This document shows, in pieces, positions 1-64,000 of a stretch of DNA of 64,000 nt. The DNA comes from Nitzschia sp. pyKryTriq1 (taxonomy: Eukaryota; Bacillariophyta; Bacillariophyceae; Bacillariales; Bacillariaceae), in the NCBI GenBank assembly GCA_956465555.1, contig OY101126.1, forward strand, positions 228,501 to 292,500. The letters are read 5' to 3'. The notes below the pieces were generated by a model. It did no database searches. It saw nothing but the letters and a program-made list of their open reading frames with translations, and was not told the origin of the DNA. Made by a program: the position numbers and the translations under genes. Position 1 is the stretch's first letter. The number at the start of each line of letters is the position of its first letter.

Positions 1-29
1 CCATCCATTTCTAACTACGTGAAATAAAC

Positions 30-1781
30 ATGTCTGCTCTTGTGGATGTTGCGCCGGTGGTGGTGAGCACGGTGATTCCCGGTTTGACTCTGGCCGACCT
101 GGAAGAATGGGCCTCGTTGGGTCCCACGATGCATGAAAAACCCAGCTCGACCAAAGAATTGCAAGCCCAGAAGGAACGAAAACAAAAACGAAATGAAATG
201 AAGAAACGATTTCTACTACTATCCGCATTGACGAATTTGACGAATTTGGATGGTGGTGGTGGGAACAAGAATCAAAATGGAACGAATACTACAACAACTA
301 GTATTACTACTACTACTAGTAATACTACTGACAAGAAAGGCGACGACGACTCCTCGACGAGAACAACGACGACAAGAAAAATGTCCGCCCGAACGATTGA
401 AGTTGAACTGGATCGACTCGCCATGACTCGAATTTGGGAACCATTATCATCAAACGACGATCGACCGGACTATCAAAAAGACAATGGACATCCTGACAAT
501 ACAATCGACTATCGTTCCGAGGGCGGTCCCTTGCTGCAGTATCTTTGGGCACCCGAAGAGGACCCCATTCAGGGCCAATCCATGTATTTGGGCGGAGAAG
601 TCGGATCGGACGGGAATATTTATTGCATTCCCGGTCATGCGTCTCGAGTATTGCAAATCGACACTACACGCAACATCATTCAGCCGATTGGTCCCATTCT
701 CACAACTTCGGACAAGAATGGCAATCAAAGACTTTACAAATGGCTTCGAGGGATTGTCGTCGGCGATATCATTTATGGATTGCCCTGTCATGCCGATGAG
801 ATTCTCAAAATCAATGTGGTGACCCATGAAATTACCAAGATATCCATTCCGTACGAAGACTTTTACAAGGACGACCCCGCCGAAGCCAAGGCACAACGAG
901 ACATGATTTGGAAATATCATGGCGGCAATGTGTGCCCTATTGACAATAATATTTACGCCATTCCCCAAAGAGCCCATCATGTGCTCAAATTTGACCCGAC
1001 CACCGAGACGGCATCCCTGGTGGGCCCGGCCCTTCCAGGTCATTGCAAATGGTACGGTGGGATTGTGGGCAAATCGGATGGGGCCATTTACGGGATCCCT
1101 CAAAATGCCGCGGGAGTCTTGAGGATTACGCCCACAGCCGTGACCGTCCACGGGGACTTTGGCGCTGGAAATCACAAATGGCATGGTGGCGCGGCGGCGG
1201 AAAATGGAGTCATTGTCAGTGTCCCCGCCAATGCCGATACGATTCTCTGTATTACGCCCGCTGCTACTCCCGAAGGAGAACCACAGTTGGTCGAACTGGG
1301 ACGAGACATGTCCATCGTCCAAAGTGGCCGTCATCGCGATGATGGAAAATACAAATACCTTGGTGCCATGGCTGGAACCAATGGTAAAGTCTATGTCTTT
1401 CCATGTGCCAGTGAATATGTATTACAAGTAGATACCGTCCATATGATTCCCAAGAATGTCGGACCCAATCTTCGAGATACTGGAATGGAAAGTGTCTATC
1501 AAAACAAGTGGCAGAACGGATTGACGTGCCGCCAAGATCAATGCGTATACGGAATGCCATTATCGGGTCATACGCTTCTTCGGATTGATTGTTCCGGGAC
1601 TACCACCGAAGAAGATTCTCCCGATCCGATTGTGACGACTTGGAAATTGCCCTCCCCGCGCATCGAATGCAGGGACAAATTCGAAGGGGGTGTTGTGACG
1701 GATGCGGGTGTCATGTATACTGTTCCGAATAACCACAAGGGCGTGTTGCGGATTGAACCGCCGATTCTACAACAACATTAA
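30..1781 (+). CDS. Eight-repeat beta-propeller-like protein
   Basis: The 583-residue frame is intact, with ATG at 30 and TAA at 1779-1781. The first 180 residues are low complexity (Asn/Thr/Asp runs). From about residue 185 to the end I count eight repeats of 50-60 residues, each of the form K-[WY]-x-G-G-x-V-x(4)-G-x-[IV]-Y-x-[IV]-P-x(4)-x-V-L-x-[IF]-[DT]. The repeat starts are recognisable as MYLGGE, KWLRGI, KYHGGN, KWYGGI, KWHGGA, KYLGAM, KWQNGL and KFEGGV. Eight regular beta-rich repeats suggest an eight-bladed propeller; that is inference, as is a role in binding. No signal peptide or membrane segment is visible. I do not recognise a named family. Only 29 nt of upstream sequence is in the window, so an earlier exon cannot be ruled out. 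Confidence 0.85.
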   Translation: MSALVDVAPVVVSTVIPGLTLADLEEWASLGPTMHEKPSSTKELQAQKERKQKRNEMKKRFLLLSALTNLTNLDGGGGNKNQNGTNTTTTSITTTTSNTTDKKGDDDSSTRTTTTRKMSARTIEVELDRLAMTRIWEPLSSNDDRPDYQKDNGHPDNTIDYRSEGGPLLQYLWAPEEDPIQGQSMYLGGEVGSDGNIYCIPGHASRVLQIDTTRNIIQPIGPILTTSDKNGNQRLYKWLRGIVVGDIIYGLPCHADEILKINVVTHEITKISIPYEDFYKDDPAEAKAQRDMIWKYHGGNVCPIDNNIYAIPQRAHHVLKFDPTTETASLVGPALPGHCKWYGGIVGKSDGAIYGIPQNAAGVLRITPTAVTVHGDFGAGNHKWHGGAAAENGVIVSVPANADTILCITPAATPEGEPQLVELGRDMSIVQSGRHRDDGKYKYLGAMAGTNGKVYVFPCASEYVLQVDTVHMIPKNVGPNLRDTGMESVYQNKWQNGLTCRQDQCVYGMPLSGHTLLRIDCSGTTTEEDSPDPIVTTWKLPSPRIECRDKFEGGVVTDAGVMYTVPNNHKGVLRIEPPILQQH

Positions 1782-3027
1782 AAGAATCATGATGATGATG
1801 TTGTTGATGTTCGTGGTAACACTAGTACTTATAATAATAAAATGGAAGATTTTACTACGGGAGTGTTGTTTCGAGACCCACACTCAACTCTTGGAGTCGA
1901 GGAGGCAGCAGCATGTACTAGTTCGTCCTCTCTTCGTTGTTCTTTCTACCGGAATCGATCTCTAGTAGTACTGCTACTATCACAGCAGATCTTCACGCAT
2001 CTTGTTCAACAACAACTAGAGAATTCAAAAACATAGCTAATAGTACTGCGGGTGACGGACGCTAGGCGGCTCCAGAACTAGGCGAAGAGAAAAGGACGAT
2101 GCACTTTCGTCTTCTTGTGGTGGTAGATATAGAGCGGGGGATTGAGAAGGGGGTTCTACTCTCTACTCTAGTAGTAGAGAGCTCTACTACGAGCTACTAC
2201 TACTAGTAGGCTACTACCTAGCTAGTAGCTACTAGCTAGTAGGAGGTACTACTTCTAGCTCTAGTAGAGAGGCAATGATAGACGTAGCGTCTCTACTCTA
2301 GTATGGGTGCGAAGTAGGTAGCTACGGTAGCACTACTACTAGTAGTAGTAGTCCTCTATCGGCGGTAGTACCCGCTGTAAGATGTACAGTACCAGTAATA
2401 GTAGACTGCACCGGTAGTAGCGTAGGGGGTAGCCGGAAGCATGCTACGTATGCGACTGTGCCATTTTGGTATATGCCATTTTGGTATATGGTAAATATGT
2501 TTAATCTTACCCTCATCGTACCTTACTATCGCGATCACGCACGCACGTTACGTATTACGCGCGCACGAACGCACATTACATTGATTGGTCAATCGACTCA
2601 CGAATCTTTGTCACAAAGCACGAACGAACGTGCGTCACGAAGTGTTGATCCATTTCACGCTGACGTTGTTGATTGTGGCACGAAACATCATCATCACGCA
2701 TATTATGCAATCCCAAAAAGAAGTGTCAAAAGGCCCACCAACCCGAAAGAAAAAATCAGATGGTCGTCAGTCATCAGCAATATTCTGGCACATCTCATTC
2801 GTCGACGCGATCCTGGAGTCGGCACTTCCGTTGGCATCAACTTCGTCGCTCCCTTTTTTGTTCTGGAAGTTTTTTCTTCTCTCGACACCCGACACCACAC
2901 AAGTATTACAGTACGAGTGACACATTCCGATCAAAACCAAAACTGCTTGACATGCCGTCCTCCTCACAAAACTACTAATTCAACAACGACCACCAACAAA
3001 CTCAACGACAACAGTACTCCTTTGGTC
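1782..3027. other. Intergenic, CTAGTAG-rich, with a 15-bp tandem repeat
   Basis: No gene is seen. From about 2150 to 2350 the DNA is dominated by CTACTA/TAGTAG strings. At 2458-2487 a 15-bp unit (ATGCCATTTTGGTAT) occurs twice in tandem. The open frame that begins there runs into the GH36 gene, but its first 190 codons lack any domain and precede a good signal peptide, so they are treated as 5' flank. Confidence 0.6.
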
Positions 3028-5979
3028 ATGATTTCATCATCATCATCAACATCAACATCATCTCCTGCTGATGCCAATCCTCGACGACGGAGCGTCGTTT
3101 TTGTGGCAGTAGCTTGGCTCCTCTGTGGGTCGACGATATTCCAACCATCGACTGCCTTTGCTCCACAACAGCAACAACGAGCGATCACCAATTATTACTT
3201 GTCCAGGAGCACTCGACGGCAAACAAGTAGTCTCTATGTGGCTACCGAACCAAGAATATTTCACACGGGCAGTGAGGATGGCGACGATCCAGGCGATGAA
3301 GCTCAACAGCAGCAACAACGAAATCAAGTTCTTCTCGAACGACTCTTCAAGGAATCTCCGGAAGATGAGGATAACGAGCCCCCGTCGGAAGGCGACACCA
3401 ATAAGAGACGGCTGCAATTACACTCGGATGGAAAGCTGCGGCTGGGGCAAGAGGGTCTAGTGATTCTCGATGGACTCTCGCCTTTGACTTGGACGGGGAT
3501 CCAACCATCGGCGGTCGACGACTACTCAGTGGATCCTACTGCCACCTCCATGTTTTTGAAAGCCACGCATTCCAAAGAACGGTCGGAACATGAACTCACT
3601 CTAGGGTCCTTGGTATCGTGCCATCGGCTCATGGCCTGTGCCCGCGTGAATCGGTACTGGATGGGTCCCAAGTTTGGAACCTCGGCCAAGGATATTCCCC
3701 TGGATACTCAATTCCTCCTAGTCGAACTGGCAGAGAATGGACCGTACGCGTTGATTTTGCCTTTGGTCGATTCTGGCTTTCGTGCCACACTTCAATCCTC
3801 TGACACCACCAGCGGTAGTACTAAGAACAGTAATACCTGGAAGAAAAAGAAGAGCAACTTGGAAGTCGTTTGCTTTTCCGAAAGTGGTGACAAGTCCGTT
3901 TCGACGGCTGGCATGTTGGCACTTCACGTGTCAGTGGGCGATGATCCATACGCTCTCTTGAAACAAGGATTTCGACAAGTCGCCGATGGTACAGGGACCT
4001 TCCAGACGTTGGATCGGAAACTGCTTCCACCCAGTGTGGACGATTTTGGATGGTGTACTTGGGATGTCTTTTATTCCAAGGTGACACCGGAAGGAATCCT
4101 CCAAGGAGTCAAAGCTCTCAAGGATGCGGGAGTACCACCCCGAAATCTCATTTTGGATGACGGATGGCAAGAAGTCGGTCCATATCCCAAGGACTGGTTG
4201 AATAAGAATCAGCAAGCTGACGACTCTACAATGTCTTCCTCGTGGCTTTCCAAGGTTACCGGCCCGATTGTCGACTTGGTGACCAGAAAGGCTACCAACT
4301 ACTATTCTTCCAAAGTCCAACGTGCCGCGTATGGTACGATTCACAACCGAATCTGGACCACCTTGGCCAAGACTGTCTTGAAACAGGGCCTATGGGACTA
4401 TTTCGATTCCGAAACTGACTTTGCCCGACAACTCAATGGGTTTGAACCCAATTTCAAGTTTGACAAGCAAAAGACTGATGAAGATCATGCCAATGGCGAG
4501 GTCTCATCGCTGAAGGAAATGGTCACCAAGCTCAAGACCGAGTTGGATGTCAAGCATGTGTACTGCTGGCATGCACTTCATGGGTACTGGAGAGGCGTCA
4601 GCACCGAGTTGGGAAACCAGATTGGTATTGACGTCACGCAAGTGTACCCCAAGGCAAGCAAACACTTGCTGCAAGTGGACCCACTGGCCGAGTATGATCC
4701 TCCCAGTCTATTCGGTGTCGGTATGATCACCAAGGAAGACGATCTCCGAAAGTTCTACGAGCATCTGCATGCCCCCTTGGTGGCAGCCGGTGTCGATGGA
4801 GTCAAGGTCGACGTCCAATCGGGAGTCACCGCCGCCGGAAGTGGTGTGGGAGGTGGCCCTCACATTGCACGGCTGTACACTCAAGCCATGGAGGAATCCG
4901 TCTCCAAGAATTTCGCCTCCAAGGAAAATGGTGCCATCAATACCATCAATTGCATGTGCCACTCGACCGAAAACTTGTACCGGTACCAAGTCACATCAGT
5001 AGCGCGAGCTTCCGAAGACTTTTTCCCCCACCGCCCTGAATCTCATTCGGTCCATTTGGTCAATGTGGCCTACAACTCACTCTTTCTGGGAGAGATTTGT
5101 CTTCCCGATTGGGACATGTTTCATTCGAAGCATGCCTCTGCGGAACTGCACGCGGCCGCTCGCTCCATCGGTGGCTGCCCGCTCTACGTCTCGGACGTCC
5201 CGGGGCAACACGATACAAATCTGCTCAAAAAGCTCGTTTTGCCCGATGGAAGCATTTTGCGAGCCCAATTGCCAGGTCGGCCGACGCGAGACTGTTTGTT
5301 TGCAGACGTTGGGCAAGATGGATCCTCTGCACTTAAGATTTGGAACCAGAACAAGGCCGGTACCGGTGTTGTCGGCGCTTTTCACGTGCAGGGAGTGGCA
5401 TGGAATTTCGAAACGAACGAAAATGAAGTCCTTGTGGAATCGCCGGCGCCCATTACCGCCTTCGTCAAACCCTTTGACGTCGAAACACTTCGGGGACATG
5501 AAGGAGCCTTTGCTGTGTGGGAACACAAGTCACGATCTCTGCAGATTCTGGACAATGGTGATGAACAAATCGCAATTGCTCTGGCTCACCGTGATTGGGA
5601 CATTTTCACCATCGCACCCATTCAAACTACCGAGTCTGTTCAATGGGCCCCCATTGGGCTCGGGGACATGCTAAATTCAGGGGGAGCCTTGGAAATGGCC
5701 GGCTCATTGGAGCAAACCTTGGTCAAAGAGCCATCGAACGGAACCTGGCGCCAATCGACCACGGTTGACATTACAACTCGAGGTCCCGGACGCTTTGTTT
5801 CTTACTGTCAGCCAGGACCCTCCTCGATTATGATCAACGACGGCCGAGATAGCATTTCCTCCCATGTTATTTTTTCCCACGATCCCGGAACAGGATTGTT
5901 GAACTTTGCTCTGCCGAACGAGGCCGCAGACAAGCAACCTCATCGACTCACTGTCGTCTGGGACGAAATTCCCACCTAA
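3028..5979 (+). CDS. Plastid-targeted GH36 raffinose synthase/alpha-galactosidase-like enzyme
   Basis: The frame is open from 2458, but the ATG at 3028 is the likely start because it is followed by a signal peptide (hydrophobic VVFVAVAWLLCGSTIF) and then P-S-T-A-F-A-P, the diatom A-F plastid-import motif. The mature enzyme has about 940 residues and looks like the raffinose synthase/alkaline alpha-galactosidase branch of GH36. It has F-G-W-C-T-W-D-V-F-Y, the motif L-I-L-D-D-G-W-Q, the nucleophile motif K-V-D-V-Q (Asp595 counted from 3028), N-C-M-C-H-S, and R-A-S-E-D-F-F-P with the putative acid/base Asp664. Family knowledge predicts hydrolysis or transfer of alpha-galactosyl groups, but the substrate cannot be read from sequence. 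A plastid location for this family is unusual. No intron is needed. The next gene on the right is convergent. Confidence 0.9.
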   Translation: MISSSSSTSTSSPADANPRRRSVVFVAVAWLLCGSTIFQPSTAFAPQQQQRAITNYYLSRSTRRQTSSLYVATEPRIFHTGSEDGDDPGDEAQQQQQRNQVLLERLFKESPEDEDNEPPSEGDTNKRRLQLHSDGKLRLGQEGLVILDGLSPLTWTGIQPSAVDDYSVDPTATSMFLKATHSKERSEHELTLGSLVSCHRLMACARVNRYWMGPKFGTSAKDIPLDTQFLLVELAENGPYALILPLVDSGFRATLQSSDTTSGSTKNSNTWKKKKSNLEVVCFSESGDKSVSTAGMLALHVSVGDDPYALLKQGFRQVADGTGTFQTLDRKLLPPSVDDFGWCTWDVFYSKVTPEGILQGVKALKDAGVPPRNLILDDGWQEVGPYPKDWLNKNQQADDSTMSSSWLSKVTGPIVDLVTRKATNYYSSKVQRAAYGTIHNRIWTTLAKTVLKQGLWDYFDSETDFARQLNGFEPNFKFDKQKTDEDHANGEVSSLKEMVTKLKTELDVKHVYCWHALHGYWRGVSTELGNQIGIDVTQVYPKASKHLLQVDPLAEYDPPSLFGVGMITKEDDLRKFYEHLHAPLVAAGVDGVKVDVQSGVTAAGSGVGGGPHIARLYTQAMEESVSKNFASKENGAINTINCMCHSTENLYRYQVTSVARASEDFFPHRPESHSVHLVNVAYNSLFLGEICLPDWDMFHSKHASAELHAAARSIGGCPLYVSDVPGQHDTNLLKKLVLPDGSILRAQLPGRPTRDCLFADVGQDGSSALKIWNQNKAGTGVVGAFHVQGVAWNFETNENEVLVESPAPITAFVKPFDVETLRGHEGAFAVWEHKSRSLQILDNGDEQIAIALAHRDWDIFTIAPIQTTESVQWAPIGLGDMLNSGGALEMAGSLEQTLVKEPSNGTWRQSTTVDITTRGPGRFVSYCQPGPSSIMINDGRDSISSHVIFSHDPGTGLLNFALPNEAADKQPHRLTVVWDEIPT

Positions 5980-6290
5980 AGATGTAGGATGATGATGCTG
6001 ATCCTCCCCGATCACGCTAACACGGCTGTTCTTCCTCTCCACCAGCCAAACCCTTTTTGGACATAATATATTATGAGTGATGGCAACGCGACGCCATGAA
6101 CAACAATTCGCACGCATAACAAAGTGCAATCCACAGTGCAATCAATCATCACACGGCTACCAAGAAATATAAGCCACCACAAAAACATGTAAAATAATCC
6201 GGTGGTATTTCTCGACTTTGAAAACATGACTCCTATACTATATCATACTGCTTTAAGATATACTATACCGTAGTTCATACTGTAGTTCTA
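5980..6290. other. Intergenic between convergent genes
   Basis: This is the shared 3' flank of the GH36 gene and the gene on the minus strand. It is AT-rich towards 6240-6290. I see no RNA gene or repeat in it. Confidence 0.5.
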
Positions 6291-7523
6291 TTAGCACTGT
6301 TTAAAGGATTCTCGATCTTTTTGTCCTTTTTGTTGTTGTCGCATATTTTTTATTCGCAACGAAGCAAAATCCAAAGTGTAGGATCCAAAGAATAAAATAT
6401 ACGACGCGACGGCAATGTACTGTGCCATGCCAGCGATGTTGAAATTCCGCTTATTGTCGAGATTGGCCGTCCTTGCTGGATGGAGAGCCTCGGCAATTGG
6501 CCAGCACAGCAGCGAAGTGGCAACACACAATAGCTTCAGTCGGACACTCCAGATTCCATAGCAACAAGAAGACAAAGGTATCGTGGAAGAAGGTGCGGTC
6601 GCTGGATTTGGATCTGGATGTCTACGAATGCCCTTGCTATTGTCAGCTGATTGTCTTTTTTGAGGAGTTGTCTTTAATGTTGTCCACCACTTCGAGGCGA
6701 TAATGTAGTACGCGGTACTGTAGCAATGAAGGGCTGCACCGGCAAAAAAGATTCCCGCCAATTGCTGATGCAGAATCGATTGTCGGGAAATCCCGAGTCC
6801 CATTTTCAGATGCACCAAAATGTCTTCTTCCAACGTTACCAATCCTTGACCGATGACCCCTATGGCTGCCAAGTACCCTCCCCAAACCATTGCCATGACA
6901 GTCCAAGAAGAAGCACCACCACTCGTCGTCAACTCGGAATGAAAGGCGTGTCTCCATTGTTCAATGGCACCCAATAATATCACTCCCGTCAAGCTAAACC
7001 CAACTTGATACGCAAAATGTTCGGGAGGATTGCATCCCAAAAAGGAAATTGGTGGGGTCACTGTTCGGCTGGGCAGATGACCCGCTTTCCAAGTCAAAAC
7101 GTACACCACCAAAATCGTGGAAATACCCACAAAGCTTCCTAGGATAGGAAGAAGTAATTCCAACGTAGATCCAGGTCGAACGATCATCTTGTGGTGCAAT
7201 GGATGGATGGTCGGAACTACCTTTCCGGTCACACCGGTAATAATACTTGTATCATCGCAATGGAACAAAAAGATATTTTTTAGCATGTGTTCTTTTTGGT
7301 GATGGTGCCGCACTTTTTTGTGTGACTGCGGAATAGTTCGATCCGAGAGGTTTCTCGTCCGACGGGTTTCCAAATTTTCAGGATTCCACATTCCATCGTG
7401 TTTCCACTTGGAAGTTGCGCGCTCACGACTCCGAATAATGAATGGAGGAAGCTTCTCGAACGTTCCACAAGAACAAAAACTTCGATCCACCATCGCACCA
7501 ATGGCGGTTTTTGCAATCATCAT
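6291..7523 (-). CDS. Frag1/DRAM/Sfk1-type multi-pass membrane protein
   Basis: The frame has 410 residues. The core from about residue 120 to 390 holds roughly six hydrophobic segments. The region G-S-F-V-G-I-S-T-I-L-V-V-Y-V-L, the motif C-N-P-P-E-H-F-A-Y-Q and the following Q-V-G-F-S-L-T-G-V-I-L-L resemble the Frag1/DRAM/Sfk1 (PGAP2-like) family, which includes GPI-anchor remodelling and lysosomal membrane proteins. Assignment is by motif memory and is moderate. The first about 90 residues are basic and without domain. The first 25 or so codons are antisense to a degraded duplicate of the 5' end of the neighbouring oxidoreductase gene (see repeat), so the true start may lie downstream, for instance at the Met before LKNIFLF. 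It is head-to-head with the FAD gene and the two may share a promoter. Confidence 0.75.
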   Translation of the reverse strand: MMIAKTAIGAMVDRSFCSCGTFEKLPPFIIRSRERATSKWKHDGMWNPENLETRRTRNLSDRTIPQSHKKVRHHHQKEHMLKNIFLFHCDDTSIITGVTGKVVPTIHPLHHKMIVRPGSTLELLLPILGSFVGISTILVVYVLTWKAGHLPSRTVTPPISFLGCNPPEHFAYQVGFSLTGVILLGAIEQWRHAFHSELTTSGGASSWTVMAMVWGGYLAAIGVIGQGLVTLEEDILVHLKMGLGISRQSILHQQLAGIFFAGAALHCYSTAYYIIASKWWTTLKTTPQKRQSADNSKGIRRHPDPNPATAPSSTIPLSSCCYGIWSVRLKLLCVATSLLCWPIAEALHPARTANLDNKRNFNIAGMAQYIAVASYILFFGSYTLDFASLRIKNMRQQQKGQKDRESFKQC

Positions 7524-7670
7524 CCCGCCATCTTGATCGGCGTTCTTTGCATCTTACTTAGTGGCATGCAGTTTATGAACCTTGCTCTCGAAGGTTCCTC
7601 AAGAACACATATCGATCAATAACACGACAAAAAGAAGATCACCAAGAATGGTGGCTTTAGCAATCTTAGT
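7454..7670. repeat. Diverged direct duplication of the oxidoreductase 5' end
   Basis: The segments 7454-7530 and 7583-7680 align as direct repeats with small gaps. Both have TCTCGAA-GTTCC-CAAGAACA, then TCGATC, then a translatable start: ATG at 7501 reads M-A-V-F-A-I-I-I-P-P, and ATG at 7648 reads M-V-A-L-A-I-L-V-P-T. The first copy stops after a few codons. Confidence 0.75.
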
Positions 7671-9393
7671 ACCCACCCTGATGTGTATTTGGTTGAACAA
7701 ATTGGTCACAAAATCAAGCAACGCAATAGCCAAAACAATATCAGGAACCACTGGAAGTACTACCAGCATGACGACGATGATGAAAGCGAATGCTTCTACG
7801 CTTCTTACCCACTGTGACTACTTGGTCATCGGCGCGGGAGCCGCATCTATTGCCTTTATCGACACCCTACTGACGCAACGTCCATCTACCAAAGTTGTAC
7901 TGGTGGACAAGAACCCCGTCCCTGGTGGGCATTGGGTCCATGCCTACGGCTTTGTCCAACTTCATCAGCCTTCGCTCCTCTACGGCGTTTCCTCTCGACA
8001 ACTCGAAGGAAACTGGTTGAAACTCGTACTTGGCAGGTTCACGCTGCCTTGGAAGCATCGTGCCTCCAAAGAAGAAATTCTCCACTACTATGATTCCTAC
8101 ATTCAAGACAAGGTTGCGGCTGGTCAAATCCAATATTTCCCCAACTGCCAGTACCACTTTCGTTCGGAGCAGGACGCCACCACCACGGGGCTCCACTCCT
8201 TCTCTAGTTTGGATGGAAGGGATCAGTATTCGGTCAAGGTCCAAACCAAGCTGATAAATGGAATCCTTGGTAATTGCATAGTTCCAAGCCAAGCGCCAGT
8301 GACCTTTCCTGTCGACCACGGAGTCCAAATGCTCACACCCAATCAAATCTTTGATGGGCATCGGCGTGACAATAACAAGAAACACTTTGTCGTGTTGGGA
8401 TGTGGCAAGACCGCCATGGATACCGTAGTGTACCTTCAACGTACCATGAAAGTCAAACCCAAACAGATTTCGTGGGTCGTTCCAAATGACGTGTGGATGC
8501 TTCTACGAGAAGGAGCCGGGGGTCCTTGGTCCTGGCCTCAAGCCTTGTTGGAGCATAATCACGACGAACGCCAAGCAAGCTTGGCACTGGAACAAAAAGG
8601 CGTCTTTGTCCGCCTTGACCCCAACGTTGAGCCGACTGTCTTCCGCTTTCCCGTGGTGGGCAAAGACGAAGTCGCGTATATGCGACGTGTTCGGAATCTC
8701 ATCCGTCGTGGACGAGTGTCTCGTATCACAAAAGATGAACAAGACGGTACAATCCAGGTCGAATTCGAGGATGATCAGAAAGTGTGGATACCAGAAGTCG
8801 AAGATCCCAACAACGATCTCATCTTTGTGCACTGTACCAGCCCTGGACCATTCAATGGCAACGAGAATTCAGATATATTTGCCTCGGAACAACAGTTGAA
8901 TCTGAATGAGATCTTTGCCCCACCTGTACCCATCTCCATGTCCGTACTAGCCTATTTGGAATCCGCTAGACTCAACAATACTTTGGAATTTGCCTTTGGA
9001 AGAAAGCTCTTACGATCGTTACATCAGACCGATGATGATGATGATTCGCTCGTCGAACAGGCTCCCACGGAAATTTCCGAGAATGAAGTCTTGCGTCGCT
9101 TGATCTTGACCATGAACTTGAAATCCAGCTACGACGCCCGTCGTCTTCCTTTCCAATCGATACTGAATTTAGCGATGTTCCTAGCCATTGCCAACAACGA
9201 AGATCCAATGGTGGGATATCAATTTCTCAAAACGAACCGCCTTTCCTTCTTCAGCATTCCGGGATTCAAAGGTGGAATCTACGAGACGTTGGGTCTTTTG
9301 GTGGAGCGCTCAAAACTACTCGGTTATACTCCGAACGAAACGCGAATGTTCCAACTTTTGCGAGATAGATTGCAGGTCTTGGAAGGAAAATAA
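7648..9393 (+). CDS. FAD/NAD(P)-dependent oxidoreductase with N-terminal membrane anchor
   Basis: ATG at 7582 opens the frame, but ATG at 7648 is preferred because it starts a hydrophobic segment (M-V-A-L-A-I-L-V-P-T-L-M-C-I-W) and because the duplicated upstream copy keeps an ATG at the same place. That gives 581 residues. A dinucleotide-binding fold with G-A-G-A-A-S lies near residue 66 from this start, followed by an acidic end of strand 2 (V-L-V-D-K). A second Rossmann motif, V-L-G-C-G-K-T-A-M-D, lies around residue 250. The arrangement matches flavoprotein monooxygenases and pyridine-nucleotide oxidoreductases. The substrate is unknown. The N-terminal segment could be a membrane anchor or a signal peptide. 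No intron is seen. Confidence 0.85.
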   Translation: MVALAILVPTLMCIWLNKLVTKSSNAIAKTISGTTGSTTSMTTMMKANASTLLTHCDYLVIGAGAASIAFIDTLLTQRPSTKVVLVDKNPVPGGHWVHAYGFVQLHQPSLLYGVSSRQLEGNWLKLVLGRFTLPWKHRASKEEILHYYDSYIQDKVAAGQIQYFPNCQYHFRSEQDATTTGLHSFSSLDGRDQYSVKVQTKLINGILGNCIVPSQAPVTFPVDHGVQMLTPNQIFDGHRRDNNKKHFVVLGCGKTAMDTVVYLQRTMKVKPKQISWVVPNDVWMLLREGAGGPWSWPQALLEHNHDERQASLALEQKGVFVRLDPNVEPTVFRFPVVGKDEVAYMRRVRNLIRRGRVSRITKDEQDGTIQVEFEDDQKVWIPEVEDPNNDLIFVHCTSPGPFNGNENSDIFASEQQLNLNEIFAPPVPISMSVLAYLESARLNNTLEFAFGRKLLRSLHQTDDDDDSLVEQAPTEISENEVLRRLILTMNLKSSYDARRLPFQSILNLAMFLAIANNEDPMVGYQFLKTNRLSFFSIPGFKGGIYETLGLLVERSKLLGYTPNETRMFQLLRDRLQVLEGK

Positions 9394-10347
9394 AATACCA
9401 TGGAATCGAATCGAAACATAAACATGGGACCAGGATGCAGTCTCGAGGAGTCTATTTGATGATCCGGAGGAAACACTGTACTTACAATAGTACAAAACAG
9501 GAATCCATGGGCGAAGAAAGTATTTTCGTAGCATGTCTTAATGTAGCAGTGTACCAATGCGAATCTATTCACTAGTAGCTGTCGAAAACTTCAGTGGTGA
9601 TTCGGTAACACTCTCTAGCTACAGCATCAACTCGCTACGAAAGGACTACATCGGCGGTCATCGGCGGCAGCCACCGGCGGAATCAGCGCCCTGCAAAGTA
9701 CATTGCTGAATAAAGCAACGATTGGATTCAAAGACTGGACTTCGATCGACACAACATCGTTCCACGCTGGAGGCTTGTTTCTCCTTTTCGCATCGATCAC
9801 CACCGAGGTGTTTTTACCTCCGAAAGGAGAGATCGGGACGTATTATAGGATGGAAAAGATGAGCATGTCGTCAGTTTTTGTCGGTTGGCCCTGTGCACAT
9901 CTAACCTCTCCTGGTATTTCTCCTACACAGATTTATGTATGTAGACAAATGTACTTATTTTATGTATTATATTTATCTACATGTCCGTATACATATTTTT
10001 ACCATCGGTATGCAGAAATTCCAGGAGTAAATATCATTATATATAAGCATGGATAAATATATTTCGAGCCTACCCACATGCCGTTTGTGTTGTCGCCTCA
10101 CATTTTGATGCCAACGAAAAGACCGCGCCAAGCACGGAACTGCATCTGCAACAACAAAACAACACAGTCAGTAAACGACTATCAGGGGCAATCCATTGTC
10201 TTGACATTACAATATACACTACGTGCTCGTACGACTTTTGATTGACTAGTGCAGCCTCCCGAGTGGCGCCAGGATTCTATCAACTATCTTCTTTACCTAT
10301 CATTGATTCTATTGATTCTTCCTACGGAGTAACAAGCAAGAACAACC
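9394..10347. other. Intergenic
   Basis: About 950 nt without a credible gene. A 117-codon open frame at 9703-10056 has no domain and poor composition. AT-rich stretches with TATATAAG-like sequence occur near 10040. The last about 100 nt are the likely 5' leader of the P/S-repeat membrane protein. Confidence 0.5.
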
Positions 10348-13300
10348 ATGAAATTGGTTATCCACAGGTCGCATATGCTCTTGGCAATCGCAGGCGGACT
10401 TAGTCTTGGCGTGATTTCTTTCACTGAGGCAGCAGGATTAGTTCCTACTCAACACATGCAATTCTCTTCGCAGACCTTCCTTGATTATGAGTTAAAGGGG
10501 GGGACAGGACCACCTCGTCCTACTGGATCCCCGACAACCATGGCACCCTCGGTGTCGAGTGCGCCCACGGCATCCAAGGCACCGTCCAGCCCTCCAACTG
10601 TTTCCCTTGTACCCTCAGATAACCCAACAGATTCACCAGCTCCCAGCCCAAGTCCAAGTGAGGCTCCTACGATTGCACCTACGTCAACACCGGCTCCAAC
10701 AGCAGCACCATCTGATAATCCCACTGAGAGTCCGGCACCGTCTCCAAGTCCGAGTCAAGCTCCCACGAACGCACCTACTGTTTCCACTGCTCCTAGTTTT
10801 GCCCCGACTCTTTCTTCCGCTCCGAGTGACCAACCATCTTCTGTCCCAACGCCCGTGCCATCGGCGTTTCCATCGGACTCTCCCAGTTTCACGCCCACCC
10901 TTTCGGTTATGCCCAGTGCGACGCCAAGCGCAGTACCAACGGATGTTCCAAGTGCCATTCCCTCAGATACCCCCTCTGATGTTCCTTCCTTCAGCCCTTC
11001 GGCTCGTCCTTCCGGAAGTCCATCGAGCTCGCCGTCCATGGCGCCTTCCGTTTCCATGGCACCCAGTACATCGGAGCCATCGTCGGCACCATCCGGGGCG
11101 CCGACCGAAGAAGAATTCAAAACCAAGACAGGTATCACCACCGTATTTTTGGAGGATGTGGAGCGTGAAATGACCAATAGTGCCTTGGGTCAGTTTGAGC
11201 TTACGACTCTTGAGTTTGTGCGTGATACTCAGACCTCTACCCCTGGATTCAGCGTAGATATACTAGCCGTTACTGTCTTGGGCCAAAATGTGGTCTATCC
11301 AGAGCCCCCGAATGATGGTGAAACTGAAAACAATGCGTCGACTGTGGGACTGCAAGTCTCATTTCGAACTGTAGGAGTTGTGACGGAAGGTACTGCACCA
11401 CGTGATTTGGACTTTACCACCGTTACCGATGCTGGATTCGAGTACTACTTTGGGGAATACTTGCATCGATTGACTCTTGTGGATCCATTCTTTGAAGTTC
11501 TGGCCCAGCACGTGGATACAACGTCCCTGATTCCAGTACCAGATCGTGTTCAACCGGATCTCGACGAAGAAGATCCCCGAAACCATGCACAGTTCGTCGC
11601 TGCCATATTCTTTGCTACCCTCGCTCTGTTGATTGCGATTTCGGCTACCATTTATGCGGTTCGCAAGCATTTGCGAAAGCAACGAGAAGAAAAGATGCAA
11701 GAACTCGAACACCCAGGCCCTACAAAGACCATGTCCAATGATCCCGAATCTCCGCGAGGCCAGAATTTCCTTCGTGATGATGACATGAGCGATTTGTCAG
11801 CTACTCAAGCGGCTCCCAAATCGCCGTTCACCCAAAGGATGCAGCAAGTGGTAGGTACCACATCCAATCCTTTGCAATTGAACATTGGCGATGAAAACAT
11901 TGAAATGGAAGATGTCGGTTTGACTCCCATGAGCCTTCCATCCGGATACCGTGGTTTTTCTTCCACCAAGAAGCCTCCCCGTGTGCCGGTCAGCCCCAAT
12001 GCCATGGAACGCGGTACTTCCATCCAAGAGGAACCAGTGGGCACGACCAATAAGAGATCCTCGTTTGGACGTGCTTTTGGAATGAAGAAATGGTTGACCC
12101 CGCGAAAGGGAGACAAGACTAGTACGATCGATTTGAGTGATCCTCCATCCGAGAAAGAGACTGGATTCGATACTGGGGACCAAAAGAGTGTCAATAACGT
12201 CCAGGCCAACCGAACGTCGATGGAACCCGACGCCGCCATGGCATCGACACGAAATGCTCCAGGAATCTGGGCCGAAAATAATCAAGTTGGGTCGCCAGCC
12301 AAGAACAACAAGAGCACCCCCAAGGAAAATAATAGTCCATTGGGTATTCCAGCACGTTTCTTTGGACGCAGCACCAGTGACGCGCGAAGCGATGCCACGT
12401 CGAACAACATGGACAGCATGATTGGAGGTAGTACTGCAAGCAGCTTCTTCACAAACTTGGCAGGTCGAAAGGGAAGTACATTTACCGGTCAAAAGAATAA
12501 TAATAATAATGCACCACGATCGGAAACCACAGGGAGCAATGCTGCTGCTTCGTACAAGTTTGGGTCAACTAATGGTGGCGGCAAAGACCCATTTTTGATG
12601 AGCGATCACAACATCACTCTACTCCGCACCAACTCGAACGACAATGTGGAAGCAAGTATCGCTGGAATGTCGGACTTTGAAAAGAAGAGATCCGTGTTTG
12701 AGTCTTCCAAGCGTATCACCCGAAACAACAATCATAACAGTGAGCTGGTCCTGGAAGATCGCGACGATTCGCCAGTTCACGAGCTGGAACCCAAACGCAC
12801 GCGAACCTTTGAGGCCGATTCTGTGTACAGTGAACAGAGCGAGCTCGACTTGAACGAATTGGGCGTGGAAACTACATTGGGTGCTCTCCCACCCAGATAC
12901 GATGAATCCGATACTCCTGTTTCTCGGGACAGTGTTGCTTCGTTTGTGGGACACCAGTATGGTAGCCGACCTATCACATCTACCACCACTGCGAGCAACA
13001 ACAACAACAACAACAACAACAAGTTCTCAGCAGGCAACAACAAGCCCTCTGTCACTCTCCTGGGCGCCAAAGCCATGGCTGCCGAAGAAGAAAAGCGACG
13101 CATGTCTTTGAATACTGCCATTCAACAGGGAGATACCTATGATGTCTTTGCTCCACCTGGTCCCATTGGAATTGTAGTAGATACTTCCAAGATGGGACCC
13201 GCCGTGCATTCTCTCAAGTCGACCTCCCCCATGTTGGGTTTGATCAACCCCGGAGACCTTATTATTGCCTTGGACGACGAAGATACCCGAAACTTGACGG

Positions 13301-13383
13301 CTGCTTCTTTGACCCGTCTCATGGCGAAGAAATCGCGACAAAAAGAACGAAAGATCACTCTATTAGCCCCGGATGGATTTTAA
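10348..13383 (+). CDS. Type I membrane protein: P/S-repeat ectodomain, cytoplasmic PDZ-like domain
   Basis: An intact frame of 1011 residues. Residues 1-29 form a signal peptide ending near F-T-E-A-A. Residues about 50-255 are Pro/Ser/Ala repeats built on P-S-x-x-P-S/P-T, typical of diatom surface and frustule-associated proteins. Residues 255-405 form a globular region I do not recognise. One transmembrane helix follows at about 412-436 (F-V-A-A-I-F-F-A-T-L-A-L-L-I-A-I-S-A), then basic K-H-L-R-K-Q. A long disordered cytoplasmic part has Asn runs. The C-terminus, from about residue 930 (G-P-I-G-I-V-V-D to I-T-L-L-A), reads as a PDZ domain: a G-I-V-V carboxylate-loop-like start and I-N-P-G-D-L-I-I-A-L-D. 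A cell-wall-to-cytoplasm linker role is inference. Confidence 0.88.
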   Translation: MKLVIHRSHMLLAIAGGLSLGVISFTEAAGLVPTQHMQFSSQTFLDYELKGGTGPPRPTGSPTTMAPSVSSAPTASKAPSSPPTVSLVPSDNPTDSPAPSPSPSEAPTIAPTSTPAPTAAPSDNPTESPAPSPSPSQAPTNAPTVSTAPSFAPTLSSAPSDQPSSVPTPVPSAFPSDSPSFTPTLSVMPSATPSAVPTDVPSAIPSDTPSDVPSFSPSARPSGSPSSSPSMAPSVSMAPSTSEPSSAPSGAPTEEEFKTKTGITTVFLEDVEREMTNSALGQFELTTLEFVRDTQTSTPGFSVDILAVTVLGQNVVYPEPPNDGETENNASTVGLQVSFRTVGVVTEGTAPRDLDFTTVTDAGFEYYFGEYLHRLTLVDPFFEVLAQHVDTTSLIPVPDRVQPDLDEEDPRNHAQFVAAIFFATLALLIAISATIYAVRKHLRKQREEKMQELEHPGPTKTMSNDPESPRGQNFLRDDDMSDLSATQAAPKSPFTQRMQQVVGTTSNPLQLNIGDENIEMEDVGLTPMSLPSGYRGFSSTKKPPRVPVSPNAMERGTSIQEEPVGTTNKRSSFGRAFGMKKWLTPRKGDKTSTIDLSDPPSEKETGFDTGDQKSVNNVQANRTSMEPDAAMASTRNAPGIWAENNQVGSPAKNNKSTPKENNSPLGIPARFFGRSTSDARSDATSNNMDSMIGGSTASSFFTNLAGRKGSTFTGQKNNNNNAPRSETTGSNAAASYKFGSTNGGGKDPFLMSDHNITLLRTNSNDNVEASIAGMSDFEKKRSVFESSKRITRNNNHNSELVLEDRDDSPVHELEPKRTRTFEADSVYSEQSELDLNELGVETTLGALPPRYDESDTPVSRDSVASFVGHQYGSRPITSTTTASNNNNNNNNKFSAGNNKPSVTLLGAKAMAAEEEKRRMSLNTAIQQGDTYDVFAPPGPIGIVVDTSKMGPAVHSLKSTSPMLGLINPGDLIIALDDEDTRNLTAASLTRLMAKKSRQKERKITLLAPDGF
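10559..11110 (+). repeat. Coding minisatellite for P-S-x-x-P-S repeats
   Basis: Repeated short units rich in CCA, TCC, AGT and GCA codons encode the Pro/Ser ectodomain. Units such as SAPSDNPT and SPSPSPS recur in slightly different spellings, so the array is diverged at DNA level but held at protein level. Confidence 0.7.
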
Positions 13384-14080
13384 AAAAGAACAACAAACCA
13401 AATCAAAACCCGCCCCAGCACACACACAACAACAACAACAAGAACAACAACAACAGTAAACTGATCATTGAGAGAGATTAACATCATACACAACTACTAC
13501 TTTAGACTTGCCCATGTCACTGGACAGCAATCCATCGCATGCTCACACTCTGGTTCTGCTTCTCTAGCAAGTATATAGTATCCCCATACTTTTTACATTT
13601 ACTGTCTGCACGGACGACAGACTGCTGTGCTGTGCTGTGTGAGTGCGTGCTTGAGTGTAAACGATCCCTTCGACTCCTCTTCATGGTACCGTACGTGCGT
13701 GGTACGAGAAAACGGCGTAGTCTTTACGTACTGTACCGATACGTACAGGTACGTGTACCAGGTACAGTAGTACGCGATAGGCGCGTACCGGTACCAGGGT
13801 ACTGCTGGTATTGCTGCTGGTCTACCGTAATCGTACCGCGATACGGTACGATTGCCCATCTCTACGTACTCTCCCTCAATGATTTTTTTTTTTTAAAGTC
13901 TCCCTGTTGCTCTATCACTACTGTACGAAGTATATTGATAAGAATAGCATGCATAGATAGGACGACGACTCGACGACGACTCTCCTCCTCTCTACCATCG
14001 CAGTAAGCACCCGCTTCTCTGACTGTCTGGAGACTACAATACAGCGCTTTCTTGTCCGTAAAAATAATAATAATAACAGT
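13384..14080. other. Intergenic with GTACCGGTAC-type palindromes
   Basis: It starts with CAA/ACA microsatellite (13420-13460). From 13690 to 13870 it is dense in overlapping GTAC, TACCGG and CCGGTA words. The open frames here come from this composition and show no domain. Confidence 0.5.
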
Positions 14081-16375
14081 ATGAAGCAGCGGTTATTATT
14101 TTCATCCGCATCTTCATCGTCGAGGAGGACGAGAAGTCTTCGAAAACGCGCTCGACTTTTGGATGCAGCACGAGGGTTACTGAGGAGTCAAAATACTGGC
14201 GATACGACTTCGGGTAGCAGCAGCAGCAGCAGCAGTTCTACCGGCAGTGCACCAGCACCACCACCATCATCATCATCGCTGCCAACAGCACCACTTCCTT
14301 GTTTCGCCTTGAAAGCCGAACATGTTGGTCAAGGCAGGATGAAGAACAACGGTAGAACAAGTACTACTAATTTGATTGGTGCTTCTCCCAGTGAGTTTCA
14401 TACTCGACTGGTCGATTTGATTCGCAACGCCCAACGCCGCGTCTCTTTGGCGTCCTTGTACATTGGACCTGCGGCGGTGCCACATCAGTCATCATCGAAG
14501 GAACGGGAACTCTTGCAAGCCCTCTCCCAAGTTCCCTCTCATGTGAATGTTCAGATTGTCATGGATCGGAATCGAGGTCTCCGCCAAGTTCCTACAAATA
14601 GTTCCACGAAGGACGATACTACTACTACTACAAGTTCAAGTACTTCTACAACAACAACTACTACTACAAGTGCCGCCCAAGCCGTCGCCAGTGCCATTCA
14701 CAAAAAGCAGCAGCACCCTCAAAGTACTGCTGCTGCTGCTGCTACTACTAAATCTACAGCTACTACTTCTAATCACATCAATCATCAATTGTACTTGTGT
14801 CAAGTCCTTCCGACACCGTACGATACCCTCTTACCGAATCCACTCAATGAAGTGGCGGGGGTCTTTCACATCAAGGCCTATATTGTCGATGATACATTGA
14901 TCTTGTCGGGTGCCAACTTGTCGGAAGAGTATTTTACCGATCGACACGATCGATACTTTTTGGTCGAAAATCATGTCGAATTGGTAAACTTTTATGTCCA
15001 ACTATTGGATATTCTTTGCCAATATGCCTCTGAACCATACTACTACTACCACCATGATGATGATGATGACGATGTTGATAATGAAGAAGTAGTAGTTAAT
15101 GCTGGAGTTGATGCAAAAAACAACAACAACAACAACAACAATAGTGGCAAGAAGAAGAAGACGACAGCATCCAGTAGAATAGGCAGCAACAGGACGAATC
15201 CTCGCATTTTTTGGGAAAAGATTCAGGAACTATTTGCCCGTCATCATCAAAGCCATCCTTTATCGGCAGAAGCCTTGCTACAGGATCCGGAAACAGTGGC
15301 GGTCTGTGTCCCAACCTTTCATCATCCCCAGCTTCCACGACCACCACCACCACCACCACTACACTCTCTTTCTTCCTCTATGCCTTCAGATGTGGATTGT
15401 ACCCTGAATCTACTTTCGGAAGCAGCGGCAATCACAGCAGAGGATGATGATGATGATGTTGATGAAGAGAGCAAAACGGAAGTTTCGGTGCAATTGTCCA
15501 GTGCCTATTTGAATCCACCTCGGGAATTGCTTCGGGCATTGTCTCGGTTTCACAATGTTGATTTCTTGACGGCTGGACGTCTCTCTCATGGCTTTCGTCC
15601 CAAACCTTCATCATCTGCCAAAGTAGCTTCGGGCAACAAGGGCAAGGCATGGATTCCGACCGTCTTTGATCATTTGCAAGCTCAAGCATTGGATACACTC
15701 TACGAATTATCGTCCGCCTCGTCCCCATCATCATCATCATCATCATTGTCTGCCAACAATGGCAACAACAACAACAACACCAACAACACTACCAGTACCT
15801 CTACTTCTACGACGACAACGTTATGGCATTGGGAACGTCCCGATTGGACCTTTCATGCCAAGGGATTGTGGATCACCGCGAAAAGCATCACTACGAAAGA
15901 AGAAGGAGGAGTAGAAGAAGAAGTATCATCATCGCCATCACCACCCGCTTCTTCTTCTTCTTCTTCTTCTTCACCAGACTTATTGGCTGCCATGGTCGGT
16001 TCGAGTAATTTTGGAAGACGTAGTTGGGAACGGGACATGGAAAGCAATCTGATTTTGATATTTCCACCGAAGACCACCACTGATTCTTCTACTTCATATG
16101 ATTATTCTACTTCATTGTCATCGTCATCGAAATCGTCGCTTGCCACACAATTTCAAGACGAATGGAAGCTCTTGTTGAGTCATTCTTCCGAACAAACAAC
16201 AATTACAACGACAACGACAGCATTGGCGGCCGTAGCGGGCGCACCAGGAGCAATAGTCCAGGGCGATCTTGCTGCTGCTTCACATCAGCGACCCCCAAAA
16301 GTTTTGGTCGGGGAGCTCGATCGCCTACCGTGGCACGTGCGAGTGTGCTATCCGTTCATTCAATCGTTTTTCTAG
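14081..16375 (+). CDS. PGS1: Phosphatidylglycerophosphate synthase, phospholipase D fold
   Basis: This 764-residue protein matches eukaryotic PGS1, which condenses CDP-diacylglycerol with glycerol-3-phosphate in mitochondria on the way to cardiolipin. The start M-K-Q-R-L-L-F-S-S-A with many Ser/Arg residues looks like a mitochondrial presequence. The first HKD motif is H263-I-K265-A-Y-I-V-D270, followed by S-G-A-N-L-S-E-E-Y-F. The second is H592-A-K594 in the block F-H-A-K-G-L-W-I, with G-S-S-N-F-G-R-R-S-W-E-R-D about 50 residues on. The fold is interrupted by many Ser, Thr, Asn, Asp and Gln runs, which make it longer than the roughly 500-550 residues usual for the family. The last 45 codons lie in a 143-bp tandem duplication. 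Pieces of this gene are scattered over the next 5 kb. Confidence 0.92.
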   Translation: MKQRLLFSSASSSSRRTRSLRKRARLLDAARGLLRSQNTGDTTSGSSSSSSSSTGSAPAPPPSSSSLPTAPLPCFALKAEHVGQGRMKNNGRTSTTNLIGASPSEFHTRLVDLIRNAQRRVSLASLYIGPAAVPHQSSSKERELLQALSQVPSHVNVQIVMDRNRGLRQVPTNSSTKDDTTTTTSSSTSTTTTTTTSAAQAVASAIHKKQQHPQSTAAAAATTKSTATTSNHINHQLYLCQVLPTPYDTLLPNPLNEVAGVFHIKAYIVDDTLILSGANLSEEYFTDRHDRYFLVENHVELVNFYVQLLDILCQYASEPYYYYHHDDDDDDVDNEEVVVNAGVDAKNNNNNNNNSGKKKKTTASSRIGSNRTNPRIFWEKIQELFARHHQSHPLSAEALLQDPETVAVCVPTFHHPQLPRPPPPPPLHSLSSSMPSDVDCTLNLLSEAAAITAEDDDDDVDEESKTEVSVQLSSAYLNPPRELLRALSRFHNVDFLTAGRLSHGFRPKPSSSAKVASGNKGKAWIPTVFDHLQAQALDTLYELSSASSPSSSSSSLSANNGNNNNNTNNTTSTSTSTTTTLWHWERPDWTFHAKGLWITAKSITTKEEGGVEEEVSSSPSPPASSSSSSSSPDLLAAMVGSSNFGRRSWERDMESNLILIFPPKTTTDSSTSYDYSTSLSSSSKSSLATQFQDEWKLLLSHSSEQTTITTTTTALAAVAGAPGAIVQGDLAAASHQRPPKVLVGELDRLPWHVRVCYPFIQSFF

Positions 16376-16526
16376 GCGATTTCGCACCAGGAGCAATAGT
16401 CCAGGACGATCTTGCTACTGCTTCACATCAGCGACCCCCAAAAGTTTTGGTCGGGGATCTCGATCGCCTACCGTGGCACGCACGAGTGTGCTATCCGTTC
16501 ATTCAATCTTTTTTCTAGGCGATTTC
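16241..16526 (+). repeat. 143-bp tandem duplication at the PGS1 3' end
   Basis: Units 16241-16383 and 16384-16526 are nearly identical; each starts GCACCAGGAGCAATAGTCCA and each ends with the same TTTTTCTAGGCGATTTCG. The PGS1 stop codon lies in the first unit, and the second unit keeps the equivalent stop. Confidence 0.9.
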
Positions 16527-16765
16527 GTTGATCTTGCCGGGTGCCAACTTGTCGGAAGAATACTGCGTCGGACTGATGGTAAACTATTTATGCCCAACTA
16601 CTGGATATGCTCTGTCACCATGCCTTCTGCAAACTAGGTACTTCATGAATATAAGACTATACTAAGTAATCTTTACGACTCGACGAATACGAGATGTCGT
16701 CGGCGAGGACGAGTCTGCGCTTTGGAGCGCATGAGCTTTTCGCTTTTCGTCCCGCCATTGCAATC

Positions 16766-17658
16766 TTACATACTAGTAGTGGTAGACGGGGCGGGGGAAT
16801 CAAAAGTCAATTTTCTCCGCTTCGGGCTAGGGCTGCCAAGCCGTACCTCTTGACGGCGTTTCAATTTTTCTGCCGTCGCTGCCTCCAACACGTTTTGTTT
16901 CTTACGCTCAATCTCCAGCTGGATGTTCGTGAACTGCGATTGGGCCAACACCGAACGTTCGCGTTCAGCGATCAAAGCTTCGCGTTCAGCGATCAAAGCA
17001 GCATTTAATGCGGTAGAACCCGCATGCACGGAATCTTGGAAGGCGGCAGAATCTGCAGCAAATTTCTTGCTGGCGGATTCTTGAATCGTCGCCATCCGAT
17101 CTAGCGACTCGAGTTGCGCTTTCTGCAAGTCGGCTGGGGTAGATTGCGAAGAAAGCAAGTAGTGCGGACTCTGAGGCGGAAAATGGATGTGAGAAACAAT
17201 ATTGTAATATCGAATTGATTGATGGTCCAGCAAGATGCACTTACCGAAAAGAACGATGGGTCGAGGACGCCGGTCGCCTCATTGTAGTACTTCTGTTTCG
17301 GAGTCTGAAAGGCTGGATCCAGACTCGGCATCCGTGCCACGCTTGCAACGGTAGAAGTACAAGTAGAGACATGATGGTTGTTGATGGGGTATGGTTCGGC
17401 ACTTGGAGCACCGGTTGGCATGCTATCGGCATTCGGTGTTCGTGTAGGATCTCTGTACCCGATCAACTTTTTCGCTGCGCGCGCAAGGCGTTTTCGTTCC
17501 CTGTCGTTCTTTCTTTTTGCTTCTGCCGCTGCCGCCGCCGCTGCCACTGCCTCTTCTTTAGCCATTGCTCTTTTTTCTGCTCTTTCTTTCTGGAGCCTTT
17601 CTTTGTTCCGCTGATACCACTCTGCCTTTTGTTTCTTTGTAGCTGCTGTTTCCACCAT
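16766..17658 (-). CDS. Basic coiled-coil protein of unknown function, two exons
   Basis: Exon 1 is 17658-17245 and exon 2 is 17170-16766. The 74-nt intron has GTAAGT at its 5' end and CCTCAG at its 3' end, and both joins are phase 0, giving 272 residues. The N-terminus is Lys/Arg/Glu-rich and probably helical, with an Ala run (residues about 38-46) and K-R-K-N-D-R-E-R-K-R. A middle part contains P-S-L-D-P-A-F-Q-T-P-K-Q-K-Y-Y-N-E. The C-terminal exon has a short repeat, A-L-I-A-E-R-E, in a coiled coil, and ends with a basic P-K-R-R-K patch that may be a nuclear localisation signal. No family recognised. A truncated copy lies at about 19.6-19.98 kb and a third scrap at 21.03-21.2 kb. Confidence 0.6.
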
Positions 17659-18213
17659 GGTTCATCTATCGCTACGTGCTACAGGACGTGCCGCTGTCCG
17701 TTTTGTGACCTTGGGCTCTGCTTTTCGAACCCGCGGCCTCCCCACACTCGCGTACTGGTGCCTGGTACACCGCGCCGGTACCACTTGATTTCACACTTGT
17801 CGTTTTACGAGCGAGCGCGGCGGCCATCGGCCATCAGCCATCGATCGATCGCGTGATGATGTTTCCAGTCGTGTTTGATATGTCGCATACGACAGGCAAA
17901 GAATTCGAAATCTAGAGAGCGCGCAGATTGCGCGCCTGTCGATTGCTCGATCACCACACAATTTGAGGAGCAAAGTAGTGAGGCGAGGAGGAGGAGTCGT
18001 AGTCGTCGCGTCGTCGCGTCGTCGTCTCGCGTCAAGCTGCACGTGAAAACCGGAAAAAAAACCAATCCATTTGCATTCATGTCATGCTCATCAGCGACTA
18101 TTTTCTAGCATTTCTAGCAGTTTGTGCTGTAGATCGTCCGTAGAAACTGTACTAGTTCCGGTGCGTCCAGTTGGACATCTCGAAATGCGGCAACCCGACG
18201 TCGGCGGGCGAGG
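17659..18213. other. Upstream region of the coiled-coil gene
   Basis: GC-rich DNA with many CGCG, TCGATCGATCG and CGTCGTCG words. It is preserved almost base for base at 19915-20412, so it is part of the duplicated block. No separate gene is supported. Confidence 0.5.
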
Positions 18214-18928
18214 CATAGATTCCGACCGTCTTTGATCATATTTGCAATCTCAAGCATTGGATACACTATACGAATTATCATCCGCCTCAGCCTCATCATC
18301 ATCAGCCTGATCATCATCATCATCATCATCATTGTCTGCCAACAACAAAAACAACACTACCAGTACCTCTACTTCTACGACGTCAACATTATGGCATAGG
18401 GAACGTCCCGATTGGACCTTTCATGCCAAGGGATTGTGGATCACTGCGAAAAGCATTACTACGAAAGAAGGAGGAGGAGGAGAAGAAGAAGCATCATCAT
18501 CATCGCCATCACCACCCGCTTCTTCTTCTTCTTCACCAGACTTATTGGCTGCCATGGTCGGTTCTAGTAATTTTGGAAGACGTAGTTGGGAACGGGACAT
18601 GGAAAGCAATCTGATTTTGATACGGCGGTGCCACATCAGTCATCAAGACTTATCGGCTGCCATGGTCGGTTCGAGTAATTTCCCTCAAAGTACTGCTGCT
18701 GCTGCTGCTGCTACTGCTAAATCTACAGCTACTACTTCTGATCACATCAATCATCAATTGTACTTGTGTCAAGTCCTTCCGACACCGTACGATACCCTCT
18801 TGCCGAATCCACTCAATGAAGTGGCGGGAGTCTTTCACATCAAGGCCTACATTGTCGATGATACATTGATCTTGTCGGGTGCCAGCTTGTCGGAAGAATA
18901 TTTTACCGATCGACACGATCGATACTAG
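18214..18928 (+). pseudogene. Scrambled PGS1 fragment, copy 1
   Basis: Four pieces of PGS1 sit side by side in a new order. 18214-18622 matches the region around the second HKD motif (compare 15654-16060). A short piece matches 14470-14495. 18645-18682 repeats the S-A-A-M-V-G-S-S-N-F block (compare 15980-16013). 18683-18928 matches the first HKD region (compare 14728-14961), ending in a stop after H-D-R-Y. The joins keep a 198-codon open frame from 18332 that contains both HKD half-sites in reversed order. It lacks the N-terminus and the rest of the fold, so it is called a pseudogene. Confidence 0.8.
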
Positions 18929-19456
18929 GGATTGTGGATCACTGCGAATAGCATTACTACGACACCAAAAGAAGAAGAAGAAGAAGGAGAAGGAGAAGCA
19001 TCATCGCCACCATCGCCATCATCACCACCCGCTTCTTCTTCTTCTTCTTCTTCTTCACCAGACTTATTGGCTGCCATGGTCGGTTCGAGTAATTTTGGAA
19101 GACGTAGTTGGGAACGGGACATGGAAAGCAATCTGATTTTGATATTTCCACCAAGGACCACCACCGATTCTTCTACTTCATGTGATGATTCTACTTCATT
19201 GTCATCGTCATCGTCGTCGCTTGCCACACAATTTCAAGACGAATTGAAGCTCTTGTTGAGTCATTCTTCCGAACAAACAACAACAACAACAACAACAACA
19301 ACGACAGCATTGGTGGCCGCATCTGGCGCACCAGGAGCAATAGTCCAGGACGATCTTGCTACACATCAGCGACCCCCAAAAGTTTTGGTCGGGGATCTTG
19401 ATCGCCTACCATGGCACGTGCGAGTGTGCTATCCGTTCACTCAATCGTTTTTCTAG
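18929..19456 (+). pseudogene. PGS1 3'-end fragment
   Basis: This matches PGS1 from 15863 to its stop (15863-16375), starting AGGGATTGTGGATCAC and ending in the same TTTTTCTAG. The frame is open for 174 codons (18932-19456) and keeps G-S-S-N-F-G-R-R-S-W, but it lacks both HKD histidines. Ser/Glu and Thr runs differ in length from PGS1. Confidence 0.85.
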
Positions 19457-20412
19457 GCGATTTCGTTGATCTTGTCGGGTGCCAACTTGTCGGAAGAATA
19501 CTGCGTCGGACTGATGGTAAACTATTTATGCCCAACTACTGGATATGCTCTGTCACCATGCCTTCTGCAAACTAGGTACTTCATGAATATAAGACTATAC
19601 TAAGTAATCTTTACGACTCGACGAATACGAGATGTCGTCGGCGAGGACGAGTCTGCGCTTTGGAGCGCATGAGCTTTTCGCTTTTCGTCCCGCCATTGCA
19701 ATCTTACATACTAGTAGTGGTAGAGGAATCAAAAGTCAATTTTCTCCGCTTCGGGCTAGGGCTGCCAAGCCGTACCTCTTGACGGCGTTTCAGTTTTTCT
19801 TACGCTCAATCTCCAGCTGGATGTTCGTGAACTGCGATTGGGCCAACACCGAACGTTCGCGTTCAGCGATCAAAGCAGCATTCGAACGTTCGCGTTCAGC
19901 GATCAAAGCTTTGGGCTCTGCTTTTCGAACCCGGCCTCCCCACACTCGCGTACTGGTACACCGCGCCGGTACCACATGATTTCACACTACTTGTCGTTTT
20001 TCGAGCGAGCGCGGCGGCCATCGGCCATCAGCCATCGATCGATCGCGTGATGATGTTTCCAGTCGTGTTTGATATGTCGCATACGACAGGCAAAGAATTC
20101 GAAATCTAGAGAGCGCGCAGATTGCGCGCCTGTCGATTGCTCGATCACCACACAATTTGAGGAGCAAAGTAGTGAGGCGAGGAGGAGGAGTCGTAGTCGT
20201 CGCGTCGTCGCGTCGTCGTCTCGCGTCAAGCTGCACGTGAAAACCGGAAAAAAAACCAATCCATTTGCATTCATGTCATGCTCATCAGCGACTATTTTCT
20301 AGCATTTCTAGCAGTTTGTGCTGTAGATCGTCCGTAGAAACTGTACTAGTTCCGGTGCGTCCAGTTGGACATCTCGAAATGCGGCAACCCGACGTCGGCG
20401 GGCGAGGCATAC
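19456..20412. repeat. Duplicated block, copy 2 (shortened)
   Basis: This matches 16519-18213 but lacks most of the coiled-coil gene: a small piece near 16875-16900 and the stretch from about 17000 to 17708 are missing. What remains on the minus strand is the A-L-I-A-E-R-E repeat, the end of exon 2 and the upstream region, so the gene copy is not functional. Confidence 0.85.
19724..19975 (-). pseudogene. Remnant of the coiled-coil gene in copy 2
   Basis: Short minus-strand fragment with A-L-I-A-E-R-E-R-S repeats and S-Q-F-T-N-I-Q-L-E-I-E, matching exon 2 of the gene at 16766-17658. Exon 1, the splice sites and the start codon are absent. Confidence 0.7.
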
Positions 20413-20522
20413 GTAGTTGGGAACGGGACATGGAAAGCAATCTGATTTTGATACGGCGGTGCCACATCAGTCATCAAGACTTATCGGCTGCCATGGTCGG
20501 TTCGAGTAATTTCCCTCAAAGT

Positions 20523-20553
<31 letters not shown>

Positions 20554-20765
20554 CTAAATCTACAGCTACTACTTCTAATCACATCAATCATCAATTGTAC
20601 TTGTGTCAAGTCCTTCCGACACCGTACGATACCCTCTTGTCGAATCCACTCAATGAAGTGGCGGGAGTCTTTCACATCAAGGCCTACATTGTCGATGATA
20701 CATTGATCTTGTCGGGTGCCAACTTGTCGGAAGAATATTTTACCGATCGACACGATCGATACTAG
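20413..20765 (+). pseudogene. Scrambled PGS1 fragment, copy 2
   Basis: This matches 18579-18928, the scrambled fragment, with the same join order (W-E-R-D-M-E-S-N-L, then R-R-C-H-I-S-H-Q-D, then the first HKD region) and the same stop after H-D-R-Y. The GCT repeat is longer here. Because the odd joins are shared, the scrambling happened before this duplication. Confidence 0.85.
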
Positions 20766-21556
20766 AGACTGGATTTACTCGACTGCAACCAAAGGGCGGT
20801 TTGACTATCACGATCATATGCCATACCACTCATTTCCGGGTCATTTTGTACCAGTATGAGTACAGTACGGTACCGGTACAGTACCGGTACGAGGTTCTTT
20901 GTTCTTCTGTCATCGCAACTCGCCATAGTAGAATTGGTTTGTGAAAACAACACACTGCGCTTGTTGTTTGAATTGTCGACGGCCATGGCACGTGCGAGTG
21001 TGCTATCCGTTCACTCAATCGTTTTTCTGGTGCGCTTTCTGCAAGTCGGCTGGGGTAGTAGATTGCGGAGAAAGCAAATAGTGCGGACTCTTGGGGCGGA
21101 AAATGGATATGAGAAACAATATTGTAACATTGAATCATGGAATGATGGTCGAAGCAAGAAGCACCTCTAGAGTAGATACGTTCCGAAAAGAACGATGATT
21201 CATTCCGATCCATCAGTCAGGAAGTAAAGCGACTGACGGCAGGACGGACGTTGTAGGGTCCTCACTTGCTACCGGTACCGGTACGGGGGGTGCCGGCGAC
21301 AAAGCACTACCGGATGGCGCACAGGCCTGGAATCCGGAATCACTACTTGACTAAACAAACGCCGGTACCTGTGGTACCGTACTTGTACAGTACGGGTACT
21401 CGCGTACCGGTACGGTTCGTATGTACCAGTTACCGCGTGTAGGGTGTACGGTGCTGCGGTCTCTCTCTATTATGTACAGGTAGAGACTCTCTCTCTCGAC
21501 CGGTACCAGGTAGTGGAGCGAGCCTACTGTACAGTAATGTCAGTCCCTCCGTTTAT
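20766..21556. other. Intergenic with further scraps of the duplicated block
   Basis: 20990-21030 repeats the PGS1 3' end (GTGCGAGTGTGCTATCCGTT). 21029-21200 repeats the end of exon 2 and the intron of the coiled-coil gene (compare 17117-17255). 20860-20895 and 21260-21510 are dense in GTACCGGTAC-type palindromes and CTCTCTC. Confidence 0.7.
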
Positions 21557-22400
21557 TTACCCGTTGGATGCGAAATGACGAGGAGTCTGAATAACAGAGA
21601 CTCCTCGGATTGATAACAACGGGTGCGAAGGCAGGGACACGAAGCCCATCAATATATGGTGCTGCAATGAAACGAGAAGGAGGAAATCATAAGCACGGCT
21701 TGGAAAGAAGATCTTCCTTGTTCCAGAAAAATGAGCTTGCGAACTCGCGGCTTCCAACCGATATGTTTATCATCATGCGTCAAAAACAAGAACTGCAGCA
21801 ATTTCTTCAACTGATGTCTCCGCTCGTCATCTATCCTCTAGTGATGCCATCCCTCTCTCTCTTGATTGGAATCGAACCATCTCTCAGCATGATTTTGATA
21901 TGAGAACCGAACGGGAAGACGATCTTTCTTTTTCCAGAGACATCCATCATATGCGAATGCGCCTCTTTCGATAGGATATGAGAACCGAACCGGAAGAACA
22001 AGATCTTTGCAACATGCGAGCACAACTCTTTCAGTATCACTATATAAATGGTGCTGCACTGAAACGAGAAGGAGGAAAACGTAACCATAAGCACGGCTTG
22101 GAAAGAAGATCTTCCTTGTTCTAGAAAAATGAGCTTGCGAACTCGCGGCTTCCAACCGATATATCATCATGCGTCAAAAACAAGGACTGCAGCAATTTCT
22201 TCAACTGATATCTCCGCTCGTCATCCATCCTAGTGATGCCATCCCTCTCTCTCTTGATTGCCTCTTTCGATAGGATATGAGAACCGAACCGGAAGAACAA
22301 GATCTTTGCAACATGCGAGCACAACTCTTTCGATAAACTCATCGAAAAGTTCTCATAAAATCTGACTGATTCACTCAACGTAATTCGATTCATAGAAAAA
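21557..22400. repeat. Non-coding duplicated segment
   Basis: 21659-21770 and 22051-22165 match closely (GGTGCTGCA-TGAAACGAGAA, later CTTGGAAAGAAGATCTTCCT). A second motif, GATATGAGAACCGAAC-GGAAG, occurs near 21896, 21975 and 22275. The pattern is a partial tandem duplication of about 390 bp. Open frames here are short, differ between the copies, and carry no domain. Confidence 0.7.
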
Positions 22401-22618
22401 CAACAACAGCAACAACAACAAAGGTAAGCAGCGATGGCGACTGTTTTGTGCTATTCTTTATTTGGAGAGTTGTTGTACGACCACCAACTGATGCCACCAC
22501 CGGATATAAAACACTTCAATTCCGCATGCTCTGGTGTTGGCGTGTGCTTCGTTCAGTTCGCATCACCCGACGACCTAACATTTGTGGCTGCCCTTGCGTC
22601 AGGTTTCGACGACACATT

Positions 22619-24220
22619 ATGAAACTTATTCTCAATGCCAAAAGCGTTCTGCTCGTCTTCGTGGCGAGCTCCTTGGTGCTTGGGAAGGCAGAACCCGTTC
22701 CTGTCGCCACCGTTCTTGCCGCCACCGACGCCACCGACGCCACCGACGCCTACGCCTACGCCTACGCTTCCGCCAGTGGCAGTGGCAGTGGCAGTGGCAG
22801 TGGCAGTGGCAGTGGCAATGGCAGTGGCAGTGGCAGTGGCGGTGGCGGTGACCCTCCCGACCTTGGAGACTTGTTCATTCTCTATCGCAACGCAACTGGC
22901 GTTCCCATTCTCGATGAAAACGGTTGCGTGCAGCCTATTGCGACGGACGCGGATGCGTGCAGTGATGCCTGCAAAAGTACAACGGGATCGGCAAATGATG
23001 TACAGGTAATCAAACTCGAGAACATTTGCGCGGTCCCATCCGCATGCATTGCATGCACACAGGAGGTGGAATTTGGCCGCACAAACGTGGCCCGCTCACC
23101 TCACAAGGTGTTCGAGTCCCAGCTGAATGATGCCATTGACACTCTTAACACCACCGATTGTACAGTCTTTCAAGACCCCGCGGGCCGTTTAGTTGCCGGA
23201 ACAACCATTGACTCTCCACTCCAGAATCTGGCCATCTACGAGGATCTCATGCGTAACAGACTCCCAGATGTTCTAAAAAGTGTTCTAAATGTTGAAGAAA
23301 TCGGTGAAGAGAAGCAGGACTTGCTGGCACTGGACTTGGCTGCCATGGCTCTTGGTACAGCCTCCGACAAGGGTGGCTCGGTCAATATCGACATGCTTGT
23401 GTATCTCAACCAAATCTTGGGACTGGTTAAGAATTCGAGCCTACTTGACACTATCTGTATTAATGTCACGGAAGAGGTGTCCGGCAAAGCAGCGAATGTC
23501 GAAAAGTGCTTCCTTGACTACGCCAGCTTCGGATATAATCGCAGTGGCAAGTTTTCGGGCCTGCCCTCCAATCCATCATATCTCCCTCCTGGATATTTCG
23601 AGTATCTCGCCCCTGCACAGTCGAACCTACCATTGTTTGAAATCACACAAGGACCCATTTTCAACATCGCTTTCGAGGATGTTCATTACAGCAACACGAA
23701 TGCCGTTGCATTTGCTCAAGCCGCAGATGATACTCGTGCCGTCATCAACTACATGCACAGCTGGCCGGTGCCGGCCGACTATGCCACCGAGATACCTTGC
23801 GACGACGGTGAATCAACGTTGTCGCAATTTTCTCTCTTGCTGGAGGTGCCCAGTTCTATCGAATCTGGAGCAAAATACGAAATTATCGTGACCCTGACCA
23901 ATCCCGGACCCTCTGTGATGTTAGACGTTTCCATCACAGTGGATATTGATAGTGTGGAAAGTTCGGGCGTTACAGTCATTGATTTTCCGTGGACCACCGA
24001 TATCGACCATCTTGACATTGGGTCCCATTCGTTCACCAAAGCATTCTCCGCTACCCTGCTACCTGACAACCTAATTGGTTCGATCATTTGGAGAGCAAAA
24101 GTGCACCCAAAGGGTAATTCCAACTTTGACCTTGCTGAACAACAGAAGACTACAGAGGTTACTAAGAATGCCAAGCTCACCAAAAAGGGAGGCAGAGGCA
24201 GGAAGCACCTTCGCACTTAG
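22619..24220 (+). CDS. Secreted Gly/Ser-repeat protein with Ig-like C-terminal region
   Basis: The frame is open from 22448, but ATG at 22619 is preferred because it starts a signal peptide (M-K-L-I-L-N-A-K-S-V-L-L-V-F-V-A-S-S-L-V). That gives 533 residues. A short tandem A-T-D/A-Y run is followed by a Ser-Gly repeat of about 25 residues. Next comes a Cys-containing region (C-V-Q-P, C-S-D-A-C, C-A-V-P-S-A-C-I-A-C-T) and a long unrecognised middle. Near residues 400-500 the pattern S-I-E-S-G-A-K-Y-E-I-I-V-T-L-T-N-P-G-P-S, then L-D-V-S-I-T-V-D-I, resembles a CARDB/DUF11-type beta-sandwich; this is moderate inference. The C-terminus is basic. Probably extracellular or cell-wall associated. Confidence 0.8.
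   Translation: MKLILNAKSVLLVFVASSLVLGKAEPVPVATVLAATDATDATDAYAYAYASASGSGSGSGSGSGSGNGSGSGSGGGGDPPDLGDLFILYRNATGVPILDENGCVQPIATDADACSDACKSTTGSANDVQVIKLENICAVPSACIACTQEVEFGRTNVARSPHKVFESQLNDAIDTLNTTDCTVFQDPAGRLVAGTTIDSPLQNLAIYEDLMRNRLPDVLKSVLNVEEIGEEKQDLLALDLAAMALGTASDKGGSVNIDMLVYLNQILGLVKNSSLLDTICINVTEEVSGKAANVEKCFLDYASFGYNRSGKFSGLPSNPSYLPPGYFEYLAPAQSNLPLFEITQGPIFNIAFEDVHYSNTNAVAFAQAADDTRAVINYMHSWPVPADYATEIPCDDGESTLSQFSLLLEVPSSIESGAKYEIIVTLTNPGPSVMLDVSITVDIDSVESSGVTVIDFPWTTDIDHLDIGSHSFTKAFSATLLPDNLIGSIIWRAKVHPKGNSNFDLAEQQKTTEVTKNAKLTKKGGRGRKHLRT
22774..22850 (+). repeat. AGTGGC hexamer microsatellite
   Basis: About twelve copies of AGTGGC with rare changes encode the Ser-Gly run. Just upstream, GCCACCGAC and GCCTAC units repeat three times each. 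Confidence 0.9.
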
Positions 24221-24843
24221 AACGCCGATCACCGAGATATTACTGCCCGCCTGATGCATGTTACATGTTGCATGTTGCAAACTATATACTATTACATATT
24301 GACAGAGAAAGAAATGACGACAAGGATTGGACGAGGAAAAAAATCATGGGGATGTTACTGACACTGTGTATGATGATGACGATGATGTTGATTCTTCTAT
24401 TCTTCTATGGCTCCCAAGTTCACACGCGCAATACTAATATTCCGGAGACAAAGCAGAACAACAGTACTGTCTGTAGTCTACCCCGATAATTACATTACAT
24501 AAAACGATGCATATCAATAGCAATGCTGAATGCTATGCAATACAGGCGGGTACTTGTACCGGTACTTTACTACCGTACATTACAGTTGGGACAAGTACTG
24601 TCTGTAGGTACAGGCACTACCGGTACCAGTACCTGGTACCGTCCCGCAGTACCAGGTACTATCTGTAGACGGGTTCGAGTAGTAGACGAACGAACGTGTC
24701 CACGAAACTACACGTCACACAGAAGTGTTCTTCGGTGTTCCACGAGGGTGTAACGCATAGATGATTCGCCAAGCCGAAGTGGGCGGGCGCGCCAAACCTT
24801 CTCGCCGCCCGCCATGCATGATGGGGAGCGCGGTGGGGGGTCT
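24221..24843. other. Intergenic with palindromic GTACCGGTACC words
   Basis: 24535-24665 has many GGTACC/CCGGTA words. Nothing coding is supported, although the downstream exons of the possible plastid protein on the minus strand, if real, would lie here. Confidence 0.4.
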
Positions 24844-25134
24844 CTAGTACAGTACTGTACAATGTACTTGTAGCGTCGAATGGCGGGGGATAGGGAAGGA
24901 ATCATCTTCGCCCGCCGACGAACCATCGATGGGCCCTTCGGGCACGCAAAACAACGTAGCCCAAAGTACCAGTCCTCGCTCGCGGAGTAGCGTTGTGAGT
25001 TCTGTAGTGAGCCGTTTGCTACTTCCGACAGTGAACGCAGAAGCTGACGATGTCAACCCGAACCCTCCACTACTATTATTTGCAACGATAAGAGATAACA
25101 ACAACGTGAGAGCGATACTCCTACCGTATTTCAT
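24844..25134 (-). CDS. Possible plastid-targeted protein or first exon
   Basis: On the minus strand, ATG at 25134 starts M-K-Y-G-R-S-I-A-L-T-L-L-L-S-L-I-V-A, a good signal peptide. It is followed by T-S-S-A-S-A-F-T-V, a near-perfect match to the diatom A-S-A-F plastid-import motif, and then by Arg/Thr-rich sequence. The frame stops after 96 codons in palindromic DNA. I see no domain after the presequence. Either a downstream exon was missed, or this is a truncated gene, or a chance match. It is divergent from the PFL gene, about 250 nt away. Confidence 0.4.
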   Translation of the reverse strand: MKYGRSIALTLLLSLIVANNSSGGFGLTSSASAFTVGSSKRLTTELTTLLRERGLVLWATLFCVPEGPIDGSSAGEDDSFPIPRHSTLQVHCTVLY

Positions 25135-25381
25135 GATCAATCGTTTTATTCCGACCACGAACTTCAATGCGAACACCTTTTATCTTGGGCTCGATGGACA
25201 ATCGATCTTCTCTTTCGTCTCATAAAAAACAAAACTGAACCACCACCACCCAAATCAGAAATATCACGACTTACTCTTTCATCGGAACAGCTCGTGCCCC
25301 AGACTTCTCGTCACCGATCTCTGACCAGGTAAAGAACGACCACACAGCATCATCATTAACAACAACAACAACAACATCATC

Positions 25382-28300
25382 ATGTTCCGTCCCGTACGAC
25401 CCGCCGTAATCAATCTCTCCTACTCGGAAGAGGCACGTAAAGCATCCAACAAGGAGTCTCACAACACCCTTCGTACCAACCATGGCTCCTTTCCCACCTT
25501 CCGCCACTCGAATGACGATCTCCTGGCCGCCGCCGTTGCTGCTACTGCTGCAGCTCAAGCCGATGAGAACTTGATTCCTACTCTGGAGAACCCCACGCCT
25601 CTTCCCGGAGACTGCAATGTCAAAGAGTATATTTTGGAGCATGTCAGGGCCTACGATGGCGGCGCTTCCTTTCTAAAAGGACCTACCGATCGGACGTTGA
25701 AATCGTGGCAACGCTGTGAGGAACTCATGGAACTGGAATTGAAAAAGGGAGGCATTCTGGATGTCGACACTACCACCGCCTCGACTATTACCAGCCATGC
25801 ACCGGGTTATGTCTTGAGTCGCGAAGAAGATGTCATTGTCGGTCTACAAACCGATGAACCACTCAAACGCTCGTGCAAGCCTCGTGGAGGATTCGGTGTG
25901 GTCAAGAGTGCCTTGGAAAGCTACGGATATCATGCAGATGAACAAATGAAGAAAACGTATACCGAGGTACGACTACAATACTATCGAACTACGCGAATTC
26001 TGTTTTGCATTTGCATTTTCATCATCATCACGTGACTCACCTGTTATATGATTTTTTATTATTTCCTTCCTTCCTTCCTTTTCTTCCTTTTCTTTCGTTT
26101 TTCACAGGATGTGACAACTCACAATGACATGGTCTTTAGCATGTACACCAAAGAGATGAGGGCAGCCCGGCACGCCCACTTGTTGACCGGCCTACCTGAT
26201 GCTTATGGCAGAGGACGTCTCGTGGCCGATTATCGCCGCTTGGCATTGTATGGAGTGGATGAGCTGGTCCGACGCAAAAAGTTGGACTATGATGCCATCA
26301 CAGGCGCCAGTGATGAGAGTCTACTACTCCGATCCGAAATCACCAAACAAGTCAAAGCCTTCAAACAACTATTGATTATGGGTGATAGTTATGGTGTCGA
26401 CCTACGCAAGCCGGCCAAGACGTTTCGAGAGGCAGCCCAAGTCATGTGGCTCGGACATACGGCAGCGCTCAAGGAACAAGATGGTGCTGCCATGTCGGTG
26501 GGACGTTGGGATGGATTCTTGGATATCTATGCCGAACAAGATCTTGCCGAAGGTCGAGCCACGGAAGAAGAATTGCAAGAAGTGATTGACGATCTTGTCA
26601 TCAAGATGAGATTGGTCCGACACTTGAGACCACCAGCCTACAACGCACTGTTTTCGGGGGATCCCACTTGGCTTACCCTCGCTCTGGGTGGTATGACGGA
26701 AGACGGAAAGAGTTTGGTCACCAAGACCACCTTCCGTTTCCTGCACACCTTGACCAACCTTGGACCTGCCCCCGAACCGAATCTTACCGTTCTCTGGGCT
26801 CAAAATCTGCCCAACAAGTTCAAGGAGTACTGTGCTCAACAATCGATTGAGTCTTCTTCGATTCAATACGAGAATGATGATTTGATGCGACCCGTCTTTG
26901 GGTGTGATTATGCCATTGCCTGCTGCGTCTCGGGTATGCGTGTCGGCGTGGACATGCAATTCTTTGGCGCCCGTACCAACATGGTCAAGCTATTGTTGAT
27001 GTGCTTGAATGGCGGCCGAGACGAACTCCATGGCGAAAAGCTTTGCCCACGCCTCGAAGAAGAGTGTGCCAAGTTGGGCATCGGAGCCGGGGATGAACAA
27101 CGTCCTCTCAACTATGAGGATGTGGAACGTCTCTATTTTGAGATTGCCATTCCTTGGATGGCCAAGCTCTATGCCGAGACGATGAATTGCATTCACTACG
27201 CTCACGATCGTGCCTGCTACGAGAATATTCAAATGGCACTGCACAATAGCAACGTCAGTCGTCTCATGGCGTTTGGATTTGCAGGTCTCAGTGTGGTCGC
27301 CGATTCGTTGGCGGCGTTGAAGTACGATGAAGTCTACCCGATCCGAAGCGAAAATGGTTTGACTACAGGATTCCGTCGTGCCCATCCCAACCGAGAGATC
27401 CCACAGTTCGGAAACGACGACGACCGAGTGGATTCGATCGCCGTCAAAGCCGTCTCTCGCTTCCATGAAGAACTTGACAAGCAACCGCTTTACCGCAAGG
27501 CCAAGGCGACTCTTTCCGTCTTGACTATCACTTCCAACCTGGTCTATGGACAAGCCACAGGCGCTACGCCGGATGGACGTGTCTATGGAGACTCGTTTGC
27601 CCCTGGAGCCAACCCCATGCACGGACGCGACAAGAACGGAGCCCTCGCGTCTCTGTCCTCGGTTGCCAAGCTCCCGTACTACAAGTGTATGGATGGAATC
27701 AGTAACACCTTCTGTCTCCTACCCAATGCCCTTGGACAAAAGTCCAACCGTCGTGCCAACTTGGCGACTTTGTTGGACGGGTACTTTGCTCACAAGGCAC
27801 ATCACTTGAATGTCAATGTCTTGAGTCCTGACATTCTCAAGGATGCCCACAAACACCCTGAAAAGTACCCAAATTTGACCATTCGAGTCTCTGGATACGC
27901 GGTACGATTCAATCGTTTGACCCCCGAACAACGAGAAGAGGTCATGGCTCGTACCATGCATTCGACCAGTGTCGTCACCATGGCGCACAAGGAAACCAAC
28001 GCTGTCTACTCGGGCGATGTGGACGAAGAAAAGAAGGAAGAAGTCCACCCTGAAGAAATGGAAGGAGTCAAGGAAGGTGGTGCGGTGCTCGGATCCGTCT
28101 ACTCGGTCGAAACCTTTTCTACTACCGATGGACCGGGAATTCGTACCAACATTTTCTTGCAAGGCTGCCCCAAGAAATGCCGTAAGTACAGTAACGTGTG
28201 ATTGACATTTATTTCGAATGAATGAATCTTGAGGCCCCTTTGCAATAGTTTGTTCAGTCTCTCACCAACGCGTCCCTCTTCTTCCACCATGCGAACAGTG

Positions 28301-28972
28301 TTCTGTTGCAATCCTGAAACCCAAGCCTTGGCGGATCCATTGCAACATCCAGAGTTCGCCATGTCTTCGGCGGAAATCGCTTCGCTCCTGCTCAAATACA
28401 AGGAGTGGCTCAAGCCCAGAGGCGGTGGTGTCACTGTATCGGGTGGCGAGGCGCTCGTCCAACCCGACTTTGTGGCTGACTTGTTCCAACGAGTCCGTGC
28501 TGCCGGCTTGACGACGTGCTTGGACACTGCCTGCTTTGGAAACAAGCGACGCTGGGACAAAGTCTTGCCCTACACGGACAATGTCCTCTTGTGTTTGAAA
28601 GGCATGGATAACGAGGTCGCTGGAAAGGTCGCCCAAGTATCGGCTGCCGAGATGGCCAAGTCCAAAGAGTTTGCTCGCTACATTCGCGATGCCTACCCCA
28701 ACATTCGCATCACACTCCGTTGGGTCTTGCTCAAGGGCATGACGGATGCTGATAGTGAATTAGAGGCCTTGATTGCCTTTGCAAAGGATTTGGGCCAAGT
28801 CTTCCATGCGGTCGAACTCATTCCTTACCACGAGTTGGGACGCGAAAAGTATGACATGCTCAGCCTCGAGTATCCCTTGGATGACATGTGCGCCTATCGC
28901 TCCGAGGATGCCCTCCAAGTGCAAAGTCGACTGGAAGATGCAGGAGTTGCAACCATTCTCAGCATTGTCTAG
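25382..28972 (+). CDS. Pyruvate formate-lyase fused to its activating enzyme
   Basis: Exons 25382-25966, 26108-28181 and 28299-28972 join to 1110 residues; introns are 141 and 117 nt (GTACGA...CACAG; GTAAGT...ACAG). Residues 1-about 815 are pyruvate formate-lyase, which splits pyruvate plus CoA into formate and acetyl-CoA. It has [13 protein letters not shown], the catalytic pair Cys467-Cys468 in A-I-A-C-C-V-S, and the glycyl-radical site R-V-S-G-Y-A-V-R-F (Gly791). After an acidic linker (D-E-E-K-K-E-E) comes an activase domain from about residue 855: [12 protein letters not shown], then Cys882, Cys886 and Cys889 (C-P-K-K-C-L-F-C), the CxxxCxxC cluster ligands of radical SAM enzymes. The second intron falls inside this motif: splicing joins C-P-K-K-C to L-F-C-C-N-P-E-T. 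No convincing plastid presequence is seen. Confidence 0.9.
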
Positions 28973-29940
28973 AGAGTATAGACAATGATAGACAGAGAGA
29001 CAGTAGAACTGATCGCCTTGAGAGATCATCACCTCTAGTCTCATTACCACTAACATAGAAAACACTTTTGAATCTTCTATTTCTCGACTACTAGCAGATT
29101 AATATCTCTCTACTCGCCTAGTAGTACAGCAGTGTGTGTTTCGCCAAGGGCGATTCTTCGCCTAGTAGAGGGCGATTCTTCCGCTTTTGCAGTATGTGAC
29201 AAAAATAATATTGGTGCTGTCTATCATCTGTTGCCAACAGCTGATCATCACGGCTCATAGCGCGGTCGCAACATTCGGAAACTGGATGCTTTTCTCACAT
29301 AAGAAGGCGATATAGATGTTCGACAGTTGGCGGGCTTTTCAGTAGTGCTATCCAGCGACGAATCATCGCCCTCCTCGCCAGATGGAATGGCGGAACAGTC
29401 GTAGTACGATGAATTCGACTTGGTATCACTAGCTCTCCCTGGATTACCAGGAGACGTTTCTTCCTGGTTCTTCTCTTGATCGTTTCCCTCATTTGCTAGT
29501 AGTCGGCGCTCCTTTCTTTGTGATCGATCCAAGCTGACACTTCGGGCACCCCGAATCATGTGTAGTAGAGTAGCTAGTAGAGATGAGCGTTCCTTTTCGA
29601 CTAGTAGTCCTCAATGAGTCCGGTCGGTTGAATATGTATGGCAAGGCAAAGCAATCGATTGTATGAAATCATCTGGTACTGGTACTGTACTCTGGTCTAG
29701 CTATTTCAGAGTATTTTAGATTTGTGATGGCCATATTGAATATGGTCGGCACGAAAGATGTTGGTCAGAGTTTCTCGAAACGAAAAGTACGAAAAGTGTT
29801 CCACGCGCATCTGGCGGTCTCCCTCTACTAGCAGTAGTAGACAGTAAAAGTGGAGCCGCTACTCCTCGTTCTTCGCTAGTATGGTAGAGTACTGTACCAG
29901 TACAATTATATACCTATTACTCGTCTTCGTCGTTCGTCCC
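28973..29940. other. Intergenic
   Basis: 29100-29190 repeats CGATTCTTC and CCTAGTAG words, and 29560-29930 contains CTAGTAG and GTACTGTAC strings. One low-confidence small frame on the minus strand is listed separately. Confidence 0.4.
29248..29559 (-). CDS. Small hypothetical protein, doubtful
   Basis: A 103-codon frame starts with ATG at 29559 and has a polar, Ser/Glu/Arg-rich composition unlike the surrounding CTAGTAG-type DNA. No domain, signal peptide or membrane segment is visible. It could be an isolated exon or chance. Confidence 0.25.
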   Translation of the reverse strand: MIRGARSVSLDRSQRKERRLLANEGNDQEKNQEETSPGNPGRASDTKSNSSYYDCSAIPSGEEGDDSSLDSTTEKPANCRTSISPSYVRKASSFRMLRPRYEP

Positions 29941-32358
29941 CTAAATAAGCTCCTCGCCCTTGGGCAAGTAGACAATACGCTCGTTGACAGACTGACAATC
30001 CGATCCTGAATCCGAATTGGGAAAAGGCTCAGAGAAGAGACCAGGGCAAGTCCCGCTCACTTTAACATTCTCCTCTTCAATGTTGCCAGAGAGAACAGCA
30101 TTGATACTGGATCCTCCTTCCTCGAACATGTATCCCACACCTCCTTGAATGGCGGCCCCGTTCTCGGCAAAGTAGGAATCGGTGACGCGTAGTCGGAGGT
30201 AGTCACCCAAATTCCTCAAGTAAAAGCCAGCACCGCGACCAGCCCCGTTGGAGGTGAAGCTATTGCGGAATAGCGAGACGCTGTAAAGCCCCACCGAAGA
30301 GGGAATCGTGGTGTACACGCGGAGTCCGCCACCTTGATTCCCGCAACGATTGGAATCAAAATAGCTTTCCTCGATACTGACGTTGGGTGTGTTTCGAATA
30401 GAGACTCCTGCTCCATTCTCCGCCTTGCCCAGTTCGAAACGGCTGTTGGTAATCCATACACTGCTGGCGCCTTGGACGTGCAAGTTGCCACCATTGTCTG
30501 CCCTGCCGTTGATAAAGGCGCAATTGGACACATGGAAGTAGGACGAGTCGGAAACGCGGCTGGGTGTAGCTACCAACACATTACCACCGTCACCGTCCAC
30601 GACGGATCCACCTTCAAAGGTCAAACCTCGCAACGTCACATTGGCCGCTCTCACAATGAGACTCCGTCCCTCTTCTCCGCCAGTTTGTAGGCCGCACCGA
30701 GAAGTGCTACTAGTATCATCCGCACAACACACTGTGACACCTGATTGAGCAATGGTAACTGTTCCTTCCAAGTAAATGGTTCCACAAATGGCCACGGTAT
30801 CCCCAGGAGCCAGAGTCTCGAGGATCCGAAAGAGTATTCCATGGTTGTCCGCGCAAAATCCACTGGATGGTTGACACGAAGAGTTATCATCTGGCGGACT
30901 GGCGACCGGTGGTCTTGTAAAGGGTGGGCTGGTGAAGGGTGGTCTTGTAGAAGCAGAAGCCAGTGTTGGGATGGGTGCAGCTACCGGAGGAGACATAGTT
31001 GGAGGGATACTGAATGGTGCTCGTGTTGAGGAGGAAGTCGGTGCTGCAATGGGCGCGGCCTCCGAAGGAGCCATGGTGGGTGGGAGCTCCTCGCCTGCGG
31101 GCAAGTAGACAATACGCTCGTTGACGGACTGGCAATCCGATCCTGAATTCGAGTTGGGAAAGGGCTCAGAGAAGAGACCAGGGCAAGTCCCACGCACGTT
31201 AACATTCTCCTCTTCAATGTTGCCAGAGAGAACAGCATTGATACTGGATCCTCCTTCCTCGAACATATATCCCACACCTCCTTTTACGGCCGCGCCGTTC
31301 TCGGCAAAGTAGGAATCGGTGACGCGTAGTCGGAGGTAGTCACCCAGATTCCTCAAGTAAAAGCCAGCACCGCGACCAGCCCCGTTGGAGGTGAAGCTAT
31401 TGCGGAATAGCGAGACGCTGTAAAGCCCCACCGAAGAGGGAATCGTGGTGTACACGCGGAGTCCGCCACCTTGATTCCCGCAACGATTGGAATCAAAATA
31501 GCTTTCCTCGATACTGACGTTGGGTGTGTTTCGAATAGAGACTCCTGCTCCATTCTCCGCCTTGCCCAGTTCGAAACGGCTGTTGGTAATCCATACACTG
31601 CTGGCGCCTTGGACGTGCAAGTTGCCACCATTGTCTGCCCTGCCGTTGATAAAGGCGCAATTGGACACATGGAAGTAGGACGAGTCGGAAACGCGGCTGG
31701 GTGTAGCTACCAACACATTACCACCGTCACCGTCCACGACGGATCCACCTTCAAAGGTCAAACCTCGCAACGTCACATTGGCCGCTCTCACAATGAGATT
31801 TCTCCAGTTGCCACTGCTCTGTAAAATACAACGCGAGGCTTCTGCTCCGTTGTCCTGGTCACCACAACAAATTGTGACACCGGACTGGGTCAAAACGAGG
31901 GTATCCTCCATAACAATCATGGTTCCACCACCGCCACCACCGCAAATGGCCAACGTTTCACCGGGTTGTTGAAGTTCACTGTTGAAACGTACAAGTTCTT
32001 CAAAAGTACTAGCACAAAGCCCATTGCTCGGTTCACAAGAAGAGGTGGCTCTGGATGGAACAGCCAGATATTGTTGTTTCGCTTCGACAAGAGAAGAAGC
32101 AGAATCATGATAGTCATTCTCATCGATAGCAACGAAAGGATCCTTTCGGTCGTCGGCAATCAAGAGGTTGACGAGACCGCCCACAACCAGTGAGAGGATC
32201 ACAAACAGGCTAATAAAAACAAGAGCCAAGGTGGCTCTACGTGCATGGTTCGGATGGGAAGGTGGGGCATCTTCACGTGCCTGCTGTTCTTCGTCTTTGG
32301 TAGCAGTAGTTGCACCGTTATCCTTGGTTGCACGTGTTGGTGATGGTGATGCAACCAT
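29941..32358 (-). CDS. Membrane-anchored beta-helix protein with internal duplication
   Basis: The frame is 805 residues. Residues 1-42 are cytoplasmic and polar, and 43-66 are a transmembrane helix (L-A-L-V-F-I-S-L-F-V-I-L-S-L-V-V-G-G), so it is a type II protein. Two extracellular domains follow, residues about 90-424 and 485-804. Both begin with a C-x-P-S-x-G-x-C-A motif and a T-[LV]-A-I-C-G segment, and both contain regular G-x-x-I/V-x-N-[SC]-x-F steps (V-S-N-C-A-F, I-T-N-S-R-F, I-E-E-S-Y-F, V-T-D-S-Y-F), typical of a right-handed parallel beta-helix (pectin-lyase-like). A Pro/Thr/Ser linker joins them. No catalytic residues can be assigned. Residues 187-424 and 566-803 are almost the same sequence. 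A surface role is inferred. Confidence 0.87.
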   Translation of the reverse strand: MVASPSPTRATKDNGATTATKDEEQQAREDAPPSHPNHARRATLALVFISLFVILSLVVGGLVNLLIADDRKDPFVAIDENDYHDSASSLVEAKQQYLAVPSRATSSCEPSNGLCASTFEELVRFNSELQQPGETLAICGGGGGGTMIVMEDTLVLTQSGVTICCGDQDNGAEASRCILQSSGNWRNLIVRAANVTLRGLTFEGGSVVDGDGGNVLVATPSRVSDSSYFHVSNCAFINGRADNGGNLHVQGASSVWITNSRFELGKAENGAGVSIRNTPNVSIEESYFDSNRCGNQGGGLRVYTTIPSSVGLYSVSLFRNSFTSNGAGRGAGFYLRNLGDYLRLRVTDSYFAENGAAVKGGVGYMFEEGGSSINAVLSGNIEEENVNVRGTCPGLFSEPFPNSNSGSDCQSVNERIVYLPAGEELPPTMAPSEAAPIAAPTSSSTRAPFSIPPTMSPPVAAPIPTLASASTRPPFTSPPFTRPPVASPPDDNSSCQPSSGFCADNHGILFRILETLAPGDTVAICGTIYLEGTVTIAQSGVTVCCADDTSSTSRCGLQTGGEEGRSLIVRAANVTLRGLTFEGGSVVDGDGGNVLVATPSRVSDSSYFHVSNCAFINGRADNGGNLHVQGASSVWITNSRFELGKAENGAGVSIRNTPNVSIEESYFDSNRCGNQGGGLRVYTTIPSSVGLYSVSLFRNSFTSNGAGRGAGFYLRNLGDYLRLRVTDSYFAENGAAIQGGVGYMFEEGGSSINAVLSGNIEEENVKVSGTCPGLFSEPFPNSDSGSDCQSVNERIVYLPKGEELI
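29948..31798. repeat. 714-bp internal duplication, offset 1137 bp
   Basis: 29948-30661 and 31085-31798 align without a gap. By eye I count about 18 mismatches, all within the first about 270 bp (29948-30217), and none in the remaining about 440 bp. A patch of identity next to a diverged patch fits gene conversion. Confidence 0.88.
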
Positions 32359-33828
32359 GTTGATGATATCACTTCGAGAGTAGCTTTGTTGTTGGTGAGG
32401 ACTTGCCTTTGCTTTCTCTTTCCTACGAGATGATGTTAGTCGCAGCTACTAGCTCGTACCAATGATCCTCTCGGGTGCTTTTTTGTGGGTCTCGGTATCT
32501 CAAAAGCAATAAGCTGATGCTCTTTGGATTCTCATCTCAATCTTGGATTTTATGGCACCATGGCGCACGCGCATAGCATACCCGGTACCGCGCGGCGAAC
32601 GGACAAAGATTTGGCGGGAAAGCAGTACGCGGCTTCCGGTCAGTCCAGTCAATTGAGTCGAAAATACAACTACTGTACATACATATAGCATTAGCACAGA
32701 TGATGTGTACCCGCACAGGGCTGGCCCCGGGCGCGCGCCCCACACCCCCGCGCATTACGGCAGCTTCGGGCATGTCGCAGATAATAACGGTTTTTCTGTC
32801 AATATCACGTCCGACGCGCGTGCGCATGTAAAAATGTCTAATCGCCGCTACACTGTCAGATTGATGTCACACCTATAAATTCGTTGAAATCTCCAAATTT
32901 TCACCCTCTAGTAAACCGACCTCGCCCAATGAAACGATTACAATAAAGTAAACGTACGCATTGAAATTGTCAGAGTAGTAGAAAGAAATGAGGTGGTCGA
33001 CAAACCACATCAACGAAAACGGAGATTCAGACGAATCTCACGTAGACCCTGGTACACTTTCTACGTAGATCGTAGAACTGAAAATACAAAGATCTCGTCG
33101 ACCGACATCTTACAAGCAACCCAAAAGCAAATAGTTTAAAGCTCACAATATTAGAAAGCAATCGATTAGCAACCTAGTTTTGCTTTATTAAGGAGGTTTC
33201 GGACGCAAGGAAGACCACGACGGGTACCGATCGTTCTCATTGCTGTTGTCTCTTGACGATGGCGAGAGCGATCGACTAGCTTATCGGCCCTTCGTCGATA
33301 TGATTGTCGTCTCGCCTACTCAAATTTTTTTCCCCCCAACCACCATCCCTGGGGCTATTACTATATTGGCCTTAGGGACTAGCTTAGTCCTAATGCCCTC
33401 TAGTCGTCTCTGCGCGCTTGCGAAGCGCACAACCACACATTCCTACCGACTGTACGGCGGTAGACCCCCATTACGTACTGGCTTGCTTACTGGCCGAGGC
33501 GTACCCATAGCTTGGGAATCTTAGATTCTCCTTTCTTTTTCTTCCTTTTTCCCTTATAAAATTTTAGCTAACTACGCGACATCAGTGTTATTTATTTCGT
33601 GTCGGTTCGATGACGTCGTTCTTTCTTCTTTCCATCCGCCGGCCCATGTCATCGCATGCTCCGCGTGTTCGCATGAGTGGTGGAAAAGAAAGGAGTGTGG
33701 AGAGCGAGAAGGCAGAAACATCCCATAAACGCAAGTCGTGGCATCATCAGCTCTCTTAGTAGTTCCCGACATTATTACTCTCTTGTTCTACTTCGTACAT
33801 CATACTCTATTTCATACCAGTACGTACC
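32359..33828. other. Intergenic
   Basis: About 1.5 kb between divergent genes. 32560-32830 is GC-rich with CGCGCG words. 33350-33470 contains GGGACTAGCTTAGTCC and CGCGCTTGCGAAGCGC palindromes. No gene, RNA or mobile element is supported. Confidence 0.5.
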
Positions 33829-35934
33829 ATGGCGCCATCGTCACCGTTACCATCACCTTCACCGTCGACATCACGACCACCACAACAACAACCACAAAAA
33901 GATACTTTGGGTGTTTCTACGGCAGGACATCGCACGCGCAAACGAGGTCTGGATGATACACTGCAACAAGCCACCACCCGAGCCTTGGAAGATGTCGAGA
34001 AGGAGTCGACATTTTTTGATCAAGTGGAACCCTACGTGTTGCCAAGCTTTGAGAGTTCCGGTACGTTGCATACGTATACCCCTGCGTGCATGATTGATGG
34101 AAAAGTGGGCTGTGTTTTGATCCTCTCCTCATCATAATATGGACTTATTGGTTGCTTTTACTGGTATTAATGTTGTGGTTCATTCATTCATTCATTCATT
34201 CCAGAAATTGGAATCGGAGATTTTCTAGGAAAAGGGGAATTCGGAGAGGTATTGGAACTCGGACACATTCATGTCGAGTTTGATTGCCCTTGCGACTCGT
34301 GTGATCAACAAGAAGAACTGCAACAGCAGCAACCTTCACCACCAAAGTCATCCAGAATCGAAACAGCACCACGATGTGTATCCCCAATACAAATTATTGT
34401 CGATGAAACGTCGTTCTTCCAACAACAAAGCTCGCAACAGCCACAACAACCCCAAAAGGAGAACGACAAAGAAGGAGAGGATCAACCTACTCTAACAGCA
34501 GCAGCAGTAGTGTCGTCGTCGTCGGCTTCGGCGTTGAATACTCATCGGCGGGTGGCATCAACAGTGAGTTTTGCCGATGATCTTGGATTAGCCGCGGACG
34601 ACGACAATGAACGGAATGAGGAACAACAACCTACTACTTTCAGCGATCCTCCTGTTGAAAATGTTACTGATGCCAATGACGATTCTACACTGTCCACGTC
34701 CGAAGACGAAGAGTCGGTCACCAACATGTTGGAGGATGAAGATACGGACGGAGAAGGAACGTTTCTGAAAGGTTACATGAGTACGCATCTGACACGACAG
34801 GGGATTGCCCGATATGCCATTAAACGCATCCGTACCGATTTTTCCAGCGAGGATACCAAACTCGATGCGGTGGTCGATTTAGCGGTAGAAGCCAAGTTTC
34901 TGGCCACGGTGCGACATCCCAACGTGGTACGGATGAGGGGAACGGTCGGAAGTCCGGGGACGGTGGGCTTTATGATTATTATGGATCGGCTCAAAATGAC
35001 ATTGCGCGAAAAGATGGCAGAATGGAATGCCGAATCCAAGGGAAAGGCGGGGCTACTAGGAAAACTCATGGGAAAGAACAATGAGACGATGCTTCTGGAG
35101 CAGTACGCCGATAAATTGTTGGCGGTCTACGATGTGGCTCGAGCCGTGAAATATTTGCACAATCACAGGATCATATTTCGGGATTTAAAACCAGAAAACG
35201 TCGGATTGGATGTAAGAGGTGACATGCGTCTTTTTGATTTTGGATTGGTCAAAGAGCTAAAAGCAAAGGACCTGGTAGAACCTCCCGACAGTTTCAAAGC
35301 TACAGGACTCGTTGGTTCTCGTCGATACAGTAAGTTTATGGGGGCATGGCATGCGCAAAGCAGTTTTGTCATCTTTGTTTCATCCACGATCTAACATTAT
35401 AATTGTTGTCTCCTCCTCTCTACTAAACTTTTGCCTTCACCCTCTACTCTAGTGGCTCCCGAGGTTGTGGCCTGCAAGAATTATGGTTTGAAGGCAGATG
35501 TCTATTCCTTTGCTATTGTCTTCTGGGAAGTCTTTTCGGGCAAGGAAGCGTACAGCAAAATGTCCTTTGACAAGCACTTTGATCAAGTCGTCATGAAGGG
35601 AAAACGACCGAGTTCCAAAATCGCCGCAGCAACGACTCGCCATTTGTCCAAATCGATGTTGCATTTAATGCCAGAAATGTGGAGTGCTGACCCCAAAGAC
35701 CGTCCGACGTTTGCGAATATTTGCGACCGTATCTCGGGGGACTGCATCTTATCTTCCCTTCACGGTACCCCCAAAGGAATTGCCAACCGGGACAGTGATT
35801 TGAGCCATCAATCTCACTTGACAGATCGCACCAGGTATCTCATGAATCGTTCCCTTCGCAGCCGAATGCATTCGATGGACCTTGGTGGCGACTCGAGCGA
35901 GTCGGGTGGGCCGCCAAAAGTCGCTAGCAACTAA
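33829..35934 (+). CDS. Protein kinase with long N-lobe insertion
   Basis: Exons 33829-34060, 34205-35329 and 35453-35934 join to 612 residues; introns are 144 and 123 nt (GTACGT...TCCAG; GTAAGT...TCTAG). The glycine loop G-K-G-E-F-G-E-V starts exon 2. It is followed not by the usual short strand but by about 180 residues of Gln/Ser/Asp/Glu-rich sequence, and only then by the lysine strand Y-A-I-K-R-I-R. The rest is canonical: F-R-D-L-K-P-E-N, D-F-G-L-V-K, S-R-R-Y-M-A-P-E (the second intron lies within Y-M-A-P-E), D-V-Y-S-F-A-I-V-F-W-E and R-P-T-F. It should be active by residue content. V-Y-S-F-A-I-V-F-W-E is TKL-like; the exact subfamily is not recognised. Confidence 0.9.
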
Positions 35935-36060
35935 TAGTGGAGATCTCAATTATCTACTCTAGTAGTAGTCGACAAGAAAGATAGCTACTAATTTTTACTT
36001 TAGCCTATCAATTTCACTTTGCTTCCAATCACCCGATGCTGCTCTAGTAACATAGTCTTT

Positions 36061-37491
36061 TTAGTGGGTATCTACCATGGCCTGGGAATCATCGTAGGAA
36101 GAGGAATGGGCATGGTCATGGTTTGCTTCCCACTCTCTCAAGTACATCTTGCCCGCCTGAACTGACAGCCATCGTCCCAAAAGCTCTTGTTCGTTCAGTT
36201 CGAGAGCCTTTTCGACTGCTTTCGGAGAAGTGAACCAAATGCCACAGTATCCCTTGCTTCTACCGGAATCCTCAAAGACTGGGAATTTCACGTCCTGAAT
36301 CTTTCCACATCCCTCGAAAAAGGCCCGAATATCCTCCTCGGTAGTGTCGTACGCCATTCCAAAGACTCGAACGCACAAGGGTTGCTTCGTTTTCTTTTTC
36401 TCGAATGGACCGTCGTCGGGATTGTTGTTTTGGTTGTTGTTGTCGTCACCTTCTCGTTTTCGTTTGTTCTTGTTCTGCTTTTCTTGAACCTTCTTCAATA
36501 GCTCGGGGTCGTGACGGTACGGACATTTGTCTCCCTTGCGACATTTTCCCTTGGTTTTCCAGTTGATACAGTCTTTCTCTGACGAGGGAATATTACTCTT
36601 TTTGTCAGCAGCAGCAGCAGCAGCATCCGCAGCCGTTGTTGGATCCGACTTTTGGGTCACGGCGGCAGGTTGAAAATCGTGTGAAAAGGGACAATCGTCA
36701 CCTTTATTGCACTTTCCCTTTTTGTACGCAAAGCATTTTCCGCGTTTCTTCCTTTGGGCCGCCTCACCATTATCCTCTTCGGTAGTAGTAGTAGTAGTAT
36801 TAGCTTTGGGTCGACATGCTCCAGGCCCCGAGTGTGTGAATTTACAATCGTCTCCATAGGGACATCGATGTTGGGACCAGAGATAACAGAGGAGGTGGTC
36901 TTTGGCGTCTTGGGGTTCGGTCAGGTAGGGGCGTAGATACATGGTACGGAGCTTGGTCGATGTGGATTTCCGACCTCCCTTGATGGTCGACATGGCCAAC
37001 GCTTTGTCATATAATTCCTTGCTTTGAAACGTCACAAATCCAAATCCTCGATGATGCTCCTCCTCCTCCTCCTCTGTTTTCTGCTTTTCGATATTATCCT
37101 GGTGTCGTCCTCCTTCTTCGTCCTCGTCGTCGTCCTCGTCCTCGGCGTGATGGGCTTGTTCCTTCGTCTTCTTTTTGTCGCCGCCGCTGCCGTTGCTGCC
37201 TTCTCGGTCAGGTCGTGGATACACCAATTCAACTTGAATGGGCGGCGGAACTGGTTCTTCAATATCATTATTGTTATCGTTATCATCATAATCATCTCCA
37301 TTGTTGTTGTTGTTGTTGTTGTTGCTGCTGCTGGTGGTATGATCTCCCAGTAATTGTTCCGTCAAGATTCTCAGCACAATCGCTTCATCGAATTTTGTAG
37401 GAACTCGCGAAATGTGAATCTTCCACTCATTGCTTTCTTGTTCTTGATCTTCTTGATCTCGATCATCCTTCATCCTCGTCTTGGCTGTCAT
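36061..37491 (-). CDS. RNA-binding protein with two RRMs and three CCCH zinc fingers
   Basis: An intact frame of 476 residues. The first RRM (about 24-185) starts W-K-I-H-I-S-R-V-P and ends R-G-F-G-F-V-T-F, with an Asn/Asp/Glu/His-rich insertion of about 90 residues. Three CCCH fingers follow near residues 202, 252 and 306: C-x7-C-x5-C-x3-H, C-x7-C-x5-C-x3-H and C-x8-C-x5-C-x3-H. The second RRM (about 367-445) has C-V-R-V-F-G-M-A-Y and K-G-Y-C-G-I-W-F. A role in mRNA processing or stability fits the domain set but is inference. The C-terminus is His/Ser/Asp-rich. Confidence 0.9.
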   Translation of the reverse strand: MTAKTRMKDDRDQEDQEQESNEWKIHISRVPTKFDEAIVLRILTEQLLGDHTTSSSNNNNNNNNGDDYDDNDNNNDIEEPVPPPIQVELVYPRPDREGSNGSGGDKKKTKEQAHHAEDEDDDEDEEGGRHQDNIEKQKTEEEEEEHHRGFGFVTFQSKELYDKALAMSTIKGGRKSTSTKLRTMYLRPYLTEPQDAKDHLLCYLWSQHRCPYGDDCKFTHSGPGACRPKANTTTTTTEEDNGEAAQRKKRGKCFAYKKGKCNKGDDCPFSHDFQPAAVTQKSDPTTAADAAAAAADKKSNIPSSEKDCINWKTKGKCRKGDKCPYRHDPELLKKVQEKQNKNKRKREGDDNNNQNNNPDDGPFEKKKTKQPLCVRVFGMAYDTTEEDIRAFFEGCGKIQDVKFPVFEDSGRSKGYCGIWFTSPKAVEKALELNEQELLGRWLSVQAGKMYLREWEANHDHAHSSSYDDSQAMVDTH

Positions 37492-38204
37492 TCTGTCTCT
37501 ATTGATCTATTACTATAACTATATTTTGACTTTGATGTCATCGTCATCCTCCTCCTATCCTCCCGCCTCTCTCATCTTGCAGCTGCCGCTTATAACAAAG
37601 AAAACGCGCAAAAGTAGCATGCGATGTGTCGCTTCGAACGCAATCAATGGTCGAGGATGGGTCGGATGGGTCGTATTCACCAACGTCTGTACGTCATCAC
37701 ACACCCGTATCTTTTTCCACCGACCCGCTCCAGTGCGGTACTTGTACTACTGTACCGGTACTACATGTACTATGGTCGTGGTGGTGCGGTGTTCAGTAGT
37801 GTTCATGCATGATCCAACAAAGAAGATAGTACTACTAGTAGTAGAGACTAGCTACGCTAACGTAGAAGAAGAACAACAATCTGGTGTTACTTTTAACTAC
37901 CGACGACAGTTGAAAGCGCACATCATGCTACTACTGCTGCTTCTCTAGCTACTAGTAGTAACCCATCGCAGTGCGTATTCTTGTTGTTCTTCCCTAGAGT
38001 AGTACTGGTGATGGTGGTGCCTCGAAGAAACAACATCTGTTTTGGCAGAATGGGAGGACCAGCGCTTCGATGATGATCTCCTCCTCTCTGGTCATCTTGT
38101 TCAAGCATTCCAATGATAGCCGTACCTAGTAGTACTATAGCAGGATAGTATTTCTTCATTCCGAAATCGTGGTGCATCATCGTCATCGTCATCATTATCA
38201 TCAC
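37492..38204. other. Intergenic
   Basis: 37730-37770 has GTACCGGTAC-type words and 37825-37960 CTACTAGTAG strings. A 93-codon frame ends the region next to the methyltransferase stop codon but is rejected as coding. Confidence 0.5.
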
Positions 38205-39134
38205 TCATATTGTTCCTCTTTGAATGACAAATATTCCAAAATTGGTCCCTCGAAAGGATGGGTCCATTAGGTGATCGGCCAAACGTTCGTATCGAAAGCC
38301 TCGTTGGGTCAATTTCGAAAAGAAGACGGGTTTGGTATCATTCATGGTCACTCCCAACAAGGTAATCGTACCGGTAGTCGAGGAGGAGGAGGAGGAGTGC
38401 GAACAATCTTCTAGGGCTTGAATCAATGGATCATGCAATTCATCGCGGTACGCCAAGTCGGATCCAATAATTAAATCAAAAGTACTTGCAGCAGCCGCAG
38501 CCGCAGCAGTGCGAGGCGTATGGTTATCCGGGGATTTTGTCGTTGACATCAGTTGCAGTGGGCCCGTTCCCCAAAGATATTCCTGAACTACTATCACTTT
38601 CCTCGCTTGGCTACTAGCACTTGTACTAGTACTTTCCTCGTTGTCGTCGGTGGGAGGAAATAAAGAAGAATTGATATCAATAGTGGCTTGCATCAACGGA
38701 AGGTGCTCTTTGGTATCCGTCACGACAATTTGCTCCAACCCCGACGATGAGGGACATGCCGCCGCCGCTGCTGTTGCTGCTGCCCACAAGCAGACACCCA
38801 AAAAGCCGTTTCCACTTCCCAGCTCTAGAACCGTCCGTATTTGTCGTCGCTGTAGTTGTTCTTGAGCATGCGCTGTATCCAGATATTTTGCCAACGCCAA
38901 ACCCGTCGACCACAATCCACCTCCAATTCCATGATTCCAGTCTTCTTGTAGATACACGGGCCGACCCCGAATCGAATGCACGTGTTGTTGCCCATGTCGG
39001 TGATGGTTGTCGTCGTGGTTCGTCGTCTTCGTCTTCGTCTTTGGAGCAGCAGCAGCAGCAGCATCACTTCTTGTTGCTGTCGTTGTCGTTGTCGTTGTCA
39101 TTGTTGTTGTCGTTGTCATGACATTGTCTTGCAT
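38205..39134 (-). CDS. METTL21-like (family 16) methyltransferase
   Basis: The frame has 309 residues. The first about 55 are Thr/Ala/His repeats. The core has V-Y-L-Q-E-D-W-N-H-G-I-G-G-G-L-W, the W-x-x-[GS] start typical of this family, then the SAM loop V-L-E-L-G-S-G-N-G-F-L-G (about residues 102-113), V-V-T-D-T (post II), and D-L-I-I-G-S-D-L-A-Y, which replaces the D-[V/L]-[I/L]-x-x-[D/S]-x-x-Y motif of protein lysine methyltransferases. The substrate is not predictable. No targeting signal is visible. Confidence 0.87.
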   Translation of the reverse strand: MQDNVMTTTTTMTTTTTTTATRSDAAAAAAPKTKTKTTNHDDNHHRHGQQHVHSIRGRPVYLQEDWNHGIGGGLWSTGLALAKYLDTAHAQEQLQRRQIRTVLELGSGNGFLGVCLWAAATAAAAACPSSSGLEQIVVTDTKEHLPLMQATIDINSSLFPPTDDNEESTSTSASSQARKVIVVQEYLWGTGPLQLMSTTKSPDNHTPRTAAAAAAASTFDLIIGSDLAYRDELHDPLIQALEDCSHSSSSSSTTGTITLLGVTMNDTKPVFFSKLTQRGFRYERLADHLMDPSFRGTNFGIFVIQRGTI

Positions 39135-40249
39135 GCTTGAACAATCTCGTAGTGTGCCTCGATCGGGGCACGCAAAAAGGACACTAGCTACTACTAGAGC
39201 GGTACTGTGTGTGGTCCATCTACATGCAGTATCATCGTCAATGCCACAAGTCCTTACACTATTATTGCTGTGCTCGTACTCGTATTGCTATGGTATCTGG
39301 TAGACAGATTTTTTGTGGTCGTGGTCTCGTTATCGGGCGGCGGTCCTCGGTCGGACGTCACCTTGACTCCATGGACTCCAATTCGAGAAAATCGGTCTCT
39401 GATAAACTGTGGTGGTAGTAGCTAATACTCTACTTCGTCCAGAATCCAATACTACCAGTAGTTATGACATGTATTGGAAGAATTGTTGAACAGCTATGAG
39501 GTACTGGTACGGTACATGCGCTCATCGGTCGGCCTCTTGGGCGATCATCGTCGTGAAAGTCTACTACCAGTACAAGTACTCTTCGTTCGGAAGCTCTGAA
39601 GATTACCTTTCTTGAACAAGATACAACAAGTATGATAGTGTACGAACCGGCATACGACCAGCAACGAGTGCACTATTCTGAAAGAAGGATCGCCCCCTTC
39701 TAATACAGTCGTGATCACAGGTCACGACTCCATAGTGTGGATGTGGGGATCGGCACTTCCCTCCCACATGCACACAGGCAGTGGGTTCGCGCCACGCGCA
39801 TCGAATTTAAACTTAATGTGTATCACTGAATCGGGTTGATTGATTGGTCCGCTGGAATATCTATCGGTCGGAGCGGTTAGGATAAGGATTCCCTCCTTGA
39901 TGATCGTATTTTAATAGGAGAGAACGGTCCAGTCACGAATACTGTACGAGAAACAAACATAAAAAGAGATAACGGTTCCGAACTACAAGGTGTGTTATAC
40001 AAGTCCCATCACTCCTGGATATATTCAATGTATCAACAGCATGAATATAATTATGATCAGGTGGGAAAATCTCAATCCGATCAAGCCCACGAAGAAAAAA
40101 TGATGATGCACGAAACAGCAACACAACATACAGGTATCTCATTGACACAACCTTTCCACAATAACAACGCATCACAACATCTGAATTTAGATTTAGATTT
40201 GGTTGAACGTTGCAGCTATACCTATATTGTTACGAGTGCGTACAACAAG
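39135..40249. other. Intergenic
   Basis: No gene. 39700-39730 contains a short inverted repeat (CAGTCGTGATCACAGGTCACGACT). The open frame before 40250 continues into the carbonic-anhydrase-like gene without a signal or domain and is treated as 5' flank. Confidence 0.5.
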
Positions 40250-43069
40250 ATGAGATTGTCGAGTTCCGTTGTTTCCAGCAGCATCTTGCTGGCCGCATCA
40301 TCATCCTTCCAACTGGCGCTCGGACGGGAAGAAGATCGCTTCAACTACCGTTCGACGGATGGCAACGATTACGGCCCGGCAGATTGGAGTAAAGTGACCT
40401 GCGATCAGCCCGGAGAATGTCCAGGCTGGCCAGATGGATGGGAGCTCGGAATTGGCTGGGAGCTCAACACGAACAAGTGCGAGTGGTGTCCCGAAAATGG
40501 CCAACATTCCTGCGGTCTCCACCGTCAAAGTCCCATCGATTTGTACCGAGCGGATTCGACCACTGGCCACGATACCGAATGGTAAGAACTCGCTATGTTA
40601 TTGATGTTGATGCTGCTGTTACGCACCAAGAAAGTAATATGAAAGGGTAAAATGTTCACTCATGGCATCATTCCTTGCTTTCTCGCTGCGCAGCTACGAC
40701 TACCACTGGATGGCTTACGAAGACCAGTCTTGTCGCTGGAGTGATATCATTGACAACCCCAACACGCCCGAGAGGAATAACTTTCAAATCCGTAGCCATT
40801 CGCTTCAGATTCTGACACCGGTGAATGAAAACGGAGAATTGCAATGCCTGCGCCAAGACGGACGGAACGCATTCCCTCGTCTGGACTACAGCAAAGGCTT
40901 TCCCAACTGGTGGCACCTGAGCCACACAGAAGTCACTGTGCGATCGGAACACTTTCAAGAAGGCAAGCAATATGATGCCGAAGTACATCTGGCACACTTT
41001 TATGAGATCGAGCATGTTCGTCAAATGGGAAAGGTGGCCATTTTTCTTCAGGCTGATGCGAATCGCAGCAGATGGCCCTTTTTGGACAAGTTGATTTGCC
41101 AGTGGAGAGAAGTTGAGGACAAGACTAGAGAGGAATGTGGCCTAGCCAGTGTTTCAGCAACATACCCTGGTTGTCGCAATCCCAATCGAGGTGGAGGGAA
41201 TCCAACAAGTCCTCCTCCCTCACCTGTTGCGTCGCCAACATCGACCCCTGTCGCCAACCCGACTCCCGAGTCCTCTCCCACAACATCTCCGGTGACTGCT
41301 CCTACTGGCGGCGGCAATGGAGTAGTATGTGCGGACTACATCGGACATCCAACCATCAATCTTGATAGAATTTGCAAAGATGGCGGCTGTTGTGAAAATC
41401 CCCGGGATGCCTCCAACCACTGCCATTCGGTGTACAAGTTCTTTGGGGATGATATGGATGATGTCTGCTCGGACTGCTGCAATCCATCCAAGGAAGTCGG
41501 ACCGGCGCCTCCGACTCACCCAACGTACCCCCCGATCGATTGTACCACGGTGAACAATCCATTCCGAATGTGCAAGCCTAATTCTTGTTGCGACCAGTTT
41601 CCGTCGTCAGGCTCGAGCTACTGCAACGAACTGTACAGTACTCACGGAAATGGCATGGCTTCAATCTGTTGGTATTGTTGCTCGGAGCCCAACGACGTTG
41701 GTTTGACAGAGTCTGTTGTAGTTGCAGGGCCTACCTCGGTGCCCGTTTCCTCTCCCACATCACCTCCGGTGACTGGTCCCACCCCAGTGCCCGTTTCCTC
41801 TCCCACAACACCTCCGGTGACTGCTCCTACTCCGCCGCCGTATACGGTTCAAAATCCTACGGTGAGCCCTGTGGCAAAAAACAGTGGCGGCGTGGTTTGT
41901 TCGGATCCAACTATCAACATGGATCGTATTTGTAAGGATGGTAGCTGCTGCGACTCAACCCGGTCCGCCACGGACTTTTGCCAGAGGACATACGAGTTTT
42001 TCGGGGATGACATGGCCAGTGTCTGCTCCGATTGCTGCAGTCCATCCAAGCAGCTTGCTCCGGCACCGGCACCACACCCAACTTACCCACCAATCCAATG
42101 CTCTTCGGTGAACAACGCCTATCGTATCTGCAAACCGAACTCTTGTTGTGAACCCGTCGCATCGCTCTCTTCTCATTGTCAAGGAGTTTACGATACGTAC
42201 GGTGATAGCATGGGATCCGTCTGTTGGTACTGCTGCAGTGAGCCGAAAGAAGTGGATCCTACTGTCCTCAGCAATGCTCGCTACCTCGGGCAAGTTACTG
42301 AACTTCCTGGTACGAGCGCCAGCACCAACAACGAGAAACCGGAGGCCAACGGCACAATGGAAGAGAAAGTGCGACGTGACGTTCTTCTTCCTCAAGGTTT
42401 CTATGCAAGTGAATTGAAAATGGACCCATCGAACTTTGAGGTCAATGAGAATCTGGAAGAAGAATACCTCGCAGGCATTGAGGAGTATCGTGATCTTCGG
42501 GAACAGGAGGAAGCTGCCGTCGTAGAAGATGGACATCGAAGACTAAACGGAGACAACTATGCAGATGTTCGATACAGGTACGTCAATGTTCTTTTCATTT
42601 TATCTTTGTTTGGCCACTGTTTGTCTAACATTGTATCTTCCTCATATTTAGCCCATATCAATGGATGCGCGAAGTCAAAACCGAATACTACTTCCGATAT
42701 GAAGGAGGCCAAATGGTGCCGCCTTGTTTTGAAACAGTGCATTATAGAGTGATGAAGGATCCCATTCGAATTCATACGGACCAGCTCGCTGAGTTGGAGA
42801 GGCTGCTGGCTCAGAGAATTTCGCCTCGAGGTTCGGGCTACAAAGAATGCGAAAACGAGACCGCTGGTCGTCCCCGGGAAGGCAGTAACGGTAATGCAGT
42901 GGATCTGAATCGGCCGCTGCAATCATACAGCAACATTCATCGTAAAGTGTTTTGTGAATGCGATGATTGGAAATCAAAATTCCAAGAAGATGTCGATTGG
43001 TGCCAGATGAATGAAAATCAACGTTGGTACGACGAACCTTACAATTTTGACTCGGGAGGAAACTTCTAG
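40250..43069 (+). CDS. Alpha-carbonic-anhydrase-like protein split by four Cys-rich modules
   Basis: Exons 40250-40581, 40694-42577 and 42652-43069 join to 877 residues; introns are 112 and 74 nt (GTAAGA...GCAG; GTACGT...TTTAG). ATG at 40250 starts a signal peptide (L-S-S-S-V-V-S-S-S-I-L-L-A-A-S). The first half of an alpha-CA domain includes H-R-Q-S-P-I-D-L, then S195-E-H and A-E-V-H209-L-A-H. The C-terminal half, Y-F-R-Y-E-G-G-Q-M-V-P-P-C-F-E, follows only after residue 745. Between them lie four eight-Cys modules (about residues 321-631) arranged as two similar pairs, with Pro/Thr linkers. Anchored on S-E-H, the two family zinc histidines (H-x-H) would be Glu190 and Thr192, so classical activity is doubtful. 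Secreted or wall-bound by inference. Confidence 0.85.
41325..42255 (+). repeat. Four Cys-rich modules in two pairs
   Basis: Each module has the pattern C-x(8-12)-R-[IM]-C-K-x2-[GS]-C-C-x(8-11)-C-x(10-11)-M-x2-[VI]-C-x2-C-C. Modules 1 and 3 share F-F-G-D-D-M and C-S-D-C-C; modules 2 and 4 share K-P-N-S-C-C and C-W-Y-C-C-S-E-P. The order is therefore A-B-A-B, from duplication of a pair. Confidence 0.9.
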
Positions 43070-43788
43070 TAGCTCGAGAACAGAGTACCAGTACTACCGG
43101 TAGTAGAGATCAACTTGCTTTCTAGTAGAGTACCGTGTACTGTACAACTACCGGTAGAGCAGTATTCATAATAAATTACTGCACAATTAGTACGGTACTA
43201 GTCTAACATGTCAGCTACAAGACATTCTTGATGATTTATTTCTCTTGCACTTCTGCGAACCGCAGGGGTCCATAGCTAGCGCGAAGAGCCCTTAGCGCTC
43301 TACAGTATGGACCCTTACCCTGATGCGAACTGAAGTTCGCCTGGCGACTACCGGTGCCGGTACCTGTATGACCTCAGCAACTCCTACCGAGGCACTTGAT
43401 TGATTGATAGGCATCATGCAGGGCAATAACCGAGGCACCATAAATGATGAGGCTTATACTTGACATTAATTGTTTTGAGACTTATGACACCCTTGTTATG
43501 TATGACCTTCTTGCCGAAATCTTGCTGGGGCCGGGATATTGGACTTTTCTTAGTGCGTGGTCATGATTTTAATGAAAAGGCGGGGGGGGCCCGCTGCATC
43601 ATAATAATAGGAAGGAGAAGAGCAACAACAGTAAGTTGTGCTGCAAGCAAGGACACCTTCCTCATCATCATCTGACCTCGATCACTAAGACGATACGAAT
43701 ACCCCAGCAAGGAAACCTTCAAAACAATCTTTTCCCTTTCAGAATAATGCGCTCACAAGAAACCAGCAAAAGGTGAAAATTGGGAACA
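43070..43788. other. Intergenic with a hairpin
   Basis: 43267-43318 forms an imperfect hairpin: GGGTCCATA-GCTAGCGC pairs with GCGCTCTACAG-TATGGACCC around a loop GAAGAGCCCTTA. Flanks hold GTACCGG words. No gene is supported. Confidence 0.5.
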
Positions 43789-46561
43789 ATGGACGACCAA
43801 ACTAGCAGGAACTCGCCTCCGTTGGTATTTCACGGATACGAGGAACTTCAGCCGAGCAAGAAATGCTGCGACGATAACTTTTACTTTCCAGTAACGGCGG
43901 AACGGAATGCAACCTTCTCTAAAACGAAAAATGGTCGGATTACAGTTGCTATCACAATTCCATGTTATAACGAAGAAGCCGAATCTCTTCGGCGCACACT
44001 GATGCACCTCTCAGAACAAGATCTCCCGATGGGTGTTCATCTCGAGACGGTGATCGTCATGGACGGGGCCACGCAGATATCAGAAAGCATGAACTTGTTC
44101 CTTGAAGAACTGTTCCATATCGATCCAAAACTTGACCCTTTCTTTTGTCGATTCGATGAGAACATTAATACTGTGATCATCGAACCAACGTTCACCTACA
44201 ACTTGTCGTGCAAAGAGGAAGCTACTAGCAGTGGTATTCATATCAAAAATGGGAGCGACGAGCCCAATTTCTTGCAGTTTTTAGATACACAACATGGTGG
44301 CGAGGATGATCCGTGTCGGATCTCCTATCCCTCGTTGAATTTGTCGTTGGTCGTGAAACGAAAGAATCAACGAAAGGTGCGAACACGTATTCTATTGGTA
44401 TTAGAGAACAACAACCAGGCCCGAAACAGGCCTCTTCCAACCGTTTGCTTCAACTGACCCATTATTCCTCTCTTCTTTGTCAAAAAATTTTAATAGGTCA
44501 ACTCCCAGATGTGGGCACTAGCTGCTCACGCCAAGGCTTGTAATTGCGATTTTGCATTCATGACCGACTGTGGCACGGGGTTCGATAAGGATTGTCTGTA
44601 CTTTTTGCTCAAACCCATGTTGGAGGACAGGAGCATCGGCGTGACTTCGGGATACCAAAGAGGCATGTCAGCCGAAATGCAGGGATGTGGTACTCACGAA
44701 TGGTGGCATAACCCAGTGAACTTTATCCTCCGCCAGGGCCAGATCTTTGACCACGAGCTTGCCTACTCATCATCCAAGGGCTTGCACAACAGGCTTGGGT
44801 TCTTGCCCGTTGTTCCTGGCCCATGTGGGCTCTATCGATACGAATGTCTTGGTTCTCTCCACAGCGGAGTGATGAGGGAGTACTTTGAGCTCACCACTCG
44901 CAAGCTTGAAACCAGCGACCTGATTCTTGGAAATACGCAACTCGCCGAAGATCGATTCCCTCCTATCCTCATGACACTACAGACGACGACACAGTGCAAG
45001 AACAAAGAAGGAACAATAGCATCCTGTCCGAGGGCGCACTTTGTAGCTGATTCTATCTATTACTTTGAAGCTGAAATACCGCTCGAGTCGCTTGTCAAGC
45101 AGCGCCGCCGATGGAACAATGGAGCATTCTTCTCTGCGATTTGGTTCCTCTCGTGTAAGTGAATGAATCTGGATATATTTTGAGTAGAAACAAAAGCAAC
45201 ATCAATGGACGCAACTTTCTCACCCGTAGTCAACCACCCGCACCGCTCATCTTACTCATGATGATATCCTCATGCATACATACATACCAGCCGACTGGTT
45301 GTGGAAATCGAACCACTCGACGTTTTTCAAGTTGGTGGTTTTATTTGCATCCGGGTGTGAAAGTATCGCGGTGTCGATCTTTTTTGCCATTTTCATGCCC
45401 CCCACCGTCGCATGTTCACTGTATGGTGCCACCAGCGGATATCTAGGAGGCGACGTTACGGTGGCTTTTGAAAACAATCAGCATCTACAACATCATCATC
45501 ATGAGGAACCTGAGCAGGTTGCTTCTTCTTTAGATGTCGGTTTCACTCTGATGGCTTTGATTCCGAGCTTCCTGTACATGTTGGCGTACACTGTATTCAT
45601 TGTGGGTCACATTCCACGGGCGGTGCCAGTAAAGTCAGCTGTTGAGGAGAAACGAACGAAGAGTCCCGCTACTGCTGCTACTACGCAGCAGCAGTGGCGT
45701 GCCGATCGTCGCAGTTCGTTTCGACCCGCGCTCTGGCGGTTGGCCATTGCTACCAACGTGTTGACGAGCCTTTGTGTCGTCCCTTGGATGCTGATTGCAC
45801 TCTTTTATCATTTGGACGACGTTTCCATCATGCGTTGGTGCATCGTCGTATCCATGGTCATCTTTTATGCAAGTTTTGTCAGTGGTATTTGCGATCATCA
45901 GAAACCAAGCCTGGTTCCCTTTTGGAATCTTCTGGTACGATTTCCGTTAATGCTCGGACTGGGAGGTTTCTCCATGATGAACTGGTGTCAATGTTATTCC
46001 TTTGCTCGCATCTCGGACCTTACTTGGGGCAATCGAGAAGGGGCTCATAATACTACGGATGGAGGAGTGGATGATGATGATAACGTCCAAGTTGCCATCC
46101 GGCAAAGAGCTCATTTGGGAAAGCTGTTTGCCTTTTCGCTCTTGGGTTTGAATTTTGTCTGTTACGTCGGCTTTTCCTTTTGGACCATTCATGATAATCG
46201 TGCGGTTCTGTATTTGATCATGATCATCTTGTCCCCGTCCGCCTTTCTCATGTCCCTTCATGGACTTGCCTCGATGATTCATGGCTGTCAACGAGTCATC
46301 ACTCGTCTCTTCCTCCTCCTCATCTTGCCCTTCCAGTCGCCAGCAGCAAAAGGCAGAATAACCCCCAACGACGTCAGAACCATTCCATCCTTATCATCGG
46401 CGATCCAGCATCACCATGCTGGTCACTATCCAGAAGATGATGATGAAATCCTCGATCCAACGGACTTCATGAGTATGAGTTCCATCACGACGACGAGCTC
46501 ATCATCATCATTTTCTGCTCCAGACAGAGGACAATACTCCTCGCTACCGGTAGGTCTCTAA
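43789..46561 (+). CDS. Chitin synthase (GT2)
   Basis: Exons 43789-44376, 44497-45154 and 45291-46561 join to 838 residues; introns are 120 and 136 nt (GTGCGA...AATAG; GTAAGT...ACCAG). A cytosolic GT2 domain has I-T-I-P-C-Y-N-E, V-I-V-M-D-G, M-T-D-C-G-T-G-F (metal/UDP site), V-P-G-P-C-G-L-Y-R, the catalytic-base motif A-E-D-R-F, and Q-R-R-R-W-N-N-G. About six hydrophobic helices follow from residue 420 to 770. The order and motifs match chitin synthases, which polymerise UDP-GlcNAc and extrude the chain; hyaluronan synthases share some motifs, but the Q-R-R-R-W context and the C-terminal helices favour chitin. Diatoms are known to have such enzymes. The first intron's GTGCGA donor is slightly unusual. 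Confidence 0.9.
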
Positions 46562-47023
46562 CTAGTAGAGTCTGCTACTGTATAATTACTACGGTACTCT
46601 GTTCAAAGTAGACAGACTATGAATGCCAGTACGGTTTGAAAGAGTACTCGAGTATCTTCGATCATTATGCGGAGAGAGACCAAGATACCTCGTACCGGTA
46701 CAGCCATCACAAGACACGTTGAACGTGCGGTGTTGCGTGTTGCGTGCGTCACGATCTATTTGACTGAAACGAATGAACCGAACACGATTAGAGGCCTATT
46801 TCTGTCCTTCCCATCGTCATTATTCCCCCCCCTCACGAACCAAAGTATTATGCATATCATATAGTGTGTTGCGATCGGATCTCTTTTGTTGAATTTCTGG
46901 TTGTGCGTTTTTGTGCTTGTTCTATTGGTGTCACAATACATACCGTACTGTAGCCCAGTCTACTCGTACAGTCAGTACAAATAGATCATGATGCGGAGTG
47001 AGCCAATGGTATATTAAAATGAA
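46562..47023. other. Intergenic
   Basis: Short tandem gene spacing between the chitin synthase and the sulfotransferase-like gene. I see no RNA gene, repeat or mobile element in it. Confidence 0.5.
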
Positions 47024-48622
47024 ATGAGGACAAAAGTGACGAGGAATCCTCCTCCTCCGCCTCGAAGAATTCGAATTCTCCTCGTGACGGCCTTTGTTTT
47101 GGTCGCTCTGCTACTGGCAGCCGCCATTCTGCCAGCAGAATTTCCAAGTCCCCCTGGTTCTCTTATTGATAATTCTTTTTCGGTGCAACACAAGCCTCAA
47201 AAAGTTCATCAAGAAAAAGGCGAGAACTATCGCAGTGAAAAGCCACACCAGAAAATTGTCATCCTACCAGGCCCACACAAGACGGGAACCACCAGCGTGC
47301 AAGCTGCACTCTTTCAATGGATGAATCATCGTCACAAACAGGATCATCATCCAGAGGGTGGCAACAGCAATAAGGAGAATGAATCTTCTGCCTTACTGCT
47401 GTTCGAACATTGGGCCTATCCGGTTCCCACATCTCAAGATTTGGAGTCGATCCAATCCTCCTCTTACTCGAAACTCGCAGGTGGCAAGAGATTTTCTCCC
47501 ATGGTCACTCGACTCTTTGCCAACCCCTCGAAAAGTAAAGAATCCATCATTCAAGCTAGTCCTCTTTTGCAATTATTTCGCCACAAAATCCATCAAGCCT
47601 GGGAGGAAGGATACAATCTAGTCATTGCCTCGGAACATTTGGATCGACTTGTCGTGCTGGCCGAACACGAACAACTCCCAAAGTCAAAGCCAAAGAAGAA
47701 AGCAACAATAATACGGAATGGAGGTACTATGACCACTAGTACTGCAGTGCTATCTCCTGATCAATTGTGGGAGCGCTTCTTGTACTTGCTACCAGCACCG
47801 TCGTCATCACTGGATAATATTGTCATTGGTATTCAGCATCGAACACCACGTATCGAACATTTACTCAGCCTTTGGCATCATGTTGGCAAGCGACAGGAAT
47901 CGTTGTTGGACTATATCACCAAACCCACCAAGCCGGGGTTGCTGTCAGCTACTGGTGATTCGCTGAATTCCTTGGGATTGGCCGACTTTTTTGTCCAACG
48001 GGGTTATACGGTGAGAATCCTTGATACGGGATCCATAAACAAAGCAACAACAATATCATCATCATCATCATCATCCACATCGTCATCCTCCACTAGCATG
48101 ATCGATTTGCCGATTGCCATGGCCTGCCGTGTCGTTCAAGTCCTCTCGTCGAAGAATATCACACGCTGTACCGATTCGTTGCTTGGGATGATGGTGGTGG
48201 TGAACGACCACAACAAAACCAGCGGCAGCAATCATAACAAACAGTATTATTTGAATAAACGTTCGGATCCTGGTGAACGAGGCATCGATAATCACACCCT
48301 ACAAGCCATTGATCGATTACTCCAAGACCATGATTGCCAATTCTATGACGAGTTTATAGTCCAAGGGAAGGTAGAATGGATCAGTGTGAATGATGATGAT
48401 CGTGATAATGATGATGATGATGACAAGTCATCATTTTTATCGTTGCCGTCGGCCTTTTCTCACTGCTTCAACAATAACAACAACAAACGGAGCAGCAGCA
48501 GCAGCATCATCAATAATACGCGACCCTTTTCCGAGACCATCAAAGCAATTGTGGACTTGGTGTGTCGCACCTATCCTACCGCCAAACACTGTCGTCACCG
48601 CCGCAACACTACTAGTAACTAG
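47024..48622 (+). CDS. Golgi-type sulfotransferase-like protein
   Basis: The frame has 532 residues. A basic cytoplasmic tail (R-N-P-P-P-P-P-R-R-I-R) precedes one signal anchor (L-L-V-T-A-F-V-L-V-A-L-L-L-A-A-A-I), as in type II Golgi enzymes. The luminal part has I-L-P-G-P-H-K-T-G-T-T-S near residue 85, the 5'-phosphosulfate loop of PAPS-dependent sulfotransferases. The 3'-phosphate motif is not clear, though the stretch D-N-I-V-I-G-I-Q-H-R-T-P-R is a candidate. Ser, Asp and Asn runs occur. Carbohydrate sulfation is the most likely role. It follows the chitin synthase on the same strand. Confidence 0.75.
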   Translation: MRTKVTRNPPPPPRRIRILLVTAFVLVALLLAAAILPAEFPSPPGSLIDNSFSVQHKPQKVHQEKGENYRSEKPHQKIVILPGPHKTGTTSVQAALFQWMNHRHKQDHHPEGGNSNKENESSALLLFEHWAYPVPTSQDLESIQSSSYSKLAGGKRFSPMVTRLFANPSKSKESIIQASPLLQLFRHKIHQAWEEGYNLVIASEHLDRLVVLAEHEQLPKSKPKKKATIIRNGGTMTTSTAVLSPDQLWERFLYLLPAPSSSLDNIVIGIQHRTPRIEHLLSLWHHVGKRQESLLDYITKPTKPGLLSATGDSLNSLGLADFFVQRGYTVRILDTGSINKATTISSSSSSSTSSSSTSMIDLPIAMACRVVQVLSSKNITRCTDSLLGMMVVVNDHNKTSGSNHNKQYYLNKRSDPGERGIDNHTLQAIDRLLQDHDCQFYDEFIVQGKVEWISVNDDDRDNDDDDDKSSFLSLPSAFSHCFNNNNNKRSSSSSIINNTRPFSETIKAIVDLVCRTYPTAKHCRHRRNTTSN

Positions 48623-48982
48623 CTATAGATCGACAAGGCAAGTGATGAACGAAGTGTGGATACCAAACTGGGCGGTTGCGCACACTCACTACAGATAGTC
48701 CTTGACTAGAACGAAATCCAGTGGTCATACTAGATAATTTTCGAATAGAGACGCATGTTTTCACTCACAGCAATAACAACCTTTTAATCAATATTCGTCT
48801 CAAGTTTTGGGTACTCGTACTCGTATCGTAATGTAGATGACAAATGGGTGTATTCATCTTTTACGTAATGCAATAAAATTCCACAAAGCACGTATTGTTG
48901 TAGTTGTTTGTTTACTTTACTTTGTTATAGCAGCACAACCAACCAACCAACCAACCTTGTTTCACCGTTTTTGTCTCCCTTT
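48623..48982. other. Intergenic between convergent genes
   Basis: AT-rich shared 3' flank with a CCAA microsatellite at 48940-48958 (AACCAACCAACCAACC). No gene is seen. Confidence 0.5.
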
Positions 48983-49186
48983 TTATTCCTTGGTGGCGGC
49001 AAAGATCTTGGGGGCCACACACTTGTCCACGCAGTGATGAAGTTCGTAATACCAAATTTCACAACTCACACCGGGCTTGCCCTTGATTCGTTCCTTGCAA
49101 GCCTCATAGTTGGCTAAAGGCCCCGGGCAGGTCTTGACGCAATCCTTTCGGATTTGGGGCATGGGATCAACTGGCTCTTCGTCCGA
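48983..49186 (-). CDS. UQCRH: Last exon of complex III hinge protein
   Basis: On the minus strand a TTTTAG acceptor precedes 49186, and 67 codons run to a TAA at 48983-48985. The peptide starts S-D-E-E-P-V-D-P-M-P-Q and contains C-V-K-T-C, Y-E-A-C-K-E-R-I-K-G, C-E-I-W-Y-Y-E-L-H-H-C and C-V-A-P-K-I-F-A-A. These are the conserved cysteines and the C-V-A-P-K-[LI]-F signature of UQCRH/QCR6, the acidic hinge protein next to cytochrome c1 in mitochondrial complex III. The exon has no ATG in a suitable place at its start, so an upstream exon must supply it. A candidate lies at 49720-49920 (Asp-rich on the minus strand), but its donor is not certain. Confidence 0.85.
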   Translation of the reverse strand, partial: SDEEPVDPMPQIRKDCVKTCPGPLANYEACKERIKGKPGVSCEIWYYELHHCVDKCVAPKIFAATKE

Positions 49187-50783
49187 CTAAAAGTGCAAAT
49201 GAAAATAATAAAGGAGTACAGCAATGATACGGAGGAAGAAAGGAAGGAAGCAACGAGTGAGAAGAAATGAAAGCAAAACCAAAAAGGGGGACGCCATTCT
49301 CGACAAAATAAATATTGTACTCGTAAAATGCCGAGCGAAGATCCAAACCGCCAGATCGAGAAAGCAACCGAGTTCGGCAAGACACACTCCAGCGAATGAA
49401 CCATAAAGAAGGCAGCCCCCATCCCATGGCCCATGTCGTTCGTTCACTGCGGAAGTCCATCGCCCATTTTCATCGTTGGAAAGACAAAACTCATGTTATG
49501 GCTCCACAAAGATAGCGGTTGGCCGGTCGGACAGATGGACAGACCTCATGTGCCGATGAAAACTCGCGATGATCCTGCCGCGCGTTTCTCAACACCATCG
49601 TCTTCACGCTTTCCACTGAATCATCGACAGCCGACTTCTCTTTTCCTTCCAACCATCAGCGTTAATCCAAGGACATACCATTTTGATGTGTGTGTGTATT
49701 TGTAAATTGTAACTTATTCAACCGTCTTCCTTTCCGACAGAAGAGATCAGTGCGTGCGAAGCGGTACCCGTATTGTTGGGCGCTTTGGCTGTCGCGTCGG
49801 TTGCGCCAGCATCGTCATCATCATCGCGATCGACCGACCGTCTTCGGTCTTCGCCGATCTTATTTCTCCTTGCTTGCGCGCATCTTCGCGCATTCCTTCC
49901 ACGTACGAATGACCGACGCAAAGCGGATGAGCCGACGGAGGACGCACGCTCAGGAGGACCGTCTGTCTGTCTATCTCGTCTAAAAATTAATGGTGACGTC
50001 TCGTCAGCTCGTTCGCGGCAGGATAGTACCGGAGGGATACCGCACCAGTAGTAGGATACTGGGTGATTCCCGAAATTGTCGTACCCAGATCCGAGTCTGG
50101 GTACGTGCGCACCAGATCTGGGTCCAGTCCGTCAGTCTGTCAGTAGTAGGGAACAGAGGCGAACTTGAGTTCTCATCCCCCCAAAACTTGAGAGGTCTGT
50201 GATGGGCTGACACCTTCTCCTCTGGTAGTCACCGCGTAAGCGGCCGGCTGCAAGAGGTACCGGTAGACTACTACTACAGTACAACTGGTACGGTAGCTAG
50301 CAAGCAGTATAGACGACTGCGACGACTGCTACTTATCGTGTGCGAACAGCTGGGCACGGAAAGAGGAGGAGGATTTTTTATTTTGGGGACTACGAGCTCC
50401 GACATTATTTTGCGTAGACGCACAAAATACGTGTAGATCCTTGCCACGTCAGACCTCGCGTGATTCGCCTCGATAGGAATTCTCGACAGACGGCAGACTT
50501 CGCGTGCGTTCGTCTTGCTTTCGTCTTTGCATTGTGGTGAGCTTCGGTGGATTCTCGATCGCTTCGTCACTATCCGATCGAAGAAAAAGTGGAAGGAGTA
50601 TCCAAACAAAGCAGCAATTCCAAACCCAAACACCAAACGTCTCCGTCGTCATGATTATTATTTTTTGTCGTCGTTGCCACAATAATTGTTTGCCTTTACG
50701 GACTTACTAACTTACTATCCAACTACCACTATCTATCATACCAATACCAATACCAATACCAATACCAATATTATATTTACATC
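49187..50783. other. Intergenic or intron; upstream part of UQCRH and flank of dcyD
   Basis: The 5' exon(s) of UQCRH should lie here on the minus strand but could not be fixed. 49187-49480 has purine-rich intron-like sequence. 50735-50770 carries a tandem CCAATA repeat just before the PLP enzyme's start codon. Confidence 0.4.
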
Positions 50784-52072
50784 ATGCAATTGGATTTGTC
50801 TCACTTGGACCGCCGTTTCTACACTCCCTTTGAAACGCCCATCGAGCCCATGCCAAAATTGTCCGCCGCATTGGGAGGCAATGTCAACTTGTGGATCAAG
50901 CGCGACGATCAATTGGGATTGACGGGCGGTGGCAACAAGACTCGTAAACTCGAGTACAGTATGGCTGACGCGATCAAAGCTGGTGCGGATACGATTGTCA
51001 CGTGCGGTGCCGTCCAATCGAATCATTGTCGACTGACGTTGAGTGCCTGCATCAAGGAAGGATTGAAGTGTTGTTTGGTATTGGAAGAGCGCGTTCCGGG
51101 ATCGTACAAACCGGAAGCGAGCGGAAACAACTACTTGTTTCGTTTGTTGGGAGCGGAGCAGATTGAACAGGTCGGTTTGGGAGAAGCTCCGGCGGCAGTC
51201 GAGAAATTGGCCGAAGCACTCAGGGCGCAAGGACGCAAGGTCTACTGTATTCCGGGCGGTGCCAGCAACCCTATTGGTGCCACGGGGTATGTGTCGTGTG
51301 CGCAAGAAATTCAAGTAAGTTTCTTACTCTGTTGGTGATGATTGTTGGTGGCTGTTTATTTCTTGCATTGTATGTATTTTTATTTTTTATTTTCTTGACG
51401 ACCGTTCAAAAAAGGGGGTGGACGACGACAAAGACAATTATTAATATATGCAACGCCTGCGACCATTTTAATGCATTCATGCTCTCACCCAATCAACTCT
51501 CTCGTTTTAACAAAAAATGTTAGAAACAATGCGAAGAAAGTAAGGATATTCCCGATCATTTTGATGCTATGGTTTGTGCTTCCGGGTCCGGAGGAACGCA
51601 TGCTGGAATTTCCGTTGGATTTTGGGATACTCCCACCCAAGTTCTGGGCATTAGTACCCGTCATCCGAAAGATCATCAAACGGCCCATATTCATGAATTG
51701 GGGCAAGAAACCTTGCGTTACATTTCCAAAGATCCATCGGCTGTCTTGCCCGTCGAAGCGGTCCAAGTCTGGGACGAATACGTTGGGCCAGGATATTCCT
51801 TGCCGACACAAGGGATGGAAGAGGCAGTGACGCTCTTTGCACGTACCGAAGGAATCTTGCTGGATCCTGTCTATACGGGAAAAGCGGCGGCCGGATTGAT
51901 TGATTTGGTTCGTCAAGGACACTTCCCAGAAGGATCCAATGTCATTTTCTTGCATACGGGAGGAGCTCCTTCCTTGTACCACTATCTACCCATCAATGTT
52001 GACGTCCCTGGTGTGGCAGGAGCTGGCAAGAACAACAAAAAGGACGCGGAGGAAAAGAAATTGAGTGAATAA
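50784..52072 (+). CDS. dcyD: D-cysteine desulfhydrase / ACC deaminase-like PLP enzyme
   Basis: Exons 50784-51314 and 51524-52072 join to 359 residues; the 209-nt intron is GTAAGT...GTTAG, phase 0. The protein aligns by memory along its whole length with bacterial D-cysteine desulfhydrase: I-K-R-D-D, G-G-G-N-K52-T-R-K-L-E (Lys52 should bind PLP), G-A-V-Q-S-N-H, P-G-G-A-S-N-P-I-G-A, A-S-G-S-G-G-T-H-A-G, L-L-D-P-V-Y-T-G-K-A and H-T-G-G-A-P. Family activities are release of sulfide, pyruvate and ammonia from D-cysteine, or breakdown of 1-aminocyclopropane-1-carboxylate; these cannot be told apart here. The end is Lys/Glu-rich. No presequence is visible. Confidence 0.88.
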
Positions 52073-53249
52073 AAAAAGAGATTACTCCCCTGGATCGAAA
52101 AATTTAACGCTACCTACATTCGTCTTTTCTCCTGGAACAACAGCAGCAACAACAACAATGGAGGATGGGAAGAGTCGTCCATCGTCGTCGTCGTCGTCGG
52201 AAAGGACGATACACGATGCACTCCTTTCAAGAACCCCCACGACCGCTAATGCAACTACATTATAACCGTATATTTTTCATCGACTACAACAAGTTAATCG
52301 ACCTACTTCTGTAGCTACTGTGGATGTTTCAGTCTCTATCTTCTTGTTGGTTGGTTGTATTATGTTTGGCCTCATTGCTCTCTCAAAAATCAGTCCCGAG
52401 CAGTCAGTCATGATTTTGGAATATGTCCATTAGTCCAGTGGGTCGAAGAGGAAGGAAGCGCGCGCGCCCACTCCGCTCTGTTTGCCCGGGCTCGCTCACT
52501 TCCGAGTTGGGCGGACCGACCCCGCCGGCGCTTCACTCTCACAAATTAGCGAGCCGTCATCTCGCTCCCCAGAGAACCATGGTCATCTCTCTGCCTGATG
52601 TTTCTGTCTCTTCTCGTGACAACAGGCAAAAGCTAGTAGACACCATCATCATCCTCACCAACCTCCTTCGATGGCACTCGTACAGAAATATTATAGTAAA
52701 CTGACTACCTGTAAGGTAACTCACTAGCATGCAGTAGTGCAGTTCTCTTACAGTACTGTAGTCAGTGATCGACGATGGCGCAGCCCGGGAAAGTATTTCT
52801 TGTTGAGTGATAGTCGATAGTAGTCTAAAGCAACTAGTACTCGTACTACTAGCAGAGAGCCGCACCCTGCAAGAAACTTTCAGCTACTGCCAGCCATTGG
52901 ACTTGTAAGTATGTGGCAGCATAAATGAGTAGGCGAGTGTACTGAAATTCTTCGTACCGTAGGAAATGGTGTCTCTATTGAAGAGTATATTATGTAGTGG
53001 TAGTAGGATTATTAAAAGTTTTGGTAGAGACTTCCCATAATAGACGATAGGTCTGAAGAAGAGGATAGATGATTATTAGGTTGTGAAGGCATTCTTGTTG
53101 AAACAATCGAGGTAATTGAGTTCTAGAAATTACTATTATACAAGTCGTTACCATACAGTATGAGGTGCTGACGGCGATGTCGCAAGCGGTGACGATATTT
53201 TACATGAAAGATGCGATAACCAGGGACGTTCCTGGCAGCTGCTGGCAGT
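52073..53249. other. Intergenic
   Basis: About 1.2 kb. 52130-52160 has CAACAACAG repeats. 52480-52560 is GC-rich. 52720-52860 has CTAGTA/GTACTAC strings. No gene is supported. Confidence 0.5.
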
Positions 53250-53840
53250 TTAGGAGTATTGTGCTTCCGCTTGATGCGAGTAAGTAGAGGCCTTGTCAAG
53301 GAAGGATATCAGTTCCATGGAATCGACAATCTTTTCCTCCCAGTGGATGGGTGTAAGGCTGTCGGCACTTGGTTGCCGAGTGAGTTGATACCCTGAAAAG
53401 GAAAATACGTCGTTGAGGGCAGTGGGGGTTGTAGGGCTTGCTTCTTCTCTACCGGTACGCATTCTCTTGACGTTGCGTCTCTCATCCATCGAATCTTGAC
53501 TCCATGCCATACTTCGGCATAATGATGGCTTTTCCCTCTTGAAGGGGTCGTCGAGAATGTGAGGAAGCGACGGAGGAGATGAGTCTTCTCGTAGAAAACC
53601 CCTCTCTTTTCCGCCAAAAGATGAAGAATCGAAGGATGGATCAACGCGAGGGTAGAGCTGTACAGGGTCCTCATCCCTGGACATGGAAAAAGAGTCTTCG
53701 CATGAGGAAAGTTGACGTTCTTCTTCTCTCGAGTCGGTGGTTGCGATGCAGTCGTCGTCTTGCGTATGGGTATCGTCTAGGGCTCGTCGACGTGCTTCCT
53801 TACCAGGAATAAGAAGGTAGGATCCGTTGTCTCCGCTCAT
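53250..53840 (-). CDS. Hypothetical hydrophilic protein
   Basis: A 196-codon frame starting M-S-G-D-N-G-S-Y-L-L-I-P-G-K. Composition is Ser/Asp/Glu/Arg-rich and looks disordered, with a basic R-R-N-V-K-R-M-R stretch that could be a nuclear signal and a short conserved-looking end (M-E-L-I-S-F-L-D-K-A). No domain, signal peptide or membrane helix is recognised. The codon pattern, unlike its flanks, lacks GTAC/CTAG words, which supports coding. Confidence 0.55.
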   Translation of the reverse strand: MSGDNGSYLLIPGKEARRRALDDTHTQDDDCIATTDSREEERQLSSCEDSFSMSRDEDPVQLYPRVDPSFDSSSFGGKERGFLREDSSPPSLPHILDDPFKREKPSLCRSMAWSQDSMDERRNVKRMRTGREEASPTTPTALNDVFSFSGYQLTRQPSADSLTPIHWEEKIVDSMELISFLDKASTYSHQAEAQYS

Positions 53841-54762
53841 GCTTGTCGTTTTGTTCTTGTGGATATAAATATATTAACGAGGCACCTGCTGTTTCTTTGT
53901 TGCTAAGAAGAAGTTGTGTCAGTTGCACCTCAGTAGCCTCTCTTGCCCTTGTATGTAACCTTCCTTTCTGGGAAACGGTGGCTGATGAGAGCGCTGACGA
54001 AAATTCAGAAGAATTTCTTGGTTCAGAGAAAAAGAATCGTTCGCCGGCACAAATTCAAAGGGTTCTGCTTTTCTTGTAGTTAATGTAGTGGACGAACCAA
54101 CGGCTGCACAATACAGTTCTATCCACGTGGCAGCACTTTTGTGATAGCTTCACACGATTGGCGAGGTGCACCATAATGCTTCCGTTCCTTCCTCAACGAT
54201 CAGCGATCGTCGTTGCGCGTGTTAAAATTTCTCAACGCTCAATGTACTATGACAAAAAATTGTCGAGTTTCGATAGTGGGCTCTTGTTGAAACTATTTTC
54301 AACATAAGCCCCAGTGATTTTTGTCTCGAGCCGGGCGAGCCGCATGCACCAGGACAACGATACCATGGATAGAGGATAATCTGATGACAACTCAACGCGC
54401 CCAAATAATGAGGAACCCCGGGCGGTCGGTGCGTCTAAACCGCATACCGGTAAGGGAATGTACCGTTAGAGGCACAAGCAATGCTGTTAGTACATACTAA
54501 TATTTTTCTCGCTTATCAAGTATTCACAGTATTTTGGGACACCACGGCCGATATTGTGAGCATCTGCGAGAAAATTGAGCGTTCTGAATCGTTGGGGGCT
54601 CTGGCTTGCTCGGTCTCCGAAATATTATTTTGAGGAGCCTGCTGTACGTGTCCTGCTGGAACAATTTTTGTCGCTGGTTGCGAGAGCAGAATGCGATCTG
54701 CCCTATTTTTTTATCGTAGATGGTGAAACGAAGAGTTGACGATGTCTTGGATTATTCCACTC
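53841..54762. other. Intergenic
   Basis: No gene. The start codon of the hydrophilic protein is followed upstream by TATAAATATATT (53860-53875), which may be its promoter element. Nothing else stands out. Confidence 0.4.
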
Positions 54763-57140
54763 CTAGTATCGTTTATCGCCTCTTTGCGCTTTAGAAATTG
54801 TTTGCCAGCCTTCTGATCCGCCCCCTTCACTTTGTATGGTAGCGTAACGGGAAGCAACCCGCGGTATAGACGAAAGTAGAGATGGTATTGCCTGCAAAGA
54901 AAACGTGCATCGGTGGGAAAGACAAGCGTATGAATCGTTAGACAAACCATCTGGGATTCCAGTCGTCCGAAAGAAATTAATAATGGTGGAAGACCCCCAC
55001 TTCTTACCAGGATTACCTTTTCCAGAACCAAGAACAGAATATCTAGCAGCCGTAGTGCAATGACCACCAATAGACTTGGTTCCGAATCCTCTTCATCCGC
55101 TTCGATTTCTTGGCTAGCCGTATTGTCCACTCGTTTCGCTTGACCAACCGCATACTCAAAATCCTCATCAGAAACTATTTCCGCCATGACTCTTCGGAGC
55201 GTGTCCTGAGGATCTTCGTCGTCAAGCAAAATTTCGTCGTAGTATTCCTCATCGTCGTCATCCTCCACCAGAAAGTCCTCGTCACTATAGATAGAAGAAT
55301 CGTATGATGTTTCAGACGCACTGGAGGTCGCAGCACGAAATGCCCGGTCTTGCGCCTCCCAGGCAGCCTCGACAACGTCTTCTTCTGAGGTGGATATTTC
55401 TTCGTCTTCGACCGCCGGAACTCTCGTGAAATATGCAAATTTCGATTTATCTGTTGACGAATCATCCATCGGGTCTAACTTCTTTTTATTGCTAAGCAAG
55501 GATGCGACTGTTTGTTCTTGTTGAAAGTCAGGAGCTTCTCGTGAAGCAAAAAAGAATTCGTCTTCCTCGGATGCATCCGATATTTCTGCCGCGTTTGTTG
55601 TAGAGTCTGTGGTATCTGGTGGAATGGGTGGTGCCCCATAGAGATAACTGGTATCTGAAGTGGTAGGAGGTACCGATGTGGGGGAGGAGGAGGATGTCCC
55701 GGGGATGCGGGCGTTGATTGGGGCATCAGCGGCGGTTTGAGGTCTGCTGGGAGCAGGTCGTCTCGGTACGGACTGCCGCCGTACATCAACAACCGCGGCA
55801 TCGACAATAGTAGCGTCAATATACGGCGTCGTAGGCTTCTTCTTCTCAGGTGCCACTCTACCCATAGCTGCATCCATCGCAGCTGCAGTTGCGTCCATAC
55901 CTCCGGAACTCTGCGAAGATGCAGTACTTCTTGGTAATTCTCTCGGTCCGCGAGTACTCTTGTCCGTCGCTGGCAAGGCCGCCTGGGCTACGGCTTTGGC
56001 TCCACTCAAAAATCCCTTGGCACCCGATGCCAGTAGCTTGGATGTTTGTGCAGCTCCTTCTCGCAACGCCTTGCTTTTGTATCCAGGCTGGTTGGGTTCG
56101 ACTTGCAACTCTCGGCGAACTTGATAGGCGGAATCCATCACACTCCCTGCCAGTCGTGCAGAGGTCTGAGCCAGATTTTCCTTTTCTCGACGCAAGGTCG
56201 TTTCTTTTCGTCTTTGATAAGCTTTCAAAAAGCGATCCTTTCCTCTTTTCGAAGTCGCCGCACTTTGGAGTCCTCGAGCGTTGGAAGGAAGGATTCCACC
56301 GGTACCACTGCCCAAACCCCGGCGCTCTCCTCCCGACTGAATGATTAATTTGATTTCTTGCGTGACAGATTTGATTTCATCCTGTGGAGTCGTCATTCGA
56401 TTACGAATATCCGTGGAGGAAGAGGATTTTGGATCTGGATTGTTATTACTATTTGCCGATGTGGTGGTGTCCAGTAAGAATTTGGGAGCCACTTTTTGAG
56501 CGGCTGCCGATGCGGCCGGCAAAGCTCGCTTGACATCCTGTAAGGCTCTTTCAAAGGCAAAGAAGCCAAGACTGGCGACAAGTTTGGTATCGCGCTCGAC
56601 CTTGTTTCCGACCCAAATTTTGGCGGATTCGAAAATATCGGCAGCGTTCCTGGACAATCCCTTCCACAATTTGGTATTTCCCAAGGTTTTCAATATTTGG
56701 GACGCGTATTCGTCCTCCTGTGCTGCTTCTTTTTTGGCGCGTTTCGCTTCTTGTGCCACAGGCTCGCTATTTTTAATACCTCGCTCCAGGAGCCGTTTCA
56801 TATTTTCTTCTTCTTGTAAATTCAGCTTCTCATCTTGCAACATGCTTTGCAGCACTCGAGCGTCCAAGTCGGTCAGTACGGCCTCATCATTATCACCATC
56901 GCCGCTGCTGTTGGAAGAAAATAAGGGACCACACCACGATCGCCTTCTCGCACAAAGTCCAGATCCGGTGCGCCATTGCTGTTGTTGTTGAAGATGATGC
57001 GAAAGTGTAGGCAAAGGTACCGTTGTAAATGCCAGGCTGACATTGCACGTCAATAAAAACATCACGATGAGAAACCACGAAACTCGGTGATGGCGACTCC
57101 TCGCTCCCTTTTTTTTCGGTCGACCATCCGATGGAATCAT
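54763..57140 (-). CDS. Plastid-targeted acidic protein of unknown function
   Basis: The frame is open from 57281, but ATG at 57140 (M-I-P-S-D-G-R-P-K-K-K) is preferred: it is followed by a signal peptide (W-F-L-I-V-M-F-L-L-T-C-N-V-S-L-A) and the F of an L-A-F import motif. An intron with GTAAG...TTTGCAG (55007-54892, 116 nt) near the end joins L-E-K-V-I-L to A-I-P-S-L-L and ends at 54763, giving 753 residues; unspliced, the frame would run to 54711. The first half is Lys/Glu/Ala-rich and helical. The middle is Ser/Thr/Pro-rich. Residues about 580-680 are very acidic, followed by one hydrophobic helix (L-L-V-V-I-A-L-R-L-L-D-I-L-F-L-V). No family recognised. Confidence 0.75.
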
Positions 57141-57969
57141 TATGAAATCGTCTCTTGTTGTGTTATATGCAGAGCCGTACCGTAGCCTCGTTTTTGTGAT
57201 GGCTTTGTAACAAATATTCGTACAGGTAGAGCACAGGCAGCAGCAGCAGGGGGCATCCCATCGGCCATCGCCAACGTTCAAAATATGTCAGATCCAATCG
57301 ATATCCTTCTTCAATAAATTCACCGTGGTTCGTTACTCTGGTTACACGTGTCGCATGTCGCGTGCACCACACCAAAACCATACCACCAGTCATGGGTATG
57401 ACGTCATCTTGCATCTGCTATCTGCGCGTGCACTGCACGGTTCCTGTGATGAATTCAATCGGTCGAGTCGTCGTCGTCGTTAGTCCAGCGAAGTCCAAAA
57501 GGTATCTTTGACTCACTCGATCGACAACGATCGATCCGATCGGATCGAATGCGACAACTGAAGAATCATCATCGCGCCACGAGGCACCACGCACGCAAAC
57601 GTCATTTCTGACCAACGAGTAATATCGCCTTCACAAGAGAAACTTCTCCTTTGATTTGAGGAACCTTCTCAAATCGATCGCGATGGTGATGATCGATTGA
57701 TGATTCCTTCTCATTGTCATCGTCATCATCGTCGGCTTCAAAGGGAACGTGCTGACAAAGAAACCGTGGCATCCCATCATCATCATCTTCAATCAATCAA
57801 GCCCTCGGTCGAAAGAAATCTTCGTTTCCTTCCTGTCACAACAAAGATCAAAGATCCATACCATCGAAGAAACATTCTACTCTTTGAATACAATCCGCTC
57901 GAAGTTCATCTACTATTCTAGCGTCCCGCTTCTTCCAAGACTCCACCCAACAACAACAACAACAACAAC
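57141..57969. other. Divergent promoter region
   Basis: Lies between the plastid-targeted gene and the RidA gene. It holds GATCGATC/GATCCGATCGGATC palindromes at 57520-57550 and an ACAACA run just before the RidA start. No gene is supported. Confidence 0.45.
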
Positions 57970-58688
57970 ATGATGTTCTCTCGCAGTTGCTCCAAGGCCG
58001 CTCGTCGAGGCCTCCTTTCCCGTGGGTCGACCGCCCCCACGACCAGCACGCAGCAGCAACAGCAGCCAGCGGCCGTCCGGTTCATTCATATTGAAAAGCG
58101 CCTCGAGGAACTAGGTTTGGAACTGCCACCACCCGCACCTCCACGAGCGAATTACAACAGCGTCTGCCAAGGCCCCGGAAGCGATATGATGTTCGTGTCG
58201 GGACATTTACCCTTTCACAACGATGGCAAGACGCTGATCACTGGACGCATAGGCGAAGACGATAGGGCGGTGGACTATGGGTATCAAGCTGCACGGCAAG
58301 TTGGTTTGAATATCATTGCGACACTCAAAGATCAATTAGGTGATCTAGACAGGGTGGAAAAAGTTGTCAAGGTACGTGCGAGGCTGTTGTAATAATTATG
58401 AAGTGAGGTTATTTCTATGGCCTGTACTAACCTTTGCAAAAATTCCGTGTATGTGTGCTTGTGTTGTGCTGTTGGTGTTTTTTTGTGTGCGGACAGATTT
58501 TCGGTATTGTGAATTCGACGAACGATTTTCAGGAGCAACACTTGGTAGTGAATGGTTGTTCGGATGTGCTCATGGAAGTATTTGGAAATGATATTGGATT
58601 CCATGCCCGATCGGCCATCGGTACCAATACGCTGCCTCTGGGTGTTTCAGTGGAAATCGAAGCTATTGTCCAAGTCAAGCCAGAATAG
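57970..58688 (+). CDS. RidA/YjgF family protein, probably mitochondrial
   Basis: Exons 57970-58371 and 58497-58688 join to 197 residues; the 125-nt intron is GTACGT...GACAG, phase 0. Residues 1-40 are Arg/Ser/Thr-rich (M-M-F-S-R-S-C-S-K-A-A-R-R-G), a likely mitochondrial presequence. The RidA fold follows: V-S-G-H-L-P-F, G-L-N-I-I-A-T-L-K, D-R-V-E-K-V-V-K, then V-N-S-T-N-D-F-Q-E-Q and G-T-N-T-L-P-L-G-V-S-V-E-I-E-A at the C-terminus. The arginine of typical RidA deaminases would be expected in the R-S-A-I-G-T-N-T-L-P segment, where an Arg is present. Canonical RidA hydrolyses reactive enamine/imine products of PLP enzymes; the length and L-x-x-L-G-L start suggest the larger eukaryotic-bacterial branch. 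Confidence 0.88.
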
Positions 58689-59030
58689 ATAATACTACTA
58701 ATATACTACTGGGCAACTGGGAATAGTCTCTAGTAGTACTAGACGTAAGGGATGGGGAAACACCTGCATGGAAGCTTTGAACCCCAAACTCCGCCTGTTT
58801 TTTGGCATCGTTCACGACGATGCGTGATGGAGGTTTCTGAGCGAGAATCTACTACTGTATGTCCCAAACGAGAAAGGATGTTCTTCTTGCTAAGTTTAAT
58901 GTTTGAATAAAGACTATTATTCGTACTTTACTCTAAATTGAAACTCAATAACACTGAAATTGGAAACCACACAAAGAAAACAAATACATCCAGTCTTTCG
59001 AGTACGGTAGTCACGGTGGAGTTCCTGTAG
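58689..59030. other. Intergenic between convergent genes
   Basis: AT-rich shared 3' flank with GAATAAAGACTATTATT near 58905, a possible polyadenylation signal. No gene seen. Confidence 0.4.
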
Positions 59031-60437
59031 CTAGTAGGCAACAAGAATTGCCCACCACAGCGCCATTACAATGGGCACCATACGAAGTCCAGACGAAACG
59101 GAGGAGTGTGTGGACGTTGTCCCCGAGGAGAGCGCGCTTTGGAAACTGGAGAGTTCGCCAGACTTGGAGCTGCCCTTGCCACTTTTGCTACTACCGGAGC
59201 TTTTGCCTGAACCGGTTTCACTGCAGAGTCGACGTTGACCTCGAGTGCGGCGGCGGCGGCGGCGATCTCCCTTGCCGCTCTTACCATCCTTACCACTGTA
59301 AAACTCGCCACTACGTGTGCAATCTTCATCAGTGTTGAATGATGCCTGGCCTCTTACGGATGGGGCCATAGTGATCCTACTCGCGCCAGCGGAGGTAGGC
59401 GAGATTTCTGGCTCGGGTGTAGGGGCCTCCACCACCACTGGAACGTCGTCCCTGTCATCGAAGATATTATCGCTGGCGGGGGGCAGAGAGGTGGGCGTAT
59501 CCAGGTTCGTATAACCGTTGTCGATGAGCTTAACATAGTCGACAATCATCGTTGCTGGAAGGGGAGCGCTGACATCTGTCCTTGCCTCACCACAACCACC
59601 AGCACTGCCGGAGCCCACTCCTGCACCCGCGGAGCCCATACAAGCGGACGAGGCTACACCACCTCCAGATGATCCCTCCCCTCCAATGGAAGTGAAGTAT
59701 CCACCAACAGCCAAATTGAAGAGAACGAAATGTGGATGGTGCAGTTCGGTACAGTCGACGCACGCCACTTCGGTAATGTCCATCTCCCAAATCATCTCAC
59801 CGTCCACGAACGTTGCCAGACGACTTGGAGTCCAATCGAGAGTGAAGTTGCGGAATGTTGCGTTGAGATTCTCGTTGAGATCTTTCCCTAGCGCATATGT
59901 CGCATAGGCGCCTTCGTGTTGCCAATGTGCCCCACTAATGACACGTCGATTCACCATTCCTTCCGTGATGGCTAGGCCTTGGCCCACTTCCATGATATCG
60001 ATTTCTCCGGATTGAGGCCACCCAACTTGCGGATAGTTGTAACCCAGGGTCCAGAAGGCCGGCCAAAGGCCATCGGCGACATCCGGCACCAGAATCATGG
60101 CTTCTAGTTGACCGTAGGTAAATTGCATCTTGGCTGCAGTGTTGATTCGGCCGGAAGTAAAGCCACTCCCATCCCAGTTCCGAAGGGCGGTAATGCTCAG
60201 TTGGCCTCCTCCCACGTTCACATTCGCTGCACTGTCAGTATATTCTTGGAGCTCTCGGTTTCCCCAGCCATCCACACCAAAACCAGTATCATAACTCCAA
60301 TAAGACAAGTCGAGCGTTTCAGAGGAGAAGTCATCCATCCAAACAACATCACCAGTGGCAGCATAGGCACCAGTAGCGAGCAATAATAACGGCATCACAG
60401 CCTGCCGAAATAATAAAGAGTGATTTCTGTCTAACAT
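59031..60437 (-). CDS. GH16 glucanase-like protein with Lys/Ser/Gly tail
   Basis: The frame has 468 residues. A signal peptide (M-P-L-L-L-L-A-T-G-A-Y-A) is followed by a GH16 domain to about residue 310: W-G-N-R-E-L-Q-E-Y, W-P-A-F-W-T-L-G and the catalytic E145-I-D147-I-M-E150. Family members cut or rearrange beta-1,3-glucans and related wall polymers. Residues about 380-450 form a tail with S-G-K-D-G-K-S-G-K-G-D, R-R-R-R-R-R and S-G-K-S-S-G-S-S-K-S-G-K, reminiscent of the Lys/Ser composition of silaffins. The very C-terminus is hydrophobic (M-V-P-I-V-M-A-L-W-W-A-I-L-V-A-Y), suiting a GPI anchor or tail anchor. It is probably at the cell surface. Confidence 0.88.
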   Translation of the reverse strand: MLDRNHSLLFRQAVMPLLLLATGAYAATGDVVWMDDFSSETLDLSYWSYDTGFGVDGWGNRELQEYTDSAANVNVGGGQLSITALRNWDGSGFTSGRINTAAKMQFTYGQLEAMILVPDVADGLWPAFWTLGYNYPQVGWPQSGEIDIMEVGQGLAITEGMVNRRVISGAHWQHEGAYATYALGKDLNENLNATFRNFTLDWTPSRLATFVDGEMIWEMDITEVACVDCTELHHPHFVLFNLAVGGYFTSIGGEGSSGGGVASSACMGSAGAGVGSGSAGGCGEARTDVSAPLPATMIVDYVKLIDNGYTNLDTPTSLPPASDNIFDDRDDVPVVVEAPTPEPEISPTSAGASRITMAPSVRGQASFNTDEDCTRSGEFYSGKDGKSGKGDRRRRRRTRGQRRLCSETGSGKSSGSSKSGKGSSKSGELSSFQSALSSGTTSTHSSVSSGLRMVPIVMALWWAILVAY

Positions 60438-62763
60438 GGTGGTTTTTTATAATAAAGTTGCTCGGTTTTTCGATAGTAGTCTAGTAGTAAGGTACGTTGT
60501 AATACTCGGAGCTTTTGAAAACAGATTATGAGGCGCCATAGTTTCAAAGTTGTTTGCATCTGCAGCCAATCCCGGTAATCGGATCTCCAAGTTCCGTTGT
60601 CATCTGAATCGGGGAAGACTGACTCGGTCGGCGACCAGGTTTATGCTATATTCAAGTACGTTTATCATCATTTCCAGATTTCCATGTTGGTCACATAATT
60701 ATCAAAATTTACAATAAGCAAAAACCGCACATGCCGGTCGACTCCGAACATGGTTACGGCGACCGAGCAACGGCGAACGCTTGTTATGAGTCTTGGAAAG
60801 GATTGTTCAAGTGGGTCGCCCAATTTTTGTGGTTTGCAAGACATACTGTAGCTTTCAAGTCCCACTACACTCTCTACTACTGGTAGGTACCAGTACCATA
60901 CTACCCAGTACTACAGCAGCACAGGGAGAGAGAGAGAGCTCTCTACCACCTACCGGTACTACTACTAGTAGTAGAGCTACCTGTGTGCGTACTACTACCC
61001 CTCTGCGTACCGTACCGGTAGTACACCTTCGTCCTCGCGATCGGCAATGTCAATGAAACTCTCTTGCGCCAGAACATGACTGTCGCCACGCCTACTAGTA
61101 GACGGCCCATTGATAAGTTGGACTCTTCTTTTTACCCAATCATGGGCGCCGGGTACTAGTTCTCTCTCTACTACGTACTAGTAGTCAATTGCTGTTTGAG
61201 ACTTCTTGCCAGAATAATTCCTCTTCGACCTTTACTGGTAGTAGCTGCTTTTGTAGTAGTACTACTAGTATTAGGGCCCGCGGGTTCCTTGCTTACTCAT
61301 ATCACCGTTGACGATATAAACGAGGACCAGGAATCAAGAATGCTGAACGGAAATTCAATTCTTGGGGAAACCACCACTCGATCATGACAGTGATGTGCTT
61401 TACTCTAGGGATCCTAGCTGGTCGATTAATGACCATGGCGCATCATCATAGTACTATACTACTACTGTCTGGCGTGGCTGCTACCGTTCCGGCGGAAGAG
61501 AGATTCATTGCTGCTCCTCTCGACTGCGTCAAAATAGTAAGTGAATTAGACAGTGCACTTTTTCGCTGCAATACGATATACTAGTACTACACTAGGAAGG
61601 GGACGTGGGGATCAAGAAGAGGTTGGGGGTGGTCTACTAGTAGAGTAGTAACAATGTGTAGTAGTGCACCATCATCATTCGTGGCAAACAATGATCGGAA
61701 GATGTAGAAAATATTCAGGAGTACAAGAAGTACCAGCAGCAGGTGGTACCGGTACCGTACCAGCCGAAGAAGAACAAGAAGTTGGTGTGGAATCATCGGT
61801 GGTCGTAGTTGGGGAACTAGGACGGAGGAAGGTCAGACTTTGGCAGTCTTGAAAAGCCGCCGTGCCAATCTTCCCTTCGGTGCTCGAGCAGCAGGAGGGT
61901 CATCCTCCCCCTTCGGTGCTCGAGCAGCAGGAGGGTCATCCTCCCAAGCAGCGAGAGACAACCGAAGGAGTACGATGACCACGAGACTCATAATTTGTTG
62001 CTTTGTTTCCTCGAACAAGCTGTTACGAGGAAAGCAAAGCAAGCAAGTTTGTTTTTAGTTAACCCGCCCGCCCATCCCGCCACTGCCTAGTGAACCGTTT
62101 GAGTCATTCGACTCTTTCGGGGGCGAAGGCGCGGCCTAGTAAATGCCTGCCCTTTTTCCCACACTAACCCGCAGCGTATTTCTTTATGACCGCACGTAGG
62201 ACGGTGAGCTGACGCAGCCATTGGTAGACGGCTGGGTGGTGCTACAGTACCACCGTACCGGCAGCTACTTTTACTGCTTACTACCCGAGTTGGGAGCACA
62301 TAGTAGTACTGTAGTAGAGAGAGGAAAGATTAGACTACAGAACCAAGACCGAACGCCATACCGTATACCGATACTGCAGCATCCGCCACCCGCCCTCTCA
62401 ACTTGACAGAGATACTAGTGTAGGACCACAAAAGTTTTCAGACCGTCTAAATGGCAATTATCGTCGGTTAAGGAGTCGAAAGAACATGCTATTTGATTTA
62501 AGGGAATGCAATGAATTTCGCGCCAGTCGGGCTGTGTGTATCGCTCACTCATCCCAATACCATAATTGATATTTCGCTAAATGAAATACATGCTTGTAAG
62601 TACGCTATTTTACTATGGCAGTTTACAGTGTCGCATCGGTCCAACGGCATGCGTTGCGCTTTTGCGAAATTCATTCCTCGCACACCAGCCGACTTTGGGG
62701 TACATGTATTTGTGCACTATTGATGGTGTTGTATTTCTTGTAGCGAAACAAAGCACCATCACC
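60438..62763. other. Long intergenic region rich in CTAGTAG and GTACCGG words
   Basis: About 2.3 kb. 60880-61060 and 61150-61280 are dense in CTACTAGTAG, and 61735-61760 has GGTACCGGTACCGTACC. 61875-61946 is a 36-bp tandem repeat. Short frames here have no ATG or no domain. Confidence 0.5.
61875..61946. repeat. 36-bp tandem repeat
   Basis: Two perfect or near-perfect units start at 61875 and 61911 (CTTCGGTGCTCGAGCAGCAG...). They are translatable on the minus strand but no gene is supported around them. Confidence 0.85.
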
Positions 62764-64000
62764 ATGGTGGGGTTAAAGGGATTTGGAGCTTTTGTTGCTA
62801 AGACTATGACGACGAAAAAACAGGGAGAGGGGGTCACAATGAGACGCACCAGATCAGGTTCGAACGGAGGACAACAAGTGTTTACACGAAGCTACCAGGA
62901 GGGGAGGGATGTTGAAGAGCGCCAACTTCGACGAGGAAGAAAAGGTGATAGGGAACCGCCTCCATCTGATGCTCGAAAAACGCCTACTCCTAGACGAGAA
63001 GTAGCGGTCAGGGAAAGAACTCGAACGCCGTCGCCTACAAAATTTAATATCCAACAACGAACAAGACCAAAATCTCCTTCAGGGAAACGCCAGAGAGGAA
63101 GATCACTCGGCAAAACGAAGGAAAAAGATCAGAAATCTGACAGGAGAGGGAGATCAGCGTCAACGCATCGAGAAAAAAGCGTCTCCAGAAAGCAGGAAAA
63201 GATATCTTCTCGCAGCCGTAGTAGGGCAAGTCGTCGAGACAGATCCCGAAGCAGATCGCCGAGCAAGGCACCTAGCGCCACATCCCGAAGCAGGTCGCCG
63301 AGCAAGGCACCTAGCGCCACATCCCGAAGCAAAGCGACTAGCAAAACGCCAAGCAAGAAGGCAATAACAAAATCCAGAAGCAAATCCCGATGTCAAACCC
63401 CTCTCAGCCGGATTCGAAGTGCAACACCACTTAGACGGAGCGCTACTCCTCATACGCATTGTTCCACGCCACATACGCGAAGCAGTTCTCGGCTTTCAAA
63501 GAAAGAACGCCGATCACGAAGTAGGGGACCTGCGAAGAAAGAACCCATTCCAGTGGAAATAACAGAGAAAGAAATCCTTGAGTCTTTGGGTCCGTTAAAT
63601 GTCACCCTATCCATAGGAAAAGACGGAACAGAAGACAATGGCTCAAAGAAACAAGACAGATATGCGCCGCGACCACAAAAAGAAGACTTCGAAATCGCAG
63701 ACGAGAATTCAATTGTCAGTGATTTGATTTCCATGGAGGACGACGATGCCGCATTTGCAAGATTTCTTGCGAAAAGACATCAAGGTTTGGGAAGAAGCCT
63801 GTCGACCGAAACTTCAATGGACGCCTCAATATTCGAAGCTGCCGGCGATGGTTGGCTTTCTACCTACGACTCGTGTCTAGGGGCATTCTGTGGATTTGAA
63901 AAGGATCACAGATATCCACAAGGATCAAGTCTTGAATATAGAAAGGCTAGAATGGCTTCTCCGCCCTCGTCTCGCGCTACCGATTTTGGATTCAAGAGGG
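62764..64000 (+). CDS. SR-rich protein, N-terminal part (gene runs off the window)
   Basis: From ATG at 62764, in the strong context ACCATGG, the frame stays open for 412 codons to the right edge; ATG at 62806 is an alternative start. The first about 160 residues are Arg/Lys/Ser-rich, and from about residue 145 the repeated unit S-R-S-R-S-P-S-K-A-P-S-A-T appears (39-bp units at 63244 and 63283, a partial one at 63322). A Lys/Glu-rich middle and a more ordered-looking part (E-K-E-I-L-E-S-L-G-P-L-N-V-T-L-S) follow. SR-type composition is typical of splicing and RNA-processing factors. No RRM or kinase domain is seen in the part available. Antisense open frames on this stretch are treated as shadows of it. 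Confidence 0.7.
   Translation, partial: MVGLKGFGAFVAKTMTTKKQGEGVTMRRTRSGSNGGQQVFTRSYQEGRDVEERQLRRGRKGDREPPPSDARKTPTPRREVAVRERTRTPSPTKFNIQQRTRPKSPSGKRQRGRSLGKTKEKDQKSDRRGRSASTHREKSVSRKQEKISSRSRSRASRRDRSRSRSPSKAPSATSRSRSPSKAPSATSRSKATSKTPSKKAITKSRSKSRCQTPLSRIRSATPLRRSATPHTHCSTPHTRSSSRLSKKERRSRSRGPAKKEPIPVEITEKEILESLGPLNVTLSIGKDGTEDNGSKKQDRYAPRPQKEDFEIADENSIVSDLISMEDDDAAFARFLAKRHQGLGRSLSTETSMDASIFEAAGDGWLSTYDSCLGAFCGFEKDHRYPQGSSLEYRKARMASPPSSRATDFGFKR
63244..63321 (+). repeat. 39-bp coding tandem repeat
   Basis: Two nearly identical 39-bp units plus a partial third unit encode S-R-S-R-S-P-S-K-A-P-S-A-T in the SR-rich protein. Confidence 0.9.

Follow-up and report, generated by a model that had tools for sequence, protein, structure and literature searches.

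Results

The window, i.e., the whole 64,000-nucleotide stretch of Nitzschia sp. pyKryTriq1 DNA that we analyzed, carries on its forward strand, at positions 25382 to 28972, a gene of three exons with a spliced coding sequence of 3333 nt, which translates into 1110 amino acids plus a stop codon. The introns and splice joins of this gene model are based on homology and on the reading frame. The features of the locus are as follows:

25382..25966, + strand: exon 1, residues 1-195; an N-terminal extension of ~75 residues, then the start of the pyruvate formate-lyase (PFL) domain
25967..26107, + strand: intron 1, 141 nt, GT..AG
26108..28181, + strand: exon 2, residues 196-886 and the first base of codon 887
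26921..26926, + strand: codons of the predicted PFL catalytic pair Cys467-Cys468
27893..27895, + strand: codon of the predicted radical glycine, Gly791 (RVSGY)
27959..28090, + strand: linker, residues 813-856
28166..28180, + strand: codons Cys882 to Cys886, with the first two cysteines of CxxxCxxC
28182..28298, + strand: intron 2, 117 nt, GTAAGT..CAG
28299..28972, + strand: exon 3, from within codon 887 through residue 1110 and the stop; remainder of the radical-SAM activase, with Cys889
28592..28594, + strand: codon of Cys985, at the position of E. coli Asp129 (mature numbering)

Exon 2 holds the PFL core, the glycyl-radical domain, the linker and the start of the activase with its first two cluster cysteines, so that intron 2 splits the CxxxCxxC motif: exon 2 encodes Cys882 and Cys886, and exon 3 encodes Cys889. 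The match to E. coli PflA continues across this join. Pfam matches above cut-off were obtained for PFL-like (residues 88-676), Gly_radical (692-797), Radical_SAM (877-1038) and Fer4_12 (869-960). With these domains in one frame and no stop between them, our analysis upholds the initial annotation in its central claim of a complete glycyl-radical enzyme and activase in one polypeptide, and in its coordinates, its residues Cys467-Cys468 and Gly791, and the two GT..AG introns whose removal gives the 3333-nt coding sequence. The flanking open frames at 22370-24220 (+ strand, 616 codons) and 29941-32445 (- strand, 834 codons) have no Pfam match, and visual inspection of the latter suggests two long repeats that are almost identical.

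A sequence search of the PDB with the protein identified E. coli PFL (1h16; E=1.2e-228) as a match to residues 76-812, and the start of this alignment at residue 76 bounds the N-terminal extension. The pair Cys467-Cys468 and Gly791 align with the cysteine pair and the RVSGY glycine of the E. coli enzyme, and 234 of the 274 columns that are invariant in 85 bacterial and viral PFLs are retained, with differences at 40. Among the 12 NCBIfam families listed for this domain, TIGR01255 gives the best score (next, 231.9 bits), at 940.5 bits against an equivalog cut-off of 994.2. The cysteine pair and RVSGY class the domain as a type-1, PflB-like PFL, which is predicted to produce formate and acetyl-CoA.

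The C-terminal 276 residues matched E. coli PFL-activating enzyme (PFL-AE; 3c8f, E=2e-42), with residues 855-1102 aligned to residues 2-240 of 245, i.e., the activase is full-length, and Cys882/Cys886/Cys889 form the CxxxCxxC that had been read there from the DNA. This motif and the full-length match to PflA identify the domain as a PFL-activating enzyme, predicted to install a glycyl radical. Of the 19 NCBIfam families listed for it, TIGR02493 scores best, at 198.4 bits against an equivalog cut-off of 231.75. We read both sub-cut-off NCBIfam scores as divergence from the bacterial models, although they still count as failed tests. We also compared the activase with 41 non-redundant sequences drawn from 100 bacterial PFL-AEs (80 loci and 20 stretches), a set skewed because the diatom and E. 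coli sequences supplied the scan patterns and because only the best 80 of 530 relatives were retained. Of 44 columns with conservation of 95% or more in this set, the diatom activase retains 35, and the retained positions include the three cluster cysteines, DGPG, GGE, and E. coli Asp104, Lys131, Arg166 and His202 (mature numbering). The nine changes are H7Y, G13S, H37C, D40E, W42Q, G107C, D129C, W164T and L199I, three of which introduce cysteine. We take Asp129 of E. coli PFL-AE to be a ligand of a monovalent cation near SAM, in a site that includes Asp104; in the diatom, Asp104 is retained as Asp962 and Asp129 is replaced by Cys985, in a column with 39 Asp and 2 Ser among the 41 bacterial sequences.

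The changed positions, both here and in the PFL domain, could alter activity. A stronger reading of them is that the activase domain is degenerate, with the fusion inactive, inefficiently activated, or reliant on a different radical SAM enzyme. The nine changes at near-invariant positions, with D129C at the presumed cation ligand, and the sub-cut-off activase score would fit such a loss; we nonetheless consider it quite unlikely, as the three cluster cysteines, Asp104, Arg166, His202 and GGE are all retained, the gene runs for 1110 codons with no stop or frameshift, and our search of the genome (below) found no other PFL-AE.

The joint between PFL and activase lies wholly within exon 2 and contains no stop codon, and the forward open frame that carries it, at 721 codons, is of a length that none of 1000 mononucleotide shuffles of 25382-28972 reached. 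The fusion is thus independent of intron 2. The initial annotation had made disuse of the 28181/28299 splice join a ground for rejecting the fusion, which does not hold, since failure to splice there would truncate the activase while leaving its link to PFL in place. The linker that it had described as short and acidic is both, with 11 acidic and 4 basic residues in 44, and a gap of this length would leave scant space for a eukaryotic terminator and promoter. Our gene model comes from the DNA of one strain alone, and an assembly or gene-model artefact that joins two adjacent genes could be suspected on that ground. With the joint inside one exon and one frame, however, such an error would have to delete a stop codon and yet keep the frame, and the 44-codon stop-free gap is short for separate eukaryotic genes; we regard an artefact as most improbable.

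The same region contains two methionines from which a free activase might also, or mainly, be made on a shorter transcript and act catalytically in trans. Translation starting at Met820 or Met846 would produce the whole activase in a protein of 32.1 or 29.2 kDa, respectively; Met820, just past the PFL fold, is embedded in ACCATGG, and a G occupies position +4 at Met846. The ACCATGG is, however, also dictated by the codons for Thr-Met-Ala, and with no stop in the full-length frame any long transcript would still yield the fusion, so that we consider this route to a free activase unlikely. For the fused protein, a structure model of exon 2 only, computed from an alignment with 13 PFLs of bacterial and viral origin, lacking most of the activase and silent on docking, has a mean pLDDT of 74, with values under 50 beginning at exon residue 619 (protein residue 814). 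The low values are weakly consistent with a flexible tether, this being a region with no homologues in the alignment and next to a shortened activase.

We searched the remainder of the assembly (40.65 Mb in 20 contigs, with 8 silicon-transporter matches above cut-off that mark the host as a diatom) for other copies of either enzyme. The fusion gene was the only PFL match, and no second glycyl-radical domain was found at E values up to 0.1, i.e., no separate GrcA-type spare part was seen at this threshold. The only other PFL-AE match was weak (29.4 bits) and led to a MoaA-type protein. These searches were run exon by exon with the best candidates scored, a procedure that a heavily split second activase could escape, and a second PFL or PFL-AE is likely to be absent. 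If no other PFL-AE exists, activation has to come from the tethered activase of the fusion itself, either in cis or between chains.

We also surveyed other genes of anaerobic metabolism. None of the frames seen reaches the length of a bifunctional AdhE, although an intron-split AdhE could escape such a search; iron-dependent alcohol dehydrogenase matches occur in frames of 519, 475 and 379 aa, and formate/nitrite transporter matches at four places, one of them in two pieces. At C7:1804500-1812500 (L131), a single frame (4568-6961) contains flavodoxin, FAD-binding and NAD-binding matches together with the last of the matches to pyruvate:ferredoxin oxidoreductase (PFO), and probably encodes a pyruvate:NADP+ oxidoreductase; each of the six PFO pieces scores below the family cut-off. 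At C12:345500-349500 (L132), one frame on the - strand (2-2572) contains iron hydrogenase, flavodoxin and FAD-binding matches; this locus shares a contig with the PFL gene, at a distance of ~90 kb. The PFL-AE fusion would be accompanied in this diatom genome by two other fused anaerobic enzymes.

Our survey of bacterial and viral DNA gave no example of a PFL-AE fusion in the sample covered. A motif script, which odd members could escape, found the PFL and activase motifs in one frame in none of 102 bacterial and viral loci, and both motifs on one strand in 75 of them. With the PFL query, 22 loci in viral contigs included none that was fused by the same script; with the activase query, 7 stretches in viral contigs matched the pattern and none encoded a relative. 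Among 398 genomes of the phylum to which a Ruminococcus genome belongs, PFLA matches reach E<=1e-40 in 203 and exceed the cut-off in 110, and the longest frame among the matches listed is 556 aa; of 244 genomes of the phylum that includes a Gastranaerophilales genome, 71 contain a match at E<=1e-50, the longest frame with a match being 316 aa. A fusion would require a frame of about 1000 aa, and none of that length is present among the matches listed, which come from 274 of the 642 genomes.

Three of the longer bacterial frames were examined as candidate PFL fusions and rejected. The 507-aa frame at L128 continues into CRP/FNR-like sequence, with Pfam matches to a cNMP-binding domain and a Crp-type HTH, and the 556-aa frame at L129 has a CRP/FNR-like continuation judged by eye, i.e., in both (L129 by eye) a radical-SAM, PFL-AE-like activase is joined to a transcription regulator. 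The third, of 411 aa, adjoins a PFL that is in a different frame. At four further loci (L021, L029, L046 and L073), frames of 75-95 codons with RVSGY are located directly upstream of the activase frame, and these are perhaps GrcA-type spare glycyl-radical proteins.

The order of the two bacterial genes was a further point of the initial annotation, which had equated the domain order with that of pflB-pflA, and our count agrees: of 80 bacterial PFL-AE loci, 67 have a pflB that a script located upstream of the activase gene and on its strand. In these 67 loci the distance from the pflB stop to the DGPG codon is 113-376 nt (median 249), and its diatom equivalent, from residue 815, is 162 nt. It is a reasonable inference that the fusion arose in operon order, e.g., after transfer of the linked pair.

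Discussion

We propose that this gene probably encodes a self-activating enzyme in one polypeptide, i.e., a type-1 PFL to which its radical-SAM activase is attached by a flexible, acidic tether of ~44 residues. From what is known of the family, both for the radical chemistry and for the PFL dimer, the activase domain would bind a [4Fe-4S] cluster and SAM and generate a 5'-deoxyadenosyl radical, which would abstract a hydrogen from Gly791 of its own chain or of the partner chain in the dimer; the tether looks long enough for either. The radical would then pass from Gly791 to Cys468/Cys467, where pyruvate and CoA would be converted to formate and acetyl-CoA. With such a tether the activase would never be far from its substrate, an arrangement that may be advantageous to a cell exposed to brief spells of anoxia. 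Concerning location, a signal peptide is expected of diatom plastid proteins, and the most hydrophobic 19-residue stretch within the first 60 residues has a mean hydropathy of 0.49, so a plastid-type signal peptide is not evident; the mitochondrion or the cytosol seems more likely than the plastid.

In E. coli PFL, oxygen cleaves the chain at the radical glycine. As Gly791 is located between the two enzymes, oxygen cleavage at this position would detach an intact activase from the dead PFL, with computed pieces of ~320 residues (35.5 kDa) for the activase and 87.9 kDa for PFL. That the fusion is a self-releasing activase of this kind, triggered by oxygen, is a doubtful proposal, drawn from the E. 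coli chemistry and the gene order. If true, it would turn a tethered 1:1 activator into a soluble one that acts on other chains once anoxia returns, and it could cover part of the repair role of GrcA in a genome where we found no separate part of that type.

Glycyl-radical enzymes and their activases have generally been studied as separate proteins, and the transient complex that they form is hard to trap. A PFL and PFL-AE in one chain, as we propose here, would offer a tethered complex for structural work and would allow a direct test of cis versus trans activation, in a system in which the substrate, normally in excess of the activase, is present at a 1:1 ratio to it. A natural fusion could therefore help to reveal how the radical enzyme PFL is activated.

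The fusion may be new to the literature. Among the papers compared, a set that does not include the main survey of eukaryotes (Stairs 2011), a PFL-AE fusion is not stated in the available portions of PMC3660698, PMC9255765, PMC10407231, PMC7990286, PMC5715807, PMC11736642, PMC6732389, PMC12924338, PMC8003979, PMC11574389, PMC5608401 and PMC10703272. In the portion of PMC8003979 available to us, Table 4 lists PFLA as present in Thalassiosira pseudonana with no fusion mark, while some other fusions are marked; this entry neither shows nor excludes a fusion in that species.

Comparison with known systems places the two halves of the protein close to their E. coli counterparts. The PFL domain shares the cysteine pair and RVSGY with E. 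coli PFL (PflB, 1h16; TIGR01255), at 52% identity in the alignment; the E. coli enzyme stands alone, whereas the diatom PFL is extended N-terminally, continues C-terminally into the activase and scores below the family cut-off. Similarly, the activase shares CxxxCxxC, DGPG, GGE and PYHELG with E. coli PflA (3c8f; TIGR02493), at 38% identity, but PflA is a separate protein, and the diatom activase is tethered 1:1, carries H37C, G107C, D129C and W164T, and is also below cut-off. With the bacterial pflB-pflA operon the fusion shares gene order and a similar gap, although none of the 102 loci examined shows the two motifs in a single frame. In Chlamydomonas, according to the portion of PMC6732389 available to us, expression of the activase is much lower than that of PFL, an excess of PFL that the 1:1 diatom fusion would not reproduce unless the cell makes some free activase as well. 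Finally, pyruvate:NADP+ oxidoreductase, a fusion of PFO with a reductase as described in the available portions of PMC6732389 and PMC5608401, is likewise an anaerobic pyruvate enzyme with a fused partner; that protein is an electron-transfer fusion, whereas the diatom PFL-AE joins an enzyme to its own modifying enzyme.
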